This document shows positions 1 through 64,000 of a stretch of DNA of 64,000 nucleotides, one piece after another. The DNA comes from Fulvimarina sp. (GTDB lineage Bacteria > Pseudomonadota > Alphaproteobacteria > Rhizobiales > Rhizobiaceae): positions 1 to 64,000 of the forward strand of contig PACL01000017.1 of assembly GCA_002700095.1 (NCBI GenBank), given 5' to 3'. The position numbers and the translations under genes are program-made. The notes beneath the pieces are model-generated. The model made no database searches. It saw only the letters and a list, made by a program, of their open reading frames with translations, and was not told where the DNA came from. Each line of letters begins with the position of its first letter. The stretch's first letter is position 1.

Positions 1-972
1 CTCCTGTTTCTCCTCTATTACGTCCAGGCCGATCTCTATCTGATCGACCCTGAGATCGCCGACCTGCCGGTCTGGGGTGCCAGCCTCATCGGGATCGCCG
101 GTCTGGCGCTCGGTTGGGTCGTCTACGACTTCCTCTGCAAGTCGCCCCTGAAGAACAACGACACGGCGCTGCTGGCCATCCTCTTCGTCTATGTGGTGGT
201 CTCGAGCTTCCTGTTCAGCCAGGTGTTCTCAGGCCGCGGGGCGATGCTCCACACCGGCGCGCTGATCGCGACGATCATGACGGCCAACGTCTTCTTCCTG
301 ATCATCCCGAACCAGACGATCGTCGTCGCCGACCTCAAGGCCGGCAAGAGCCCGGATCCGGCGCTCGGCAAGGCGGCCAAGCAGCGCTCGCTGCACAACA
401 ACTACCTGACCCTGCCGGTCATCTTCCTGATGCTCTCCAACCATTATCCGCTGGCGTTTGCGACGGAATGGAACTGGATCATCGCCGGGCTGGTGCTGCT
501 CATCGGCGCCATCGTCCGGCATTTCTTCAACACGATGCATGCCACCGGCGAAAAGCTCTGGTGGTGCTGGCCGCTGGCCGGCATCTGCTTCATCGTCGTC
601 ATCACCCTGTCCGGCGCGCCGGGGTGGCGCACGGCCGGGGCCGAGGTCTCGAACCGCGAATGGCGCGGCGATCCGCAGGTTGCTCTGGCCAACTCGCCGC
701 ATTTCGAGGCGGCCGAGGCGATCGTCCTGTCGCGCTGCTCCATGTGCCATGCCCGCGATCCGCTGTGGCCGGGCATGATCCACCCGCCGAAGAACATTCC
801 GCTCGAGACCTCGGACGACGTCGTCCACTATGCCGCGCTGATCGAGCGCCAGGCGGTGCGCAGCCATGCCATGCCGCCAGGCAACGTCACCGGCCTCGAA
901 CCCACTGAGCGCGAGATCCTCGCCCGCTGGCTCGCCGACGGCGATGCACCTGGCCTCGGCAGGGGGCTGTGA
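1..972 (+). CDS. puuD: Urate hydroxylase PuuD, C-terminal part (5' end outside the window)
   Basis: The reading frame is open from the first base, so the gene starts upstream of the window. PuuD-type proteins oxidise urate to 5-hydroxyisourate in the inner membrane. What is visible is a set of hydrophobic helices in the first 210 codons, including the family-like stretch NHYPLAFATEWNW, followed by a soluble cytochrome c domain. The haem-binding motif CSMCH lies at nt 736-750, and a later Met-Pro-Pro (SHAMPPGN) is a plausible distal haem ligand. The guanine deaminase gene follows 31 bp downstream, which fits a purine degradation unit: guanine to xanthine to urate to 5-hydroxyisourate. Membrane domain plus C-terminal cytochrome c distinguishes it from the soluble cofactor-free uricase and from FAD-dependent HpxO. 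Confidence 0.88.
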   Translation, partial: LLFLLYYVQADLYLIDPEIADLPVWGASLIGIAGLALGWVVYDFLCKSPLKNNDTALLAILFVYVVVSSFLFSQVFSGRGAMLHTGALIATIMTANVFFLIIPNQTIVVADLKAGKSPDPALGKAAKQRSLHNNYLTLPVIFLMLSNHYPLAFATEWNWIIAGLVLLIGAIVRHFFNTMHATGEKLWWCWPLAGICFIVVITLSGAPGWRTAGAEVSNREWRGDPQVALANSPHFEAAEAIVLSRCSMCHARDPLWPGMIHPPKNIPLETSDDVVHYAALIERQAVRSHAMPPGNVTGLEPTEREILARWLADGDAPGLGRGL

Positions 973-1003
973 GAACGCTCGCGGCGGCGCTATCATCCCG
1001 CTT

Positions 1004-2398
1004 ATGACAGGACGAACCGGCACCATCGCGATCCGCGGGCGGCTCCTCTCCTTCGACGCCGATCCGGCGATCGAGGGTGAGGCGGGTGCCGTGTGCTTCA
1101 TCGAGGACGGCATCGTCGTCGTGAAGGAGGGCATGATCGTCGAGGTGGGGGAGGGGCCGGCGATTGCCCGGCGCCTCGACGCGGGGGTTCCGCTCATCGA
1201 CCATCGGCCGCACCTCGTCCTGCCGGGCTTCATCGACCCGCATCTGCACCTGCCGCAGACCCAGGTGATCGCCTCCTACGGCGCCGAGCTGATGGAGTGG
1301 CTGGCGAAATACACCTTTCCCGAGGAACTGCGCTATGGCGACAGCGGAGCCGCGGGGGAGGCGTCGCGTTTCCTCCTCGACACGCTCGCGGCCAACGGCA
1401 CCACGACGGCGGCGGTCTATTGCACCACCCATCAGGTGAGCGCCGAGGCGTTCTTCACCGAGGCCGAGCGCCGGGGCCAGCGGATGATCGCCGGCAAGGT
1501 GATGATGGACCGCAACGCCCCGACGGGGCTCCTCGACACGCCGGCGACGGGCTACGAGCAGACCAAGGAGCTGATCGCCGCCTGGCACGGCCGCGGGCGG
1601 CTCGAAGTCGCCATCACCCCGCGCTTCGCCCCGACCTCCACCGAGGCGCAATTGGAGGCGGTGCAGGCGCTCGCCACCGAGCATCCGGGTCTGCCCATCC
1701 AGACGCATCTGTCGGAAAACCACGGCGAAATCGCCTTCGTGGCGCAGGAATTTCCCTGGTCGACGGACTACGCCGACGTCTACGAGCACTACGGCCTCGT
1801 GCGGCCCCGGGCCCTCTTCGGCCACTGCATCCATCTGTCGGAGCGCGAGCGATCGGCGCTCGCCGAAAAGGGCGCGTCGGCGATCTTCTGCCCGACGTCG
1901 AACCTCTTCCTCGGCTCCGGCCTCTACGATCTCGCCGCCTCGCGCCAAGTCGGCCTGAAGACCGGTATCGCCACCGACATCGGCGGCGGCACGTCCTATT
2001 CCATGCTGACGACGGCGGCCGAAGGCTACAAGGTGCTGGCGCTCAAGGGCCAGCGGCTGCCGGCCTTCGAGGCGTTCCACATGCTGACGGCCGGCAACGC
2101 AGCGGCGCTGGGCATCGAGGGCAAGGTCGGCCGGCTGGTCCCCGGCCTCGAGGCCGATCTCGTCGTCCTCGACACGAAGGCCACCGCCCCGCTGCGCCGG
2201 CGCATGGAGCGGGTGGAGACGCTGGCCGAGGAGCTCTTCACCCTGATGATCCTCGGCGACGAGCGGACGACCGTCGCGACCTATGCGGCGGGCCGGCGGA
2301 TCTACGACCGCTACAACGCGGGCCAGAGGCCGCTTTCGCCGAAGCTCGACCAGGCACCCCTGCCGCGAACCCCGCAGGCCGGCGAAAGCGCGCAGTAG
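1004..2398 (+). CDS. guaD: Guanine deaminase
   Basis: A 464-residue amidohydrolase that converts guanine to xanthine and ammonia in the cytoplasm. Zinc and catalytic residues of the family are visible: H80 and H82 in DPHLHLPQ, H235 in THLSENHGE, H274 in GHCIHLSE and D325 in ATDIGGGTSYSM. The GGGTS sequence after the aspartate is typical of guanine deaminase rather than of cytosine or adenosine deaminases. The start at 1004 is chosen because the protein then begins just before the N-terminal strand of the amidohydrolase barrel; an upstream in-frame ATG at 866 would overlap puuD by about 100 bp and encodes low-complexity residues. It follows puuD by 31 bp, so the two are probably co-transcribed. 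Confidence 0.9.
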   Translation: MTGRTGTIAIRGRLLSFDADPAIEGEAGAVCFIEDGIVVVKEGMIVEVGEGPAIARRLDAGVPLIDHRPHLVLPGFIDPHLHLPQTQVIASYGAELMEWLAKYTFPEELRYGDSGAAGEASRFLLDTLAANGTTTAAVYCTTHQVSAEAFFTEAERRGQRMIAGKVMMDRNAPTGLLDTPATGYEQTKELIAAWHGRGRLEVAITPRFAPTSTEAQLEAVQALATEHPGLPIQTHLSENHGEIAFVAQEFPWSTDYADVYEHYGLVRPRALFGHCIHLSERERSALAEKGASAIFCPTSNLFLGSGLYDLAASRQVGLKTGIATDIGGGTSYSMLTTAAEGYKVLALKGQRLPAFEAFHMLTAGNAAALGIEGKVGRLVPGLEADLVVLDTKATAPLRRRMERVETLAEELFTLMILGDERTTVATYAAGRRIYDRYNAGQRPLSPKLDQAPLPRTPQAGESAQ

Positions 2399-2661
2399 CC
2401 GGCTTCGCGCTTGGCCTTGCGCTAAAAATCCTCCGATGGAGCCTCGCCTCCGCACGGCTGCTCCCGCCTCGGATCGCGAAGCGATATCAAGGCGGCACGG
2501 CAATCCTTTTTTCCGCCCCCGGCCCTGAACTTCCCCGGCGTTCGGGCGTTGCGACTGGACATGCGATCCAGCCCGCCTATCCCTTAACCCTGTGCTCAGC
2601 GACCGCCGGCGTTTCCATGGCGGTCTTCACCTGACCCGAAACCTTTGAAGAAGGTTCGTGC

Positions 2662-4704
2662 ATGGCCGATGCCGATCTGCAGCCCAAGAAGCCGAAGAAA
2701 GCCCTGAAGGCGAAGACCGCCGAGGGCGAGGCACTCCTGTTCGCGCTCGCCGAAGACCGCGTCGCCATCGAGGGCGTCGAGCCAGAGATCGATGGGGGCC
2801 GTTTCGCCGTCAAGCGCGCCACAGGCGAGCCTCTGACCGTCTCGGCGGACATCTTCTGCGACGGCCACGACAAGATCGATGCGGCGCTGATCTACGGCCC
2901 GGCCGACGTCGATCCGTCGAAATGGTCGGAAGCCCGCTTCGAATTCGTCACGAACGATCGCTGGCAGGTGACGGTCAGCTTCGACGAGCCCGGCCCCTAT
3001 CGCTATTCGATCATCGCCTGGCGCGATCTCTACGCGACCTGGCGCGACGAGGCGAAGAAGAAGCGCGACGCCGGCAAGCTGACAGATCTGGAGCTGATCG
3101 AGGCTCGCGAGCTGGTGAAGAAGGCCGGCGCGTCCGGCCGCGGCGCCAAGGGCGACCAGCGGGCCCTGGCCAAGTTGCTCGAGCGTCTGGAAAAGCACGC
3201 CGCCAAGGGCGACCAGGACGGCCAGTACCAGCTGATGCAGTCGGAAGAGGTCACGCAGCTTCTCGAGGCGGCCGGCGTGCGCACAAACCTGTCCCGTTAT
3301 CCCGGCTCCGTGCCGGTGTGGGTCGACCGGGAGCGCGCGGCGTTCTCCGCCTGGTACGAGATCTTCCCGCGATCGCAGTCCGGCGACGTCAACCGCCACG
3401 GCACCTTCGACGATGTCATCGCGCGCCTGCCCGACATTACGGGAATGGGCTTCGACGTCCTCTATTTCCCGCCGATCCATCCGATCGGCAAGACCAATCG
3501 CAAGGGCAAGAACAACACGTTGACGCCGAGCGAGACCGATCCCGGCAGCCCCTATGCGATCGGCTCGCCCGAAGGCGGGCACGACGCGATCCATCCTGAG
3601 CTCGGCTCGTTCCGGGATTTCGCCCGGCTGATTGATGAGACGAAGAAGCATGGCATGGAAGTCGCCATCGATTTCGCCATCCAGTGCTCGCCCGACCATC
3701 CCTGGATCAAGCAGCATCCCGAATGGTTCGACTGGCGGCCGGACGGCACGATCAAGTTCGCCGAGAACCCGCCGAAGAAGTATGAGGACATCGTCAACGT
3801 CCACTTCTATCGCGGCGCGCTGCCGTCGATCTGGTACGAGTTGCGCGACATCGTCCTGTTCTGGCTGGACAAGGGCGTGCGGATCTTCCGGGTCGACAAT
3901 CCGCATACCAAGCCGTTCCCGTTCTGGGAGTGGATGATCGCGGAAGTGCGCAAGGTCGATCCCGGCGCCATCTTCCTCGCCGAAGCTTTCACCCGGCCGA
4001 AGGTGATGAAGCGCCTCGGCAAGGTCGGCTACAACCAGTCCTATTCCTATTTCACCTGGCGGAACGCCAAGGGAGAGCTGACGGACTATCTGACCGAGCT
4101 GACGACCGAAGAATGCGCCGAGTACATGCGGCCGAATTTCTTCGTCAACACTCCGGACATCAACCCGCTCTACCTGCAAACGTCGGGGCGGCCGGGCTTC
4201 CGCGCGCGCCTAGCGCTCGCGGCCTCGCTCGCCGGCAATTACGGCGTCTATTCGGGCTTCGAGCTCTGCGAATTCCTGCCGGTGCCCGGCAAGGAGGAAT
4301 ATCTCAACTCGGAGAAATACGAGATCCGCGCCTTCGACTGGCATGGCGAGGGCAACATTCGCGACGACATCGCCTTCTTCAACCGGCTGCGCAACGAGGA
4401 AGCGGCGATGCGGGACTTCCGCTCCCTCGCCTTCCTCAATTTCTGGAACGACCAGGTCCTCTACTACGCCAAGCGGACGCCGGACCTCTCGTCCTACCTC
4501 CTCTTCATGGTGAACCTCGATCCCCATCACGATCAGGGCGGCAACTTCGAGGTCCCGCTCTGGGAGTTCGGCCTGCCGGACGACGGCACGATCCATGCGA
4601 CGGACCTTGTGAGCGGCAACGAATTCGCCTGGACCGGCAAGGTGCAGCACTGGTGGCTGAACCCCCAGGATTGCCCCTACGCCGTCTTCAAGCTCACGCG
4701 ATAG
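2662..4704 (+). CDS. glgE: Alpha-1,4-glucan:maltose-1-phosphate maltosyltransferase (GlgE)
   Basis: A 680-residue GH13 subfamily 3 enzyme that transfers maltosyl units from alpha-maltose-1-phosphate to the non-reducing end of alpha-1,4-glucan. After a Lys-rich N-terminus and an Ig-like domain comes the catalytic barrel, recognised by YEIFPRS, FPPIHPIGK, FRVDNPHTKP (nucleophile D412) and LAEAFTRPK (acid/base E441). The FRVDNPHTKP and AEAFTRP versions of the GH13 motifs are GlgE-specific. A GAAGAAGG Shine-Dalgarno-like stretch precedes the ATG. It is first of three glucan genes: treS-maltokinase begins 30 bp downstream and makes its donor substrate, and glgB branches its product. Confidence 0.95.
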   Translation: MADADLQPKKPKKALKAKTAEGEALLFALAEDRVAIEGVEPEIDGGRFAVKRATGEPLTVSADIFCDGHDKIDAALIYGPADVDPSKWSEARFEFVTNDRWQVTVSFDEPGPYRYSIIAWRDLYATWRDEAKKKRDAGKLTDLELIEARELVKKAGASGRGAKGDQRALAKLLERLEKHAAKGDQDGQYQLMQSEEVTQLLEAAGVRTNLSRYPGSVPVWVDRERAAFSAWYEIFPRSQSGDVNRHGTFDDVIARLPDITGMGFDVLYFPPIHPIGKTNRKGKNNTLTPSETDPGSPYAIGSPEGGHDAIHPELGSFRDFARLIDETKKHGMEVAIDFAIQCSPDHPWIKQHPEWFDWRPDGTIKFAENPPKKYEDIVNVHFYRGALPSIWYELRDIVLFWLDKGVRIFRVDNPHTKPFPFWEWMIAEVRKVDPGAIFLAEAFTRPKVMKRLGKVGYNQSYSYFTWRNAKGELTDYLTELTTEECAEYMRPNFFVNTPDINPLYLQTSGRPGFRARLALAASLAGNYGVYSGFELCEFLPVPGKEEYLNSEKYEIRAFDWHGEGNIRDDIAFFNRLRNEEAAMRDFRSLAFLNFWNDQVLYYAKRTPDLSSYLLFMVNLDPHHDQGGNFEVPLWEFGLPDDGTIHATDLVSGNEFAWTGKVQHWWLNPQDCPYAVFKLTR

Positions 4705-4734
4705 AACCAAGAACGCCGAAAGCGCATCAGCTCC

Positions 4735-10283
<5,549 letters not shown>

Positions 10284-10348
10284 GACCGACGGCCCCGGTC
10301 TTTGGACCGGCGCCAGGGGTATCGCCCGAGCCCCACCCGGAGTTGATA

Positions 10349-10408
10349 CCAGTGGCCCGAGGGGCGATCTGCCCGGCCACTGGCATGTGCGGCGGCCCAA
10401 GTGGCCGC
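10349..10408. terminator. Two inverted repeats between convergent glgB and diguanylate cyclase genes
   Basis: Two stem-loops lie back to back. CCAGTGGCC (10349-10357) pairs perfectly with GGCCACTGG (10375-10383) across a 17-nt loop, and GCGGCC (10392-10397) pairs with GGCCGC (10403-10408) across 5 nt. They sit between the 3' ends of two convergent genes, so a shared termination or RNA-end role is likely. There is no T-run, so intrinsic termination is not certain. Confidence 0.45.
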
Positions 10409-10446
10409 TGGAAGACGGATCAGGATCCGAGACGTGCGGGGGAGTC

Positions 10447-11652
10447 TTACCCGGCTTCGAGCAGCGTGTCGTGCCCGCGGGCTGGCTCGGCGAAGTCCGG
10501 CGCCGGAAACTCGGTCCGGGCATGTTCGACCCGGTTCCGCCCATTGGCTTTGGCCTGGTAGAGGGCCCGATCGGCGAGCGCCAAAAGCGTCTCGAGCGTC
10601 CTCGCCTGATGGGAGGCCGCGATGCCGATGCTGACGGTGGGCGAGACGCCGGCGATGTGAGCGCCCAGCATCGCGCGCTGAAAATCCGCGCGGATGCTTT
10701 CGGCGAGAGCGGTGGCCCTGCTGGCATCTGCGTCGCCCCGGATCATCACCGCGAACTCTTCCCCGCCGAGCCTTGCGAAGATGTCGTCGCGGCCGAGCCG
10801 TTCGCGAACGATCTCTGCGAAGCGCTGCAGGACGGTGTCTCCGAAGGCATGTCCGCAGGCATCGTTGATCCGCTTGAAGTTGTCGAGGTCGAGCATCATC
10901 AGAATGGCGACGCCTCGCGTCGGCATCTGGCGCAGGGCACCCTCGGCGCTGACCTGGAAGCAGCGGCGGTTGCTCGCCCCGGTCAGGAAATCCGTCTCGG
11001 CGAGCTTGAGAAGCGCGGTATCGCGTTTTTCGCGCAGTGCGGCGAGCATGAGGTATCCGAGCAGGACCGACGTCCACACGCCCTCGATGACCACGATCTG
11101 AAAGCCGAATCCCCGTTGCGGGTCGCTCAAAGCCCCCAATGCTTCAGACGCCCACAGGCAGCGAACGGCGAAGAACCCCGTTCTCAGCACCATGACGACG
11201 CCAAGCGCCCTGATGAGCCGTTCGGCGTTGGCGGACACGGCGATCCAGGCGGTACACGCGGAGAGGCACGCGGTCACGGCCGACATGACGACAACGCGTG
11301 TGTCGAAATCGGCCGCTTGCGGGGCAATTCCCCAGAACACCAGCCAAGCCGCACTCGGGGCGGCGATCACGAGCAGGCTCGCACGGCGACCAAGGAAGGT
11401 CGCGACGCCTGCAGCGATGGCACAGTAGGACAGGATGAAGAGCGCGTTCGAGATCCCGATCGAGAGAAGGTCGAGATGGCCGAGGGCCCGCAACGGGAAC
11501 AGGCAGGCGCCCGTCGCACTCGAGACGAAGGCAAGGCCCCACCAGCCCGCCGCCGGCTCGCGATGGATCCGCCACTCCCAGAGCAGGGCCAGGCCCGCGA
11601 GAAGGCAGGTTCCGACAGACAGAAACAGGATCAACTCTACGTGGCCGTTCAC
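10447..11652 (-). CDS. Membrane-bound GGDEF diguanylate cyclase
   Basis: A 401-residue protein with about six or seven hydrophobic helices in residues 1-205 forming an integral membrane sensor, then a GGDEF domain. The active-site loop is RLGGEEFAV (GGEEF at 296-300), and the family start signature DFLTGASNRR is at 221-230, so it should be catalytically competent in making c-di-GMP from two GTP. The position of the inhibitory I-site (RxxD, five residues before GGEEF) reads GRDD, so the first arginine is missing and product inhibition may be absent. The sensory ligand is unknown. It is convergent with glgB and monocistronic; a 17-bp palindrome lies 20 bp upstream of its start. Confidence 0.88.
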   Translation of the reverse strand: MNGHVELILFLSVGTCLLAGLALLWEWRIHREPAAGWWGLAFVSSATGACLFPLRALGHLDLLSIGISNALFILSYCAIAAGVATFLGRRASLLVIAAPSAAWLVFWGIAPQAADFDTRVVVMSAVTACLSACTAWIAVSANAERLIRALGVVMVLRTGFFAVRCLWASEALGALSDPQRGFGFQIVVIEGVWTSVLLGYLMLAALREKRDTALLKLAETDFLTGASNRRCFQVSAEGALRQMPTRGVAILMMLDLDNFKRINDACGHAFGDTVLQRFAEIVRERLGRDDIFARLGGEEFAVMIRGDADASRATALAESIRADFQRAMLGAHIAGVSPTVSIGIAASHQARTLETLLALADRALYQAKANGRNRVEHARTEFPAPDFAEPARGHDTLLEAG

Positions 11653-11672
11653 TGCAGCATCGCTACTTTATG

Positions 11673-11689
11673 AATATGCTGAGCATATT
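11673..11689. promoter_or_regulatory. 17-bp palindrome upstream of the diguanylate cyclase gene
   Basis: AATATGCT-G-AGCATATT is a perfect inverted repeat with a 1-nt centre, in a locally AT-rich patch 20 bp upstream of the start codon at 11652. The position and symmetry fit a dimeric repressor or activator site, but no regulator can be named. Confidence 0.4.
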
Positions 11690-11743
11690 AGGTACGATTA
11701 ACGGAGAAATCCTTAAGTGCCGAAGGCTGTATCTGTCGCAACG

Positions 11744-11771
11744 GTCGCCTTTTCCTCCCGCGGAGGGCGAC
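11744..11771. terminator. Hairpin downstream of the transglutaminase gene
   Basis: GTCGC (11744-11748) pairs with GCGAC (11767-11771), and inside it CCTCC (11754-11758) pairs with GGAGG (11762-11766) around a CGC loop, with an unpaired CTTTT bulge on one side. It lies 37 bp beyond the stop of the minus-strand transglutaminase gene. There is no clear T-run, so this is only a possible terminator. Confidence 0.3.
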
Positions 11772-11807
11772 GGGCCCCGACGGCGTCGCGTCGCGGCCCG
11801 GTGTGAT

Positions 11808-12686
11808 CTATGGAATCGGCACCACGTCGACGAAGTGATCCGTCGCCTGCGGCCCGGCGGTGACGAAGGCCCCGGCGATCGGCAGCGCGTCCGAATAGTC
11901 GCGGCCGACGGCAACGACGATGTGGTCGTCGCCGGCCAGGATGCCGTTGGTGGGATCGAAGCCGACCCAGCCGAGCGTCTCGCCCAGCCAGACGTCGACC
12001 CAGGCATGCATCGCGTCGGCGCCTTCGAGGCGGGGCCGGCCCTTCGGCGGCTCGGTGCGCAGGAAGCCGCTGACATAGCGGGCGGGGATGCCGTTCGCCC
12101 GCAGCCCGGCGATCATCACATGGGAGAAATCCTGGCAGACGCCGCGCTTCTGGGCGAAGGCCTCGGCGACGCTGGTGCCGACGCTGGTCGAGCCCGGCTC
12201 GTAGACGAAGTCCGCACGGATGCGCTTGGTCAGCGTCATCACCGCCGCGCCGGCCGGCTGCTCCCCCGCATCGAAGGTCTCCGCCACATAGGCCGTCACC
12301 GCAGCGAGCGGGGCGATGCGCCGGCTGGGTCCGAGATGGTGGATCGGCGAGGCGCCCTCCGCCGAGCGGCCATGCAGGGCCTCGTCGGCGACCGCGTCGA
12401 GGCTCGGCGAGGCGTCGAGGGGCGCCGGGGGGCGGTCGACCGCCACCTTCGCCTCCATGACGACCGACAATTCGGTCTGCTGCGCGAAGAAGGCGATGGC
12501 ATCGACGCCGTTGCCGAAGAAATCGGCCTCCCGCGTATGTTCGCCGGGACGGGGAGCGATGGCCACCTCGACGCGTTCCAGCACCTGTCCGCCGCCGTCG
12601 CGCGGGCGCACCCGCAACAGATGGCGCGCGTCGCTGACGGCGGAGGGGTAGTCGTAGGTGATCTTCAGGCGGATGGCGTATCTCAT
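11808..12686 (-). CDS. Bacterial transglutaminase-like cysteine protein
   Basis: A 292-residue protein with an N-terminal beta-rich region (residues 1-150, starting MRYAIRLKITYDY) and a transglutaminase/protease-like core. The catalytic triad is visible: C184 in KRGVCQDFSHV, H227 in DAMHAWVDVW and D244 in VGFDPTNGI. The start at 12686 is supported by a four-base overlap (ATGA) with the end of the ATP-grasp/alpha-E gene; an in-frame ATG a few codons upstream is also possible. Proteins of this family occur with ATP-grasp and alpha-E proteins in many proteobacteria and are predicted to cleave or form amide bonds in a peptide; no substrate is established. Confidence 0.9.
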   Translation of the reverse strand: MRYAIRLKITYDYPSAVSDARHLLRVRPRDGGGQVLERVEVAIAPRPGEHTREADFFGNGVDAIAFFAQQTELSVVMEAKVAVDRPPAPLDASPSLDAVADEALHGRSAEGASPIHHLGPSRRIAPLAAVTAYVAETFDAGEQPAGAAVMTLTKRIRADFVYEPGSTSVGTSVAEAFAQKRGVCQDFSHVMIAGLRANGIPARYVSGFLRTEPPKGRPRLEGADAMHAWVDVWLGETLGWVGFDPTNGILAGDDHIVVAVGRDYSDALPIAGAFVTAGPQATDHFVDVVPIP

Positions 12687-15103
12687 TCCGGTCCCCCGCT
12701 CCATTCGGCCGCCGCCCGCGGGCTCGACAGGAGATAGCGCTGGGTGAGGAGGTCGGAGATCAGCGCGAGATCGCCGACGACCCGATCGAGAAAGGCGCTG
12801 TCGACCTCGACGGCGTCGGCGGTCTGCAGCCGGACCTTCAGCCTTGCCAGGCGGCGGAACAACAGGTCCGGCGTCTCGCCGAGATGCACCCCCGGCAGCG
12901 CCGAGGTCACCTCGGAAAGAGTGTTGATCTGGAAGGCGAGTGAGCGGGGATTGAGCGGGTCGAGGACCGCGAGATCGACCACCGTCTCCTCCGACAGGTT
13001 CACCGAATAGCGCCGGCGATAGGTGACGGAGGAATCGGTGAAGGTGAGCAGCGCCTCCAGCGCGCCGACCGGCGCCTCGCCCGAAAGCAGGGCCGAGACC
13101 ACCGCCGCCGTCGCCTGGCCGCGCTCCAGCGCCCGGCCGCACTGCATGAAGCGCCAGCCGGTGAAGCGGTACATATTCTCGTGGGCAAGGCCGGCAAAGC
13201 CGGAGAGATGGGTGAGGATGGCGCTGGTCAGGCCGACGACGTCCTCGTCCTTCTCGGCGATGGCGTCGAGGACGAGGGCGACGATGTCCTTCAGCGTGCG
13301 CCAGGCGTCCGGGGAGAAGCGCTCGCGGATGCGCGAGGCGGTGTCCGCCGCCTGCCGGGCGAGGGCGAGGAGGCCGCGCTCGGGATGGCCGCCCTCGATC
13401 TCGACGCCGTAGTCCTCGAGGATCGTCGCGATGCGGGCCTCGAGCTCGCCCTCGCTCCAGCCCTCGCCGGCGCGGCCCGCATGCAGTCGCAACAGCCGCG
13501 CCGCCACCTCGCCGCGCTCGGCATAGCGGCCGAGCCAGAACAGATTGTCCGCCGCCCGGGCGGGCAGCGCCCCCGGCAGGCGCCGGGAGAAGCGGTCGCC
13601 TTTCGGCCCGAGCAGCGTCACCGGCTTGGCGGCCGGCGCCGGCGAGGGGATCCAGACATCGATCGAGCCGCCGCCCCGCTGCATCGAGATCACCCGCGCA
13701 TCGCGCGAATCGGCGACGCGGGCAAAGCCGCCCGGCATCACGTGCCAGCCCTCCTCGTCGCGCATCAGGAAAGCGCGCAGCGTCACCGGCCGCGGCTCCA
13801 GCCCCTTGTCGCCGAACACCGGCGCGGTCGACAGGGCGGCGATCTCCTGGCCGACCAGGGAAACGCCCTCGCGGGTCGTTGCGGGAACCTTCTGGCCGCC
13901 GGAGCCGGGCCTTGCCGCGGTCTCGCCCATCACCGGAAAATGCGGCGCGCCGGGAAAGGCCGGGCCGAGCTGCAGCCGGGCGGCGTTCTCCTCGACGAAG
14001 CGGCGGATCTTCTCCTGGCCGCACCACCAGGTGGCGATGGTCGGCAGCGTCAGTTCCTCGCCGAGAAGCGCTTTTGCCAGCGGCTTCTGGAAAGCGAGCA
14101 GCGCCGGCGTCTCGAGAATGCCGGCGCCGAGCGCGTTGACGAGGGTGAGGGCGCCGGAGCGCACCGCGCGGGCGAGACCCGGCGTGCCGATGCGCGAGCC
14201 GCCGAAGAGTTCGAGCGGATCGCAGAAATCGGCGTCGAGCCGCCGCCACAGGACGCGGATCGGCTGAAATCCGTCGACGGTCCGCACCTCCGCCCGGTCT
14301 CCATGGACGACGAGGTCGCCGCCTTCGAGGAGCAGCAGGCCGAGATAGCGGGCGAGATAGGCGTGTTCGTAATAGGTCTCGTTGTGCGGGCCCGGCGTCA
14401 GAAGGCCGATCCGGGCCCGCTCCGGCCCGCCGAGCGCGAACAGCATCTCCCGGAACCTGCGGAAGAAGCCGGCGAGGCGCTCGACATTGAGGGCGCGCGA
14501 GACGTCGGGAAAGGCCTTGGAGGTCGCGACCCGGTTCTCCAGCGCGAAGCCCGCGCCCGATGGGGCCTGGGTGCGGTCGCCGAGCACCCACCAGCGCCCG
14601 TCCGGGCCCCGGCCGAGATCCACGGCGATGAAGGACAGGAGCGGCGCCGAACCTTTGCCCTGGCTCGCAAGCGGCCGCAGGAACTCCGGATTGCGCCCGA
14701 GGAGGATGCCGGGAAGCACGCCCTCGGCGATCACCCGGCGCTCGCCATAGAGGTCGGCGAGCAGCCTTTCCAGGAAGGTCGCGCGCTGGACGAGGCCGTC
14801 GCAGAGCGTCGTCCATTCGTCCCGGTCGATCACCAGCGCCGGATGGCCGAGCGGCCATTCGTGGCTCTGTTCGCTGCCCTCGCCATAGACCTGGTGGAAG
14901 ACGCCGGCCTCGGAGAGATACTGCCGGGAGGAGGCGAAGCGCCGGCCGAGCTCGCTTTCGGCCATCGGCGCGAGCTTTGCCATCAGTGGCGCGTAATGCG
15001 GCCGCACGCCGCCGCCGGGGGCGATCATCTCGTCCCGGCCCTTGGCGGCGAGAGTGGCATAGCGGCGAATGAGAGGAGGTTCCGGTGGCACGTGATTCCG
15101 CAT
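12683..15103 (-). CDS. Circularly permuted ATP-grasp amidoligase fused to an alpha-E domain
   Basis: An 806-residue protein. Residues ~25-470 match the circularly permuted ATP-grasp type 2 family (DUF404/DUF407): YLSEAGVFHQVYGEGSEQ, RWWVLGDRTQAPSGAGFALE, GPHNETYYEHAYLA and LWRRLDADFCDPLELF. Residues ~495-806 are an alpha-E (DUF403) helical domain starting ADNLFWLGRYAERGE. The two domains are separate adjacent genes in many bacteria; here they are one chain, which argues that they act together. Published comparative genomics (Iyer and colleagues, amidoligase survey) predicts these ATP-grasps ligate amino acids or peptides, with alpha-E and transglutaminase partners. It overlaps the transglutaminase gene downstream (ATGA) and is divergent from the sodium channel gene, 62 bp away. 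Confidence 0.9.
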   Translation of the reverse strand: MRNHVPPEPPLIRRYATLAAKGRDEMIAPGGGVRPHYAPLMAKLAPMAESELGRRFASSRQYLSEAGVFHQVYGEGSEQSHEWPLGHPALVIDRDEWTTLCDGLVQRATFLERLLADLYGERRVIAEGVLPGILLGRNPEFLRPLASQGKGSAPLLSFIAVDLGRGPDGRWWVLGDRTQAPSGAGFALENRVATSKAFPDVSRALNVERLAGFFRRFREMLFALGGPERARIGLLTPGPHNETYYEHAYLARYLGLLLLEGGDLVVHGDRAEVRTVDGFQPIRVLWRRLDADFCDPLELFGGSRIGTPGLARAVRSGALTLVNALGAGILETPALLAFQKPLAKALLGEELTLPTIATWWCGQEKIRRFVEENAARLQLGPAFPGAPHFPVMGETAARPGSGGQKVPATTREGVSLVGQEIAALSTAPVFGDKGLEPRPVTLRAFLMRDEEGWHVMPGGFARVADSRDARVISMQRGGGSIDVWIPSPAPAAKPVTLLGPKGDRFSRRLPGALPARAADNLFWLGRYAERGEVAARLLRLHAGRAGEGWSEGELEARIATILEDYGVEIEGGHPERGLLALARQAADTASRIRERFSPDAWRTLKDIVALVLDAIAEKDEDVVGLTSAILTHLSGFAGLAHENMYRFTGWRFMQCGRALERGQATAAVVSALLSGEAPVGALEALLTFTDSSVTYRRRYSVNLSEETVVDLAVLDPLNPRSLAFQINTLSEVTSALPGVHLGETPDLLFRRLARLKVRLQTADAVEVDSAFLDRVVGDLALISDLLTQRYLLSSPRAAAEWSGGPE

Positions 15104-15165
15104 GATGATCGTTGCTCGGCTATGCTAAGGGGCTGCCGACCCGTCGATCATAGAGTACAAATCGC

Positions 15166-15996
15166 ATGCGCGCGCGCCTCACGACCATTCTGCTCTCCAA
15201 TCGCTGGGAACGCTTCATCGTGTCCCTGATCATCGTCAACGCGGTGATTCTCGGCCTGGAGACCGACGCCTCGATCATGGCCTCGTTCGGCCATATCCTC
15301 CTGGCCCTCGACACCCTCATCCTCGGTCTTTTCGTGATCGAGATAGCCCTGCGCATCACCGCCTTCGGCTGGCGCTTCTTCACCCAGCCCTGGTCGCTGT
15401 TCGACTTCTTCGTCGTCGCCATCGCGCTGGTGCCGGCGACCGGGCCGCTGACGGTGCTGCGGGCGTTGCGCATCCTGCGGGTTCTCCGCCTGGTCTCGGT
15501 CGTTCCGTCGCTGCGCCGCGTCGTCGGCGGCCTCGTCGCGGCGCTCCCCGGCATGGGCTCGATCATCGGCCTCCTGCTCCTGACCTTCTACATCTTCGCC
15601 GTCATGGCGACGAAGCTCTACGGGGCGACTTTTCCCGAATGGTTCGGCACGCTCGGCGCGTCCTTCTACACCCTCTTCCAGGTGATGACGCTGGAAAGCT
15701 GGTCGATGGGCATCGTCAGGCCGGTGATGGAGGCGCATCCCGCCGCCTGGCTGTTCTTCGTGCCGTTCATCCTGTGCACCACCTATGCCGTGCTCAACCT
15801 CTTCATCGGTGTCATCGTCTCGGCGATGCAGGACGAACAGCTGGCCAATGCCGAGGCGGAACAGTCGCACCGCCACGACGAGAACCTCGAAATCCTCGCC
15901 GAGCTGAGGGCGATGCGCGCCGAGATTGCGGAGCTGCGGGCGGCGAGTGGCGGGCGCAGGCTGGGATCGGAGGGCGATGCGTCGGCGCCGGCGTGA
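15166..15996 (+). CDS. Voltage-gated sodium channel of the bacterial NaChBac/NavAb type
   Basis: A 276-residue six-helix channel subunit that would assemble as a tetramer in the inner membrane. The voltage sensor S4 carries arginines every third residue (R99, R102, R105, R108). The pore has FPEWFGTLGASFYTLFQ followed by the selectivity filter TLESWSM at residues 175-181, with E177 as high-field-strength glutamate. Filter sequence and residue numbers coincide with those of NavAb, the structurally solved Arcobacter channel. The C-terminal ~45 residues (from about 226) have the heptad pattern of the family's coiled-coil bundle. It is divergent from the ATP-grasp gene and 120 bp upstream of an iron-type ABC operon. 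Physiological role, perhaps motility or ion homeostasis as in Bacillus, is unknown here. Confidence 0.95.
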   Translation: MRARLTTILLSNRWERFIVSLIIVNAVILGLETDASIMASFGHILLALDTLILGLFVIEIALRITAFGWRFFTQPWSLFDFFVVAIALVPATGPLTVLRALRILRVLRLVSVVPSLRRVVGGLVAALPGMGSIIGLLLLTFYIFAVMATKLYGATFPEWFGTLGASFYTLFQVMTLESWSMGIVRPVMEAHPAAWLFFVPFILCTTYAVLNLFIGVIVSAMQDEQLANAEAEQSHRHDENLEILAELRAMRAEIAELRAASGGRRLGSEGDASAPA

Positions 15997-16116
15997 CGGC
16001 ATGAGGGCGCAGCCGCGAGTTTCCGGTCCATCAAACTTGATCGCCATTGTCTTGTTTGAGCTGATCGACTACAGCGGCAAGCGGCTTCCCTCCCCCGCTT
16101 CGAAGGACCCACGCCC

Positions 16117-17136
16117 ATGTCCGCGTCCCGCTTCGGTCTCGCCCTCTGCTGCGCCGCAACTGCCTGTCTGGCATCCTTTTCGGCCCGCGCCGAGCCGACC
16201 GGCTATCCCCTGACGATCGAGAATTGCGGGCAGCCGGTCACCTTCGCGGCAGCGCCGAAGCGGGCCGTCGCGCTGGGCCAGAACAGCGCCGAGATCATGC
16301 TGCTCCTCGGGCTCGAGGATCGGATGGCCGCCACGGCCTTCTGGCCGACCAACGTCCTGCCGGACCTCGCTGCCGCCAACGACAAGGTCAAGCTCCTGAC
16401 CGTCGAGTTCCCGAAGCTCGAATCCGTCCTGGCGGAGCAGCCGGATTTCGTCGCGGCCTCGCTGACGACCCTGCTGGGCCCGGACAGCAAGGTCGCCAAG
16501 CGCGACGACTTCGAGCAGCTCGGCATCCCGACCTATCTGTCGCCCAGCGCCTGCGCGACCAGCCAGGATACCGGCGACGGCTATGGCAGCCGCGCCCAGC
16601 TGTGGAGCATGGACCTCCTCTACCAGGAGATCGGCGAGCTTTCGCAGATCTTCGACGTCGCCGATCGCGGCGAGGCCCTGATCGCCGACTTCAAGGCGCG
16701 CGAGGCGGCGCTGCGCGAGACGTTCCAGGACGATCCGGACCTGACGTTCCTGTTCTGGTTCTCCAGCCCGTCGCCGGCCGACGACGCCTATCTCGGCGGC
16801 GGCAACGGACCCTCCGGCTACATCGCCGACCTCCTCGGCGGCTCGAACGCGATCAAGACCGAAGCCGAGTGGCCGACCCTCGGCTGGGAAGGCATCATCG
16901 CCGCCCGTCCCGCCGTCATCGTCGTTGCCGAGCTCGACCGCAACCGCTGGGAACTCGACAAGGCGGAGAACAAGATCGCCTTCCTCACCTCCGATCCCTC
17001 GGTCAGCCAGATGGACGCCGTGCGCGAGGGCCGCATCCTGACGATGAACGGCGCAGCGATGAATCCGAGCATCCGGACGATCTACGGCGCGGAAGAGCTC
17101 GCCCGGCAGCTCGAGGCGCTGAAAACGCCGCAATGA
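16117..17136 (+). CDS. Periplasmic binding protein of an iron/siderophore-type ABC transporter
   Basis: A 339-residue protein with a Sec signal peptide ending near ARAEP (residue ~24) and a class III (FepB/BtuF-like) binding-protein fold: PKRAVALGQNSAEIMLLLGL early, and YIADLLGG, IIAARPAVIVV and RILTMNG later. Such proteins bind ferric siderophores, haem or cobalamin and deliver them to a FecCD permease. The permease start overlaps its stop (ATGA) and the ATPase follows, so SBP, permease and ATPase form one operon. No TonB receptor gene is adjacent, so substrate cannot be assigned; a separate receptor-linked system lies at 59-64 kb. Confidence 0.88.
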   Translation: MSASRFGLALCCAATACLASFSARAEPTGYPLTIENCGQPVTFAAAPKRAVALGQNSAEIMLLLGLEDRMAATAFWPTNVLPDLAAANDKVKLLTVEFPKLESVLAEQPDFVAASLTTLLGPDSKVAKRDDFEQLGIPTYLSPSACATSQDTGDGYGSRAQLWSMDLLYQEIGELSQIFDVADRGEALIADFKAREAALRETFQDDPDLTFLFWFSSPSPADDAYLGGGNGPSGYIADLLGGSNAIKTEAEWPTLGWEGIIAARPAVIVVAELDRNRWELDKAENKIAFLTSDPSVSQMDAVREGRILTMNGAAMNPSIRTIYGAEELARQLEALKTPQ

Positions 17137-18170
17137 CCGAGGAGACCTTCCGGGGCGAGCCGCTGCGGCTCGCCCTGCTATCGCTTTCGGCCCTTTGCGT
17201 GCTCGCCTTCGCGGTGGCGGTGGCGACCGCAATCGGCGACTACGACATTCCGCTGCGCACGGTCTTCCTGTCGATCACCAACAAGCTCGGCCTGTCTTCG
17301 GCCCCGCTCAGCCGGATCGAGGAGAGCGTCGTGTGGAACCTGCGTCTCAGCCGGGCGCTGGTGGCCGCGCTCTGCGGCGCCGGGCTGGCGATCTGCGGCG
17401 CCATCCTCCAGTCGCTGCTGCGCAACCCGCTCGCCGAGCCGTTCGTGCTGGGGGTCTCCGCCGGCGCCTCGACCGGCGCCGTCGCGGTCATCATTCTGGG
17501 CATCGGCGCCGGCATGGTGTCGCTGTCGCTGGGCGCCTTCGTCGGCGCCTTCGCCGCCTTCGGCTTCGTCGCGCTCCTCTCCAGCGGGACGACCACCGGG
17601 CCAAGCCACACGATCCTTGCCGGCGTCGCCGCCTCTCAGCTCTTCAACGCGCTCACCGCCTACATCGTCACCACCTCCGGCAACGCCCAGCAGGCGCGCG
17701 ACGTGATGTTCTGGCTCCTCGGCAGCTTCGGCGGCGTGCGCTGGCCGGAATTCCAGCTGCTCCTGGTGGTGGTCGTCGCCTGCCTCCTCGTCTGCATCCT
17801 CTACGCCCGCACCCTCGACGCCTTCACCTTCGGCGACGAGGAAGCCGCCTCGCTGGGCATCTCGGTCGCGAAGGTGAGGCTCGTCTTGTTCGGCGTCACG
17901 GCGCTGATGACCGCCACCATCGTTTCCATGGTTGGCACGATCGGCTTCGTCGGCCTCGTCGTGCCCCATGCCGCCCGCTTCCTGGTCGGACCGACCCATC
18001 TAAAGCTCTTGCCGGCCTGCGCCCTCGTCGGTGCGGTGTTCATGGTCCTCGCCGACATCGCCTCGCGGGTCGCCGTGCCGCAGCAGACGCTGCCGATCGG
18101 CGTCGTCACCGCCCTCGTCGGCGTGCCGTTCTTCGCCCTGCTCCTCTATCGGGCGCGGCCGCAGTCATGA
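17133..18170 (+). CDS. FecCD-family ABC transporter permease
   Basis: A 345-residue polytopic inner-membrane protein. Family motifs visible are LRLSRALVAALCGAGLAICG, LLRNPLAEPFVLGVSAGAS, DVMFWLLGSFGGVRW, LGISVAKVRL and GTIGFVGLVVPHAAR, the last including the coupling-helix region that contacts the ATPase. About nine to ten hydrophobic segments are seen. The start at 17133 overlaps the upstream stop by four bases and its own stop overlaps the ATPase start in the same way, so the three genes are translationally coupled. It would move iron chelate or a related metal complex inward. Confidence 0.92.
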   Translation: MTEETFRGEPLRLALLSLSALCVLAFAVAVATAIGDYDIPLRTVFLSITNKLGLSSAPLSRIEESVVWNLRLSRALVAALCGAGLAICGAILQSLLRNPLAEPFVLGVSAGASTGAVAVIILGIGAGMVSLSLGAFVGAFAAFGFVALLSSGTTTGPSHTILAGVAASQLFNALTAYIVTTSGNAQQARDVMFWLLGSFGGVRWPEFQLLLVVVVACLLVCILYARTLDAFTFGDEEAASLGISVAKVRLVLFGVTALMTATIVSMVGTIGFVGLVVPHAARFLVGPTHLKLLPACALVGAVFMVLADIASRVAVPQQTLPIGVVTALVGVPFFALLLYRARPQS

Positions 18171-18931
18171 GCGTCGTCGCCGAAAATCTCGTCTGGGGCA
18201 TGGGCAAGAAGACCATCGTCGACGGCGTGTCCCTGGAGGTCGTCGAGGGGGAGACGGTCGGCCTCATCGGCCCGAACGGATCCGGCAAGTCGTCGCTGAT
18301 CCGGCTGCTGGCGGGGCTGCGGCGTCCCCGCCGCGGGCGCGTCGTGATCGGCGGGCGCGACGTCTCGCAGATCTCGCGGCGCGTCCTGGCGCGGCAGGTC
18401 GCGCTGGTGCAGCAGAACGCCTCGACCGAGATGAATGTCAGCGTCCTCGACGTCGTGCGGCTCGGCCGCACGCCCCACCGCTCGGCGCTGTCCGGCTGGT
18501 CGGCGGCCGACGAGGCGGCCGTGGCGACGGCGCTGGCGAGGGTCGGGATGGAAAGCCGCAAGCACCAGTCCTGGCCGACGCTGTCCGGCGGCGAGCGCCA
18601 GCGCGTCCATATCGCCCGGGCCCTGGCCCAGCAGCCGGCGATCCTGTTCCTCGACGAGCCGACCAACCATCTCGACATCGAGCATCAGATCGCGATCCTC
18701 AGGATGATCCGCGACCTCAAGCTCACCAGCCTCGTCGCCCTGCACGACCTCAACCACGCCGCCATGTTCTGCGACCGGATCGTGGTGATGCAGGACGGCG
18801 GCGTCGTCGCGGCCGGTCCCGCCGAGACGGTGCTGACCGAGGGGATGCTGAAGGCGGTCTTCCGGGTCGAGGGCCGGGTCGGCCGCTCGCCCTATCATCA
18901 GCGGCCACATATCGACTTTCTGGTGGATTGA
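18167..18931 (+). CDS. ABC transporter ATPase of the iron/siderophore type
   Basis: A 254-residue nucleotide-binding subunit with Walker A IGPNGSGKSSL, Q-loop VQQNAS, signature LSGGERQRVHIARAL, Walker B ILFLDEPTNHLD and switch histidine in VALHDLNHAAMF. The DEPTNHLD variant is usual for FepC/BtuD-type ATPases. It is the last gene of the SBP-permease-ATPase unit, starting inside the permease stop (ATGA). About 115 bp of non-coding sequence follow before the ParD-like gene. Confidence 0.94.
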   Translation: MSVVAENLVWGMGKKTIVDGVSLEVVEGETVGLIGPNGSGKSSLIRLLAGLRRPRRGRVVIGGRDVSQISRRVLARQVALVQQNASTEMNVSVLDVVRLGRTPHRSALSGWSAADEAAVATALARVGMESRKHQSWPTLSGGERQRVHIARALAQQPAILFLDEPTNHLDIEHQIAILRMIRDLKLTSLVALHDLNHAAMFCDRIVVMQDGGVVAAGPAETVLTEGMLKAVFRVEGRVGRSPYHQRPHIDFLVD

Positions 18932-18988
18932 GACAGCTTCGCGGGGGCAGGGCGTTGCCGCGGCACGTCGTCCGCGTCGGGCAGGCGA

Positions 18989-19028
18989 TTGACATCGCAA
19001 TATATGGAACATAAACGCTTCATATATT
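18989..19028 (+). promoter_or_regulatory. Promoter with an overlapping 8-bp inverted repeat, upstream of the ParD-like gene
   Basis: A consensus -35 TTGACA (18989-18994) is followed after 17 nt by TAAACG, a poor -10. Overlapping this is a perfect inverted repeat AATATATG (18999-19006) / CATATATT (19021-19028) with 14 nt between arms. The AT-rich patch stands out from its surroundings. A ribbon-helix-helix antitoxin commonly represses its own promoter from such a site, which is the inference here. Confidence 0.5.
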
Positions 19029-19046
19029 CATGATGGAGCTGACGAC

Positions 19047-19253
19047 ATGGGCCTCGTAAAGATCGACGACACCCTGCATGAAGAAATCCGTCGCGCCAGC
19101 ACGGTGATGTGCCGGTCCATCAACGCCCAAGCCGAGTTCTGGATGAAGATCGGGATGCTCGCCGAAGCCGACCCCACCATGACATTTCATGACATCGTGA
19201 AGGCGCAGCTTGAGGCGGCCGATGTCTGCCTCGCTTCGGCCGCCGCGGCCTGA
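19047..19253 (+). CDS. ParD-like antitoxin family protein
   Basis: A 68-residue protein beginning MGLVKIDDTLHEEIRRAS, with the pattern of the ParD-like (ribbon-helix-helix) family: a short beta strand, then helices including INAQAEFWMKIGMLAE and FHDIVKAQL. Members are proposed DNA-binding antitoxins. No RelE/ParE-type toxin is encoded on either side: the next gene is an NTF2-like protein and the upstream neighbour is an ABC ATPase. It is therefore an orphan antitoxin or a stand-alone regulator. Its likely promoter contains an inverted repeat fit for autoregulation. Confidence 0.75.
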   Translation: MGLVKIDDTLHEEIRRASTVMCRSINAQAEFWMKIGMLAEADPTMTFHDIVKAQLEAADVCLASAAAA

Positions 19254-19283
19254 CCGGCCGCATCGCTCAAGACATCGGGCAGG

Positions 19284-19700
19284 ATGACGATGACGCTTCA
19301 GGACGAAATCACGGCGTTCTTCGCCGACTATGTCGCGGCGTTCGCCCGCCGCGATCCCGATGCGCTGAGCGAGCTGTGGGAGCCTGTCGGACTGTTTCCC
19401 TCGCCGGGCGGTAACTTCGCGATTCCAAGGCAGGCGTTTCGCGACCATTGCCTGACGCTCATGGAATTCTATCGCCAACAGGGCGTCGTGCGAGTCGTCG
19501 GCCAGCTGCTGTCGGCAAGCGAGCTCTTCCAAAACGTCGCAGAGGCCCGCATGGCCTACCGAATGCTCGGGGAAGGCGACGATCTCATCGCCGAATGGGA
19601 GCATGTCTATGTTCTGCGCCGCAGTGACCGCTGGCGGGTGTCGCTGACGATCGCCGACGGCGAGATGGCGGCGTGGAAGGCACGAGGCGCGGAACTCTAG
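19284..19700 (+). CDS. NTF2-like (SnoaL-type) protein
   Basis: A 138-residue cytoplasmic protein with the cone-shaped NTF2-like pattern: an N-terminal helix (FFADYVAAFARRDPDALSELW), a middle helical part and a C-terminal sheet with HVYVLRRSDRWRVSLTIADG. Such proteins include small ketosteroid isomerase-like enzymes and many uncharacterised ones, so no reaction is assigned. It starts 30 bp after the ParD-like gene and may be co-transcribed with it, and it converges with the brnA gene one base from its stop. An in-frame ATG two codons downstream of the first (MTMTLQ) is equally possible. Confidence 0.65.
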   Translation: MTMTLQDEITAFFADYVAAFARRDPDALSELWEPVGLFPSPGGNFAIPRQAFRDHCLTLMEFYRQQGVVRVVGQLLSASELFQNVAEARMAYRMLGEGDDLIAEWEHVYVLRRSDRWRVSLTIADGEMAAWKARGAEL

Positions 19701-19701
19701 A

Positions 19702-19977
19702 CTAGCTGTTCGAATGCTCGGCCGCGTAGGCTTCAAGCACGCCGCGTATCGCTTCGGCGGGATCCGGCCCCTCCCGTTCGAAGAATTCCATCGCCGCCGG
19801 GCTGAGGGTGATCGACACGCTGTTTCGTGTCCGCGGCGGGTGGAGCACCGCACCCTTCCAGAAGTCTTCGCCGAGATCTTCTCCGTCGGGCGCGTCTGCC
19901 GGACGCCGAAGGTCACCGGCCTCATCCATGGCCCTGAGCGCGTCCAGCGAGACTCGCCGAATATCGTTGTCGGTCAC
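19702..19977 (-). CDS. brnA: BrnA-type antitoxin
   Basis: A 91-residue protein. The GTG start at 19977 is chosen because a strong Shine-Dalgarno (AAAGGAGGG on the minus strand, complement of 19982-19990) sits directly before it; no ATG fits. The C-terminal half (RNSVSITLSPAAMEFF followed by helices) is the ribbon-helix-helix DNA-binding part, and the N-terminal half with DFWKGAVLHPP is the toxin-binding segment usual in BrnA. The gene overlaps the end of the upstream brnT by 56 bp, the usual BrnT-BrnA order. BrnA neutralises BrnT and represses the operon in the Brucella system that defines the family. Confidence 0.85.
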   Translation of the reverse strand: MTDNDIRRVSLDALRAMDEAGDLRRPADAPDGEDLGEDFWKGAVLHPPRTRNSVSITLSPAAMEFFEREGPDPAEAIRGVLEAYAAEHSNS

Positions 19978-20215
19978 GTGTCCCTCCTTTCCAGGCCGTG
20001 ATGATGCGAAGGCTGCTGCCGCGCACCGTGTGGACGACAACATAGCACTCCCCGCCGACCATTCCCAAGGAGATGGTGCGTGGTTCGCCATAGTCGGCGC
20101 GACGGTCCGGCTTGTCGAGTGTCCAGTCTTCGAAGATCCGGGCGGCGACGAGAAGGTCGACGCCATGCTTCAGCAGTGTCGCCTGCCGCTTCGCCTCGTC
20201 CCACTCGATCTCCAC
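19922..20215 (-). CDS. brnT: BrnT-type ribonuclease toxin
   Basis: A 97-residue protein of usual BrnT size. Family features are the N-terminal EIEWDEAKRQATLLKHGV, AARIFEDWTL in the middle, and the C-terminal YVVVHTVRGSSLRIITAWKG with basic residues. BrnT is a RelE-fold RNase that stalls translation under stress until bound by BrnA. The start is GTG at 20215, 13 bp after the end of the large transglutaminase gene, so it may be read from that transcript as well as from its own promoter; its Shine-Dalgarno is weak. The pair appears intact. Confidence 0.85.
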   Translation of the reverse strand: MEIEWDEAKRQATLLKHGVDLLVAARIFEDWTLDKPDRRADYGEPRTISLGMVGGECYVVVHTVRGSSLRIITAWKGGTRDRQRYSASLAGRAQGHG

Positions 20216-20228
20216 GGCGGGCTTGGCA

Positions 20229-23200
20229 TCACATCACCGCCAGCCCCGCCGGCCGCCTGAGATCCAGCGTCGCCGGGAACGACGGATCGGGGATCTCGCG
20301 CATCGGCTCGTATGCGCCCGGGGTGTGGCCGATGTCCTCGAAGCGGGCGAGGCGCCGCGCCTCGGCCTCGTAGGAATTGACCGGGAAGGTCTCGTAGCTG
20401 CGGCCGCCCGGATGGGCGACGTGGTAGACGCAGCCGCCGAGGGAACGCTTCGACCAGCGATCGTAGATGTCGAAGGTCAGCGGCGCGTGGACCGGGATCG
20501 TCGGGTGCAGGCCCGAGGCCGGCTGCCAGGCCTTGAAGCGGACGCCCGCGACCGCCTCCTTGCCGCGGCCGGTGGCCATCATCGGCACCTCGCGGCCGTT
20601 GCAGGTGACGATGTGGCGGGCCGGGATGAACTCCGAGAGCTTCACCTGCAGCCGCTCGACGGAACTGTCGACGAAGCGCACCGTGCCGCCGATCGCCCCG
20701 GTCTCGCCCATGACGTTCCACGGCTCCAGCGCCTGGCGCAGCTCCAGCGTCATCCCCTCGCGCTCGATCCGGCCGCAGAAGGGGAAGCGGAATTCGCACT
20801 GGGCTTCGAACCATTCGGGCTTCAGCGGATAGCCGGAACGGGCAAGGTCCGCGAGGACGTCCCGGAAATCCGCCCAGACGAATTCCGGCAGCATGAAGCG
20901 GTCGTGCAATTGCGTGCCCCAGCGCACGAACTTGCCCTCTTCCGGCGCGTTCCAGAACTTCATGATCAGCGCCCGGATGAGCAGCTGCTGGGCGAGACTC
21001 ATCTTCGGCTCCGGCGGCATCTCGAAGCCGCGGAACTCGACGAGGCCGAGCCGGCCGGTCGGCCCGTCCGGCGAATAGAGCTTGTCGATGCAGATCTCGG
21101 CCCGGTGGGTGTTGCCGGTGACGTCGATCAACAGGTTGCGGAACAAGCGGTCGGTGAGCCAGGGCGGGGTCGAGAAGCCGTCCTGCGTCACCTGCGCCAT
21201 GGCGATCTCCAGCTCGTAGAGCTGGTCGTGGCGGCCCTCGTCGACCCGCGGCGCCTGGCTGGTCGGGCCGATGAACAGGCCGGAGAACAGGTAGGACAGC
21301 GAGGGATGGCGCTGCCAGTAGAGGACGAGGGATTTCAGGAGGTCCGGCCGGCGCAGGAACGGCGAGTCGAGCGGGGTCGCCCCGCCGACGACGACGTGGT
21401 TGCCGCCGCCGGTGCCGGCATGCTTGCCGTCGATCATGAACTTGTCGGTGCCGAGCCGTGACTGGCGGGCGTCTTCGTAGACGCCCATGGTGATCGCCTT
21501 GGCCTCCTCCCAGGACGCGGAAGGGTGGACGTTGACCTCGATGACGCCGGGGTCCGGCGCGACCCGGATGACGTTGAGGCGCGGATCGGCCGGCGGCGCG
21601 TAGCCCTCGATCTGGACCGGCAGATCCTCGCGAATGGCGATATCCTCGATGGCGCCGAGAAGGTCGAGATAGGCCTCGGTGGATTCCAGCGGCGGCATGA
21701 AGACGCAGAGCTTGCCGTCCCGGGGTTCGATGGAGAGGGCGGTGCGCACATAGCCGACGATCCCGCCGGAGGCCGGGGCGAAGGAGCCATAGGTCGGAGT
21801 GAGGCCGGCCGCGGCGCCGCCCGCCGGCAGGGGCGGCAGCGGCGGCATCTCCTGGCGCATGTCGCCGGCAGGGCCGCCCAACGACTGGTTCATGCCGCCG
21901 GAGCCGCCGCCGTTTTCGCCGAGATGCTGCTGCATCTCCACCCGGCCCCATTGCTGGCGGTTCTGGGGCGGCAGCGGCGGGAAGGGCTGGGTCGGATCGT
22001 CGGGATGGATGAAGGGGAAGTCCGCCGGCCCCAGATGCGGCAGCGCCGCCAGCGGCAGCCGGTAGCCCATGGCCGAATCGCCCGGCACCAGGAACAGGTG
22101 CCGGCGCCGGGTCGACCAGCGCTCGGAGACCCACCGCACGCCGCGGGCCCGCGCCTGCCAGGCCTGGACCGGCAGGACATGGCCGGTCGGCTTGGGCAGT
22201 CCGCGCTCGAACACCTTGGCGAGGCGCGCCCGCTCCTCCCGGTCCTCCAGCTTGGAATCCGTCGGCTCGACGTTCTCGGGCAGCTGCGCCTCGCGCAAGA
22301 GCCAGTAGCCGGCATCCTCGAAGGCGGGCAGGACATTGTCGGAGGGGACCCCGATGGCCTCGGCCACCGCCCTGGTGAAGCGCTCGGACTCGGCCGCCCC
22401 GACGGGAGCGGCGTCGGTCTCCCGCGCGATCGCCTGGGGGTTCTGCCAGATCGGCACGCCGTCCTTGCGCCAGTAGAGCGAGAAGGTCCAGCGCGGCAGC
22501 GTCTCGCCGGGATACCACTTGCCCTGGCCGTAATGCAGGAAGCCGCCCGGCGCGAAGCGGTCCCGGAGCTTGCGGATCAGATCGTCGGCGAGCCCACGCT
22601 TGGTCGGGCCGGTGGCGTCGGCGTTCCATTCGGCCGCCTCGAAGTCGTCGATCGACACGAAGGTCGGCTCGCCGCCCATGGTCAGGCGGACGTCCGCGGC
22701 CTTCAGCTCGGCATCGACCCGTTTGCCGAGTTCGTCGAGCTCCTCCCAGCTTTCGTCGGAGAAGGGATAAGAGACCCGCGGCCGCTCGGCGACGCGGGTC
22801 ACCGACATGGCGAAGTCGAACTCCACCTCGGCATAGTCGACGCCGCCGGAGATCGGCGCGGCCGAGCGATAATGCGGCGTTGCGGCGAGCGGCACGTGGC
22901 TTTCGCCGGTCAGAAGGCCGGAGGTGGGGTCGAAGCCGATCCAGCCGGCACCGGGCAGATAAACCTCGGCCCAGGCATGCAGGTCGGTGAAATCGACATT
23001 GGTGCCAGCCGGGCCGTCGAGGGCGACCTTGTCCGGTTTCAGCTGGATCAGGTAGCCGGAGACGAACCGGGCGGCAAAGCCCAGGTGCCGCATGACGTTG
23101 ACGAGAAGCCAGGAGGAATCCCGGCAGGAGCCGGAGGCCTTCTCCAGCGTCTCCTCCGGCGTCTGCACGCCGGGCTCCATGCGCACCAGATATTCGATGT

Positions 23201-23663
23201 GGTTCGCGATCGTCTGGTTCAGCCCGACGAGGAAGTTGACCGTGTGGGTCTCGGAACGGTCGAGATCCTTCAGGAAGGCCTGGACCTTCGGGCCCATCGG
23301 CTCCGGCACCAGATAGGCGGCGAGATCGCTCTTGAGGATCGCGTCATACTCGAAGGGCCAGGCCTCGGCCGCCTCCTCGACGAAGAAGTCGAACGGATTG
23401 TAGACCGTCATGTCGGCGAGAAGATCGACCTCGATCTTGAACTCGGTCGCCTTCTCCGGGAAGACGAAGCGCGCGAGATAGTTGCCGAACGGGTCCTGCT
23501 GCCAGTTGATGAAGTGGTTCTCCGGCGTCACCTTCAGCGAATAGGACGGCACCTTGGTGCGCGAATGGGGCGCGGGGCGCAGCCGGATGACCTGGGGGGC
23601 GAGGGTGACGGGACGGTCGTATTTGTAGTGCGTCAGGTGGTTGAGCGCGGCAAGGATCGACAT
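20229..23663 (-). CDS. Giant transglutaminase/DUF2126 protein
   Basis: A 1144-residue protein with two parts. Residues 1-~300 are a transglutaminase N-terminal region and core with the triad C180 ([11 protein letters not shown]), H229 ([12 protein letters not shown]) and D245 ([12 protein letters not shown]). The rest is DUF2126, recognised by [59 protein letters not shown] and [23 protein letters not shown]2126 proteins accompany the ATP-grasp/alpha-E/transglutaminase system in many proteobacteria; their activity is not established. The start at 23663 ([13 protein letters not shown]) begins right at the conserved domain; an ATG 15 codons upstream is possible. It is divergent from the metallopeptidase gene. 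Confidence 0.9.
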
Positions 23664-23895
23664 GGTCGCTTTCGTCTTTGCGGGGAGCGTCCCGTTTCGT
23701 TTCACCACGTAAGCTTACCGCCATCTTGCGGTGCGGCAAGGCTTATCCGGCGTGTTGGGCCGCCGAGGCTCGGACATCGGGCGGATGTGACGCTGCGATA
23801 TTCGCTCCGGCCGGGCTTTCGGCCGGAACCAGCCATCCCTCCAAGCATTGACGGGCGCAACGTTTTTCGCGCGGTCCGCGCGCCGAGGTCTTCCG

Positions 23896-24966
23896 ATGAA
23901 ACTCTTTTCCTGCCCTGCCTGCTCCCAGGTCGTGTTCTTCGAGAACGTCCTGTGCGAGCGCTGCGGACACGCCCTCGGCTATGAGCCCGGGGCGAACCGC
24001 ATGCTGGCGCTCGATCCGGCGGACGGCATCTTCGTGTCGGCCGGCACCCATTCCGACGGATCCAGCTGGAAATACTGCGCGAACTACGACTACGGCGTCT
24101 GCAACTGGCTGATCGCCGGCGATAGTGCCGACCAGTTCTGCCGGGCCTGTCGCCACAATGTCACCGTGCCGGACGCCTCAGACCCGGACAATGTCGCGCG
24201 GTGGCGGAAGATGGAGATCGCCAAAAGGCGGATGGTCTACACGCTCCTCCGTCTCGGGCTGCCGCTGATCACCCGCGACGAGAATCCCGAGGGGCTGGGC
24301 TTCGACTTCCTCGCCGAGACCCCGGGGGAGCCGCATGTGATGACCGGCCATGATAACGGCCTCATCACCATCGCGCTGAGCGAGGCGGACGACGCCGAGC
24401 GCGAGACCCGGCGGACCTCGATGGGCGAGCCCTATCGCACCCTGCTCGGCCATTTCCGCCACGAGGTCGGCCACTGGTACTGGGACCGGCTGGTGCGCGA
24501 CGGCAATCCGGGCGCTCTGGAAGCCTGCCGGGCGATTTTCGGCGACGACACGGAAGATTACGGCGAGGCGCTGCAGCGGCACTACCAGAACGGCCCGAAG
24601 GCGAACTGGCAGGACGAATACGTCTCGTCCTATGCCGGCGCTCACGCCTGGGAGGACTTCGCCGAGACCTGGGCGCATTATCTCCACATCGTCGACACGC
24701 TGGAGACCGGCCACTGGTGGGGCGTCTCCGTCGATCCCAGGGTGCGCGATTCCGGGCTTTTGACGACCACCATCGACTTCGACGTCTTCGACCGGCTGGC
24801 CTCGATCGGCGACATCGACGAGGCCTGGCTGGCGCTGTCGGCGGCGCTCAACTCCTTCAACCGCGCCATGGGCCACCAGGATCTCTACCCCTTCGTCATC
24901 TCGGCGACGGTGCGGGACAAGCTCGGCTTCATCCATGATCTGGTGCGCGGGAAGGCGGGGAACTGA
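23896..24966 (+). CDS. Zinc-ribbon zincin-type metallopeptidase
   Basis: A 356-residue soluble protein. The N-terminus is a zinc ribbon (C6, C9, C20, C23) followed by further Cys pairs in KYCANYDYGVCNW and FCRACRHN. The body carries a zincin motif HEVGHWYWD (H189, E190, H193), with downstream acidic and aromatic residues in DEYVSSYAGAHAWEDFAETW that could supply the third zinc ligand. It matches the widely distributed uncharacterised family of zinc-ribbon putative metallopeptidases. The start at 23896 places the first ribbon cysteine at residue 6. It is transcribed away from the DUF2126 gene, 232 bp apart, and may act on products of that system; this is inference from position only. Confidence 0.85.
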   Translation: MKLFSCPACSQVVFFENVLCERCGHALGYEPGANRMLALDPADGIFVSAGTHSDGSSWKYCANYDYGVCNWLIAGDSADQFCRACRHNVTVPDASDPDNVARWRKMEIAKRRMVYTLLRLGLPLITRDENPEGLGFDFLAETPGEPHVMTGHDNGLITIALSEADDAERETRRTSMGEPYRTLLGHFRHEVGHWYWDRLVRDGNPGALEACRAIFGDDTEDYGEALQRHYQNGPKANWQDEYVSSYAGAHAWEDFAETWAHYLHIVDTLETGHWWGVSVDPRVRDSGLLTTTIDFDVFDRLASIGDIDEAWLALSAALNSFNRAMGHQDLYPFVISATVRDKLGFIHDLVRGKAGN

Positions 24967-24978
24967 GGGATCGTCGAT

Positions 24979-25012
24979 CGCTGTTCCGGGTCGTCAGGTC
25001 GCCGGAACAGCG
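24979..25012. terminator. Perfect 11-bp stem-loop between convergent genes
   Basis: CGCTGTTCCGG (24979-24989) pairs perfectly with CCGGAACAGCG (25002-25012) around a 12-nt loop. It sits 13 bp after the metallopeptidase stop and 12 bp before the stop of the minus-strand antitoxin gene, so it is well placed as a two-way terminator. It lacks a T-run on either side. Confidence 0.6.
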
Positions 25013-25024
25013 TCTCTCGACCCA

Positions 25025-25291
25025 TCAGGGGCGCAACCACCGCAGCCCGCGGTCGAGCAATTCGCGCATGAAACGCTGATACTCGATCCCCCGCAGCGCC
25101 GCTTCGGACTTGATGGCCTCGAGTTGTCGCTCGGGCATCTGCATGGTCACCCGTGCGACCTTGTCCTGGAACTCGTAGGAAGCGGGTTCCGCGGCGCTCC
25201 AGTCATATTCGCTGAGGTCTGCCTGCGCGACGAACCGCTCTGCAGCGTCATCGCTGGGAAGGGTCGGCCAGGGCTTTTTCGGCTCGCTCAT
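25025..25291 (-). CDS. Orphan CopG/BrnA-type ribbon-helix-helix antitoxin
   Basis: An 88-residue protein with a C-terminal ribbon-helix-helix (KVARVTMQMPERQLEAIKSE followed by IEYQRFMRELLDRGL) and an acidic N-terminal segment (FVAQADLSEYDW) like the toxin-binding arm of CopG-type type II antitoxins. The ATG at 25291 has a GGAG Shine-Dalgarno 8 nt upstream. No toxin-sized gene lies on either side: the downstream neighbour is the convergent metallopeptidase gene and the 300 bp upstream hold no convincing frame. The partner has been lost, is encoded elsewhere, or the protein acts alone. Confidence 0.72.
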   Translation of the reverse strand: MSEPKKPWPTLPSDDAAERFVAQADLSEYDWSAAEPASYEFQDKVARVTMQMPERQLEAIKSEAALRGIEYQRFMRELLDRGLRWLRP

Positions 25292-25591
25292 AGCTCTCCA
25301 CTTCCTTGTGATGCATGGACCGGGCCCTGATGGGACGAAGAAAGAACGCCGGCTGGAAAACCTGGGCAGACTCCTCAAGGTCTGCAACTCGCAATGTTCC
25401 TCGTCGTTCGGATGCGTTCTCCCATCCGTAAAGCCAAACAACGAAATTTCATCCGGCCCGAGGGCTGGACGCGGCGGCCGCAGCTTTAGTTAAGGGCGGG
25501 TGCATGGGCGGTTCACCGAAGATGAGCGCCCTGGCCTCGAAGGGACGAGTGCCCGCACGGCGAAAAGCCACGAACGACGGGGACTGACCAC
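25292..25591. other. Intergenic region upstream of treZ and the orphan antitoxin
   Basis: This 300-bp stretch separates two divergent genes and must hold both promoters. No open frame has coding character and no clear -10/-35 pair or strong symmetry was found. Nothing resembling a lost toxin gene could be recognised by reading it. Confidence 0.4.
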
Positions 25592-27475
25592 ATGGCACGA
25601 TCTGCCAACCATTTTGCATTCGAGACCCGGTGGGGCCCCCGCTTCGTCGAAGGCGGGGCCGAATTCCGCCTCTGGGCGCCCTCCGCGCCGTCGATCGAGC
25701 TCGCGCTCGGCGATGCGGCCGGCAAGCCGGTGGATTTCCTGCCGATGGAAAAGGCCGACGGCGGCTGGTGGCGGATCGTCACCGAGCGGGTGAAGCCGGG
25801 CGATCCTTACGGCTTTCGCCTCGACAGCGGCCTCGTCGTGCCGGATCCGGCCTCGCGCCGGCAGTTCGGCGACGTCCATTCCCTGTCGGTCCTCGTCGAT
25901 CCGACCGCCTATGAATGGAAGAGCGCCGACTGGAACGGCCGGCCTTGGGAAGAAACCGTCTTCTACGAGCTCCACACCGGCACGTTCTCGCCGAGCGGCG
26001 ATTTCGACGGCATCGTCGAGAGGCTCGACTATCTGAAGGAAACCGGCGTCACCGCCATCGAGCTCCTGCCGGTCGCTGAGTTCGGCGGGCGCCGGGGTTG
26101 GGGCTATGACGGCGTGCTGCTCTACTGCCCGCACGAAGTCTATGGCGGTGAAGCCGGGCTGAAGCGCCTCGTCGATGCCGCCCACGAGCGCGGCCTGATG
26201 GTCTTTCTCGACGTCGTCTACAATCACTTCGGCCCGGACGGGAACTATCTCGGCGCCTATGCGCCGGAGTTTTTCCACGAGGAGATCCACACGCCCTGGG
26301 GCGCTGCCATCGCATACGACGAGCAGCCGGTGCGCGACTTCATGATCGACAATGCGCTGTTCTGGCTGGAGGAGTTCCGCATCGACGGGCTGCGCCTCGA
26401 TGCCATCGATTCCATCAAGGACACCACCGACACGCCGCTGGTGAAGGAGCTTGCCGCCAGGGTGCGCGAGGTCTTCCCCGATCGCCACGTCCACATCACC
26501 ACCGAGGACGACCGCAACATCACCTGGCACATCGAGCGCGAGAACGGCCAGCCGGCTCTCGTCTCGGCCGAGTGGAACGACGACTTCCACCACACCGCCC
26601 ATGTCGTCGCGACCCACGAGGAAGAGGGCTATTACGCCGACTATTCCCGCAAGTCGGTCGCCCAGATGGCCAGGGCTCTGGCGACGGGCTTCGTCTTCCA
26701 GGGCGATCATTCCGCCCATCGTGGCAGGGATGTCGGCGTTTCCTCCGCGCATCTGCCGCCGACGGCCTTCGTCAACTTCCTGCAGAACCACGACCAGATC
26801 GGCAACCGCGCCTTCGGCGACCGGCTGACCGACCTCGCCTCGCGCCGGGTGGTCGAGTGCCTGCAGGCGGTGCTGCTCCTGTCGCCGCAGATCCCGCTGA
26901 TGTTCATGGGCGAAGAGTACGGCGAGACCCATCCGTTCTGCTTCTTCACCGATTTCGACGGCGAACTCGGTGCCGCGGTCCGCGAGGGCCGGCGGTCGGA
27001 ATTCCAGAAATTCGCCGCCTTCCACGACGAGGATGCCCGCAAGCTGATCCCCGATCCGAATGCCGAGAGCACCTTCGAGGCCTCCAAGCTCGACTGGTCC
27101 TCGCTGAACCGCCCGACCTACCGGCGCCGCCTCGCGATCGTGAAGCGCCTCCTGGAGAAGCGCCAGGCGCTGATCGTGCCGCTGCTGCGTGGCGCGCTGC
27201 CGGAGCGCTGCGGCGAGTATCACGTCTCCGACGACAGCCTCGCCTTCGTGGTCGCCTGGCATCTGAAGGACGGCGCGACGCTGCATCTCTTCGCCAATCT
27301 CGACGACGAGCCCTGGGCAGTCCCGAGCGACGTGGTCAGCGGCGACCTGACCTGCGGCGAGCTTCTCCATGCCCATCCCAAGGGCGCCGACGAGACGCTG
27401 CGCACCGGCGTCCTGCCGGGCCCCTCCGTGGTCTTCCGCCTCGAAGGCCAGAAGCTTCTCGCCGGGAACGCCTGA
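25592..27475 (+). CDS. treZ: Malto-oligosyltrehalose trehalohydrolase
   Basis: A 627-residue GH13 enzyme that releases trehalose from the end of maltooligosyltrehalose made by TreY. An N-terminal CBM48-like domain (VEGGAEFRLWAPSAPSIELA) precedes the barrel, with motifs TVFYELHTGTFSPSGDF, GYDGVLLYCPHEVYG, GLRLDAIDSI (D270), HITTEDDRN (E305) and LQNHDQIGNRAFGDR (D401). It is first in treZ-malQ-treY; its stop overlaps the malQ start (TGATG). With glgE-treS-glgB 15 kb upstream this gives the cell a second route from glucan to trehalose. Confidence 0.95.
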   Translation: MARSANHFAFETRWGPRFVEGGAEFRLWAPSAPSIELALGDAAGKPVDFLPMEKADGGWWRIVTERVKPGDPYGFRLDSGLVVPDPASRRQFGDVHSLSVLVDPTAYEWKSADWNGRPWEETVFYELHTGTFSPSGDFDGIVERLDYLKETGVTAIELLPVAEFGGRRGWGYDGVLLYCPHEVYGGEAGLKRLVDAAHERGLMVFLDVVYNHFGPDGNYLGAYAPEFFHEEIHTPWGAAIAYDEQPVRDFMIDNALFWLEEFRIDGLRLDAIDSIKDTTDTPLVKELAARVREVFPDRHVHITTEDDRNITWHIERENGQPALVSAEWNDDFHHTAHVVATHEEEGYYADYSRKSVAQMARALATGFVFQGDHSAHRGRDVGVSSAHLPPTAFVNFLQNHDQIGNRAFGDRLTDLASRRVVECLQAVLLLSPQIPLMFMGEEYGETHPFCFFTDFDGELGAAVREGRRSEFQKFAAFHDEDARKLIPDPNAESTFEASKLDWSSLNRPTYRRRLAIVKRLLEKRQALIVPLLRGALPERCGEYHVSDDSLAFVVAWHLKDGATLHLFANLDDEPWAVPSDVVSGDLTCGELLHAHPKGADETLRTGVLPGPSVVFRLEGQKLLAGNA

Positions 27476-29334
27476 TGACCGACAGACTCGACCGGCTGGC
27501 CACCAGCCAAGGCATCCAGATCACCTACGTCTCCGAACTCGGCGAGGAGAAGACGATCGACGACGACTCCAAGCGCGCGCTCCTGCGCGTCATCGGCGTC
27601 GATCCCGACGAAGGCGCCTTCGGCGATTTCCACTCGGTCGCCGAGACGCCGACGCTGTCCTGTCCGCTGCCGGACGTGATCGCCCGGAACCGCCACTGGG
27701 GCGTCGCCTGCCAGCTCTACGCCCTGCGCTCGGCGCGCAATCTCGGCATCGGCGATTTCGAGGATCTGGCGCAGCTGGCGATCGTCGCGGCGAGCGAGGG
27801 CGCCGACTTCGTCGGGGTCAACCCGCTGCACGCGCTGTTCCTCGCCGACCCCTCCCGCTACAGCCCCTATTCCCCCTCGACCCGTCGGTTCCTCAACCCC
27901 TTCTACATCGCCGTCGACCACATGGAGGGCGGCGCAGCGGCGATCGCGGCGCTGCGGGCCGAGCGGCCGGAGCTCTTCGACGTCGGCGACGGCGATCTCG
28001 TCGACTATCCGGCCATGGGCCGGTTGAAGCGCGCCTTGTTCGACGCCGTGTTCGATGCCCGCCGCAGCGAGCTGGACGACCTTCAGGCATTCCAGCGCTT
28101 CGTCGAAGACGGCGGCGAGGCGCTGCAGGGCTTCGCCCTGTTCGAGGCGATCTCGGAGGACCAGGTGGCAGCCGGCGCCCATGCCGGCTGGCACCACTGG
28201 CCGGAGCCGCTGAAGGACCGCCGTTCGGCGGAGGTCGCCCGCTTTGCTGAAGACAGGCGCGAGCGCGTCCTCTTTCATCTCTGGCTGCAGTTCGAGGCCG
28301 AGGAGCAGCTGGCCAGCGCCCAGGCGCGGGCAAAGACCGCCGGCATGGCGATCGGCCTCTATCTCGACCTTGCCGTCGGCGTCGCGCCGGACGGCGCCGA
28401 GACCTGGGCCGATCCGGCGCTGACGGTCAATTCGGCCCGCGTCGGCTCGCCGCCGGACATGTTCAACAGCCAGGGCCAGGACTGGGGGCTCGCGCCGCTG
28501 TCCCCGAAAGCCTTGGCGGAACGCGGCCACAAGCCGCTCTTCGACGCCTTCGAGGCGCTGACCCGCAATGCCGGCGCGGTGCGCATCGACCATGCGATGG
28601 GGCTGGCGAGACTCTGGTGGATCCCGAGCGAGGCGCGCTCGGCCGGCGGTGGCTATGTGCGCTACCATCTCGGCGCGATGATCGATGCCGTGGCGGCGGC
28701 GGCGAACGCCAATCGCTGCCTCGTCATCGGCGAGGACCTCGGCACGGTCCCGCCCGGCTTCCGCGAGATCATGGCAGGGGCCAACGTGTTCTCCTACCGG
28801 GTGCTCTATTTCGAGCGCCACCAGGACGGCAGCTTCATCGCTCCCGAGGCCTATCCGCGCCTGTCGCTCGCCTGCATCTCCACCCACGACCTCGCGACAC
28901 TGGCCGGCTGGTGGACGGGCAGCGACATCGAGCTGCGCCTCGAGGCGGGCACCCAGGACGAGGCGGCGACGACCCGCGACCGCACCTCCCGGCAAAACGA
29001 GAAGCGGATGCTCCTTGCGGCCCTCAGCCATGCCGGCGCGCTGCCGGACGAACTCGCGGCGAGCGCCCGCGGCGAGGCCGCGCCGCCCGAAGACCTGCCC
29101 GATGGGCTCGCGGTCGCCATCCATCGCCATCTCGCCCGCAGTGCCGCCCTGCTCTTTGCCGTCCAGCTCGACGACATGGTCGGGTCGAAGCGGCAGGCGA
29201 ACCTTCCCGGCACCACCGATCAATATCCGAACTGGCGCATCGTGACCCCCGTCCCGCTCGAGGACCTGGCCGCCAACGGCCGGTTCCGCGAGTTCGGCGC
29301 GGCCATGCGCGAAGAAAGGCCGAGATCCTCATGA
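27475..29334 (+). CDS. malQ: 4-alpha-glucanotransferase (amylomaltase)
   Basis: A 619-residue GH77 enzyme that disproportionates maltooligosaccharides. Motifs: WGVACQLYALRSARNLGIGD, SPYSPSTRRFLNPFYI, RIDHAMGLARLWWIP (nucleophile D372), VIGEDLGTVPPG (acid/base E420) and ISTHDLATLAGWW (D472). The N-terminal ~60 residues are a short extra region as in proteobacterial MalQ. The start at 27475 shares one base with the treZ stop, and the malQ stop overlaps the treY start by four bases. Lying between treZ and treY, it probably recycles short maltodextrins left by TreY/TreZ into chains long enough to be used again. Confidence 0.95.
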   Translation: MTDRLDRLATSQGIQITYVSELGEEKTIDDDSKRALLRVIGVDPDEGAFGDFHSVAETPTLSCPLPDVIARNRHWGVACQLYALRSARNLGIGDFEDLAQLAIVAASEGADFVGVNPLHALFLADPSRYSPYSPSTRRFLNPFYIAVDHMEGGAAAIAALRAERPELFDVGDGDLVDYPAMGRLKRALFDAVFDARRSELDDLQAFQRFVEDGGEALQGFALFEAISEDQVAAGAHAGWHHWPEPLKDRRSAEVARFAEDRRERVLFHLWLQFEAEEQLASAQARAKTAGMAIGLYLDLAVGVAPDGAETWADPALTVNSARVGSPPDMFNSQGQDWGLAPLSPKALAERGHKPLFDAFEALTRNAGAVRIDHAMGLARLWWIPSEARSAGGGYVRYHLGAMIDAVAAAANANRCLVIGEDLGTVPPGFREIMAGANVFSYRVLYFERHQDGSFIAPEAYPRLSLACISTHDLATLAGWWTGSDIELRLEAGTQDEAATTRDRTSRQNEKRMLLAALSHAGALPDELAASARGEAAPPEDLPDGLAVAIHRHLARSAALLFAVQLDDMVGSKRQANLPGTTDQYPNWRIVTPVPLEDLAANGRFREFGAAMREERPRSS

Positions 29335-32036
29335 GCCGCTCGCTCGTCGCAACCTATCGTCTGCAATTTCGCGAGGGCATGGATTTCGGCAAGGCCGCCG
29401 ATCTTGCGCCCTATCTGAAAAAGCTCGGCGTCAGCCATGTCTACGCCGCGCCGATCTTCGCGGCCGCCGACAATTCCACCCACGGCTACGACGTTACCGA
29501 CTACAACGCCCTCGACGAGAGCCTCGGCGGCGTTGCCGGCTTCACGACGATGAGCGACGCCCTGTCGTCGGAGGATCTCGGCCTCATCCTCGACTTCGTG
29601 CCGAACCACATGGGCGTCTCGCCCGCCAACCACTGGTGGGAGGATGTCCTGCGCTGGGGCTCGGAGAGCCGCTACGCCCGCACCTTCGACATCGCCTGGG
29701 AGGCCGAGAAGATCCTCGTGCCGGTGCTCGGCAAGCCCTATGGCGAGGCGCTGGAGGCGGGCGACCTGTCGGTGCGCCTCGACGCCAAGGCCGGCGCCCT
29801 GCGCTTCGACGCTTCCGGCTACGGCCTGCCCGTCGATCCGCGCACCTACGGCCACGTCTTCGGGCTCATCGACCATGCGGAAAAGGATCGGCTGGTGCGC
29901 CGCTTCTCCGTGGCGACGCCGGCGGAGGCGGACGAACTGACCGAGCGCCTTCTGGAGCATCTGGAGGACGGCGGCTTCACCGCGGCGCTCGAGGCGGCGC
30001 TTGCCACCATCAACGCCGATCGCAGCGCCCTGCACGATCTCCACGAGGCGCAGGCCTGGCGGCTCGCCTGGTGGCGCACGGCCCGCGAGAAGCTGACCTA
30101 TCGCCGCTTCTTCGAGATCGCCGACCTGATCGGCGTGCGCCAGGAATCGCGGCGGGTGTTCCGCGAGTCCCACCAGCTGGTCATCCGCCTTGCCCGCGAG
30201 CGGCGGCTCGACGGCATCCGCATCGACCATGTCGACGGGCTTGCCGACCCGAAGGGCTATCTGGAACAGCTGCGCCAGGCCTTCCAGTCGGTGCGCCGCT
30301 CGCCCACGATCCATGTCGAGAAGATCCTGACCGGTGACGAGCGGCTGCGCACCACCTGGGAGATCGAGGGGACGACGGGCTACGAGTTCATCACCGCGCT
30401 CGCCGGCCTCTATGTCGATCCCGCCAGGGAGATCGAGATGACCGAGGCCTACCAGGCCTTTGTCGGCGAGGAGCAGGACCTGCGCGCCATGATCCTGCGC
30501 CAGAAGCGCTCGATCTTCCAGCGCAACCTCGCGGGCGAGCTGTCGGCGCTGACGGGGCTCGCCCTTTCCGTCGCCTCCCGCGGCCTCGCCACCCGCGACC
30601 TCGGTCCGGACACCATGGCCCGGGCCATCGTCGAGATGGCGGCGGCGCTGCCGGTCTACCGCACCTATGTCTCGGTCGACGGCGTGCCGCGCCGCGACAT
30701 CGCGATCATCGACGAGGCGGTCGATCTCGCCATGACCTGGCGCGAGGTCGAGGCCGACGAGCCGATCCAGTTCATCGGCCGCCTGTTGAAGCTCGACTTC
30801 GAGGACGGCGCCGACATCGCCGGCGCCCTCGATTTCACCCGCAGATTCCAGCAGACCACCGGCGCGGTGATGGCCAAGGCCGTCGAGGACACGGTCTTCT
30901 ACCGCTACAACCGGCTGATTGCGCTGAACGAGGTCGGCGGCGAGCCGGACCGCTACGGCACCGACGTGGGCAGCTTCCACGAGGCGATGCAGATCCGCCT
31001 CGAGGACCAGCCGGAAGGCCTGCTGGCCACCTCGACCCATGACACCAAGCGCGGCGAGGACGCCCGCGCCCGGCTTTACACGCTGTCCGAGGCGCCGGAG
31101 CGCTGGGCCGAGCTCGTCGCCGGCTTCGCCCAGACGCTGTCCGATCACCGGCTGGCGGTCGAGCCGGGGGTGACCTCGCCCGATCCCGAGACCGAATGGG
31201 GTCTCTACCAGTCGCTGCTCGGCGTGCTGCCGGCAGATTTCGACCCGGCCGACGATCTCCTGCGCGACGAAATCGCCGATCGCCTCGCCGCCTTCGCCGA
31301 AAAGGCGGTGCGCGAGGCCAAGCGCTGGACCTCATGGACCTCGCCGGCCGAGGCCTATGAGAAGGCGCTGGCGGACTTCGTCGCGGCGATGCTCGAGGGC
31401 GGCGGCGAGGGCTCGTTCATCGCGCATTTCTGGCAGGAGGCGCAACCCTTCGTCGCCGCCGGCGCGCTGAACTCGCTGTCGCAGACGGCGATCAAGCTGC
31501 TGGCGCCGGGCGTCCCGGACATCTACCAGGGCACCGAGTTCTACGACTTCTCCCTGGTCGATCCGGACAACCGGCGCACCGTCGACTTTGCCGCCCGATC
31601 CGAGGTGATCGGCCGGGGGAGGAGCCTCGCAGAGGACCTCGAAGACTGGCGCTCGGGCGTCCTCAAGGCGCGCATGACCGCCGCCGGGCTGGCGCTGCGC
31701 ACCGAGATGCGCGACCTCTCCGGAACGGCCGCCTATGTGCCGCTTGCCGCGAGCGGCCCGCGCGCCGGCCATGTCGTCGCCTTCGCCCGCAAGGGTGACG
31801 ACGGCCGGGCGGCGCTGGTGATCGCCCCGCGGCTCACCCTCGGCCTCGTCGGCGACGGCAGGGATCTTGCCGCCGCGACGACCGGCTGGGAGGGAACGAC
31901 GGTGGCGCTCCCCGAGGGACTGGCGAGGCTTGGCTGGCGCAATATCTTCACCGGCGAGATCTTCGACGGCCCGGCCAATCTGGATCTCGGCTTGGTCCTG
32001 AAGGACCTTCCGGTCGCCATTCTCGCGACCAGCTGA
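29331..32036 (+). CDS. treY: Malto-oligosyltrehalose synthase
   Basis: A 901-residue GH13 enzyme that turns the reducing-end alpha-1,4 link of a maltooligosaccharide into the alpha,alpha-1,1 link of trehalose. It starts MSRSLVATYRLQF and shows GVSHVYAAPIF, DFVPNHMGV, RIDHVDGLADPKGY (D299), HVEKILTGDERL (E330) and STHDTKRGEDARAR, then APGVPDIYQGTEF near the C-terminus. Length and motif order are normal for TreY. The start overlaps the malQ stop (ATGA), so the three genes are coupled. thuA follows 69 bp downstream. Confidence 0.95.
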   Translation: MSRSLVATYRLQFREGMDFGKAADLAPYLKKLGVSHVYAAPIFAAADNSTHGYDVTDYNALDESLGGVAGFTTMSDALSSEDLGLILDFVPNHMGVSPANHWWEDVLRWGSESRYARTFDIAWEAEKILVPVLGKPYGEALEAGDLSVRLDAKAGALRFDASGYGLPVDPRTYGHVFGLIDHAEKDRLVRRFSVATPAEADELTERLLEHLEDGGFTAALEAALATINADRSALHDLHEAQAWRLAWWRTAREKLTYRRFFEIADLIGVRQESRRVFRESHQLVIRLARERRLDGIRIDHVDGLADPKGYLEQLRQAFQSVRRSPTIHVEKILTGDERLRTTWEIEGTTGYEFITALAGLYVDPAREIEMTEAYQAFVGEEQDLRAMILRQKRSIFQRNLAGELSALTGLALSVASRGLATRDLGPDTMARAIVEMAAALPVYRTYVSVDGVPRRDIAIIDEAVDLAMTWREVEADEPIQFIGRLLKLDFEDGADIAGALDFTRRFQQTTGAVMAKAVEDTVFYRYNRLIALNEVGGEPDRYGTDVGSFHEAMQIRLEDQPEGLLATSTHDTKRGEDARARLYTLSEAPERWAELVAGFAQTLSDHRLAVEPGVTSPDPETEWGLYQSLLGVLPADFDPADDLLRDEIADRLAAFAEKAVREAKRWTSWTSPAEAYEKALADFVAAMLEGGGEGSFIAHFWQEAQPFVAAGALNSLSQTAIKLLAPGVPDIYQGTEFYDFSLVDPDNRRTVDFAARSEVIGRGRSLAEDLEDWRSGVLKARMTAAGLALRTEMRDLSGTAAYVPLAASGPRAGHVVAFARKGDDGRAALVIAPRLTLGLVGDGRDLAAATTGWEGTTVALPEGLARLGWRNIFTGEIFDGPANLDLGLVLKDLPVAILATS

Positions 32037-32105
32037 GGCCGGATCGACCAGGCCAGGGACGACAGCAATGACCGGCGCCGGGATGCGAGGCCGGGAGGAG
32101 GCATC

Positions 32106-32891
32106 ATGACCATTCGCGCACTCGTCTGGAACGAGTTCTTCCACGAGCAGCACAACGACACCGTCCGGGGGATCTATCCGGACGGCATCCATGCGACCAT
32201 CGCCGGTTTTCTCGGCCGCGAGGAGGGGATCACCGCCGAGACGGCGACGCTTCCCGAACCCGAGCACGGGCTCCCCCAGTCCCGCCTCGACGAGACCGAC
32301 GTCCTCCTGTGGTGGGGCCACAAGATCCACGGTCAGGTGGAGGATGCCATCGTCGACCGGGTGGCCGAGCGCGTCCATCAGGGGATGGGGCTGATCGTCC
32401 TTCATTCGGGGCATTTCTCCAAGCCGTTCAAGCGGCTGATGGGAACGCCCTGTTCGCTGCGCTGGCGCGAGGCCGGCGAACGCGAGCGGCTGTGGGCGGT
32501 CAATCGCTCCCACCCGATCGTTCAGGGCGTGGGGGATTCGATCGAATTGCCGAATGCCGAGATGTATGGCGAGCCCTTCCTCGTTCCCGAGCCGCTGGAG
32601 ACGGTGTTCATCTCCTGGTTCGAGGGCGGCGAAGTGTTCCGTTCGGGGCTCACCTACCAGCGCGGGGCGGGGAAGATCTTCTACTTCCGGCCCGGCCACG
32701 AGACCTATCCGATCTACCACAACCCGCAGATCCAGCGGGTCATCGTCAACGCCGTGCGCTGGGCGCACAATCCGGCTGCCGCCTGGACCGACGTCTCCGC
32801 GGCGCCGAACGTTCCGGTCGACAAGGCGCCGGAGAAGATCGAACAACGGGGCGGTTCGCTCCACAAGCCGGGCGAACAGGGTTACCGGTAG
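32106..32891 (+). CDS. thuA: Trehalose utilisation protein ThuA
   Basis: A 261-residue ThuA-family protein with a class I glutamine-amidotransferase-like fold. Visible are [13 protein letters not shown] at the start, [38 protein letters not shown] and [16 protein letters not shown]. In Sinorhizobium meliloti thuA and thuB are needed to convert trehalose and related disaccharides to their 3-keto derivatives; the exact reaction of ThuA is less certain than that of ThuB. A GGGAGGAGG Shine-Dalgarno precedes the ATG. Usually thuAB follows an ABC transporter (thuEFGK); here it follows the trehalose-making genes, which points to use of internally made trehalose. Confidence 0.92.
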
Positions 32892-32902
32892 AGGCAGGAA
32901 GC

Positions 32903-34015
32903 ATGACCAACGACAATGGCCGTGGCGCGCCGGGAACGCCGACGGGCGCGGGCGAAAAGCGCATCATGATCCTCGGCACCGGTGCGATCGCCCATCGCCA
33001 TGCCGAGCATTTCATCTCGATCCCCGGCTGCCGGGTGGTCGCGGCCTGCGACGTGAATGCCGAGCGGGCGCAGGCCTTCGCCACCCTCCACGGCATCGAG
33101 CGGGCCTTCGCCGACCTCGGCGAGGCGCTGGCCTGGGGCGAGTTCGACGCCGTCGTCAATGCGACGCCCGATCAGGCGCACAAGGCGACGTCGCTCCAGG
33201 TGATCGCCGCCGGCAAGGCGATCTTCTGCGAGAAGCCGCTGGCGCTGAACGCCGAGGACGCCTTCGAGATGGTCGGCGCCGCCGAGCGGGCCGGGCTGAT
33301 CAACATGGTCAACTTCACCTATCGCAATGCCCATGCGATCCAGCTCGCCCGCCGCATGGTCGAGGCCGGCGACATCGGCGAGGTGCGCCATGTCGATGCG
33401 AGCTACCTGCAGAGCTGGCTCACCGGCCACCACTGGGGCGACTGGCAGAGCGACGAGCGCTGGCTCTGGCGGCTCTCCTCGGGCCATGGCTCGAAGGGCG
33501 TGCTCGGCGACATCGGCGTCCACATCCTCGATTTCGTCACCTACGGGTCGGGGCAGGGGATCGCCGCGCTGCAGGCCCGGCTGAAGACCTTCGACAAGGC
33601 CGAGGGCGGGGCGATCGGCGCCTATACGCTGGACGCCAACGACAGCTGCGCGATGACCGTCGAGTTCGACAACGGGGCGCTGGGCGTCGTCCACATGAGC
33701 CGCTACGCCACCGGCAAGGCCAACGACCTCGACCTGATGATCCACGGCACGAAGGGCGCCCTGAAGATCTGGTCGAACACCACCGAATCCAGCCTCGACG
33801 TCTGCCTCGGCGAGGACATCCACACCCAGACCTGGCGCCGGGTCGAATGCCCGCCGACGCCGCTCAACGCCGAACGCTTCGTGCTGGCGCTCCTGTCGGG
33901 CGTCAACGGCGAGCCGGACTTCCGCCATGCCGCCGAGGTGCAGAAGCTGCTCGACCTCTGCTTCGTGTCGGACGGCGAGCGCCGCATGCTGCCGGTGGTC
34001 ATGCCGCCGGCGTGA
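32903..34015 (+). CDS. thuB: ThuB-like Gfo/Idh/MocA oxidoreductase
   Basis: A 370-residue NAD(P)-dependent dehydrogenase. The nucleotide-binding motif is MILGTGAIAHRHAEHF, the family signature EKPLALNAEDAF contains the conserved Glu-Lys-Pro, and the C-terminal sheet domain has KANDLDLMIHGTKGALKIW. Placed 11 bp after thuA, it is most likely ThuB, which oxidises trehalose at C3. The first ~18 residues (MTNDNGRGAPGTPT) are a low-complexity extension; a later start at the ATG before ILGTGAIA is possible, but the GAGG/GGAA Shine-Dalgarno favours 32903. Confidence 0.88.
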   Translation: MTNDNGRGAPGTPTGAGEKRIMILGTGAIAHRHAEHFISIPGCRVVAACDVNAERAQAFATLHGIERAFADLGEALAWGEFDAVVNATPDQAHKATSLQVIAAGKAIFCEKPLALNAEDAFEMVGAAERAGLINMVNFTYRNAHAIQLARRMVEAGDIGEVRHVDASYLQSWLTGHHWGDWQSDERWLWRLSSGHGSKGVLGDIGVHILDFVTYGSGQGIAALQARLKTFDKAEGGAIGAYTLDANDSCAMTVEFDNGALGVVHMSRYATGKANDLDLMIHGTKGALKIWSNTTESSLDVCLGEDIHTQTWRRVECPPTPLNAERFVLALLSGVNGEPDFRHAAEVQKLLDLCFVSDGERRMLPVVMPPA

Positions 34016-34117
34016 GGCGACCTGCGCCGCGGGATACGGCCCCGGGTCGCGCTGGAGCCTGCGCATCTTCAGCCCGTGAACGATTTGGCAAGCAGTTCGG
34101 CAATCGGTCCCGCGGCC

Positions 34118-34132
34118 TTAACGAGCGGTTAA
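34118..34132. promoter_or_regulatory. CtrA-type binding site TTAA-N7-TTAA
   Basis: TTAACGAGCGGTTAA matches exactly the TTAA-N7-TTAA half-site spacing of the alphaproteobacterial cell-cycle and motility regulator CtrA. It is also part of the inverted repeat CTTAAC/GTTAAG (34117-34122 and 34128-34133). It lies 80 bp upstream of the DUF1217 gene, a family found in rhizobial flagellar clusters. The link to CtrA is inferred from motif and gene type. Confidence 0.6.
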
Positions 34133-34212
34133 GCATGAATTGGTAAAACTGCGGCCGGCGACGTCTGTCCGCAAATGCGCGGGACGTTGCGTCAACGTTC
34201 AGCGGGCCGGCC

Positions 34213-36705
34213 ATGCTCTCGACCTTCACGACCTACCAGCTCTACACGCGGGACCAGTCCCGCGTGCTCGACCGCATCGCGGCGGAGCCGGTGAACCAGC
34301 GCCTGGCCGACTATTACCGCAAGACCATCGGCGACGTGACCTCCGTCAAGGAGTTCATGGACGACTACAAGCTCTATTCCTACGCGATGACGGCCTACGG
34401 CCTCGAAGACCAGATCGATTCCCGGGCGCTGATCAGGAAGGTTCTGGAGAGCGACCTTTCCGACGAGAAGAGCTTCGCCAACCAGCTCTCCGACGAACGC
34501 TACCGCGACTTCGCCAAGGCCTTCAGCTTCGTCACGGCGGCCGACGAGACCGATCCCGTCGCCCAGACCAATGCCCAGCAGCAGGTCATGGTCGAGGGCT
34601 ATTCGGAGCATCGCACCAAGGCGGCCCAGGCGATCGCCGCCAGTGCCAACTACTATACCGAGAACATCGGTGCGGTGAAGACCGTCAGCCAGTTCCTCGA
34701 CGACGACAAGCTGTTCTCCGTCGCCCTCGAGGCCGCCGGCATCGATGCCTCGATCGCCTCGAAGAGCTTCATCCGCGAGGTCCTGACCGGCAACAAGGCC
34801 GACCAGATGGCCGCGAAGGGCGATGGCCGCTACCTGCTGCTCGCCACCATGCTGCCCTTCGACGCGGCCGGGCGGGCGCCGGCCGGAGGCCTGCAGGATG
34901 ACGGCCGGGCGAATTCGACGGCCTATCTCTACTATCAGCAGAAGGGGCTGGAGGCCTCGCCCCAGGCCGCCGCCCTGCAGGTCGCCTATTACGAATCCGA
35001 GATCGGCAGCCTCGCCAGCGCCGACGAGCTGATCGAGAACCCTCGGCTTCTCGACCTCGCCTTGACCGCCGTCGGCCTCGACCCCTCGATCGAATCCCCC
35101 GCCTACGCCTGGAACATCCTGACCAGCGACCGCTCCGATCCGAAGAGCGTCCTCAACAAGATGCCCGAGACGACCACGGCGGAACAGACCCGCAAGCAGC
35201 AGTACACGGCGCTCGCCGAGATGTTCCGGTTCAACACCGACGGCAGCCTCGACGCCGGCACGAGCGCGCAGACGGCCGCGCAGGTCGCCAGCCTCACCAG
35301 CGCCTATCTCGACAATTACGGCACTGCGGCGGCCGAGGACGACCGGCTGTCGTCGTCCTTCTACGCCGCCAATCTCGCCAGCATCGGCACGGTCATGGAC
35401 TTCATGAACAAGCCGACCGTCTACGACTATGCGTTGAAGGCCGTCGGCCTCGACCCCGCCACCGAAAGCCGCTCCACCATCATGCGGGTGCTGCGCAGCG
35501 ATCCCTCCGACCCGAACGGCTACGCGGCCGGCCTGAAGGACGATCGCTACATCCGCCTCGCGAGCGCCTTCAACTTCGGCGCCGACGGCAAGGTGACGGA
35601 CGTCCGGCGCGTCCAGACCGAGGCCGCCCAAGGCGATACGATCGACCGCTATCTGAACCGCCTCGAGGAAGACGAGGACAAGGCGGCGGTCACGACGGTC
35701 GTTCAGGATTCCCAGGGCTTCCGCTCGGCGATGTCGTCGATCTCGACGATCGACGAACTGCTGGAGGACAAGAGCGCCTTCGACTACGCGATGAAGGCGA
35801 TCGGCTTCGATCCCGAATACGAGGACGTCGATCTGATCCGGCAGGTCCTGGCCAGCGACCCCGAAGATCCCTCGAGCTTCGTCAACCGGCTGGGCGTCGA
35901 CGCCTACAAGACGCTGCGCAGCGCCTTCGACGTCGATGCCTATGGCAATCTCAGCCTGGCGAAGAACGAGACGGGCGGGCAGATCATCGTCGATGCCTAT
36001 CTCCAGCGCGAACTCGGACGGCAGGATCCGGCCCTCGTCGAGGCCGCCGAGGGCATTCTCGCCTACAATGCCGGGATCCCCAGGGTCGCCACGATGAACG
36101 ACCTGTTGTCCGACGCGGGCGTCCTGGACTTCGCGCTGAAGTCCTTCGGCCTCGACGACGCCAGGCTGTCGGCCGACGAGATCCGGGCGATCCTCACCAG
36201 CGACCTGTCCGATCCCAAGAGCGCGGCGGCGAGCTACGGCGACGACAGCTATCTGGAATTCGCCGCCGCCTTCAACTTCGCCGCCGACGGCACCATCGAA
36301 CGGGACCAGACGCGGGTCCAGAGCGTCTCCGCCATGCTCTCCACCCAGGATCTCTATCTGCGCCAGCGGATGGAGGAAGAGGCCGGCAGCGAGAGCAACG
36401 GCGTGCGCCTGGCGCTGTATTTCAGCCGCACGGCAGCCGACATCGACAACATCTACACCTTCCTCGCCGACGACGCCCTCCTGGAGTTCGTCAAGACGAC
36501 CTTCAGCCTGCCCGACGAGTTCTCCTCCAGCAACATCGACGTCCAGGCCCGCAACCTCGAGAAGAAGATCGACCTCGGGCAGCTGGACGACCCGAAATAT
36601 GTCGACCGCATGATCAACCGCTTCCTGGCGATGTACGACCTGTCCAACGACAGCAGCGCCTCCAACCCGGCGCTCTCGATCCTGAGCGGCGCGACCTACA
36701 TCTGA
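34213..36705 (+). CDS. DUF1217 protein with seven tandem repeats
   Basis: An 830-residue acidic soluble-looking protein without signal peptide or membrane helix. It consists of about seven copies of a ~115-residue unit whose anchor (pattern I-x-x-x-x-D-FL/LL) starts near residues 39, 153, 264, 391, 510, 625 and 744. Each copy continues with a segment such as DYALKAVGLDP or DFALKSFGLDD and then VLRSDPSDPNGY or ILTSDLSDPKSA, and most end with a phenylalanine-rich stretch like ASAFNFGADGKV. DUF1217 proteins occur in or near flagellar gene clusters of rhizobia; their function is not established. No flagellar gene is adjacent here. A CtrA-type site upstream supports a motility or cell-cycle link. 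Confidence 0.85.
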   Translation: MLSTFTTYQLYTRDQSRVLDRIAAEPVNQRLADYYRKTIGDVTSVKEFMDDYKLYSYAMTAYGLEDQIDSRALIRKVLESDLSDEKSFANQLSDERYRDFAKAFSFVTAADETDPVAQTNAQQQVMVEGYSEHRTKAAQAIAASANYYTENIGAVKTVSQFLDDDKLFSVALEAAGIDASIASKSFIREVLTGNKADQMAAKGDGRYLLLATMLPFDAAGRAPAGGLQDDGRANSTAYLYYQQKGLEASPQAAALQVAYYESEIGSLASADELIENPRLLDLALTAVGLDPSIESPAYAWNILTSDRSDPKSVLNKMPETTTAEQTRKQQYTALAEMFRFNTDGSLDAGTSAQTAAQVASLTSAYLDNYGTAAAEDDRLSSSFYAANLASIGTVMDFMNKPTVYDYALKAVGLDPATESRSTIMRVLRSDPSDPNGYAAGLKDDRYIRLASAFNFGADGKVTDVRRVQTEAAQGDTIDRYLNRLEEDEDKAAVTTVVQDSQGFRSAMSSISTIDELLEDKSAFDYAMKAIGFDPEYEDVDLIRQVLASDPEDPSSFVNRLGVDAYKTLRSAFDVDAYGNLSLAKNETGGQIIVDAYLQRELGRQDPALVEAAEGILAYNAGIPRVATMNDLLSDAGVLDFALKSFGLDDARLSADEIRAILTSDLSDPKSAAASYGDDSYLEFAAAFNFAADGTIERDQTRVQSVSAMLSTQDLYLRQRMEEEAGSESNGVRLALYFSRTAADIDNIYTFLADDALLEFVKTTFSLPDEFSSSNIDVQARNLEKKIDLGQLDDPKYVDRMINRFLAMYDLSNDSSASNPALSILSGATYI

Positions 36706-36733
36706 CGTTCGCGCAGGCGGGCCTCTGTGACGC

Positions 36734-36765
36734 AAAAAGGGCGGCGAGGTTTCCCTCGGCCGCCC
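36734..36765 (-). terminator. Rho-independent terminator of the PepSY-like gene
   Basis: Read on the minus strand, GGGCGGC (36765-36759) pairs with GCCGCCC (36745-36739), with an inner GAGG/CCTC extension, and is followed directly by TTTTT (36738-36734). This is a classical GC stem plus T-run, 67 bp beyond the stop of the minus-strand gene. It may also stop the convergent DUF1217 transcript. Confidence 0.8.
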
Positions 36766-36832
36766 GTCGCTCGTTCGATCCTCGCGTCATGCTGTCCGGC
36801 GCGACATTCCGCCGCGCCGATGGCCGCGCTGC

Positions 36833-37183
36833 TCAGCGCACCCGGATGACGGCGCCGCTGTCGCGGTCGACATCGACGCGGATCCGGTCGCCGCGGCGGT
36901 CGACGCCGGCGACGCGGTAGGCGTTGCGCGTCCGGGTCACCTGCCGGACCTCGCGAAGCCCCTGGCGGCGAGCGATCCGCACCGCATCCCGCTCGGAAAC
37001 GCCTTCGCGGACCCGGTAGCGCTCGCCGCGGCGATCACGGTTCTCGCCGCGGTCCCGCGCCGACTCCTGCGGCACGATCCGGATCCCGTCCGGGCCGATG
37101 CGCACCGTCTGCGCCGCGCCGGGTGTCGCCGTCGCCAGCAGGGTGGCCGCCAGAATTCCATAAGTCCAAGACGTCCTGCGCAT
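36833..37183 (-). CDS. Small secreted PepSY-like protein
   Basis: A 116-residue protein with a clear signal peptide (MRRTSWTYGILAATLLATAT, cleavage near GAAQ). The mature part is very rich in arginine and has one PepSY-like unit at the C-terminus: SERDAVRIARRQGL, then a strand pair ending IRVDVDRDSGAVIRVR. Such single-domain periplasmic proteins are common in alphaproteobacteria and uncharacterised; PepSY domains are thought to bind or inhibit peptidases. The start at 37183 has a GGAGGAG Shine-Dalgarno 9 nt upstream. It is monocistronic and ends at a strong terminator. Confidence 0.75.
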   Translation of the reverse strand: MRRTSWTYGILAATLLATATPGAAQTVRIGPDGIRIVPQESARDRGENRDRRGERYRVREGVSERDAVRIARRQGLREVRQVTRTRNAYRVAGVDRRGDRIRVDVDRDSGAVIRVR

Positions 37184-37329
37184 CACAGTTCTCCTCCGCC
37201 GGCAACGATCACCGGCCACGTTGTTTGGGGATCGGAGGAAAAACTGCTTTTATTGCAAATGGTTCCGCAGGGTCTTTGAGCGGCGGCGCGGCGCGTGCGT
37301 GGCCTGCCGCAGCCGGGTCGCGCGGGCCG

Positions 37330-37362
37330 GGCGGGCGCTCGTCCCGCCGGGCCGGATCCGGC
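37330..37362. terminator. GC-rich hairpins after phaB
   Basis: GGCGGG (37330-37335) pairs with CCCGCC (37343-37348), and GCCGGATCCGGC (37351-37362) is a 12-bp palindrome, both immediately beyond the phaB stop on the minus strand. They could end the pha transcript, but no T-run follows. Confidence 0.35.
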
Positions 37363-37370
37363 CTGCGGCC

Positions 37371-38096
37371 TCAGGCGAGATACTGGCCGCCATTGGCCGA
37401 CAGCGTCGCTCCGGTGATGAAGCCGGCCTCGTCGGAGACGAGGAAAACGACGCAGCGGGCGATTTCCTCCGGCTCGCCGAGCCGACCGACCGGGATGTTC
37501 GCGACGATCTGCTTTTCCATCACTTCGGGCGGAATCGTCGCCATCATGTCGGTGTTGATGTAGCCGGGGCAGATGGCGTTGACGGTGACGTTCTTGCGCG
37601 CGCCCTCCTGGGCCAGCGCTTTGGTGAAGCCGAGGTCGCCGGCCTTGGCGGCGGAATAGTTCGCCTGGCCCATCTGGCCCTTCTGGCCGTTGATCGAGGA
37701 GATGTTGACGATCCGCCCGAAGGAGCGGGCGCGCATGCCCTCCCAGACCGGCCGGGTCATGTTGAACAGGCCGTTGAGATTGGTGTTGATGACCGCCTGC
37801 CAGTGTTCCGGCGTCATCTTGTGGAACATCGCGTCGCGGGTGATGCCGGCATTGTTGACGAGGATGTCGACGGGCCCGAGATCGGCCTCCACCTTGGCGA
37901 TGCCCTCGACGCAGGCGTCGTAGGAGGCGACGTCCCACTTGTAGACGGCGATGCCGGTTTCCTCCCGGAAGGCATTCGCCCGCTCGTCGTTGCCGGCATA
38001 GGTCGCGGCGACGTTGTAGCCCTGCGCCTTCAGCGCCTTCGAGATTGCTGCACCGATGCCGCGCGAGCCGCCCGTCACGATCGCTGTTCTGGCCAT
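37371..38096 (-). CDS. phaB: Acetoacetyl-CoA reductase
   Basis: A 241-residue short-chain dehydrogenase, the exact usual length for PhaB, which reduces acetoacetyl-CoA to (R)-3-hydroxybutyryl-CoA with NADPH. Seen are the cofactor motif VTGGSRGIGAAI, NNAGITRDAMFHKMTPEHW, and the catalytic Ser and Tyr-x-x-x-Lys in VNISSINGQKGQMGQ followed by NYSAAKAG. The QKGQMGQ element and TRDAMFHKM are PhaB-specific. A GGGAGGA Shine-Dalgarno fixes the start at 38096. It lies in the same direction as phaA but is separated from it by the patatin-like gene. Confidence 0.95.
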   Translation of the reverse strand: MARTAIVTGGSRGIGAAISKALKAQGYNVAATYAGNDERANAFREETGIAVYKWDVASYDACVEGIAKVEADLGPVDILVNNAGITRDAMFHKMTPEHWQAVINTNLNGLFNMTRPVWEGMRARSFGRIVNISSINGQKGQMGQANYSAAKAGDLGFTKALAQEGARKNVTVNAICPGYINTDMMATIPPEVMEKQIVANIPVGRLGEPEEIARCVVFLVSDEAGFITGATLSANGGQYLA

Positions 38097-38185
38097 GATT
38101 CCTCCCTTTCGACGGATCCGCCGGGCCATTGCACGTGCCGACGGTAACCTTCGGGAGAGAGAGTAAGGACGGTTTCGGCCTCTGG

Positions 38186-39073
38186 CTAGGCCGGATCGGC
38201 CGGAGAAGGCGAGGAATTTGCCGCAACGAGAGGAGCGGTCGAGGCAAACGCCCGAAGAAAACTGCGGCCGTCCGCCATCCCGGCATTCCACGTGGCGACG
38301 ATCTTGCCCCGGTCGGTGAAGTCGATCTTGTCGGCGGGCACGGCTCGCGACGGCTCGACATAGACCCGGTCCGGGTGGTCGGGCAGGTTGCGGAACTTGC
38401 GGGTGAGGAGCACCAGCGTCCGGCCCCGGTTGCCGGTCGGCATCGGCGCCTTCGACGTCATGCCGCCGTCGATCACCTTCCGGCCGTTCCAGCCCTGCAG
38501 GTTGAATACCGGCGGGATGACGGCGGCGTTGCAGATGAGATCGACGATGAGGCCGTCGCGGGCCGCCTTGCGCGCGTCGACCAGCTGCTGGCGGGCACCG
38601 AGCGTCTCGGGGAAGATCACATGCGGGGTCGAGCGGATGGCGATGTCGGCGAGATAGGCCGCCATCATCGGGAAGGTCGAGAGCTTGGGAAAGCCGCTGT
38701 GCGGGGGATGGGCGAGCAGCACCTCGAAGGCCGGCCCGTCGGCGATCCGCCCGATCGCCTCGGCGTCGAGCGTGTCGGCCACCACCTCGCGATACATCTG
38801 CTGGTGCGGCGTCAGGCCGTTCTCGCCGATCTCGTTCCAGTTGGTCGAGACGTTGACGTCGCGCCGGTCGAAGGCGGCGCCCATCACCTCCAGCAGCTTT
38901 TCGTCCCGCCCGCCGATGAAGCAGGCCGCCGCCAGCGCCCCGCCGGAAACCCCGGCGACGCGCTCCGGCTTCAGGCCGAGCGGCCCGCGCACCGTGTCGA
39001 GAAAGCCGCCATGCCAGAAGCAGCGGGTGCCGCCACCGGAAAAGACGAGTTGTTCGAAGGGGGCGTCGGCCAA
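38186..39073 (-). CDS. Patatin-like serine hydrolase
   Basis: A 295-residue cytoplasmic patatin-family acyl hydrolase. The oxyanion loop is FSGGGTRCFWHGGFL, the nucleophile elbow is GVSGGALAAA (GxSxG) and the catalytic aspartate is in KVIDGGMTSKAP (DGG). Patatins hydrolyse acyl esters of lipids, and some proteobacterial members degrade intracellular polyhydroxybutyrate granules. Its place between phaA (59 bp upstream) and phaB (89 bp downstream), all on one strand, makes a role in PHB turnover worth considering, but phospholipase activity is equally open. Confidence 0.85.
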   Translation of the reverse strand: MADAPFEQLVFSGGGTRCFWHGGFLDTVRGPLGLKPERVAGVSGGALAAACFIGGRDEKLLEVMGAAFDRRDVNVSTNWNEIGENGLTPHQQMYREVVADTLDAEAIGRIADGPAFEVLLAHPPHSGFPKLSTFPMMAAYLADIAIRSTPHVIFPETLGARQQLVDARKAARDGLIVDLICNAAVIPPVFNLQGWNGRKVIDGGMTSKAPMPTGNRGRTLVLLTRKFRNLPDHPDRVYVEPSRAVPADKIDFTDRGKIVATWNAGMADGRSFLRAFASTAPLVAANSSPSPADPA

Positions 39074-39132
39074 AGCAGGCGCTCCTTGCCTAAGTGTTCG
39101 CGGGTGGCGGTGCCCGACCTGATTTCAGGCGA

Positions 39133-40317
39133 TCACATCCGCTCGAAGCACATGGCGACGCCCATGCCGCCGCCGATGCACAGCGTCGCGAGGCCCTTCT
39201 TGGCGTCGCGGCGGATCATCTCGTGGATCAGCGTGTTGAGGATGCGGTTGCCTGACGCGCCGATCGGATGGCCGATGGCGATAGCCCCGCCATTGACGTT
39301 GACGATGTCCGGGTTCCAGCCGAGATCCTTGTTGACGGCGCAGGCCTGCGCCGCGAAGGCCTCGTTGGCCTCGACGAGGTCGAGATCGTCGACCGACCAG
39401 CCGGCCTTTTCCAGCGCCTTCTTCGAGGCCGGGATCGGGCCGGTGCCCATGATCGCCGGATCGACGCCCGCCGTCGCCCAGGAAACGATGCGCACCAGCG
39501 GCGTCAGACCCCGCCGCTCGGCCTCCGCCTCACTCATCAGGACGGTCACGGCGGCGCCGTCATTGATGCCCGACGCGTTGGCGGCGGTCACCGAGCCGTC
39601 CTTGTCGAAGGCCGGGCGCAGCTTTGAGACGCCGTCGATGGTGACGCCATGCTTGATGTATTCGTCATCGGAAACGACGGTGTCGCCCTTGCGGCCCTTG
39701 ATGGTGAAGGGGACGATCTCGTCCTTGAAGCGGCCCGCCTTCTGGGCGGCCTCGGCCTTGTTCTGGCTCTTGACCGCGAACTCGTCCTGCATCTCGCGGG
39801 TGAGCTGCCACTGGCGGGCGACGTTCTCGGCGGTGTTGCCCATGTGATAGCCGTGGAAGGCGTCGATCAGGCCGTCCTTCAGCATGGTGTCGACCATCTT
39901 CAGGTCGCCCATCTTCTGACCGGCCCTGAGATAGGCCGCGTGCGGCGCCATGGACATGGACTCCTGGCCGCCGGCGACGATCACCTTGGCGTCGCCGCAG
40001 GCGATCTGCTGCATGCCGATGGCGACGGTGCGAAGGCCCGAGCCGCAGAGCTGGTTGAGCCCCCAGGCCGTGGTCTCCTTCGGGCAGCCGGCGGCCATCG
40101 CCGCCTGGCGGGCCGGGTTCTGGCCCTCGCCGGCACTGAGGATCTGGCCCATGATGACCTCATCCACCTCGGCCGGGTCGACCTTGGCGCGGCTCAGCGC
40201 TTCCCTGATCGCGGCAGCGCCCAGCTCATGGGCCGGCACCTGGCCGAAGGCGCCGTTGAACGAGCCGACCGGCGTGCGCGCGGCGCCCACGATCACTACG
40301 GATGGGGTGTTGCTCAT
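39133..40317 (-). CDS. phaA: Acetyl-CoA C-acetyltransferase (beta-ketothiolase)
   Basis: A 394-residue thiolase that condenses two acetyl-CoA to acetoacetyl-CoA. The nucleophile C91 is in [12 protein letters not shown], with [17 protein letters not shown] and the C-terminal [16 protein letters not shown] carrying the second His and Cys. Of two close ATGs, the one at 40317 is preferred: GGAGG stands 8 nt before it but only 4 nt before the upstream ATG at 40323. The gene is divergent from phaR across 339 bp and leads the phaA-patatin-phaB unit, so PhaR may control it. Confidence 0.95.
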
Positions 40318-40522
40318 CGTCATTTCCTCCGCATTGCGCGTCTCGCCGACAGGGGGAGCGCGCGTTCGAGTTCAGATCTGTTGTTCCAGAGCGACCCGGG
40401 AAGGTCAATTCGCATGCCGTACCGCATCGCAAACCCGCGATGCCGGCCGGCCGGCCTTCGCCGGACCATCCCCTTCGGCATCGAGAAACCCCGCATCGCC
40501 TGCTTCGGCACGCTGGCGCCTG

Positions 40523-40599
40523 TGCAAATCGCCGTTTCGGAGCCGCCGAACCATTTGGAATATCTGCAAAGATATGCCTATCATTTATGCGGTGCAAAT
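40523..40599. promoter_or_regulatory. Three TGCAAA direct repeats between phaA and phaR
   Basis: TGCAAA occurs at 40523-40528, 40565-40570 and 40593-40598; two copies share the longer GTGCAAAT (40522-40529, 40592-40599). They lie in the 339-bp divergent region (40318-40656) just upstream of phaR. PhaR repressors are known to bind TGC-rich elements, so these are candidate operators for autoregulation. The rest of the region shows no clear promoter hexamers. Confidence 0.4.
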
Positions 40600-40656
40600 G
40601 AGCGGTCGCACAATTCCGTGGCGGTTCGGCTCGTTGGCGCAGTGAGGGAGTTGTCC

Positions 40657-41265
40657 ATGGCCAGAAACGACGATGTGACGGTCATCAAGAAATACGCCAA
40701 CCGGCGGCTCTACAACACCGGGACCAGTACCTACGTCACGCTCGAGAACCTTGCGGCGATGGTCAAGAGCAACGAGGAATTCGTCGTCCAGGACGCCAAG
40801 TCCGGCGAGGACATCACCCATTCGGTCCTGACCCAGATCATCTTCGAGCAGGAGAACAAGGGCGGCCAGAACCTGATGCCGATCGCCTTCCTGCGCCAGC
40901 TCATCCGCTTCTATGGCGATCAGATGCAGGTGGTGATCCCGGGCTATCTGGAACAGTCGATGTCGGCTCTCGCCAAGGAGCAGGACGCGATGCGCGAGCA
41001 GATGACCGGCGCCATGACCCAGTCGCCGATCAAGCTCATCGAGGCGCAGGTCCGGCGCAACACCGAGATGTTCCGCCGCGCCATGACGATGTTCAATCCC
41101 TTCGTCGCCGGTGCGCTCACCGACGCCGACCTCGAGGACTCAGGCGGCGCCCGCCCCAACGGCGACGGCGGCAAGAACCGCGACGAGGACCTCAAGGCGA
41201 TGCGCGAGCAGCTGCAGCGCATGCAGGAGCGCCTCGAGGCGATCGACGCCAAGAAGGCCGAATGA
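40657..41265 (+). CDS. phaR: Polyhydroxyalkanoate synthesis repressor PhaR
   Basis: A 202-residue regulator that binds both PHB granules and DNA and represses phasin and PHB genes. The N-terminal DNA-binding part TVIKKYANRRLYNTGTSTYV is the highly conserved PHB_acc_N signature, followed by a PHB accumulation domain (SVLTQIIFEQENKG, FLRQLIRFYGDQMQ). The C-terminal third is charged and predicted coiled coil (LKAMREQLQRMQERLEAID). The ATG at 40657 has GAGGGAG about 8 nt upstream. Divergent phaA/phaR is the common rhizobial arrangement. Confidence 0.95.
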   Translation: MARNDDVTVIKKYANRRLYNTGTSTYVTLENLAAMVKSNEEFVVQDAKSGEDITHSVLTQIIFEQENKGGQNLMPIAFLRQLIRFYGDQMQVVIPGYLEQSMSALAKEQDAMREQMTGAMTQSPIKLIEAQVRRNTEMFRRAMTMFNPFVAGALTDADLEDSGGARPNGDGGKNRDEDLKAMREQLQRMQERLEAIDAKKAE

Positions 41266-41333
41266 GGCTCCGCAGCCGGCCCTGATCTCGCCGGCGTGGG
41301 AGTATGCGCGGCGGGACGCGTCGCCGCCCCGCC

Positions 41334-42296
41334 TCAGCGCGTCGCCGCCAGATCGTCATCGGCGAAGGCCTTGATCAGGTGATGGGCGATGGCGAAGGGC
41401 TTCGGCACCATCAGGCCCGTCTCGTGCCGGGCCTCCAGCATCGCCCGCACCTCGGCCCGCGAGAACCAGCGGCAGGCCTCCAGCTCCGTCGTGTCGAAGG
41501 TGATGTCGCGGGTCGTCGCCAGCGCCAGGCAGCCGATCATCAGGTTGCCGGGAAACGGCCAGGGCTGCGAGGCGACGATGGTCACCGCCCCGACGCCGAC
41601 GCCGGCCTCCTCCATGGTCTCGCGGCGCACCGCGTCCTCCAGCGTTTCGCCGGGCTCGACGAAGCCGGCGAGGCACGACCAGAAATTTTCCGGAAAGCGC
41701 GGCTGGCGGCCGAGGATGCAGTTTCCGTCGCCGTCATGGACCAGCATGATCGTCACCGGGTCGGTGCGCGGGAAGACGACGTTGTCGCAGGCGGTACATT
41801 CGCGCCGGTAGCCGGCGGCGGCATTGCGTGTCGGCGCGCCGCAGACGCCGCAGAACCGCGTCTTGGCGTGCCACTGGACGAGGTGGGCCGCCTGGCCGAG
41901 CCGGCCTTCGGTGTCCGGGTCGACCCGCCCCTCCATGGCGATGGCGCGAAGATCCATGGCGGAAAGATGCCGGGGAAGCGCCTCGGCCGGGACCGGCGCG
42001 AGGGCCGCGAGAGCCGGAGCGTCGGCGGCGTCGAAGCCGAGGAGGATCGCCTCGCCGAGATCGGCCCCCAGCGCCGTCGCTTCGTCGATGGAGAAGGCCG
42101 CCGCAAGGCCGGGGCCGTCGGTCCTCACCAGCCACTTGCCGCCTGCGGAGAGATAGACCGCCGCTGCCGGATGGGCGAGGGCGGCGGCGAGGCTCTCCTC
42201 GGTCCTCAACTCGCCGTCGCGGCGCAGGCTGTTGCGGGAAAAGCCGGTGCTCGGGCTGATCTGCGGCAGGGCCGCCGGTGTTTCGCTGTCGCTCAT
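41334..42296 (-). CDS. nudC: NADH pyrophosphatase NudC
   Basis: A 320-residue Nudix hydrolase that cleaves NAD(H) to NMN(H) and AMP and removes NAD caps from RNA. It has the NudC layout: variable N-terminal domain, four-cysteine zinc ribbon (FCGVCGAPT and CTACDNVVFPR) and a Nudix box (GFVEPGETLEDAVRRETMEE). The downstream SQPWPFPGNLMIG is the NADH-specific SQPWPFPxS-type motif, here with N in place of S. The start at 42296 has AAGGAGAT 8 nt upstream. The HIT gene lies 40 bp upstream in the same direction. Confidence 0.93.
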   Translation of the reverse strand: MSDSETPAALPQISPSTGFSRNSLRRDGELRTEESLAAALAHPAAAVYLSAGGKWLVRTDGPGLAAAFSIDEATALGADLGEAILLGFDAADAPALAALAPVPAEALPRHLSAMDLRAIAMEGRVDPDTEGRLGQAAHLVQWHAKTRFCGVCGAPTRNAAAGYRRECTACDNVVFPRTDPVTIMLVHDGDGNCILGRQPRFPENFWSCLAGFVEPGETLEDAVRRETMEEAGVGVGAVTIVASQPWPFPGNLMIGCLALATTRDITFDTTELEACRWFSRAEVRAMLEARHETGLMVPKPFAIAHHLIKAFADDDLAATR

Positions 42297-42336
42297 CGCT
42301 GATCTCCTTCGGGCCGGCCTTGGGTGCGGCTTCCTT

Positions 42337-42750
42337 TCAGCCCGAAAGCACCGCCTGCACAAGGTCGTTCCGGAGCTTGTCCAGCGTCTCCGCCTCGTAG
42401 GGCTCGGCCTCGCCGAACCCCCAGACGGGACCCGGCCAGTTGGCATCGCCCGTCCGCCGCGCGACGACATGGACGTGCAGCATCCGCACCCGGTTGCCCA
42501 GCGCGCCGACATTGATCTTCTCAGCTCCGGTGAACGTCTGGAGCGCCTTGGCCGTCAAGGAGGTCTCGAAGGTCAGCATCGTCTGGTCGAGCGGCGTCAG
42601 GTCGTGGATCTCGGTGACGTCGCTCCGCTGGGGCACGAGAATCAGCCACGGCCAGCGCCGGTCGTTCATCAACAGCAGCGTGCACAGCCCCAGCGTTCCG
42701 ACCGTGGTCGTGTCCGCCGCCAGCCGCGGATCGAGTTCGAACCGACGCAT
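42337..42750 (-). CDS. HIT-family nucleotide hydrolase/transferase
   Basis: A 137-residue histidine-triad protein. The active-site motif is RMLHVHVVARR (H-x-H core with the third position of the triad replaced), preceded by INVGALGNRV. The N-terminal DRRWPWLILVPQRSDVTEI is typical of small proteobacterial HIT proteins whose substrates are unknown; related ones hydrolyse nucleotide phosphoramidates. GGGAGGA 6 nt before the ATG at 42750 fixes the start. It probably forms one transcript with nudC, both acting on nucleotide pools. Confidence 0.88.
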   Translation of the reverse strand: MRRFELDPRLAADTTTVGTLGLCTLLLMNDRRWPWLILVPQRSDVTEIHDLTPLDQTMLTFETSLTAKALQTFTGAEKINVGALGNRVRMLHVHVVARRTGDANWPGPVWGFGEAEPYEAETLDKLRNDLVQAVLSG

Positions 42751-42799
42751 CGCGTATCCTCCCTGGTGGCAAATCTTGGCAGCTTCTGCGCGCCTCCGC

Positions 42800-42828
42800 T
42801 TGCAATTAGAGAGATCTTCGACGATATG
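42800..42828 (+). promoter_or_regulatory. Putative promoter of the SRP RNA gene
   Basis: TTGCAA (42800-42805) and GATATG (42823-42828) are 17 nt apart. The expected start, about 7 nt after the -10, coincides with the first base of the SRP RNA terminal stem at 42835. The -10 is imperfect. Confidence 0.55.
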
Positions 42829-42834
42829 GAGGCC

Positions 42835-42931
42835 GGGAGGTTGGTGGTGGACGAGCCACTCGCCAACCGGGTCAGGTCCGGAAGGAAGCAGCCCCAACGA
42901 GCTATGGCACGGGTCATCGTGCCAGCCTCCC
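42835..42931 (+). ncRNA. ffs: 4.5S RNA of the signal recognition particle (small bacterial type)
   Basis: The tetraloop and symmetric/asymmetric loop region GTCAGGTCCGGAAGGAAGCA at 42871-42890 is the near-invariant Ffh-binding core of bacterial SRP RNA. The ends close into a terminal stem: GGGAGGTTGG (42835-42844) pairs with CCAGCCTCCC (42922-42931) with one G-U. The 97-nt length fits the short 4.5S form. A TTTT at 42936-42939 may mark the end of the transcript. The RNA binds Ffh and targets membrane proteins. dnaX, which follows ffs in many alphaproteobacteria, is not here. Confidence 0.95.
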
Positions 42932-42939
42932 ACCCTTTT

Positions 42940-43463
42940 CCCGATCGGCCCGATGGTCTGACGATCCGCTGCACGCTTTCTGGCGGTGGCAGCGGTCAAA
43001 GAAGGCCATCCGCTCCCCCCACACACACGGGGTCGAGCTTCAGGCATTCCGCCCCTTTCTTTCGCGGCCCATTGCCGCCCGGTCGCAATTTCTGCCAGGT
43101 CGTCATGTCCCCGCGGTCGCTTGCCGGCCACTCAAATCAGCTGATCCGAAACACCACGCATACCGCTTCGGCTTCGCTGGGCCCGGGGTCGGGCATTTTC
43201 GTCGCGCGCAGGCACTGCCGCGACCGGGTTCGCCGTCGTCGCGCAATGTTGGCGCAAGCTTCGTCTTGCAGGAGACGATCCCTTTGAATGTGAAGGCGAA
43301 TGCTGCGGCGAATGCGGCGATGAGCCGGCATGGGCGGATCCGCTTGTGGGCCAGAATATGCTCGCACTGTGACATACGGGTCGCATTCACAGGAGAAATG
43401 GCCTATTGCCGATTCATGGGTGCTGAAGCCCTTGGATACGGCCACAGCAAAGCGGAACGTCAG
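42940..43463. other. Non-coding stretch between the SRP RNA and a small membrane protein gene
   Basis: About 520 bp with no frame of coding character. The frame open from about 43266 has an atypical Ala/Arg-rich composition and no ribosome-binding site, so it is not called before 43464. An AGGAGAAATG at 43391-43400 has its ATG too close to the purine tract to be a good start. No RNA gene or strong symmetry was recognised apart from the SRP RNA at its left edge. Confidence 0.4.
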
Positions 43464-43658
43464 ATGTATGCTCGCCTCCTCGTTCTCACGGTCCTGATCG
43501 CGATGTTCGGGATTGCCATGAGTTACGTCGCGCAGCGCTCCACGCCCGGCCAGCCAGCCAGCTTCGTCGCCTCGATCTCCGGCGGTACCTGCGACTATTC
43601 CTCGGGCACGCTCTGCAAGATCAACCGGGGCGGCACCGCCGGCCAGGCGAAGTTCTGA
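43464..43658 (+). CDS. Small single-pass membrane protein, unknown function
   Basis: A 64-residue protein with one hydrophobic helix (YARLLVLTVLIAMFGIAMSYV) near the N-terminus and a polar tail with two cysteines (GGTCDYSSGTLCKINRGG). The composition differs from the frame-shadow peptides around it and looks like a real short secreted or membrane-anchored protein. No family is recognised. The ribosome-binding site is weak, and starts at 43398 or 43416 cannot be excluded. It is followed by 184 bp and then amn. Confidence 0.45.
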   Translation: MYARLLVLTVLIAMFGIAMSYVAQRSTPGQPASFVASISGGTCDYSSGTLCKINRGGTAGQAKF

Positions 43659-43842
43659 ACCGCCGAGACGGGGCGGAGACGGGCGCCGCGCTGCCGGATC
43701 GGGCGCGGGATCGACCTTGCGGGGTCGAGCGTTTCATCGACGCTGTTGCGGGCGGCGCCACAGGAGCGCGGCAGGCGCTTTTCCCGGCTGGTCGGTCCGC
43801 GCCGTCTCAACACCGCCATCGAGCTTCGGTAAGACCTCGCCC

Positions 43843-45345
43843 ATGACAGTTTTCGACGCCGCCATCGAACATCTTCCCGTCGAGACGCCCGAGGCGTCCG
43901 AGCCGCGCCCGTTCAACGACGCCGGAGCGGCGGTGGGCGAGCTTCAGCGCCTCTACGAGCGCTCGGTCGCCTTCCTGACCGGGAAATTCGCCGGCGTCCT
44001 CGAGCACACGAGAGCCGACCGGCGCTACCGCGCCTTCTATCCGGAAATCTCGCTGACCACCCGCACCCATGCGCGGGTCGATTCGCGCCTCGCCTTCGGC
44101 CATGTGCCCCTGCCCGGCGCCTATGCCGCGACGGTCACCCGGCCGGATCTCTTCGAGCGCTATCTCCTCGAGCAGGTCGATCTCCTTCTGAAGAATCACG
44201 GCCAGCCGGTGCATGTCGGCGACGGCGCGACGCCGATCCCCTTGCATTTCGCGCTTCCCGAAGGCGTCTTCGTCGACGGGGCACTGCCCGACAAGCTCGG
44301 CCACCCGCTGCGCGACGTCTTCGACGTGCCCGATCTGGCCGCCACCGACGACCGGATCGTCAACGGCACCTTCGAGCCCCGGGCCGGCGAGCGGCTGCCG
44401 CTCGCCCCGTTTACCGCCCAGCGCGTCGACTATTCGCTGCATCGCCTTGCCCATTACACGGCGACGCGGCCGCTGCATTTCCAGAACTTCGTCCTGTTCA
44501 CCAACTACCAGTTCTATATCGACGAGTTCTGCATGCTGGCGCGCGAGATGATGCGCCGGGGCGGCGAGGGCTTCGACGCCTTCGTCGAGCCGGGCGACCT
44601 CGTCACGCCGGCCGGCGCCGAGCACCCGGTGTCGGGCACAGCGCCGCAGCGTCTGCCGCAGATGCCGGCCTATCACCTGAAGCGCGGCGACGGCAGCGGC
44701 ATCACCATGATCAACATCGGCGTCGGCCCGTCCAACGCCAAGACGATCACCGACCACGTGGCGGTGCTGCGCCCGCATGCCTGGCTGATGCTCGGCCACT
44801 GCGCCGGGCTGCGCAACAGCCAGGCGCTGGGCGACTACGTGCTCGCCCATGCCTATGTGCGCGAGGATCACGTCCTCGACGCCGACCTGCCGCTCTGGGT
44901 GCCGATCCCGGCGCTGGCCGAGGTGCAGGTCGCGCTGGAGCAGGCCGTCGAGGAAGTCACCGGCCTGTCCGGCTACGACCTCAAGCGCATCATGCGCACC
45001 GGCACCGTCGCCACCATCGACAACCGCAACTGGGAGCTCCGCGACCAGCGCGAGCCGGTGCAGCGGCTGTCCCAGTCGCGGGCGATCGCCCTCGACATGG
45101 AATCGGCGACGATCGCCGCCAACGGCTTCCGCTTCCGTGTGCCCTACGGCACGCTGCTCTGCGTGTCCGACAAGCCGCTGCACGGCGAACTGAAGCTGCC
45201 CGGCATGGCGACGGAATTCTACAAGCGCCAGGTCTCGCAGCATCTGAAGATCGGCATGCGAGCCCTGCAGCTGATGAGCGAGCTGCCCTCCGAACGGGTG
45301 CATTCGCGCAAGCTGCGGTCGTTCTTCGAGACCGCATTCCAATAG
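43843..45345 (+). CDS. amn: AMP nucleosidase
   Basis: A 500-residue cytoplasmic enzyme that splits AMP into adenine and ribose-5-phosphate. The N-terminal part (LERYLLEQVDLLLKNHG, FALPEGVFVDGALPD) is the AMP nucleosidase-specific domain; the C-terminal part is a nucleoside-phosphorylase fold with MINIGVGPSNAKTITDH, MLGHCAGLRNSQALGDYVLA and ALDMESATIAANGFRFRVPY, whose Met-Glu-Ser binds the ribose. Length is normal. The start at 43843 (MTVFDAAIEHLP) has no strong Shine-Dalgarno, but coding character begins there. The next gene starts 13 bp downstream. Confidence 0.95.
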   Translation: MTVFDAAIEHLPVETPEASEPRPFNDAGAAVGELQRLYERSVAFLTGKFAGVLEHTRADRRYRAFYPEISLTTRTHARVDSRLAFGHVPLPGAYAATVTRPDLFERYLLEQVDLLLKNHGQPVHVGDGATPIPLHFALPEGVFVDGALPDKLGHPLRDVFDVPDLAATDDRIVNGTFEPRAGERLPLAPFTAQRVDYSLHRLAHYTATRPLHFQNFVLFTNYQFYIDEFCMLAREMMRRGGEGFDAFVEPGDLVTPAGAEHPVSGTAPQRLPQMPAYHLKRGDGSGITMINIGVGPSNAKTITDHVAVLRPHAWLMLGHCAGLRNSQALGDYVLAHAYVREDHVLDADLPLWVPIPALAEVQVALEQAVEEVTGLSGYDLKRIMRTGTVATIDNRNWELRDQREPVQRLSQSRAIALDMESATIAANGFRFRVPYGTLLCVSDKPLHGELKLPGMATEFYKRQVSQHLKIGMRALQLMSELPSERVHSRKLRSFFETAFQ

Positions 45346-45358
45346 AGACGAGCGCCGC

Positions 45359-46375
45359 TTGAAGACTTTCCTCTCCCGCTTCGTGACGAATGCAGCCCTG
45401 GGGCTCGCCCTGATCGTCGGGGCCGCGCTCCTCTGCGGCTTCTTCGGCAGGAACGTGCCGTTCTTCGATTCGCTCGCCCAGTTCCGCGCCCATCTGGCCG
45501 CCGTGCTGTTCGCGCTCGCTCTGGTGCTGCTCGTCTCGCGCAGCGTCTCGGCGGCGGTCCTGTCGGCGGCGGTGGCCGCCGGCGCGGCGGTCTCGGTGTC
45601 CGCCTTCATGGTGCCCCGCCTTGCCGACCCGGAGCCGGCGCTGTCGCGGGCGAGCGCGCCCGCCGGCGGCGGCAGGGCGCTGAAGCTCCTCCAGATGAAC
45701 CTTCGCTACAACGCCGCGACGGCGCCCGCCATCGAGACGATCGAGCGGCTTCGACCGGACATCGTGACGCTGGAAGAGATGAACCGAAGCTGGGTGGATG
45801 CCATCGCGCCGCTGCGCGAAAGCTATCCGTACACCGCCTTCTGCGGCGTCGGCGAGGTGGTCGGCGGCGTCGCGATCCTGTCGCGCATCCCGTTCTCGCA
45901 AGAGGACGCAATCTGCCGCGCCGAAGACGGCTTCGTGGCGCGCCGGCTGGATCTCGGCGACGGTTCCGGCCTTACCGTCGTCGCGGAACATCTGGTCTGG
46001 CCGTGGCCCTACCGCCAAGGCCGGCAGGTGGCCCGGCTCGTGCCGACCCTCGAGCAGCTCGGCAAGCCGCTGGTGATCGCCGGGGACTTCAATGCCGCCC
46101 CGTGGAGCGGCACCGTCCGCCATTATGCCGAGCGATCCGGCACCCAGCCGGTCGCCGGCATCGGCGCGACCTGGCTGACGACCGATCTGCCCGCGGCCCT
46201 TCGGCCGCTCGTCGGCCTGCCCATCGACAACGTGCTGGTGTCCAGCGACGTCGCCGTGCTCTCCGCCGCCCGGCAGCCGTCGACCGACAGCGACCACCTG
46301 CCGATCCTCGTGCGCTTCGACCTGCCGGCGCTGGCCACCCCGCCGCGCCTCGTCGACCGCGCCACCGGCGACTGA
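45359..46375 (+). CDS. Membrane-anchored endonuclease/exonuclease/phosphatase-family protein
   Basis: A 338-residue protein with a TTG start. Residues 1-~90 hold two or three hydrophobic helices, then a linker and an EEP (DNase I-like) catalytic domain likely on the periplasmic side. Metal-binding and catalytic residues of the fold are visible: LLQMNLRYN, TLEEMNRSW (Glu), VVAEHLVW, IAGDFNAAPWSGT (Asp, Asn) and TDSDHLPILV (Asp, His). Such proteins cleave phosphodiesters or phosphomonoesters, with substrates from lipids to nucleic acids; none can be chosen here. It begins 13 bp after amn and may be co-transcribed. Confidence 0.85.
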   Translation: MKTFLSRFVTNAALGLALIVGAALLCGFFGRNVPFFDSLAQFRAHLAAVLFALALVLLVSRSVSAAVLSAAVAAGAAVSVSAFMVPRLADPEPALSRASAPAGGGRALKLLQMNLRYNAATAPAIETIERLRPDIVTLEEMNRSWVDAIAPLRESYPYTAFCGVGEVVGGVAILSRIPFSQEDAICRAEDGFVARRLDLGDGSGLTVVAEHLVWPWPYRQGRQVARLVPTLEQLGKPLVIAGDFNAAPWSGTVRHYAERSGTQPVAGIGATWLTTDLPAALRPLVGLPIDNVLVSSDVAVLSAARQPSTDSDHLPILVRFDLPALATPPRLVDRATGD

Positions 46376-46737
46376 CGCCGGGATCGCTCCGGACCGGCGG
46401 CGGCCGGTGCCGCTCGATCCGCACGGGCTCAGCCCGCGCTCTTGCCGATACCTCCCCTGAAGTGCCACAGTGACCGGGATGCATCCGCATCCCGTTTCAT
46501 CCTGGCATTGTCGCTCGGTGGCTCGGGAAGAGCCGGTTCCGCTCGTGCCGCCTGTCTCATGCCAGCTGTCTCAGGGTCTTCTCTCGAGCCTTGGCTCCGA
46601 CGCCCGCCGCGACGGCGTTGCCCGCAGGACGCGAGATTTTCGTCGGCACTGCCCGCCACGGCTCTGGACATCATTTATCATATAATATTATCCTTGCGTC
46701 GTCCGGTTTGGAGGCCGGACGTTTTCGGGAGGAATTC
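46376..46737 (+). promoter_or_regulatory. Upstream region of the sugar ABC operon with an AT-rich promoter and palindrome
   Basis: This 362-bp region is GC-rich except for an AT-rich patch at 46670-46692. There a perfect -10 hexamer TATAAT (46681-46686) overlaps the 10-bp palindrome ATAATATTAT (46682-46691). No good -35 stands 16-18 bp upstream, suggesting an activator-dependent or repressor-blocked promoter. The GntR protein encoded at the end of the operon is the natural candidate to bind here. The rest of the region shows no gene. Confidence 0.5.
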
Positions 46738-47700
46738 ATGACACGTTTCAAGACGCTCGCCGGCGCCGTGGCGATCGCCGCCCTGACCGCGGGTTCGGCC
46801 TTCGCCGCCGACATGACCGTCGGTTTCTCGCAGATCGGTTCGGAATCCGGCTGGCGCGCCGCCGAGACGACGCTGACCAAGCAGCAGGCGGAAAAGCGCG
46901 GCATCGATCTGAAGTTCGCCGACGCCCAGCAGAAGCAGGAAAACCAGATCAAGGCGATCCGCTCCTTCATCGCGCAAGGGGTCGATGCGATCCTGCTCGC
47001 GCCCGTCGTCGCCACCGGCTGGGATCAGGTGCTGGAAGAGGCCAAGGACGCTGAGATCCCGGTGGTCCTGCTCGATCGCCAGGTGGACAGTTCCGACGAT
47101 CTCTATCTGACCGCCGTCGGCTCGGATCTCGAGCACGAGGGCGAGGTCGCCGGCCAGTGGCTGGTGGACAATGTCGGCGACAAGGACTGCAACGTCGTCG
47201 AACTGCAGGGCACGACCGGCTCCTCGCCGGCCATCAAGCGCAAGGCGGGCTTCGAGAAGGCCATCGCCGGCCACGACAACGTCAAGATCGTCCGCTCCCA
47301 GACCGGCGACTTCACCCGCACCAAGGGCAAGGAAGTCATGGAGAGCTTCCTCAAGGCCGAGAACGGCGGCAAGGACATCTGCGCCCTCTACGCCCACAAT
47401 GACGACATGGCCGTCGGCGCCATCCAGGCGATCAAGGAAGCTGGCCTCAAGCCCGGCTCGGACATTCTCGTCGTCTCGATCGACGCCGTGCCGGACATCT
47501 TCCTCGCCATGGCCGAGGGCGAGGCCAACGCCACGGTCGAGCTCACTCCGGACATGGCGGGCCCCGCCTTCGATGCGCTCGAAACCTATCTGAAGGACGG
47601 CACCCAGCCGGAGAAGTTCATCCAGACGGAATCCAAGCTCTACACCCAGTCGGACGATCCGAAGGCGGTCTACGAAGAGAAGAAGAACCTCGGCTACTGA
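46738..47700 (+). CDS. ytfQ: Sugar ABC transporter substrate-binding protein (YtfQ type)
   Basis: A 320-residue periplasmic protein with a signal peptide (VAIAALTAGSAFAADM, cleavage after AFA) and a type I periplasmic-binding fold of the ribose/galactofuranose class. Characteristic parts are MTVGFSQIGSESGWRAAET, FADAQQKQENQIKAIRSFIA, LLDRQVDSSDD and YAHNDDMAVGAIQAIKEAG; the opening FSQIGSESGWR pattern is typical of YtfQ, which binds galactofuranose in E. coli. A GGGAGGA Shine-Dalgarno is present. The ATPase and two permeases follow after a 325-bp gap with a stem-loop. The substrate here could be another furanose or pentose. Confidence 0.88.
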   Translation: MTRFKTLAGAVAIAALTAGSAFAADMTVGFSQIGSESGWRAAETTLTKQQAEKRGIDLKFADAQQKQENQIKAIRSFIAQGVDAILLAPVVATGWDQVLEEAKDAEIPVVLLDRQVDSSDDLYLTAVGSDLEHEGEVAGQWLVDNVGDKDCNVVELQGTTGSSPAIKRKAGFEKAIAGHDNVKIVRSQTGDFTRTKGKEVMESFLKAENGGKDICALYAHNDDMAVGAIQAIKEAGLKPGSDILVVSIDAVPDIFLAMAEGEANATVELTPDMAGPAFDALETYLKDGTQPEKFIQTESKLYTQSDDPKAVYEEKKNLGY

Positions 47701-47763
47701 TCGGCTAAAGGTTCCTCGGCCGGCCGGCATCTGGACGGCAGGCTGGCCGATGGTCTCTTCGCA

Positions 47764-47807
47764 GCGTTTGTGGCCGGATGACGGTTCGACCATCCGGCCG
47801 CAAACGC
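47764..47807. repeat. Strong 17-bp stem-loop between ytfQ and ytfR
   Basis: GCGTTTGTGGCCGGATG (47764-47780) pairs with CATCCGGCCGCAAACGC (47791-47807) around a 10-nt loop, with a single G-U pair. It lies 64 bp after ytfQ in a 325-bp gap (47701-48025) that otherwise holds no gene. Such hairpins after a binding-protein gene typically protect its mRNA or attenuate read-through, giving excess binding protein over the transporter core. No T-run follows. Confidence 0.75.
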
Positions 47808-48025
47808 CCCGTTCGTGGCGGCTTCGCCGTCGCCCGCGATGCGGACCGGATCGCCGCGGCAGCCTCGCATCGACGCGCGCGTGCCTGCCGCGTCCCGCCC
47901 GTGCGCGGCCGGCTCCGGTGTCCGCCCGCCCGCCGTCTCCCTTCCGTCGCGTGGTATCCTCGGGGGCCGGGACAGCGACGACCGTGGAGCGTTCTCTTGC
48001 AACATTTTTCTGGCCGGAAGATCCC

Positions 48026-49606
48026 ATGATCAGGAGCGAGCCGCTGCTGCGCGCCGAGGGCGTCACCAAGCGATTTCTGGGCGTCACGGCCCTGTCGAAC
48101 GTCGATTTCGAGCTGGCCGCCGGCGAGGTCCATGCGCTGCTCGGCGAGAACGGCGCCGGCAAGTCGACCCTCATCAAGATCCTGACCGGCGCCTATCGCC
48201 GCGACGGCGGCCGGATCAGCCTCGAGGGCCGGCCGATCGATCCGTCCGACGTGATGGACGCCCAGAAGCTCGGCATCGGCACGGTCTACCAGGAGGTCAA
48301 TCTCCTGCCCAATCTCACCGTCGCGGAAAACCTGTTCCTCGGCCGCGAGCCGAAGCGTTTCGGCCTCACCGACCGGCGCGAGGCGAACCGCCGCTCCCGC
48401 GAGATCCTCGACCAGTACGGCCTCCACATCGACGTGACGGCGCTGCTTTCGACCTATTCCGTCGCGGTGCGCCAGATCATCGCCATCGCCCGGGCCGTCG
48501 ATCTCTCCGGCAAGGTGCTGATCCTCGACGAGCCGACGGCGAGCCTCGACGCCGCCGAGGTCACGCGGCTGTTCGCCATCCTCGACGATCTGAAGGCGAG
48601 GGGCCTCGGCATCGTCTTCATCACCCACTTCTTCGACCAGGTGTACCGCATCGCCGACCGGGTCACGATCCTCAGGAACGGCCACAAGGTGGCGACGCGG
48701 CCGATCGCGGGGCTGGAGCGCATCGAGCTCGTCTCGCTGATGCTCGGCCGCGAGCTCAAGGAGCAGGAGGAGCACCGGGCCGAGCCCGTCGATGTCTCGC
48801 AGAAGCCGGTGGTCGCAAGCTTCACGGGCACCGGCAAGAGCGGCCGCATCGCCCCCTTCGACCTCGAGCTGCGGGCCGGCGAGGTGGTCGGCATGGCGGG
48901 GCTGCTCGGCTCCGGGCGCACCGAGACCGCCGAGCTGATCTTCGGCCTCGCCCAGCCCGACAGCGGCACCGTCACGGTGGACGGTAAAACGGCCCGCTTT
49001 TCCTCGCCCCGCGACGCGATATCGGCCGGCTTCGGCTTCTGCCCGGAGGACCGCAAGCAGGACGGCATCGTCGACGACCTCTCCGTGCGCGAGAACATCA
49101 TCCTGGCGCTCCAGGCCCGGCGCGGCTGGGCCAAGCCCCTGTCCCGCAAGGAGCAGGAGGCGATCGCCGACCGCTACATCTTAGCCCTCGACATCCGCAC
49201 CAGCGACCGCGAGAAGCCGATCAAGTTCCTCTCCGGCGGCAACCAGCAGAAGGTCGTCCTCGCCCGCTGGCTCGCCACCGACCCGCGCCTCCTGATCCTC
49301 GACGAGCCGACCCGCGGCATCGACGTCGGCGCCCATGCCGAGATCATCCGGCTGATCGGCGAACTCCGCGAGGGCGGCATGTCGCTTCTGGTCATCTCCT
49401 CCGAGCTCGAGGAGATCGTCGCCTATGCGACGCGGGTGCGGGTGCTCGCCGACCGCCGCCACACCGGCGAGCTGCCGGCCGGCCGGATCACCGCCGACGC
49501 CATCATGCGGGCCATCGCCGCCGGCCAGCCCGACGCGGCCGGCGATGATGACACGGCCGGCAATCCGGCTCGTGCGAACCAGCCCATCCGGGAGGGCGCG
49601 GCGTGA
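48026..49606 (+). CDS. ytfR: Sugar ABC transporter ATPase, two-domain (YtfR type)
   Basis: A 526-residue protein with two ABC domains, as in RbsA/YtfR. The first has LLGENGAGKSTLIKILTGAY (Walker A), Q-loop TVYQEVNLLPNLTV and Walker B KVLILDEPTASLD, but its signature region is the degenerate STYSVAVRQIIAIARAV. The second has a degenerate Walker A (LLGSGRTETAELIF), a good signature (LSGGNQQKVVLARWL) and LILDEPTRGIDVG. This asymmetry is normal for the family. The chosen ATG at 48026 follows GGAAG. Its stop overlaps the GTG start of the permease gene. Confidence 0.93.
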   Translation: MIRSEPLLRAEGVTKRFLGVTALSNVDFELAAGEVHALLGENGAGKSTLIKILTGAYRRDGGRISLEGRPIDPSDVMDAQKLGIGTVYQEVNLLPNLTVAENLFLGREPKRFGLTDRREANRRSREILDQYGLHIDVTALLSTYSVAVRQIIAIARAVDLSGKVLILDEPTASLDAAEVTRLFAILDDLKARGLGIVFITHFFDQVYRIADRVTILRNGHKVATRPIAGLERIELVSLMLGRELKEQEEHRAEPVDVSQKPVVASFTGTGKSGRIAPFDLELRAGEVVGMAGLLGSGRTETAELIFGLAQPDSGTVTVDGKTARFSSPRDAISAGFGFCPEDRKQDGIVDDLSVRENIILALQARRGWAKPLSRKEQEAIADRYILALDIRTSDREKPIKFLSGGNQQKVVLARWLATDPRLLILDEPTRGIDVGAHAEIIRLIGELREGGMSLLVISSELEEIVAYATRVRVLADRRHTGELPAGRITADAIMRAIAAGQPDAAGDDDTAGNPARANQPIREGAA

Positions 49607-50637
49607 CCATTCCCACCACCCTCCGGCGCGTCCTGCCGCAGCTCGTCGCGCTCTTCGTCATCCTCGCGCTCAACACCGCTATCGCGCCGGGCTTCCTCGA
49701 TATCGCCTATGCCAACGGCCGGCTCTATGGCAGCCTGATCGACATCCTCAACCGCGGCGCGCCGGTGGCACTGCTCGCCATCGGCATGACGCTGGTCATC
49801 GCCACCAAGGGCATCGACCTCTCCGTCGGGGCGGTGATGGCGATCTGCGGCGCCGTCGCCGCGGCGCTGATCACCAACGATCACTCGCTGGCGGTGACGC
49901 TCGTGGCGACGATCGGCATCGGCATCCTGTGCGGCCTCTGGAACGGCGCCCTCGTCGCCTTCCTCGGCATCCAGCCGATCATCGCGACGCTGATCCTGAT
50001 GGTGGCGGGGCGCGGCATCGCCCAGCTCGTCACCGAGGGCGTCATCCTCACCTTCAACGACCCGGGGCTGATCTTCGTCGGGACCGGCTCGGTCTTCGGG
50101 ATACCGTTTCCGGTGATCCTGTGGATCGTCATTGGCATCGCCGCCTCGCTGCTGTTCCGCACGACCGCGCTGGGGCTGCTGGTCGAGGCGATCGGCATCA
50201 ATCGCCGCGCCTCGATGCTCGCCGGCATCGGCACCGGCGCGCTGCTCATGGCGGTCTATGCCGCCTCCGGCTTCTGCGCCGCGGTCGCCGGCATCGTCGC
50301 GGCCGCCGACATCCGCGGCGCCGACGCCAACAATGCCGGGCTCTGGCTCGAGCTCGACGCCATCCTCGCCGTCGTCGTCGGCGGCAATTCGCTGATGGGC
50401 GGGCGGTTCTCCATTGCCGGTTCGCTGATCGGCGCGATGATCATCCAGTCGGTCAACACCGGCATCCTGCTCGCCGGCTTCCCGCCGGAATTCAACCTCG
50501 TCATCAAGGCGGCGATCATCGTCGTCATCCTCGTCGTCCAGTCGCCGGCGAGCCACACGTTGTTCGCCTTCTTCAGGCACAGGCCCCGCAGCGAGCCGGC
50601 GGCCGCGAGCGAACCCGGGAAGGAGGCTGCGCAATGA
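49603..50637 (+). CDS. ytfT: Sugar ABC transporter permease (YtfT type)
   Basis: A 344-residue RbsC-family inner-membrane permease with about eight to ten helices. It contains LLAIGMTLVIATKGIDLSVG, the conserved early motif, and LELDAILAVVVGGNSLMGGR, the conserved late motif that contacts the ATPase. The GTG start at 49603 overlaps the ytfR stop (GTGA). Two different permeases follow each other, as in the E. coli ytfQRT-yjfF system, and would form a heterodimeric channel. Confidence 0.9.
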   Translation: MTIPTTLRRVLPQLVALFVILALNTAIAPGFLDIAYANGRLYGSLIDILNRGAPVALLAIGMTLVIATKGIDLSVGAVMAICGAVAAALITNDHSLAVTLVATIGIGILCGLWNGALVAFLGIQPIIATLILMVAGRGIAQLVTEGVILTFNDPGLIFVGTGSVFGIPFPVILWIVIGIAASLLFRTTALGLLVEAIGINRRASMLAGIGTGALLMAVYAASGFCAAVAGIVAAADIRGADANNAGLWLELDAILAVVVGGNSLMGGRFSIAGSLIGAMIIQSVNTGILLAGFPPEFNLVIKAAIIVVILVVQSPASHTLFAFFRHRPRSEPAAASEPGKEAAQ

Positions 50638-51620
50638 CCTCGTCGAGACTGTTCCCGCTGGCGACGACGCTTCTGATCTTCATCCTCGCCTATGCGCTCT
50701 GCTACGCCCAGTTCCCCAACATCCTGTCGACGCGGGTGATCGGCAATCTTCTGACCGACAACGCCTTTCTCGGCATCGCTGCGGTCGGCATGACCTTCGT
50801 CATCCTGTCCGGCGGCATCGACCTGTCGATCGGCTCGGTGATCGCCTTCACCGGCGTGTTCCTCGCGGTCGCGATGGGCGACGGCGGCATGCCGCCGCTC
50901 TTCGCCATCCCGCTGCTCCTCGTCATCACCACCCTCTTCGGCGCGGCGATGGGGGCGATGATCCACTATCTCGCCATGCCGCCCTTCATCGTCACTTTGG
51001 CCGGCATGTTCTTCGCCCGCGGCGTCGCCTTCCTGATCTCCACCGCATCGGTGCCGATCAATGTCGACCTCTACGACACGCTGCAGGGCCTCTATTTCCG
51101 CATGCCCGGCGGCGGCCGGCTCTCCTTCATCGGCATGGCGATGCTCGCCGTCTTCGTGGTCGGCATCGTCATCGCCCACTTCACCTCCTTCGGCCGCAAC
51201 GTCTACGCCATCGGCGGCAACCGCCAGTCGGCCGAACTGATGGGCGTGCCGATCGCCCGCACCACCATCCTCATCTACGCCTTGTCGAGCTTCCTCGCCG
51301 GCCTCGCCGGAATCGCGTTCTCGCTCTATACCTCGGCGGGCTACTCGCTGGCCGCGGTCGGCGTCGAACTCGACGCCATCGCCGCAGTGGTCATCGGCGG
51401 CACGCTGCTCACCGGCGGCTTCGGCTATGTCGCCGGGACGTTCCTGGGGATCCTGATCATGGGGCTGATCCAGACCTACATCGTCTTCGACGGAACGCTC
51501 TCGAGCTGGTGGACCAAGATCGTCATCGGCCTCCTCCTGTTCAGCTTCATCGCGCTGCAGCGGGGCCTCGTCTGGCTCAGTTCCCGGCGCAACGACGCTG
51601 CGGCGGCAGCGTCGGCATGA
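50634..51620 (+). CDS. yjfF: Sugar ABC transporter permease (YjfF type)
   Basis: A 328-residue RbsC-family permease, second of the pair. Motifs: GIAAVGMTFVILSGGIDLSI, GRNVYAIGGNRQSAELMGV and ELDAIAAVVIGGTLLTGG. GGAAGGAGG stands upstream and the start overlaps the ytfT stop (ATGA); its own stop overlaps the start of the GntR gene. The tail is Ala-rich. Confidence 0.9.
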   Translation: MTSSRLFPLATTLLIFILAYALCYAQFPNILSTRVIGNLLTDNAFLGIAAVGMTFVILSGGIDLSIGSVIAFTGVFLAVAMGDGGMPPLFAIPLLLVITTLFGAAMGAMIHYLAMPPFIVTLAGMFFARGVAFLISTASVPINVDLYDTLQGLYFRMPGGGRLSFIGMAMLAVFVVGIVIAHFTSFGRNVYAIGGNRQSAELMGVPIARTTILIYALSSFLAGLAGIAFSLYTSAGYSLAAVGVELDAIAAVVIGGTLLTGGFGYVAGTFLGILIMGLIQTYIVFDGTLSSWWTKIVIGLLLFSFIALQRGLVWLSSRRNDAAAAASA

Positions 51621-52366
51621 CCGGCCTCCTCGCCACCGTGGCGGCCTCCCATCCGACCCGGTCCAGCCATGCCCATGTGGTCGGGACGCTGGGGCGCCAG
51701 ATCGTCGACGGGACGTTTCCCCCCGGCTCGATCCTGCCGGGGGACAAGGATCTCGGCGAGACCTTCGGTGTCTCGCGCACGGTGCTGCGGGAGGCCATGA
51801 AGACGCTGGCCGCCAAGCGGCTGATCGAGGCCAAGACCCGCGTCGGCACGAGGGTGCTGGAGCGCGAGCGCTGGAACCTCCTCGACCAGGACGTCCTGCG
51901 CTGGCGGGTGGAGGCCGGCCTCGACGGCCGCTTCATCGAGGACCTGGCGACCATGCGCCTCGCCTTCGAGCCGGAGGCCGCCGCGCTCGCCTGCCGGCGG
52001 GCCGCGGCCGCCGACATCGCCCGGCTGGAGGCGATCGTCGCCGAACTCGGCAATCCCGCCCACGACCGCACCTCCATCGCCCGGGTCGACCTGAAGTTCC
52101 ACCTCGCCGTCGCCGACATCTCGCAGAACCCGTTCATGCGCGCGACCAGCGGCCTGATCGAGACGGCCCTTGCCATCGTCCTGCGGCTCTCTTCGCCCGC
52201 CGAGGACGCCGAGATGATCCGCGAATGCGCCGACAATCACCGGCTCATCGTCGAGGCCATCGCCTCCGGCGACGAGGAGCGCGCCCGCGCCACCATGCGC
52301 ACCGTCATCGAACTCGGCGCGACGCGCACGCAGGCGGCCTTGGGGGACGGGGCGGCGGAAGGGTGA
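51617..52366 (+). CDS. GntR/FCD-family regulator of the sugar ABC operon
   Basis: A 249-residue repressor-type protein. The N-terminal winged helix is recognised by LGRQIVDGTFPPGSILPGDK followed by GVSRTVLREAMKTLAAKRL; the C-terminal FCD ligand-binding domain has DLATMRLAFEPEAAALA, DLKFHLAVADISQNPFM and CADNHRLIVEAIASGDEERA, with the Asp/His residues that hold a metal in this family. It is the last gene of the operon (ATGA overlap with yjfF), so it probably reports the transported sugar or a derived acid and controls the operon and perhaps the convergent uxuA unit. Confidence 0.9.
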   Translation: MTGLLATVAASHPTRSSHAHVVGTLGRQIVDGTFPPGSILPGDKDLGETFGVSRTVLREAMKTLAAKRLIEAKTRVGTRVLERERWNLLDQDVLRWRVEAGLDGRFIEDLATMRLAFEPEAAALACRRAAAADIARLEAIVAELGNPAHDRTSIARVDLKFHLAVADISQNPFMRATSGLIETALAIVLRLSSPAEDAEMIRECADNHRLIVEAIASGDEERARATMRTVIELGATRTQAALGDGAAEG

Positions 52367-52373
52367 GAGGTGA

Positions 52374-52627
52374 GCGCCCTCTCTCCCCTTGAGGGAGAGA
52401 AAGCGATTTCATCATCTTGGCGAAGCCAAGTGATAGAAATCGCAAGAGAGGGGTGCCACCGGTTACGTCGCCCCGCCTGTGCATGGTGAGGCCCGGGAAC
52501 TTCTGCAATGTCGGTACGGATGGAACCGGTGGCACCCCTCTCTTGTCATTCTCAAGGTTTGGACCTCGGCGAGCCGAGGCCCAACTCCTTGGAATGACTT
52601 TCTCTCCCTCAAGGGGCGAGAGGGCGC
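52374..52627. repeat. 254-bp compound palindrome between convergent operons
   Basis: Outer arms 52374-52403 and 52598-52627 match as inverted repeats at 29 of 30 positions. Inner arms 52443-52464 and 52524-52545 match at 22 of 22. Between outer and inner arms each side carries its own hairpin: 52404-52442 folds with core CTTGGC-GAA-GCCAAG, and 52546-52597 folds with core CCTCGGC-GA-GCCGAGG plus TCATTC/GAATGA ends. The central 59 bp (52465-52523) are unpaired. The element fills the space between the GntR gene and uxuA, and encodes no protein. It may be a mobile palindromic repeat and would act as a two-way transcription barrier. Confidence 0.85.
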
Positions 52628-52664
52628 CTGCGCGCCACCGCGAGCGGCCGGGTGGCGAGACCCG

Positions 52665-53870
52665 CTACCTGTCCCGATACCCCAGCCCCGCGATCACCCC
52701 CCGCAGCTCCGCCAGGCCCTTCAGCCGGCCGATCGCCGGATAGCCCGGCTGGGCCTTGCGCGACAGGTCGTCGAGAATGTCCTGGCCGTGATCCGGCCGG
52801 AACGGGATCGAAACGTCGGCTCTACCGGCCGCCTTGCGCCGCGCCTCTTCCTTCAGCGCCGCGGCGACCAGCGCCACCATGTCGGTGTCGCCGGACAGGT
52901 GCTCCGCCTCGTGGAAGGACACCGGCAGGCCGTCGCCCTCGCGGATGGTGTTGCGCAGGTGGAGGAAATGCACCCGGTCGCCCAGCCGCTCCATCATGCC
53001 GGCGAGATCGACGTCCGGCCGCACGCCGAGCGAGCCCGAGCAGAGCGTGATGCCGTTGGCGGGGACGTCCACCGCCTCCATGATCTCCCGGTACTGCGCC
53101 TCGGTCGACATGATGCGCGGCAGGCCGAGCAGCGGAAATGGCGGATCGTCCGGGTGGCAGCACAGCCGGATGCCGAGTTCCTCGGCGAGCGGTGCGACCT
53201 CCGACAGAAAGTCGACGAAATGCCGCCGCAGCCCGTCCTCGCCGATGGGGCCGTATTCGGCGAGATGGTCGCGCACGTCGGCCAGGGTGAAATGCTCCGC
53301 CGCGCCCGGCAGGCCGAAGACGACGTTTCCGGCGAGCTCGACCTTGCGGGCCTCGCTCATGCCGGCAAAGCGTCGCTCGGCATCCGCCGCGACCTCACCC
53401 GGAAAGCTCTCCCTCGCGCCGGGACGCTCCAGGATGAAGATGTCGAAAGCGGCGAAGTCGACGAGGTCGAAGCGCATCGCCGTGCCGCCGTGGGAGACAC
53501 GCCAGGCGAGGTCGGTGCGGGTCCAGTCGAGCACCGGCATGAAGTTGTAGCAGACGATGTCGATGCCGGCGGCGGCGAGGTGCCTCAGGCTGGTCCTGTA
53601 CGCTTCCACATGCTCGCGAAAAGCGCCGGTCTGCTTCTTGATGTCTTCCGACACCGGCAGGCTCTCGACCACCTCCCACGCGATGCCCGAGGGCGAGCCG
53701 TCCCTGCGGGTCGCGATCTCGCGCTGGCGCTGGGCGATCGCCTCCGGCGTCCAGACGTCGCCGGTCGGCACGTGGTGGAGCGCCGAGACGACGCCCTCGA
53801 CGCCCGCCTGCAGCATGTCGTCGACGCTCACGAGATCGCCGGGGCCGAACCACCGCCAGGTCTGCCGCAT
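52665..53870 (-). CDS. uxuA: Mannonate dehydratase
   Basis: A 401-residue enzyme that dehydrates D-mannonate to 2-keto-3-deoxygluconate in glucuronate breakdown. Family marks include MRQTWRWFGPGDLVS, GVEGVVSALHHVPTGDVW, YNFMPVLDWTRTDL, RLCCHPDDPPFPLLGLPRI, NGITLCSGSLGVRPD, VHFLHLRNT and the C-terminal FRPDHGQDILDD; Cys and His residues in these bind the metal. The start at 53870 has GAGGAG 5 nt upstream. It is the last gene of the dctP-dctQ-dctM-uxuA unit, suggesting that the TRAP system imports a hexuronate or aldonate. uxuB and uxaC are not in the window. Confidence 0.95.
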   Translation of the reverse strand: MRQTWRWFGPGDLVSVDDMLQAGVEGVVSALHHVPTGDVWTPEAIAQRQREIATRRDGSPSGIAWEVVESLPVSEDIKKQTGAFREHVEAYRTSLRHLAAAGIDIVCYNFMPVLDWTRTDLAWRVSHGGTAMRFDLVDFAAFDIFILERPGARESFPGEVAADAERRFAGMSEARKVELAGNVVFGLPGAAEHFTLADVRDHLAEYGPIGEDGLRRHFVDFLSEVAPLAEELGIRLCCHPDDPPFPLLGLPRIMSTEAQYREIMEAVDVPANGITLCSGSLGVRPDVDLAGMMERLGDRVHFLHLRNTIREGDGLPVSFHEAEHLSGDTDMVALVAAALKEEARRKAAGRADVSIPFRPDHGQDILDDLSRKAQPGYPAIGRLKGLAELRGVIAGLGYRDR

Positions 53871-53916
53871 TGTCACTCCTCGTTGTCTTTCTCGAAAACG
53901 GTCCCGCCGGACCAAC

Positions 53917-55194
53917 TCACATCAGAAGATTGGGTAGGAACAGGACGATCCCCGGCAGCAGCGCCAGGATCGTCACCACCAGCAGGATCGCGAAGACGAA
54001 GGGCAGCGATTCCTTGACATAGTCCTCGATCGGGCAGTCCAGGATCGAGCACACCGCATACATCGCGACGCCGACCGGCGGCGTCATGCCGCCGAGGGTG
54101 ACGATGGTCATCATCAGGATGCCGAAATGCACCGGATCCACCCCCAGGGGCTGGACGATCGGCAGGACGATCGGCGTCAACAGGAGGACGAGCACGGTCG
54201 CCTCGATGAACAGGCCGCACAGGAAGACGAAGACGAGGATCAGGAAGACCACGATGATCGGCTGGCTGGAAAGGCCCAGCAGCACCTCGGCGATGGTCTG
54301 CGGCGCCCGCTCGAACACGATGGCATAGCCGACCATGCCGGAGAACAGGATGATCAGGGTGATCACGCCGATGTCGACGACGGTCTCGCCCAGGGCCTCC
54401 TGGAAGCCTTCCCAGGTCAGTTCGCGGTGGAGGAGGGCGCCGACGACGATGGCATAGACGACGGCGAAGGCGCCGACTTCCGAGGCCGTGAAGACGCCGC
54501 TGCGGATCGACACCAGCAGCGCGACGGGAAACAGCAGCGCCCAGACCGCGTCGACCAGCGTCGTCACCACCGTGCGCCAGCTCGGCAGCTCCTTCGCCTC
54601 GGCCCCGTAGCCGCGCTTCTTGGCGACGATCCAGACCGTCGTCATCAGCGCGACCATCATCATCAGGCCGGGAATGACGCCGGCCAGAAACAGCCTGCCG
54701 ATCGAGACGTTGCCGACGAAGCCGTAGAGGATGAGGCCGAGGCTCGGCGGGATCGTTGCGGTGATCAGCGAGCCGACGGCGATGGTGGCGGCGGTGAAGC
54801 CCTTGCCGTAGCCCGAGCGGATCATCTCCGGCCCGAGGATGCGCGCCTCCATCGCGGCGTCGGCGACGGCCGAGCCGGACACCCCGCCCATGAAGGTCGA
54901 GAGCAGGATGCAGACCTGCGCAAGGCCGCCGGCCATCCAGGAGACCAGCGCGTTGGAGCAGCTGATCAGCCGGCGGGTGATGCCGGTCTTGTTCATCATG
55001 TGGCCGGCGAGCAGGAACAGCGGCACCGCCAGCAGCGGAAAGCTCTGGGAAGCGGTGGCGACCTGCTGGATGCCGATCGACACCGGGATGAACTGGCTGG
55101 TCAGGAAGAAGCTGAAGCCGGCAATTCCGATCGCAAAGGCGATCGGCATGCCGAAGAGCATCAGCGCGAAGAACAGGAGGGTGGGCAGCAGCAT
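53917..55194 (-). CDS. TRAP transporter large permease (DctM type)
   Basis: A 425-residue protein with about twelve hydrophobic segments, the ion-coupled membrane subunit of a TRAP transporter. Features include FALMLFGMPIAFAIGIAGF, AVPLFLLAGHMMNKTGITRR, FMGGVSGSAVADAAMEARIL, SLITATIPPSLGLILYGF and GGMTPPVGVAMYAVC. The two GGVSGSA and GGMTPPVG sequences contain the glycine-rich re-entrant hairpins that hold sodium in this family. It starts 10 bp after the dctQ stop and is followed by uxuA 46 bp downstream. Confidence 0.93.
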   Translation of the reverse strand: MLLPTLLFFALMLFGMPIAFAIGIAGFSFFLTSQFIPVSIGIQQVATASQSFPLLAVPLFLLAGHMMNKTGITRRLISCSNALVSWMAGGLAQVCILLSTFMGGVSGSAVADAAMEARILGPEMIRSGYGKGFTAATIAVGSLITATIPPSLGLILYGFVGNVSIGRLFLAGVIPGLMMMVALMTTVWIVAKKRGYGAEAKELPSWRTVVTTLVDAVWALLFPVALLVSIRSGVFTASEVGAFAVVYAIVVGALLHRELTWEGFQEALGETVVDIGVITLIILFSGMVGYAIVFERAPQTIAEVLLGLSSQPIIVVFLILVFVFLCGLFIEATVLVLLLTPIVLPIVQPLGVDPVHFGILMMTIVTLGGMTPPVGVAMYAVCSILDCPIEDYVKESLPFVFAILLVVTILALLPGIVLFLPNLLM

Positions 55195-55204
55195 GGCGTT
55201 CGGC

Positions 55205-55747
55205 TCACAGTTCGCCGGTGGTGCGCACGCTGGCGGCGTGGCGCTCGTCCGGGGTCTCGCCGGCGTCGCTGCGCGGCTCGGGCGAATAGACGAGGCCGCC
55301 GGAGCGGATGGCGCGCACGAGCTGGGCGAGGAGGACGAGGGCGAGGGCGAGGCAGCCGGCCGGCACCGCGGCCGTCACCCAGGCGTATGAGATGCCGCTG
55401 TCGCCGAAGATCCGCGCCGTGTTGAGCAGCGTCAGCTGGATGCCGAACCAGCCCATGGTGGCGAGGAAGGCGAGGACGACGACCGACAGCAGCAGCTCGA
55501 TCGCGCGGCGCGCCGGAAACGGCAGCTTGGCGACGAAGTAGTCGACGCCGATATGGGCCTTGCGGCGCATCGCCTTCAGCGCCCCGAAGAAGCACAGCCA
55601 GACGAAGGCGGCCTGGGCCATGTCGACCGACCAGATGATCGGATGCCCGACGAAGCGCGAAAGCGCGCCGGTGAAGACCAGGACGACGACGGCCGCGAGC
55701 AGCAGGCGGCCGATGGCGTCCTCCAGGCGGATGACGATTGCTGACAT
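55205..55747 (-). CDS. TRAP transporter small permease (DctQ type)
   Basis: A 180-residue inner-membrane protein with four hydrophobic helices. The usual DctQ features are an N-terminal amphipathic start (MSAIVIRLEDAIGRLLLAA), the Trp-containing IIWSVDMAQAAFVWLCFFGA and RRKAHIGVDYFVAKLP. It partners with the large permease and binding protein. The start at 55747 lies 80 bp after the dctP stop. The C-terminal ~30 residues are a polar tail. Confidence 0.9.
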   Translation of the reverse strand: MSAIVIRLEDAIGRLLLAAVVVLVFTGALSRFVGHPIIWSVDMAQAAFVWLCFFGALKAMRRKAHIGVDYFVAKLPFPARRAIELLLSVVVLAFLATMGWFGIQLTLLNTARIFGDSGISYAWVTAAVPAGCLALALVLLAQLVRAIRSGGLVYSPEPRSDAGETPDERHAASVRTTGEL

Positions 55748-55827
55748 GAATGGGGGACTTCGCGCCGGTTCGGGAAGGCGAGCCGGCGGCCCTGCGCGGG
55801 GCCGCCGGATCTGGACGTCGGGGCCGG

Positions 55828-56811
55828 TCAGTTGCCGGCGAGAACCGCGTCGACCTGCTTCTTCAGGTCGCCATAGCCGAGGGTCTCGTAGACGCCGGCG
55901 GTGGCTTCCCTGAACGGCGTGACATCGATCTCGTCGATCGACATGCCGGCCTTCTCCATCTCTGCATCGACGGTCGCGATGGCTTCCTCGGTACCCTTCG
56001 AGGCGGCGTCGCCGGCGGCGAGCGCCTCTTCGGAGACGATCGTCTTGAGGTCGTCGGGCAGCGAGTCGAACCACTGGCCGGAGGTGACGAGGCCGGTGAG
56101 CAGGCCGATATGACCGGTCTTGGTCAGGTGCTTGGCGACTTCGTACAGCTTGGCGCCGAAGACGGCGGTGTCCTGCGCCTCGGCGGCGTCGATGGCGTTC
56201 TGCTGCAGTGCCGGGTAGACCTCGGTCCAGCCCATCGGCGTCGGCGTCGCGCCCATCGCCTTGATCGTCTCGATCCAGACCGGCGCGCCGGGGGTGCGCA
56301 TGCGCACGCCAGCAAGGTCGGCCGGCTTGGAGACGGCGTTCTGGGTGACGAGGTTGCGCTGGCCCTGCCACCAGTTGAAGGACAGGATCTTCAGGCCGGC
56401 CGTCGTGTTCAGCTCGTCGGCCCAGCCGGCGAAGAGATCGGAGGTGGTGATCTTGCGATACTGGTCGAAGCCGCTGGCGAGATAGGGCCCGCCGAGGACG
56501 CCGATGTCGTTGACGAAGACCGCCAGCCGGCCCGGATCGACCAGCACGGCGACGTTCGCTCCGGCGCGGGCCTGCTCGAGCACGTCCTCGTCCTTGCCGA
56601 GCTGCGAGCTCGGGAAGATGCGGATCTCGACCTTGCCCTCGGTGCGCTCCTTGACCTTGTCGCGGAACTGCTCGAGGCCCTTGTAGATCGGGTCCTGCTG
56701 GGTCAGGGCGGTGTTGACGTTGAGCTGGTAGTCTTGGGCGAGGGCGCTCTGCCCGGAGCCGACGATGAGGCAGCCGACGAGGGCCGCCGCGGCGAAAGCC
56801 GTACGAAACAT
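55828..56811 (-). CDS. TRAP transporter substrate-binding protein (DctP type)
   Basis: A 327-residue periplasmic protein with a signal peptide (MFRTAFAAAALVGCLIVGSG, cleavage near ALAQD). The TRAP-specific pattern includes KVEIRIFPSSQLGKDEDVLE, GVRMRTPGAPVWIETIKAMG (with the conserved arginine that binds a substrate carboxylate) and GATPTPMGWTEVYPALQQNA. The conserved arginine fits an acidic sugar such as a uronate. GGGAGG stands 9 nt before the ATG at 56811. It opens the dctP-Q-M-uxuA unit and is divergent from a GntR gene. Confidence 0.92.
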   Translation of the reverse strand: MFRTAFAAAALVGCLIVGSGQSALAQDYQLNVNTALTQQDPIYKGLEQFRDKVKERTEGKVEIRIFPSSQLGKDEDVLEQARAGANVAVLVDPGRLAVFVNDIGVLGGPYLASGFDQYRKITTSDLFAGWADELNTTAGLKILSFNWWQGQRNLVTQNAVSKPADLAGVRMRTPGAPVWIETIKAMGATPTPMGWTEVYPALQQNAIDAAEAQDTAVFGAKLYEVAKHLTKTGHIGLLTGLVTSGQWFDSLPDDLKTIVSEEALAAGDAASKGTEEAIATVDAEMEKAGMSIDEIDVTPFREATAGVYETLGYGDLKKQVDAVLAGN

Positions 56812-56862
56812 GGTGAGGAACCTCCCGATTCGCGGCAGCGGCGGACTTCTCCCTCCGATCGC

Positions 56863-56890
56863 TTGCCTGATCTGACTAGTATGGTAGTAT
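56863..56890 (+). promoter_or_regulatory. Promoter/operator between dctP and the divergent GntR gene
   Basis: TTGCCT (56863-56868) and TAGTAT (56885-56890) stand 16 nt apart as a candidate promoter for the GntR gene. The -10 lies in a direct repeat AGTAT-GGT-AGTAT (56878-56890) next to the palindrome ACTAGT (56875-56880). The AT-rich spot in the 112-bp divergent gap is the best place for the regulator to bind and control both directions. Confidence 0.45.
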
Positions 56891-56923
56891 GAATCTCGCC
56901 TTTGCAAGTGGAAAATTTCGAGC

Positions 56924-57652
56924 ATGCTGAAGATCGACGAGAAGGGGGCGGTGGCGCCGCAGATATTCACGGCGCTGCGCCAGGCGATCATCACCATGGC
57001 CCTGAAGCCCGGCCAGCCCCTCTCGGAAAAGGAGATCGCCGCGAGCTTCGGCACCAGCCGCCAGCCGGCCCGCGAGGCGGTGATCAAGCTCGTCGAGGCC
57101 GGCCTGGTGCGCGTCCTGCCCCAGCGCGGCACCTATGTCGTCAAGGTCTCGCCCCGCCAGGTGGCCGATGCCCGCTTCGTGCGCGAGGCAGTGGAGGTGG
57201 CGGTGGCGCGCCATTGCTGCCTGTCGGCGAGCCAGAGCGCGCTGGAGGCGCTGGACCATCTGATCGCCGGCCAGGAGGAGGCCGCGGCGGCCAACGACCA
57301 CGCCGGCTTCCTCGCGCTGGACGAGAAATTCCACAAGGGTCTCGCCGAGGCGATCGGCTGCAGCGAGGCCTGGCGGGTGATCGAGACGGGCAAGGCGCAG
57401 ATGGACCGGGTCCGCTATCTTTCCCTGCCCGAGGCCTCGCCGATGTCGCTGCTGATCGACCAGCACCGCGAGATCCTCGCCGCCATCCGCGCTGGGGACG
57501 CCGACGCGGCGGCGGCGGCCGTGCGCGTCCATCTGCGCGAGATCCTGCTCGCCCTGCCGCGCCTCGCCAAGGCCTTTCCGGAGCTCTTCGAGGACGAGGA
57601 GCTGCCGGGCCACGCGGCCGACCTGCAGCCGGTGCTGCGGATGGAGGCTTGA
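56924..57652 (+). CDS. GntR/FCD-family regulator, divergent from the TRAP/uxuA operon
   Basis: A 242-residue protein with an N-terminal winged helix (QIFTALRQAIITMALKPGQP, FGTSRQPAREAVIKLVEAGL, LPQRGTYVV) and an FCD effector domain (RFVREAVEVAVARHC, LDEKFHKGLAEAIG, LIDQHREILAAIRAGDADAA). FCD domains bind metal and small carboxylates. Placed head-to-head with the TRAP/uxuA genes, it most likely represses them until a hexuronate or derived acid is present. It differs clearly from the other FCD regulator at 51.6 kb. Confidence 0.9.
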   Translation: MLKIDEKGAVAPQIFTALRQAIITMALKPGQPLSEKEIAASFGTSRQPAREAVIKLVEAGLVRVLPQRGTYVVKVSPRQVADARFVREAVEVAVARHCCLSASQSALEALDHLIAGQEEAAAANDHAGFLALDEKFHKGLAEAIGCSEAWRVIETGKAQMDRVRYLSLPEASPMSLLIDQHREILAAIRAGDADAAAAAVRVHLREILLALPRLAKAFPELFEDEELPGHAADLQPVLRMEA

Positions 57653-57726
57653 GGAAAGGGGTAAGGCATTCCGGCGACTGGCGGATCGGCCTGGGCGTCG
57701 CGGTGGCGCTCTATGCTCTTAGTGCC

Positions 57727-57771
57727 GCATGATCTTTTCCGAAAAGCGGTTCCCACTTTTCGGGATCATGC
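57727..57771. repeat. 45-bp palindromic intergenic repeat of rhizobial type
   Basis: GCATGATC (57727-57734) and GATCATGC (57764-57771) bound an imperfect palindrome with inner TTTTCCGAAAAG and CACTTTTCGG halves. Very similar sequences are scattered between genes of many Rhizobiales. It fills the gap between two convergent genes, ending just before the stop of the diguanylate cyclase gene, and probably helps terminate both transcripts. Confidence 0.8.
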
Positions 57772-57772
57772 T

Positions 57773-58852
57773 CTAAGCTCGGCTTTCGCCCTTGCCTGAC
57801 GGGCTGGCCGCGTCGCCTGCCTGGCCCTCGAATACCCGTACCGTCCCGCGGCCGGCGGCTTTCGCCGCATAGAGCGCGGTGTCGGCATGGCCGTAGAGCG
57901 CGTCGCCGCGGCCATCCCGGGAGAAGGCGATACCCACCGAGGCGCCGATGTGGATGCGCCTTCCGGCCGCGAGGATCGGCCGCTGCATCAGCCGCACCAC
58001 CGCCGCCCCGAGGCGCATGACGGCTTCATGGGGCGTCTGCGGGCCGAAGACGACGGCGAATTCGTCGCCGCCGATCCGCGCGACGCAGTCGCTTCGCAGG
58101 GCCAGAAGCGACAGCCGCCGCCCGACCTCCTTCAGGCAGTCGTCGCCGACGACGTGGCCGAGGTCGTCGTTGACGTCCTTGAAGCGGTCGAGGTCGATCA
58201 GCATCACGGCGCCCACCGCAGAGGCCTCCAGGCCTTCCGCCGCGACGCCGCCGATCAACGCCTGGAAGCGGCTGCGGTTTGCGAGGCCGGTCAGGGAATC
58301 GAACTCCGCCATGGTGCGCAGCCGCAGCGTCGCCGTCTTTTCGGCGGTGATGTCCTGCTTCATGCCGAAGATGCGCACCGGCTCGCCGTCGATGCATTCG
58401 ACCGAAGCGGTGATGCGGATCCAGCGCCGGTTGCCGCGCAGGGTGACGATCTCGGCGTCGAGACAGAAGCCGGCCCGCCCCTCGATGGCCTTCGACCGGA
58501 TCCGTTCCAGTTCCTCGCGGGTGGCCGGCGGATAGCATTCGAGGGTTCTTGCCCGGTCGAGGGCGGAGCCGCGCGGCAGTTCGAAGATGTCGTAGACGAC
58601 GTCGGTCCAGCGCAGGCTGGAATCGGCGAGTTCGCATTCCCACACGCCGATCTGCGCCGCGGCCGAGGCCCGGTCGAAGACCTTCCGGCTGTGGGCGAGT
58701 TCCGCCTCGAGCCGCGCGATGACGGCCTGCTGTTCGCCGATCCTGGCCTCCATTCGGGCGATCCGTGCTTTCGCGTAGGCCGCAGGCGGAACAGCCCGGC
58801 GCGCTTTGGCCGCCGGGGCATCCGTCAGTTCGAAGTGGGTCGCTTGGGACAA
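57773..58852 (-). CDS. PAS-GGDEF diguanylate cyclase, cytoplasmic
   Basis: A 359-residue soluble protein: a helical coiled-coil start (residues ~25-60), a PAS domain (~65-170; QIGVWECELADSSLRW through GMKQDITAEK), then a GGDEF domain. The catalytic loop is ARIGGDEFAVVF (GGDEF at 261-265), and DSLTGLANRSRF and LIDLDRFKDVND carry the metal and GTP residues, so it should make c-di-GMP. The I-site position reads LRSD, without the leading arginine, so feedback inhibition may be lacking. No EAL domain is present. The signal sensed by the PAS domain is unknown. Confidence 0.9.
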   Translation of the reverse strand: MSQATHFELTDAPAAKARRAVPPAAYAKARIARMEARIGEQQAVIARLEAELAHSRKVFDRASAAAQIGVWECELADSSLRWTDVVYDIFELPRGSALDRARTLECYPPATREELERIRSKAIEGRAGFCLDAEIVTLRGNRRWIRITASVECIDGEPVRIFGMKQDITAEKTATLRLRTMAEFDSLTGLANRSRFQALIGGVAAEGLEASAVGAVMLIDLDRFKDVNDDLGHVVGDDCLKEVGRRLSLLALRSDCVARIGGDEFAVVFGPQTPHEAVMRLGAAVVRLMQRPILAAGRRIHIGASVGIAFSRDGRGDALYGHADTALYAAKAAGRGTVRVFEGQAGDAASPSGKGESRA

Positions 58853-59271
58853 GGCTGACTTTCGCTGCGGGGACGGGACGATGGGGACAAGTCTAGGAAG
58901 TGATGCTTTCTGGAGCGTAAACTTCGCCTGACACTCTCGCCATGTCCCGTAACCGGTTGATCGCGGGGGCGACGTCCGGATGTAAGACCATCATTCGGCG
59001 GGCTTGTCATCAGATCGACGGATCATCGCATTTTTGAGCCATTCCAAAAGCTGTTGCAGATCTGCCGCAGGACGATTGGGGCGGAAAAGCGGCAGCCCTT
59101 ATTTGTTGACTCCTGTTATCATGATAAATAGCACTGACCGGGAAAGGCCGTCCCGACATTCCTGTCAACACATTGGAATGTCTCAAAAAACGGCCGCGTC
59201 TTCACCCCTCGGCCAGCTGCGCCCCGACGCGTCGGGCTGCTTCACGCTGTCCCCAGACATGAGCCGTGATC
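58853..59271. promoter_or_regulatory. Regulatory region upstream of the TonB receptor gene
   Basis: In this 419-bp divergent gap two symmetric elements stand out. TTATCATGATAA (59116-59127) is a perfect 12-bp palindrome, five bases after a -35-like TTGACT (59106-59111); the size fits a dimeric metal-sensing repressor site, though it does not match a textbook Fur or Irr box. GACATTCC (59155-59162) and GGAATGTC (59175-59182) form an 8-bp stem with a 12-nt loop, followed by AAAAAA, and would lie in the mRNA leader. No gene is seen in the rest. Confidence 0.5.
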
Positions 59272-61500
59272 ATGCCCGCGTCCTCGCTCCGCCTCCGCCT
59301 GTCCGCAACCAGCGCCCTTGTTGCTGCAGCAGTCGCCATGACCGGACCGGCCAAGGCCCAGGAGGAGGGCGAGATGATCTCGCTCGACACCGTGGTGATC
59401 ACCGGCTCGCGCGCCCCCCAGCGCATCTCCGAGATCGCCAACACCATCACCGTGGTCGACGAGGAGACGATCCGGGACGAGGCGCGGGCCGGCCTCTCGC
59501 TGAAGGACATTCTCGGTCAGGAAGTGCCGGCCTTCGATCCCGGCAGCCGCGGCACCCGCACCAATTACGGCCAGAACCTGCGCGGCCGCAGTGCCCTCGT
59601 GCTGATCGACGGCGTGTCGCTGAATTCCGCCCGGTCGATCAGCCGCCAGCTGGATTCCATCGACCCGTTCAACATCGCCCGCATTGAGGTGCTCTCCGGC
59701 GCGACGTCGCTCTATGGCGGCAACGCGTCGGGCGGCATCATCAACATCATCACCAAGAAGGGCCGGGATGCGGCGCCGGGCCTGCACGGCGAGGTCCAGG
59801 CGGGCGTCGGCTCCGGCTTCAATTCCAGCGAGGACCGCGACCTCAACGGCGCCGCCGCCGTCACCTACAATGACGAGACCTGGGACATGCGCCTGTCGAT
59901 CGCCGGGGCCGATACGAAGGCCTTCTTCGACGGCAACGGCGACATGATCGTCCCCGACATCACCCAGACCTCGACCCAGTTCAACACCGCCGTGGATGTC
60001 TTTGGCAATGTCGGCCTGCAGATCGACGCCAACCAGCGGCTGGAACTGACCGCGCAATATTACGACAGCCAGCAGGACAGCCCCTACGGCCTCTATTTCG
60101 GCACCAACTACTCCGGCCTGCGCGGCAACCCCGACGATATCGAGATCCGCGACGGCTATTCCTCCGACGTCGACCCGGCGACGAAGCGCAAGATGGTGAC
60201 GGCGAACTACTCCAACGACGACCTGTTCGGCCAGCAGCTGATCCTGCAGGGCTTCTGGCGCTCCGAGACCCTCGACTTCAACCCGTTCCCGGACTCAAGT
60301 GCCCGCTTCTTCTCGGCCTCCAGCCAGGAGACCGACTTCTACGGCTACAAGGCGGCGATCGTTACCGAGCCTCTGGACCGGTTGAAGCTGACCATCGGCA
60401 CTGACGGCGACGTCGACGACTTCACCGCCAGCCAGACGATCTTCGATCCGGTCCTGTCGGCGGCGACCGGCGCCATGGAGCTGGAGGACTTCGCCACGAT
60501 CGGCCGCTATCCCGGCATCAAGGTCTCGACGCTGTCGGGCTTCGCCCAGGCGAGCTACGAGGCGACCGACTGGCTGACGCTGTCCGGCGGCTACCGCCAC
60601 CAATATGCCAAGACCGAGATCGACGACTTCGTCGCCACCACCCAGCAGGCGGCGATCGCCCTCGGCCTCGCCACCGGCGCCGACAGCATCCCGGGGGGGT
60701 CGGTCGACTATTCCGCCGATCTCTTCAACATCGGCGCGACCGTGGATGTCGGCGGCGGCAGCCAGGTCTACGGCAATTTCAGCCAGGGCTTCGAGCTCCC
60801 CGATCCCGCCAAATACTACGGCCAGGGCAATTACGCCCTGTCCGGCGGGCGCTACGTGCTCCTCTCCTCGGTCAATGTCGACGAGTCCGCCCTCGGCGCC
60901 ATCAAGACCGATTCCTACGAGCTCGGCTATCGCTATGCCGACGAGACGTTCAAGGGCCAGATCGCCGGCTACTATTCGCTGTCCGACAAGACGGTCGAAT
61001 ACGACCGCACCTCGCTCCTGATCTCGCTCGTCGACCAGGACCGCCGCGTCTACGGCGTCGAGGGCAAGCTCGACGTCAAGCTGCCGCACGGCTTCGACAC
61101 CGGCGTGATCGGCCACTACGTCCGCTCCGAGGTCAAGGACGGCGGCGACTGGGTCGCCTCCTCGGTGACCGACGCCAGCACCTCGACGCTCGGCGGCCAC
61201 ATCGGCTGGTCGAACGAGGTCTTCAAGGTCGCCCTCAATGGCCAGCATATCTTCGACTACGAGGATGACGACGGCTTGGAACTCGAAGGCTACACGCTGT
61301 TCGACCTCGTCGGCTCCTACAAGGTCGAGCCGGCCGATCTGACCCTGAACTTCGGCGTCCTCAACCTCTTCGACAAGGACTACACGACGATCTGGGGCCA
61401 GCGCGCCAAGATCTTCTACGGCGCCTACGCCAGCGAGGAAGTGTTCGACTACAAGGGCCGCGGCCGCACCTTCACCGTCTCGATGACGAAGGAGTTCTGA
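59272..61500 (+). CDS. TonB-dependent siderophore receptor (FhuA-like position)
   Basis: A 742-residue outer-membrane receptor. A signal peptide (residues 1-~29, ending PAKAQE) is followed by a TonB-box-like segment (LDTVVITGSR), a plug domain (LSLKDILGQEVPAFDPGSRG, GGNASGGIINIITKKG) and a 22-strand-type barrel ending in the outer-membrane signature with a terminal Phe. It would import a ferric siderophore. Order receptor, ATPase, binding protein, permease equals E. coli fhuACDB, which suggests a hydroxamate-type ligand, although haem or another siderophore is possible. A GTG two codons upstream (59266) is an alternative start; no strong Shine-Dalgarno marks either. Confidence 0.88.
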   Translation: MPASSLRLRLSATSALVAAAVAMTGPAKAQEEGEMISLDTVVITGSRAPQRISEIANTITVVDEETIRDEARAGLSLKDILGQEVPAFDPGSRGTRTNYGQNLRGRSALVLIDGVSLNSARSISRQLDSIDPFNIARIEVLSGATSLYGGNASGGIINIITKKGRDAAPGLHGEVQAGVGSGFNSSEDRDLNGAAAVTYNDETWDMRLSIAGADTKAFFDGNGDMIVPDITQTSTQFNTAVDVFGNVGLQIDANQRLELTAQYYDSQQDSPYGLYFGTNYSGLRGNPDDIEIRDGYSSDVDPATKRKMVTANYSNDDLFGQQLILQGFWRSETLDFNPFPDSSARFFSASSQETDFYGYKAAIVTEPLDRLKLTIGTDGDVDDFTASQTIFDPVLSAATGAMELEDFATIGRYPGIKVSTLSGFAQASYEATDWLTLSGGYRHQYAKTEIDDFVATTQQAAIALGLATGADSIPGGSVDYSADLFNIGATVDVGGGSQVYGNFSQGFELPDPAKYYGQGNYALSGGRYVLLSSVNVDESALGAIKTDSYELGYRYADETFKGQIAGYYSLSDKTVEYDRTSLLISLVDQDRRVYGVEGKLDVKLPHGFDTGVIGHYVRSEVKDGGDWVASSVTDASTSTLGGHIGWSNEVFKVALNGQHIFDYEDDDGLELEGYTLFDLVGSYKVEPADLTLNFGVLNLFDKDYTTIWGQRAKIFYGAYASEEVFDYKGRGRTFTVSMTKEF

Positions 61501-61506
61501 TCGCAG

Positions 61507-62337
61507 ATGGAAACTCCTTCCATCACCGGCGAGACGGCGCCCGCGGGTCCTCCAGCCGCGGGCGCCGACCTGTTTCGGCTGAACGGCGCCGGCTATATCG
61601 TCGGCGGGACGCGGATCCTCGCGCCGCTCGACCTCGCCATTCCCGCCGGCCGCTTCGTCGCGCTGCTCGGCCACAACGGCTCGGGCAAGTCGACGCTGCT
61701 GTCGATGCTGGGGCGCCAGCTCGTCCCGAGCGAGGGCGAGATCGTCTTTGCCGGGGACGCCATCGGGCGCTATGGCAGCCGCGAATTCGCCCGCCGCGTC
61801 GGCTGGCTGCCGCAGCAGCCGCCGCTCGCCGCCTCGATGACCGTCGCGGAAGTGGCCCGGCTCGGCCGCTATCCCTGGCGTGGCGCCTTCGGGCGCCACG
61901 GGGCGAGGGACGAGCGGGCCGTCGCCGACGCGCTGGACCGGGTGGGGCTGGCGACGATGGGCGAACGGGCGATGACCAGCCTCTCCGGCGGCGAGCGCCA
62001 GCGCGCCTGGCTCGCCATGCTGCTCGCCCAGGAGCCGGCCTGCCTGCTCCTCGACGAGCCGACCGCCGCCCTCGACCTGAAGCACCAGCTGGAAGTCCTG
62101 CGGCTCCTCAGCTCGCTGAAAGAGACCCACGACCTCACCATCGTCATGGCCATCCACGACGTCGGCATGGCGGTGCGCTTCGCCGATCATCTCATCGCCC
62201 TGAAGGCCGGGCGGACGGTCTTTGCCGGCCCGCCGGAGGCGCTGACGAAGCCCGATGTCCTGTCGGCGATCTACGACCTGCCGATCGGCACCGTGCGGCC
62301 GGGAGAGACCGGTCCGACCATCGTCTATCCGCTGTAA
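61507..62337 (+). CDS. Iron-siderophore ABC transporter ATPase (FhuC-like)
   Basis: A 276-residue ABC ATPase with Walker A LLGHNGSGKSTLLSMLGR, Q-loop LPQQPPLAASM, RLGRYPWRGAFGR typical of FhuC/FepC, signature LSGGERQRAWLAMLLA, Walker B CLLLDEPTAALDL and switch histidine in AIHDVGMAVRF. It begins 6 bp after the receptor stop and is followed by the binding protein gene 19 bp downstream, so the four genes are one operon. The Gly-His-Asn-Gly Walker A variant is characteristic of FhuC-type proteins. Confidence 0.92.
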   Translation: METPSITGETAPAGPPAAGADLFRLNGAGYIVGGTRILAPLDLAIPAGRFVALLGHNGSGKSTLLSMLGRQLVPSEGEIVFAGDAIGRYGSREFARRVGWLPQQPPLAASMTVAEVARLGRYPWRGAFGRHGARDERAVADALDRVGLATMGERAMTSLSGGERQRAWLAMLLAQEPACLLLDEPTAALDLKHQLEVLRLLSSLKETHDLTIVMAIHDVGMAVRFADHLIALKAGRTVFAGPPEALTKPDVLSAIYDLPIGTVRPGETGPTIVYPL

Positions 62338-62356
62338 TCCAACCATGGAGGTGACC

Positions 62357-63295
62357 ATGACGCGTCGCTTCGTCTGCCAACTCGTCTTCGCCGCGCTCGC
62401 CGGCCTCACGCTTCTCGCGGCACCCGCCGGCGCAAGGGCCGCCGGGCCCGAAGCCGGCCCTGCCTCGACGCCCGTTTCCGGCAAGGAGCGGATCGTGGTC
62501 ATGGAATGGGCGGGGCTCGAGACGCTCCTCGCCCTCGGGGTGACGCCGGTCGGCGCGGCCGATGCCGGCGGCTACCGGGAATGGGTGTCAACGCCCGCGC
62601 TGCCCGAGGCCGTCGCCGAGGTCGGCTCCCGCCAGGAGCCCAATCTGGAGGAACTCGCCCGTCTGAAGCCGGACCTGATTCTCTCCCACGCCCATCTCCG
62701 CCCCCTGAAGGGCAAGCTCGAGGCGATCGCGCCGGTCGAGGACGTGACCCTCAACGGCACCGGCACCGACACCTATGAAGCCGTCCTCGAAGGCACCCGC
62801 AGGATCGGCGCGCTGACCGGCAAGGCGCAAGCCGCCGAGGCGCTGATCGACAGCGCCGACACGGCGTTCGAGGCCGATGCGTCGAAGCTCGCCGCCGCCG
62901 GTCTTGCCGGGCGTTCCATTTATTTCGTCCGCATCATCGACGGCAACGCCCTGCGCGTCCACGGCAAGGGATCGGTCGCGGGCACCGTCCTGTCCCGGCT
63001 CGGCCTGACGAATGCCTATCAGGGCACCGTCAACGAATGGGGCTTTGCGACGGTCGAGCCGAGCGCGCTCGCCGAGGATCCGAAGGCCGCGATCGTCGTC
63101 GCCGGGCCGGTGCGCGACGACCAGATGGCCGCCGTCTTCGACACGCCCCTCGGCCGGGCGCTGCCGGCAGTGCGGGCGAAGGCGGTCCACGGCCTGCCCG
63201 TCACCTGGACCTTCGGCGGCATTCCCTCGGCGATCCACATGGCCGATGCGATCGCCGCGGCCCTGACGCAGAGATCGGCGGAGACGGGCAACTGA
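62357..63295 (+). CDS. Iron-siderophore periplasmic binding protein (FhuD-like)
   Basis: A 312-residue protein with signal peptide (LVFAALAGLTLLAAPAGARA) and a class III binding fold: RIVVMEWAGLETLLALGVTP, EPNLEELARLKPDLILSHAH, and VRIIDGNALRVHGKGSVAG late. EWAGLETLLALG and the GYREWV segment resemble FhuD-type hydroxamate binders. The start at 62357 is chosen because GGAGG lies 5 nt before it; an in-frame ATG four codons upstream overlaps that Shine-Dalgarno. Its stop overlaps the apparent start of the permease frame. Confidence 0.88.
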   Translation: MTRRFVCQLVFAALAGLTLLAAPAGARAAGPEAGPASTPVSGKERIVVMEWAGLETLLALGVTPVGAADAGGYREWVSTPALPEAVAEVGSRQEPNLEELARLKPDLILSHAHLRPLKGKLEAIAPVEDVTLNGTGTDTYEAVLEGTRRIGALTGKAQAAEALIDSADTAFEADASKLAAAGLAGRSIYFVRIIDGNALRVHGKGSVAGTVLSRLGLTNAYQGTVNEWGFATVEPSALAEDPKAAIVVAGPVRDDQMAAVFDTPLGRALPAVRAKAVHGLPVTWTFGGIPSAIHMADAIAAALTQRSAETGN

Positions 63296-64000
63296 TCGCC
63301 TCGCAGGACCCGGCTCCGGCGACGCGGCTCGCCCTCGTCGCGCTGCTTCTGGCCGCGGCGGGCGTCGCCGCGTCGGCTGCCGGCTGGGATCCGCGCGTCA
63401 CCCTCGACGTCGTGCGGCTGGGTCTGTTCGATCCGCCGGAGGACGTCTTCGCGGCGGTGATGTTCCACTATGCGACGTTGCCGCGGATCGTCGTGTCGCT
63501 GGTTGCCGGCGCCTCGCTCGGCCTCGCCGGCGCGGCGATGCAGGCGGTGCTGCGCAATCCGCTGGCCTCGCCGACCACCCTCGGCGTCTCGGCGGGGGCG
63601 CAGTTCGCGCTGGCGCTGGCGGCGCTCGCCGGCCCGGCTGCGACCGTCCTGCCGCGCGAGGCCTGGAGCCTTTGCGGGGCGCTCGCCGCCACCGGCCTCG
63701 TCTATCTGATCGGCCGGCGCACCGGCTTCGAGCCGGCCCGGCTGGCGCTCGCCGGCATGGCGATCACGCTCTTCCTGTCGGCGGCCTCCGCTGCGCTCAT
63801 CCTGTTCAACGAGCAGCAGCTCGCCTTCCTCTTCCTCTGGGGCTCCGGCCATCTCGCCCAGTCGGACTGGACCAGCGCGACGATCCTCATCGCCGCCTTC
63901 GTCGCCGCCCTCGCGGCGCTCATCGCAGCCTCGCGGGCGATCGGCCTCCTGGCCGTCGGCGACCAGCTCGCCGCCAGCGTCGGCCTCAAGACCGAGACGG
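63292..64000 (+). CDS. FecCD-family permease (FhuB-like), N-terminal part, cut by the window end
   Basis: An open frame of 236 codons running off the window edge encodes helices and FecCD motifs: LPRIVVSLVAGASLGLAGAA, LRNPLASPTTLGVSAGAQ, FLFLWGSGHLAQSDW and GDQLAASVGLKTET. The first membrane segment (TRLALVALLLAAAGVAASAA) starts 12 codons into the frame, but no ATG, GTG or TTG precedes it in frame. The only candidate is CTG at 63292, overlapping the upstream stop (CTGA). In FhuB two such halves are fused; that cannot be judged here. It would form the inner-membrane channel for the siderophore. Confidence 0.85.
   Translation, partial: MIASQDPAPATRLALVALLLAAAGVAASAAGWDPRVTLDVVRLGLFDPPEDVFAAVMFHYATLPRIVVSLVAGASLGLAGAAMQAVLRNPLASPTTLGVSAGAQFALALAALAGPAATVLPREAWSLCGALAATGLVYLIGRRTGFEPARLALAGMAITLFLSAASAALILFNEQQLAFLFLWGSGHLAQSDWTSATILIAAFVAALAALIAASRAIGLLAVGDQLAASVGLKTET

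Follow-up and report, generated by a model that had tools for sequence, protein, structure and literature searches.

The BoxC/PIT/TM class of repeats (Holder et al., 2015, PMC4666352) consists of intergenic units in which a pyrimidine arm, a short loop, a purine arm, a second loop and a mirror-image purine arm follow one another, and each of the five inverted pairs in E. coli is composed of one type A and one type B unit. In the available portions of that paper, these triplex repeats are tied to no transposon, phage or plasmid, and the words "endonuclease", "Vsr" and "DUF" are absent from its main text. The spreading of REP palindromes by RAYT proteins is itself termed a hypothesis in the accessible text of Di Nocera et al. 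(2013, PMC3733652), which left open the spreading agent of palindromes without a RAYT and defines CGTC REPs by a CGTC head, an 8–9-bp stem, a 4–5-nt loop and a CCA-like tail. Within the accessible open-licence literature of PubMed Central, we found no statement linking DUF559 or Vsr proteins to palindromic, REP, triplex or mobile elements.

Here we analysed a palindromic element at positions 52374–52627 of a 64,000-nt stretch of DNA from a Jiella draft genome (the window). The neighbouring genes are convergent, as originally predicted: the element begins 7 bp past the stop codon of a GntR/FCD transcription regulator (51614–52366, + strand; Pfam PF07729 and PF00392) and lies 37 bp from that of uxuA, encoding the mannonate dehydratase UxuA (52665–53870, − strand; Pfam PF03786), the start codons of both having been chosen by us. 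Direct reading bore out the nested arms of the original prediction. The outer arms, running from 52374 and to 52627, match at 29 of 30 positions and represent terminal inverted repeats as in MITEs, and the inner arms (52443–52464 and 52525–52546) are paired at 22 of 22 positions. The side segments between them (approximately 52403–52443 and 52545–52598) are mutually unrelated and each folds on itself. The predicted loop was also found, but it measures 60 nt (52465–52524) rather than 59 nt. Folded as RNA, the 254 nt reach −178.1 kcal/mol on the + strand (shuffled mean −94.7, z −14.7) and −176.5 kcal/mol on the − strand (shuffled mean −91.7, z −15.4), and 0 of 200 shuffles attained the native energy on either strand. 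The palindrome is far above chance expectation. A known Rfam RNA family was rejected as its identity because the three matches in window positions 52000–53000, including whalefall-1, were all below threshold and none scored above the gathering cut-off.

The element consists of two units of approximately 80–94 nt placed head to head. Each outer arm is a hairpin in its own right, which had previously been missed. In the left unit (52374–52454, + strand; H1 hairpin type, unit profile match L001:1501-1581), this core pyrimidine-first hairpin, TCTCTCCC-CTTGA-GGGAGAGA, occupies 52380–52400 and is the sole strict match in the window to the hairpin motif defined below. Each unit runs from the pyrimidine arm through a CTTGA-type loop to the purine arm GGGAGAGAA, a side hairpin and then AAGAGAGGG, the mirror image of GGGAGAGAA. 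In the left unit the side hairpin is H1 (GCGATTTC...GAAATCGC, 52403–52443, + strand), which has six exact-pattern copies in the genome, and the purine stretch following it from 52444, absent from the original prediction, forms the second purine arm AAGAGAGGGG (52444–52453, + strand). Judged from sequence, such a succession of arms is that of a predicted intrastrand purine triplex. The right unit (52534–52627, − strand; H2 hairpin type, unit profile match L001:1661-1754) is inverted relative to the left one and carries the side hairpin H2 (GTCATTC...GAATGAC, 52545–52598, − strand), which is replaced by H3 (CCTTTTC...GAAAAGG) in the copies on contig C44. Among 19 H1-type units from several genera, compensatory changes on both sides have kept the pairing at 12 of the 26 predicted pairs of the core hairpin and H1, and the structure is therefore conserved. 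Of the recent origin or strong selection once proposed from the near-perfect arms, it is this conservation that found support.

A sequence search located the element at 10 places in its own draft genome: six complete or nearly so, two half units, one interrupted by an insertion and one truncated where its contig ends. Alignment of these copies showed conserved outer arms and hairpins, a variable central spacer and two versions of the right side hairpin, H2 and H3, each self-complementary. One own-genome copy carries an extra palindromic segment inside its right unit (L013, approximately 1198–1271), and a similar segment follows the half unit on contig C59 (L015). Sixteen of 61 relatives contain the element, comprising nine of 10 Jiella genomes and seven of the other 27 in the family, where it mostly occurs as single units (the H1-type left unit stands alone in other genera); it was found in 0 of 24 relatives from other families. 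The expectation of copies in the genome and in relatives was thus confirmed, and of the palindromic mobile repeat family proposed earlier, the repeat family is supported by these copies and by the dimers beside a nuclease gene described below, but movement was not observed. Inspection by eye of the genome copies revealed no target-site duplication at their ends, and the genomes compared yielded no insertion event. Orthologous sites are filled in G004, G007 and G001, and those of G003, G009 and G008 are taken by a different palindromic dimer; with all six compared sites occupied, none offers a clean empty site. In the latter three (L251–L253, orthologues of 52280–52760), the dimer replacing the element is a head-to-head, CGTC-REP-like one.

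Contig C44 carries a gene that matches DUF559 (PF04480) with 104.8 bits (Pfam cut-off 20.6) and is bracketed by two dimers. This arrangement recurs with near-fixed spacing in G000, G001, G005, G008 and G009: measured from the domain ends, the upstream dimer ends approximately 91–128 bp before the DUF559 domain and the downstream dimer starts approximately 45 bp after it, with a close dimer only downstream in G001 and only upstream in G009:C22. Contig G005:C19 (L096, 1–2004) carries three tandem DUF559 cassettes with a period of approximately 715 bp and 94–99% identity. Diverged units adjoin DUF559 genes in G006, G016, G026 and G030. In the draft genomes G003, G004 and G007, the window-type element is present and no window-type units were identified near the DUF559 genes examined. 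The outer flanks of the Jiella cassettes are common to several species and the gene is therefore mostly inherited in place, so that it looks largely vertically inherited.

The association extends well beyond Jiella. We compared the left and right 300-bp flanks of 63 DUF559 genes, obtained from 68 matches after joining two pieces of one gene (G009:C21) and leaving out G052:C288, G038:C91 and two matches in G055 (1052358 and 2114776). The two flanks were alike for 39 of the 63 genes, as against 10 of 630 control intervals, and for 28 of 51 genes once window-type loci were set aside. The flanks contain a hairpin motif with a pyrimidine-first arm of YCTCYCCC type and a 3–6-nt loop. Fixed on this family set, where it occurs at 61 of 63 genes, and then applied to independent loci, mostly best-scoring matches with weaker and partial ones left out, the motif was found at 26 of 30, 14 of 20 and 24 of 26 DUF559 loci (64 of 76 in all). 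With the family set included, 125 of 139 DUF559 genes have the hairpin within 350 bp and 14 are without it; the purine-first, reversed hairpin lies beside 0 of 139.

Hairpin density near DUF559 genes in the four sets was 3.05, 2.62, 1.86 and 2.80 per kb, compared with 0.102, 0.019, 0.045 and 0.128 per kb, respectively, at distances above 600 bp, a far control that is largely coding DNA (near/far ratios of 22 to 141). Under an intergenic-only null with an assumed intergenic share of 12%, 25 hairpins were observed and 1.5 expected. Mirror arms are likewise present in these flanking hairpins: a third arm mirrored at 8 or more of 9 positions lies downstream of 215 of 548 hairpin-strands versus 10 of 548 shuffled ones, most commonly after a gap of 3 nt, as in BoxC. 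Arm type changed 29 times along the DUF559 tree, compared with a shuffled mean of 62.7 (0 of 200 shuffles as low), in a tree of 121 of the 139 rows (14 without a hairpin and four too short or with stops left out) that rests on few columns and has 11 of 117 inner branches well supported. Two small arm-label groups, CCCCTCCC and "other", were unclustered on this tree, and plain common descent of gene and flank may suffice for the tracking. Because the class adjoins DUF559 genes far above chance, these genes suggest themselves as the spreading machinery. The association with DUF559 is an observation, from which we infer mobilisation: the element probably (roughly 0.6) belongs, as a non-autonomous member, to a repeat family partnered with a DUF559 nuclease of the YcjD/NGO0050 type, Vsr-like in fold, which spreads or maintains the repeats.

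Whole genomes show the same association. In a sample of 199 genomes from the phylum, three or more copies of CCTCTCCC-N3-6-GGGAGAGG were present in 39 of the 55 with a full-length DUF559 (E below 1e-20) versus nine of the 144 others, and 1782 of 1963 copies reside in genomes with a full DUF559. The pattern read backwards had 1 and 3 matches in two of the genomes listed. Twelve DUF559 genomes, including G000 with 0 copies, are without this CCTCTCCC hairpin subtype. Of the nine genomes that hold at least three hairpins and no full DUF559, G250 contains 57 and G283 has a broken DUF559.

These genomes also bear on the view that RAYT/IS200-type (Y1) transposases spread the repeats, as they supposedly do GTAG REPs, and that the adjacency to DUF559 has another cause. 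Some Y1 transposases are accompanied by long terminal inverted repeats with GGGGWSAS, which resembles GGGGAGAG, according to the accessible text of Di Nocera et al. (2013, PMC3733652), and Y1 genes and BoxC are both present in E. coli. However, no Y1_Tnp match was identified in the own genome, and 51 of the 61 relatives (own included) are without one. Y1_Tnp presence was unrelated to hairpin richness (25/114 versus 23/85, p 0.41), and the hairpins were present in 20 of the 29 genomes that have DUF559 but lack Y1, compared with six of the 88 that have Y1 but lack DUF559. The hairpin flanks 0 of 12 Y1 loci in relatives (12 of 13 matches examined) and 0 of 30 in the phylum sample, most of these in hairpin-poor genomes. 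With no Y1_Tnp match in the own genome and none of the examined Y1 loci flanked, RAYT/Y1 was rejected as the partner, and this origin of the repeats is very improbable. As a separate observation, the E. coli control genome gave no DUF559 match, although K-12 HMS174 has ycjD.

The Pfam entry DUF559 is still of unknown function. A profile built from 23 DUF559 proteins matched 3hrl (E 2e-39), the mobile-intron protein 3r3p (5e-5) and PvuRts1I (1.6e-4). The predicted fold (pLDDT 86.6) resembled in the PDB 3hrl (Z 15.6), the homing endonuclease I-Bth0305I (Z 12.2) and Vsr (Z 10.9), with weaker matches, under the advised trust level, to a Holliday-junction resolvase (Z 7.4) and TnsA (Z 7.1). On the basis of this model, DUF559 is predicted to have an endonuclease fold of the PD-(D/E)XK, Vsr-like kind. 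Vsr cuts TG mismatches and I-Bth0305I an intron target site. A known defence system was rejected, PADLOC yielding weak partial matches only, the best of which (E 1.8e-5) falls in the N-terminal region of DpdF.

Several DUF559 loci could be assigned to named organisms. In an assembled-contig collection, the hairpin was present at 10 of 15 DUF559 loci, including Devosia, Arsenicitalea, Pelagibacterium and Geobacter-type MAGs, and absent at five (L156, L158–L161), with Clostridia and Bacteroidales MAGs among the hairpin-free. In a plasmid collection, of which 14 of 44 DUF559 records were examined, it was present at nine of 14 loci, including Sinorhizobium, Azospirillum lipoferum and Deinococcus, and absent at three (a cyanobacterium, A. 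brasilense and Sphingobium); two E. coli records carry the exact published BoxC, in which one G in the arm escapes the strict motif. The E. coli DUF559 gene is ycjD, and in K-12 HMS174 an exact BoxC starts 167 bp downstream of its stop codon. By MG1655 coordinates, the ycjD place is presumably entry 9 of Holder's Table 1. Strain KE47 has a second, inverted BoxC at the ycjD 3′ end. In the available part of Table 1 (Holder et al., 2015, PMC4666352), the HMS174 BoxC beside ycjD is identical in sequence to entry 9 and to three further entries. The E. coli strains A4 and AREA_505 (L316, L317), without ycjD, have efflux genes on the 3′ side of sapF and therefore provide no clean empty site. In N. 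gonorrhoeae, BoxC/PIT-type repeats lie on both sides of the DUF559 gene, on one side as an array, and we infer that the solved structure 3hrl (NGO0050) is that of this repeat-flanked gene. Beside it (L304, 2500–3165) is an array of three repeats of approximately 281 bp, each of which contains two PIT-like units in inverted orientation. A DUF559 gene with in-frame stops, a decayed partner gene, adjoins BoxC in K. pneumoniae (L313, 2001–2324).

Another explanation would make DUF559 a nuclease acting in repair or on mismatches, and the adjacent hairpins mere regulatory sites, terminators or insertions that are tolerated because the surrounding region is dispensable. The Vsr-like fold is consistent with this, as is the dispensability of ycjD, which is present in 3365 of 5426 complete E. 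coli genomes, and the Caulobacter DUF559 protein VsrA has been reported, in the accessible part of the source, as a repair-type nuclease partnered with a methyltransferase (PMC12907096). We consider this explanation unlikely, because the hairpin reaches up to 324 copies in DUF559 genomes and is rare without DUF559, because the same hairpins recur as dimers far from the gene (in the own genome and, among the places listed, in G070), and because the gonococcal repeats flank the gene on both sides, once as an array.

If DUF559 does spread or maintain the repeats, a unit would fold from single-stranded DNA into a hairpin or triplex, the nuclease would recognise the folded unit and nick or break the DNA beside it, and repair would copy the dimer into new intergenic sites. 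At its present site, the dimer would form the shared 3′ end of the two convergent transcripts, and the structured RNA barrier of the original prediction is compatible with this position 7 and 37 bp from the two stop codons. The dimer might instead owe its retention to a role in the host, acting as a bidirectional terminator or 3′-end protector between convergent genes or as a replication-stalling DNA structure, its spread being ancient and now passive. Its high stability on both strands near both stop codons and the CGTC-type dimer at the same site in G003, G009 and G008 agree with such a function, and Holder et al. (2015, PMC4666352) link the E. coli motif to genome rearrangement in the available portions of their paper. 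As the sole explanation, a host function is improbable because it leaves the link with DUF559 unexplained, and it is compatible with spreading by DUF559 as a secondary role.

With ycjD in E. coli, a candidate gene now adjoins RAYT-less palindromes, so that the question left by Di Nocera et al. (2013, PMC3733652) is open to experiment; if the proposed partnership is true, it gives a role to a Pfam family without one. More tentatively, and with somewhat less than even confidence, DUF559/YcjD proteins could, across many Pseudomonadota and in at least one Deinococcus, be dedicated mobilisers of the entire BoxC/PIT class. They might then constitute a second, independent counterpart of REPIN-RAYT, in which a Vsr/homing-type nuclease recognising an extruded hairpin or triplex replaces the HUH transposase.

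Among known repeats, the window units have the arm order of BoxC/PIT/TM, and the element resembles this class, as characterised in the available text of Holder et al. (2015, PMC4666352), in being intergenic and in forming inverted pairs that mix two unit types, H1 with H2 here. The second loop differs, with 3 nt (TTA or CCG) in E. coli BoxC and a 41–54-nt hairpin here. The window unit, whose arms are CTCTCCC and in which a side hairpin stands where the consensus has a 3-nt second loop, does not match the published E. coli consensus CCCTCNCCC N3-6 GGGNGAGGG N3 GGGNGAGGG, and the element is therefore named BoxC/PIT-like rather than TM_ECO. By its sequence, it is a BoxC/PIT-like dimer whose second loops appear to have grown into two different side hairpins. 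The CGTC REPs are likewise alphaproteobacterial head-to-head palindromic dimers for which, in the accessible text of Di Nocera et al. (2013, PMC3733652), no dedicated enzyme was known, and in three other Jiella genomes they occupy the position orthologous to that of the element. They are unlike the element in sequence, and a CGTC REP was rejected since the core hairpin and H1 do not fit and H2 starts with TTGTCATTC but has a 54-nt two-part stem. A GTAG REP with a RAYT was rejected as well, since no GTAG tag is present at the palindrome foot (the sequence at the unit ends is GCGCCC... in the own genome), no Y1_Tnp match was identified there and none of the examined Y1 loci is flanked. REP/REPIN-RAYT systems nevertheless share with the element short palindromes, head-to-head dimers and a single enzyme gene with these repeats on its flanks, and by analogy the DUF559 gene bracketed by these dimers looks comparable to REP-flanked RAYT genes. 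In both systems, the enzyme gene is seemingly vertical and enzyme clades are tied to repeat types; the enzyme is Y1/HUH in REPIN-RAYT, whereas here it is predicted to be a PD-(D/E)XK Vsr-like nuclease.
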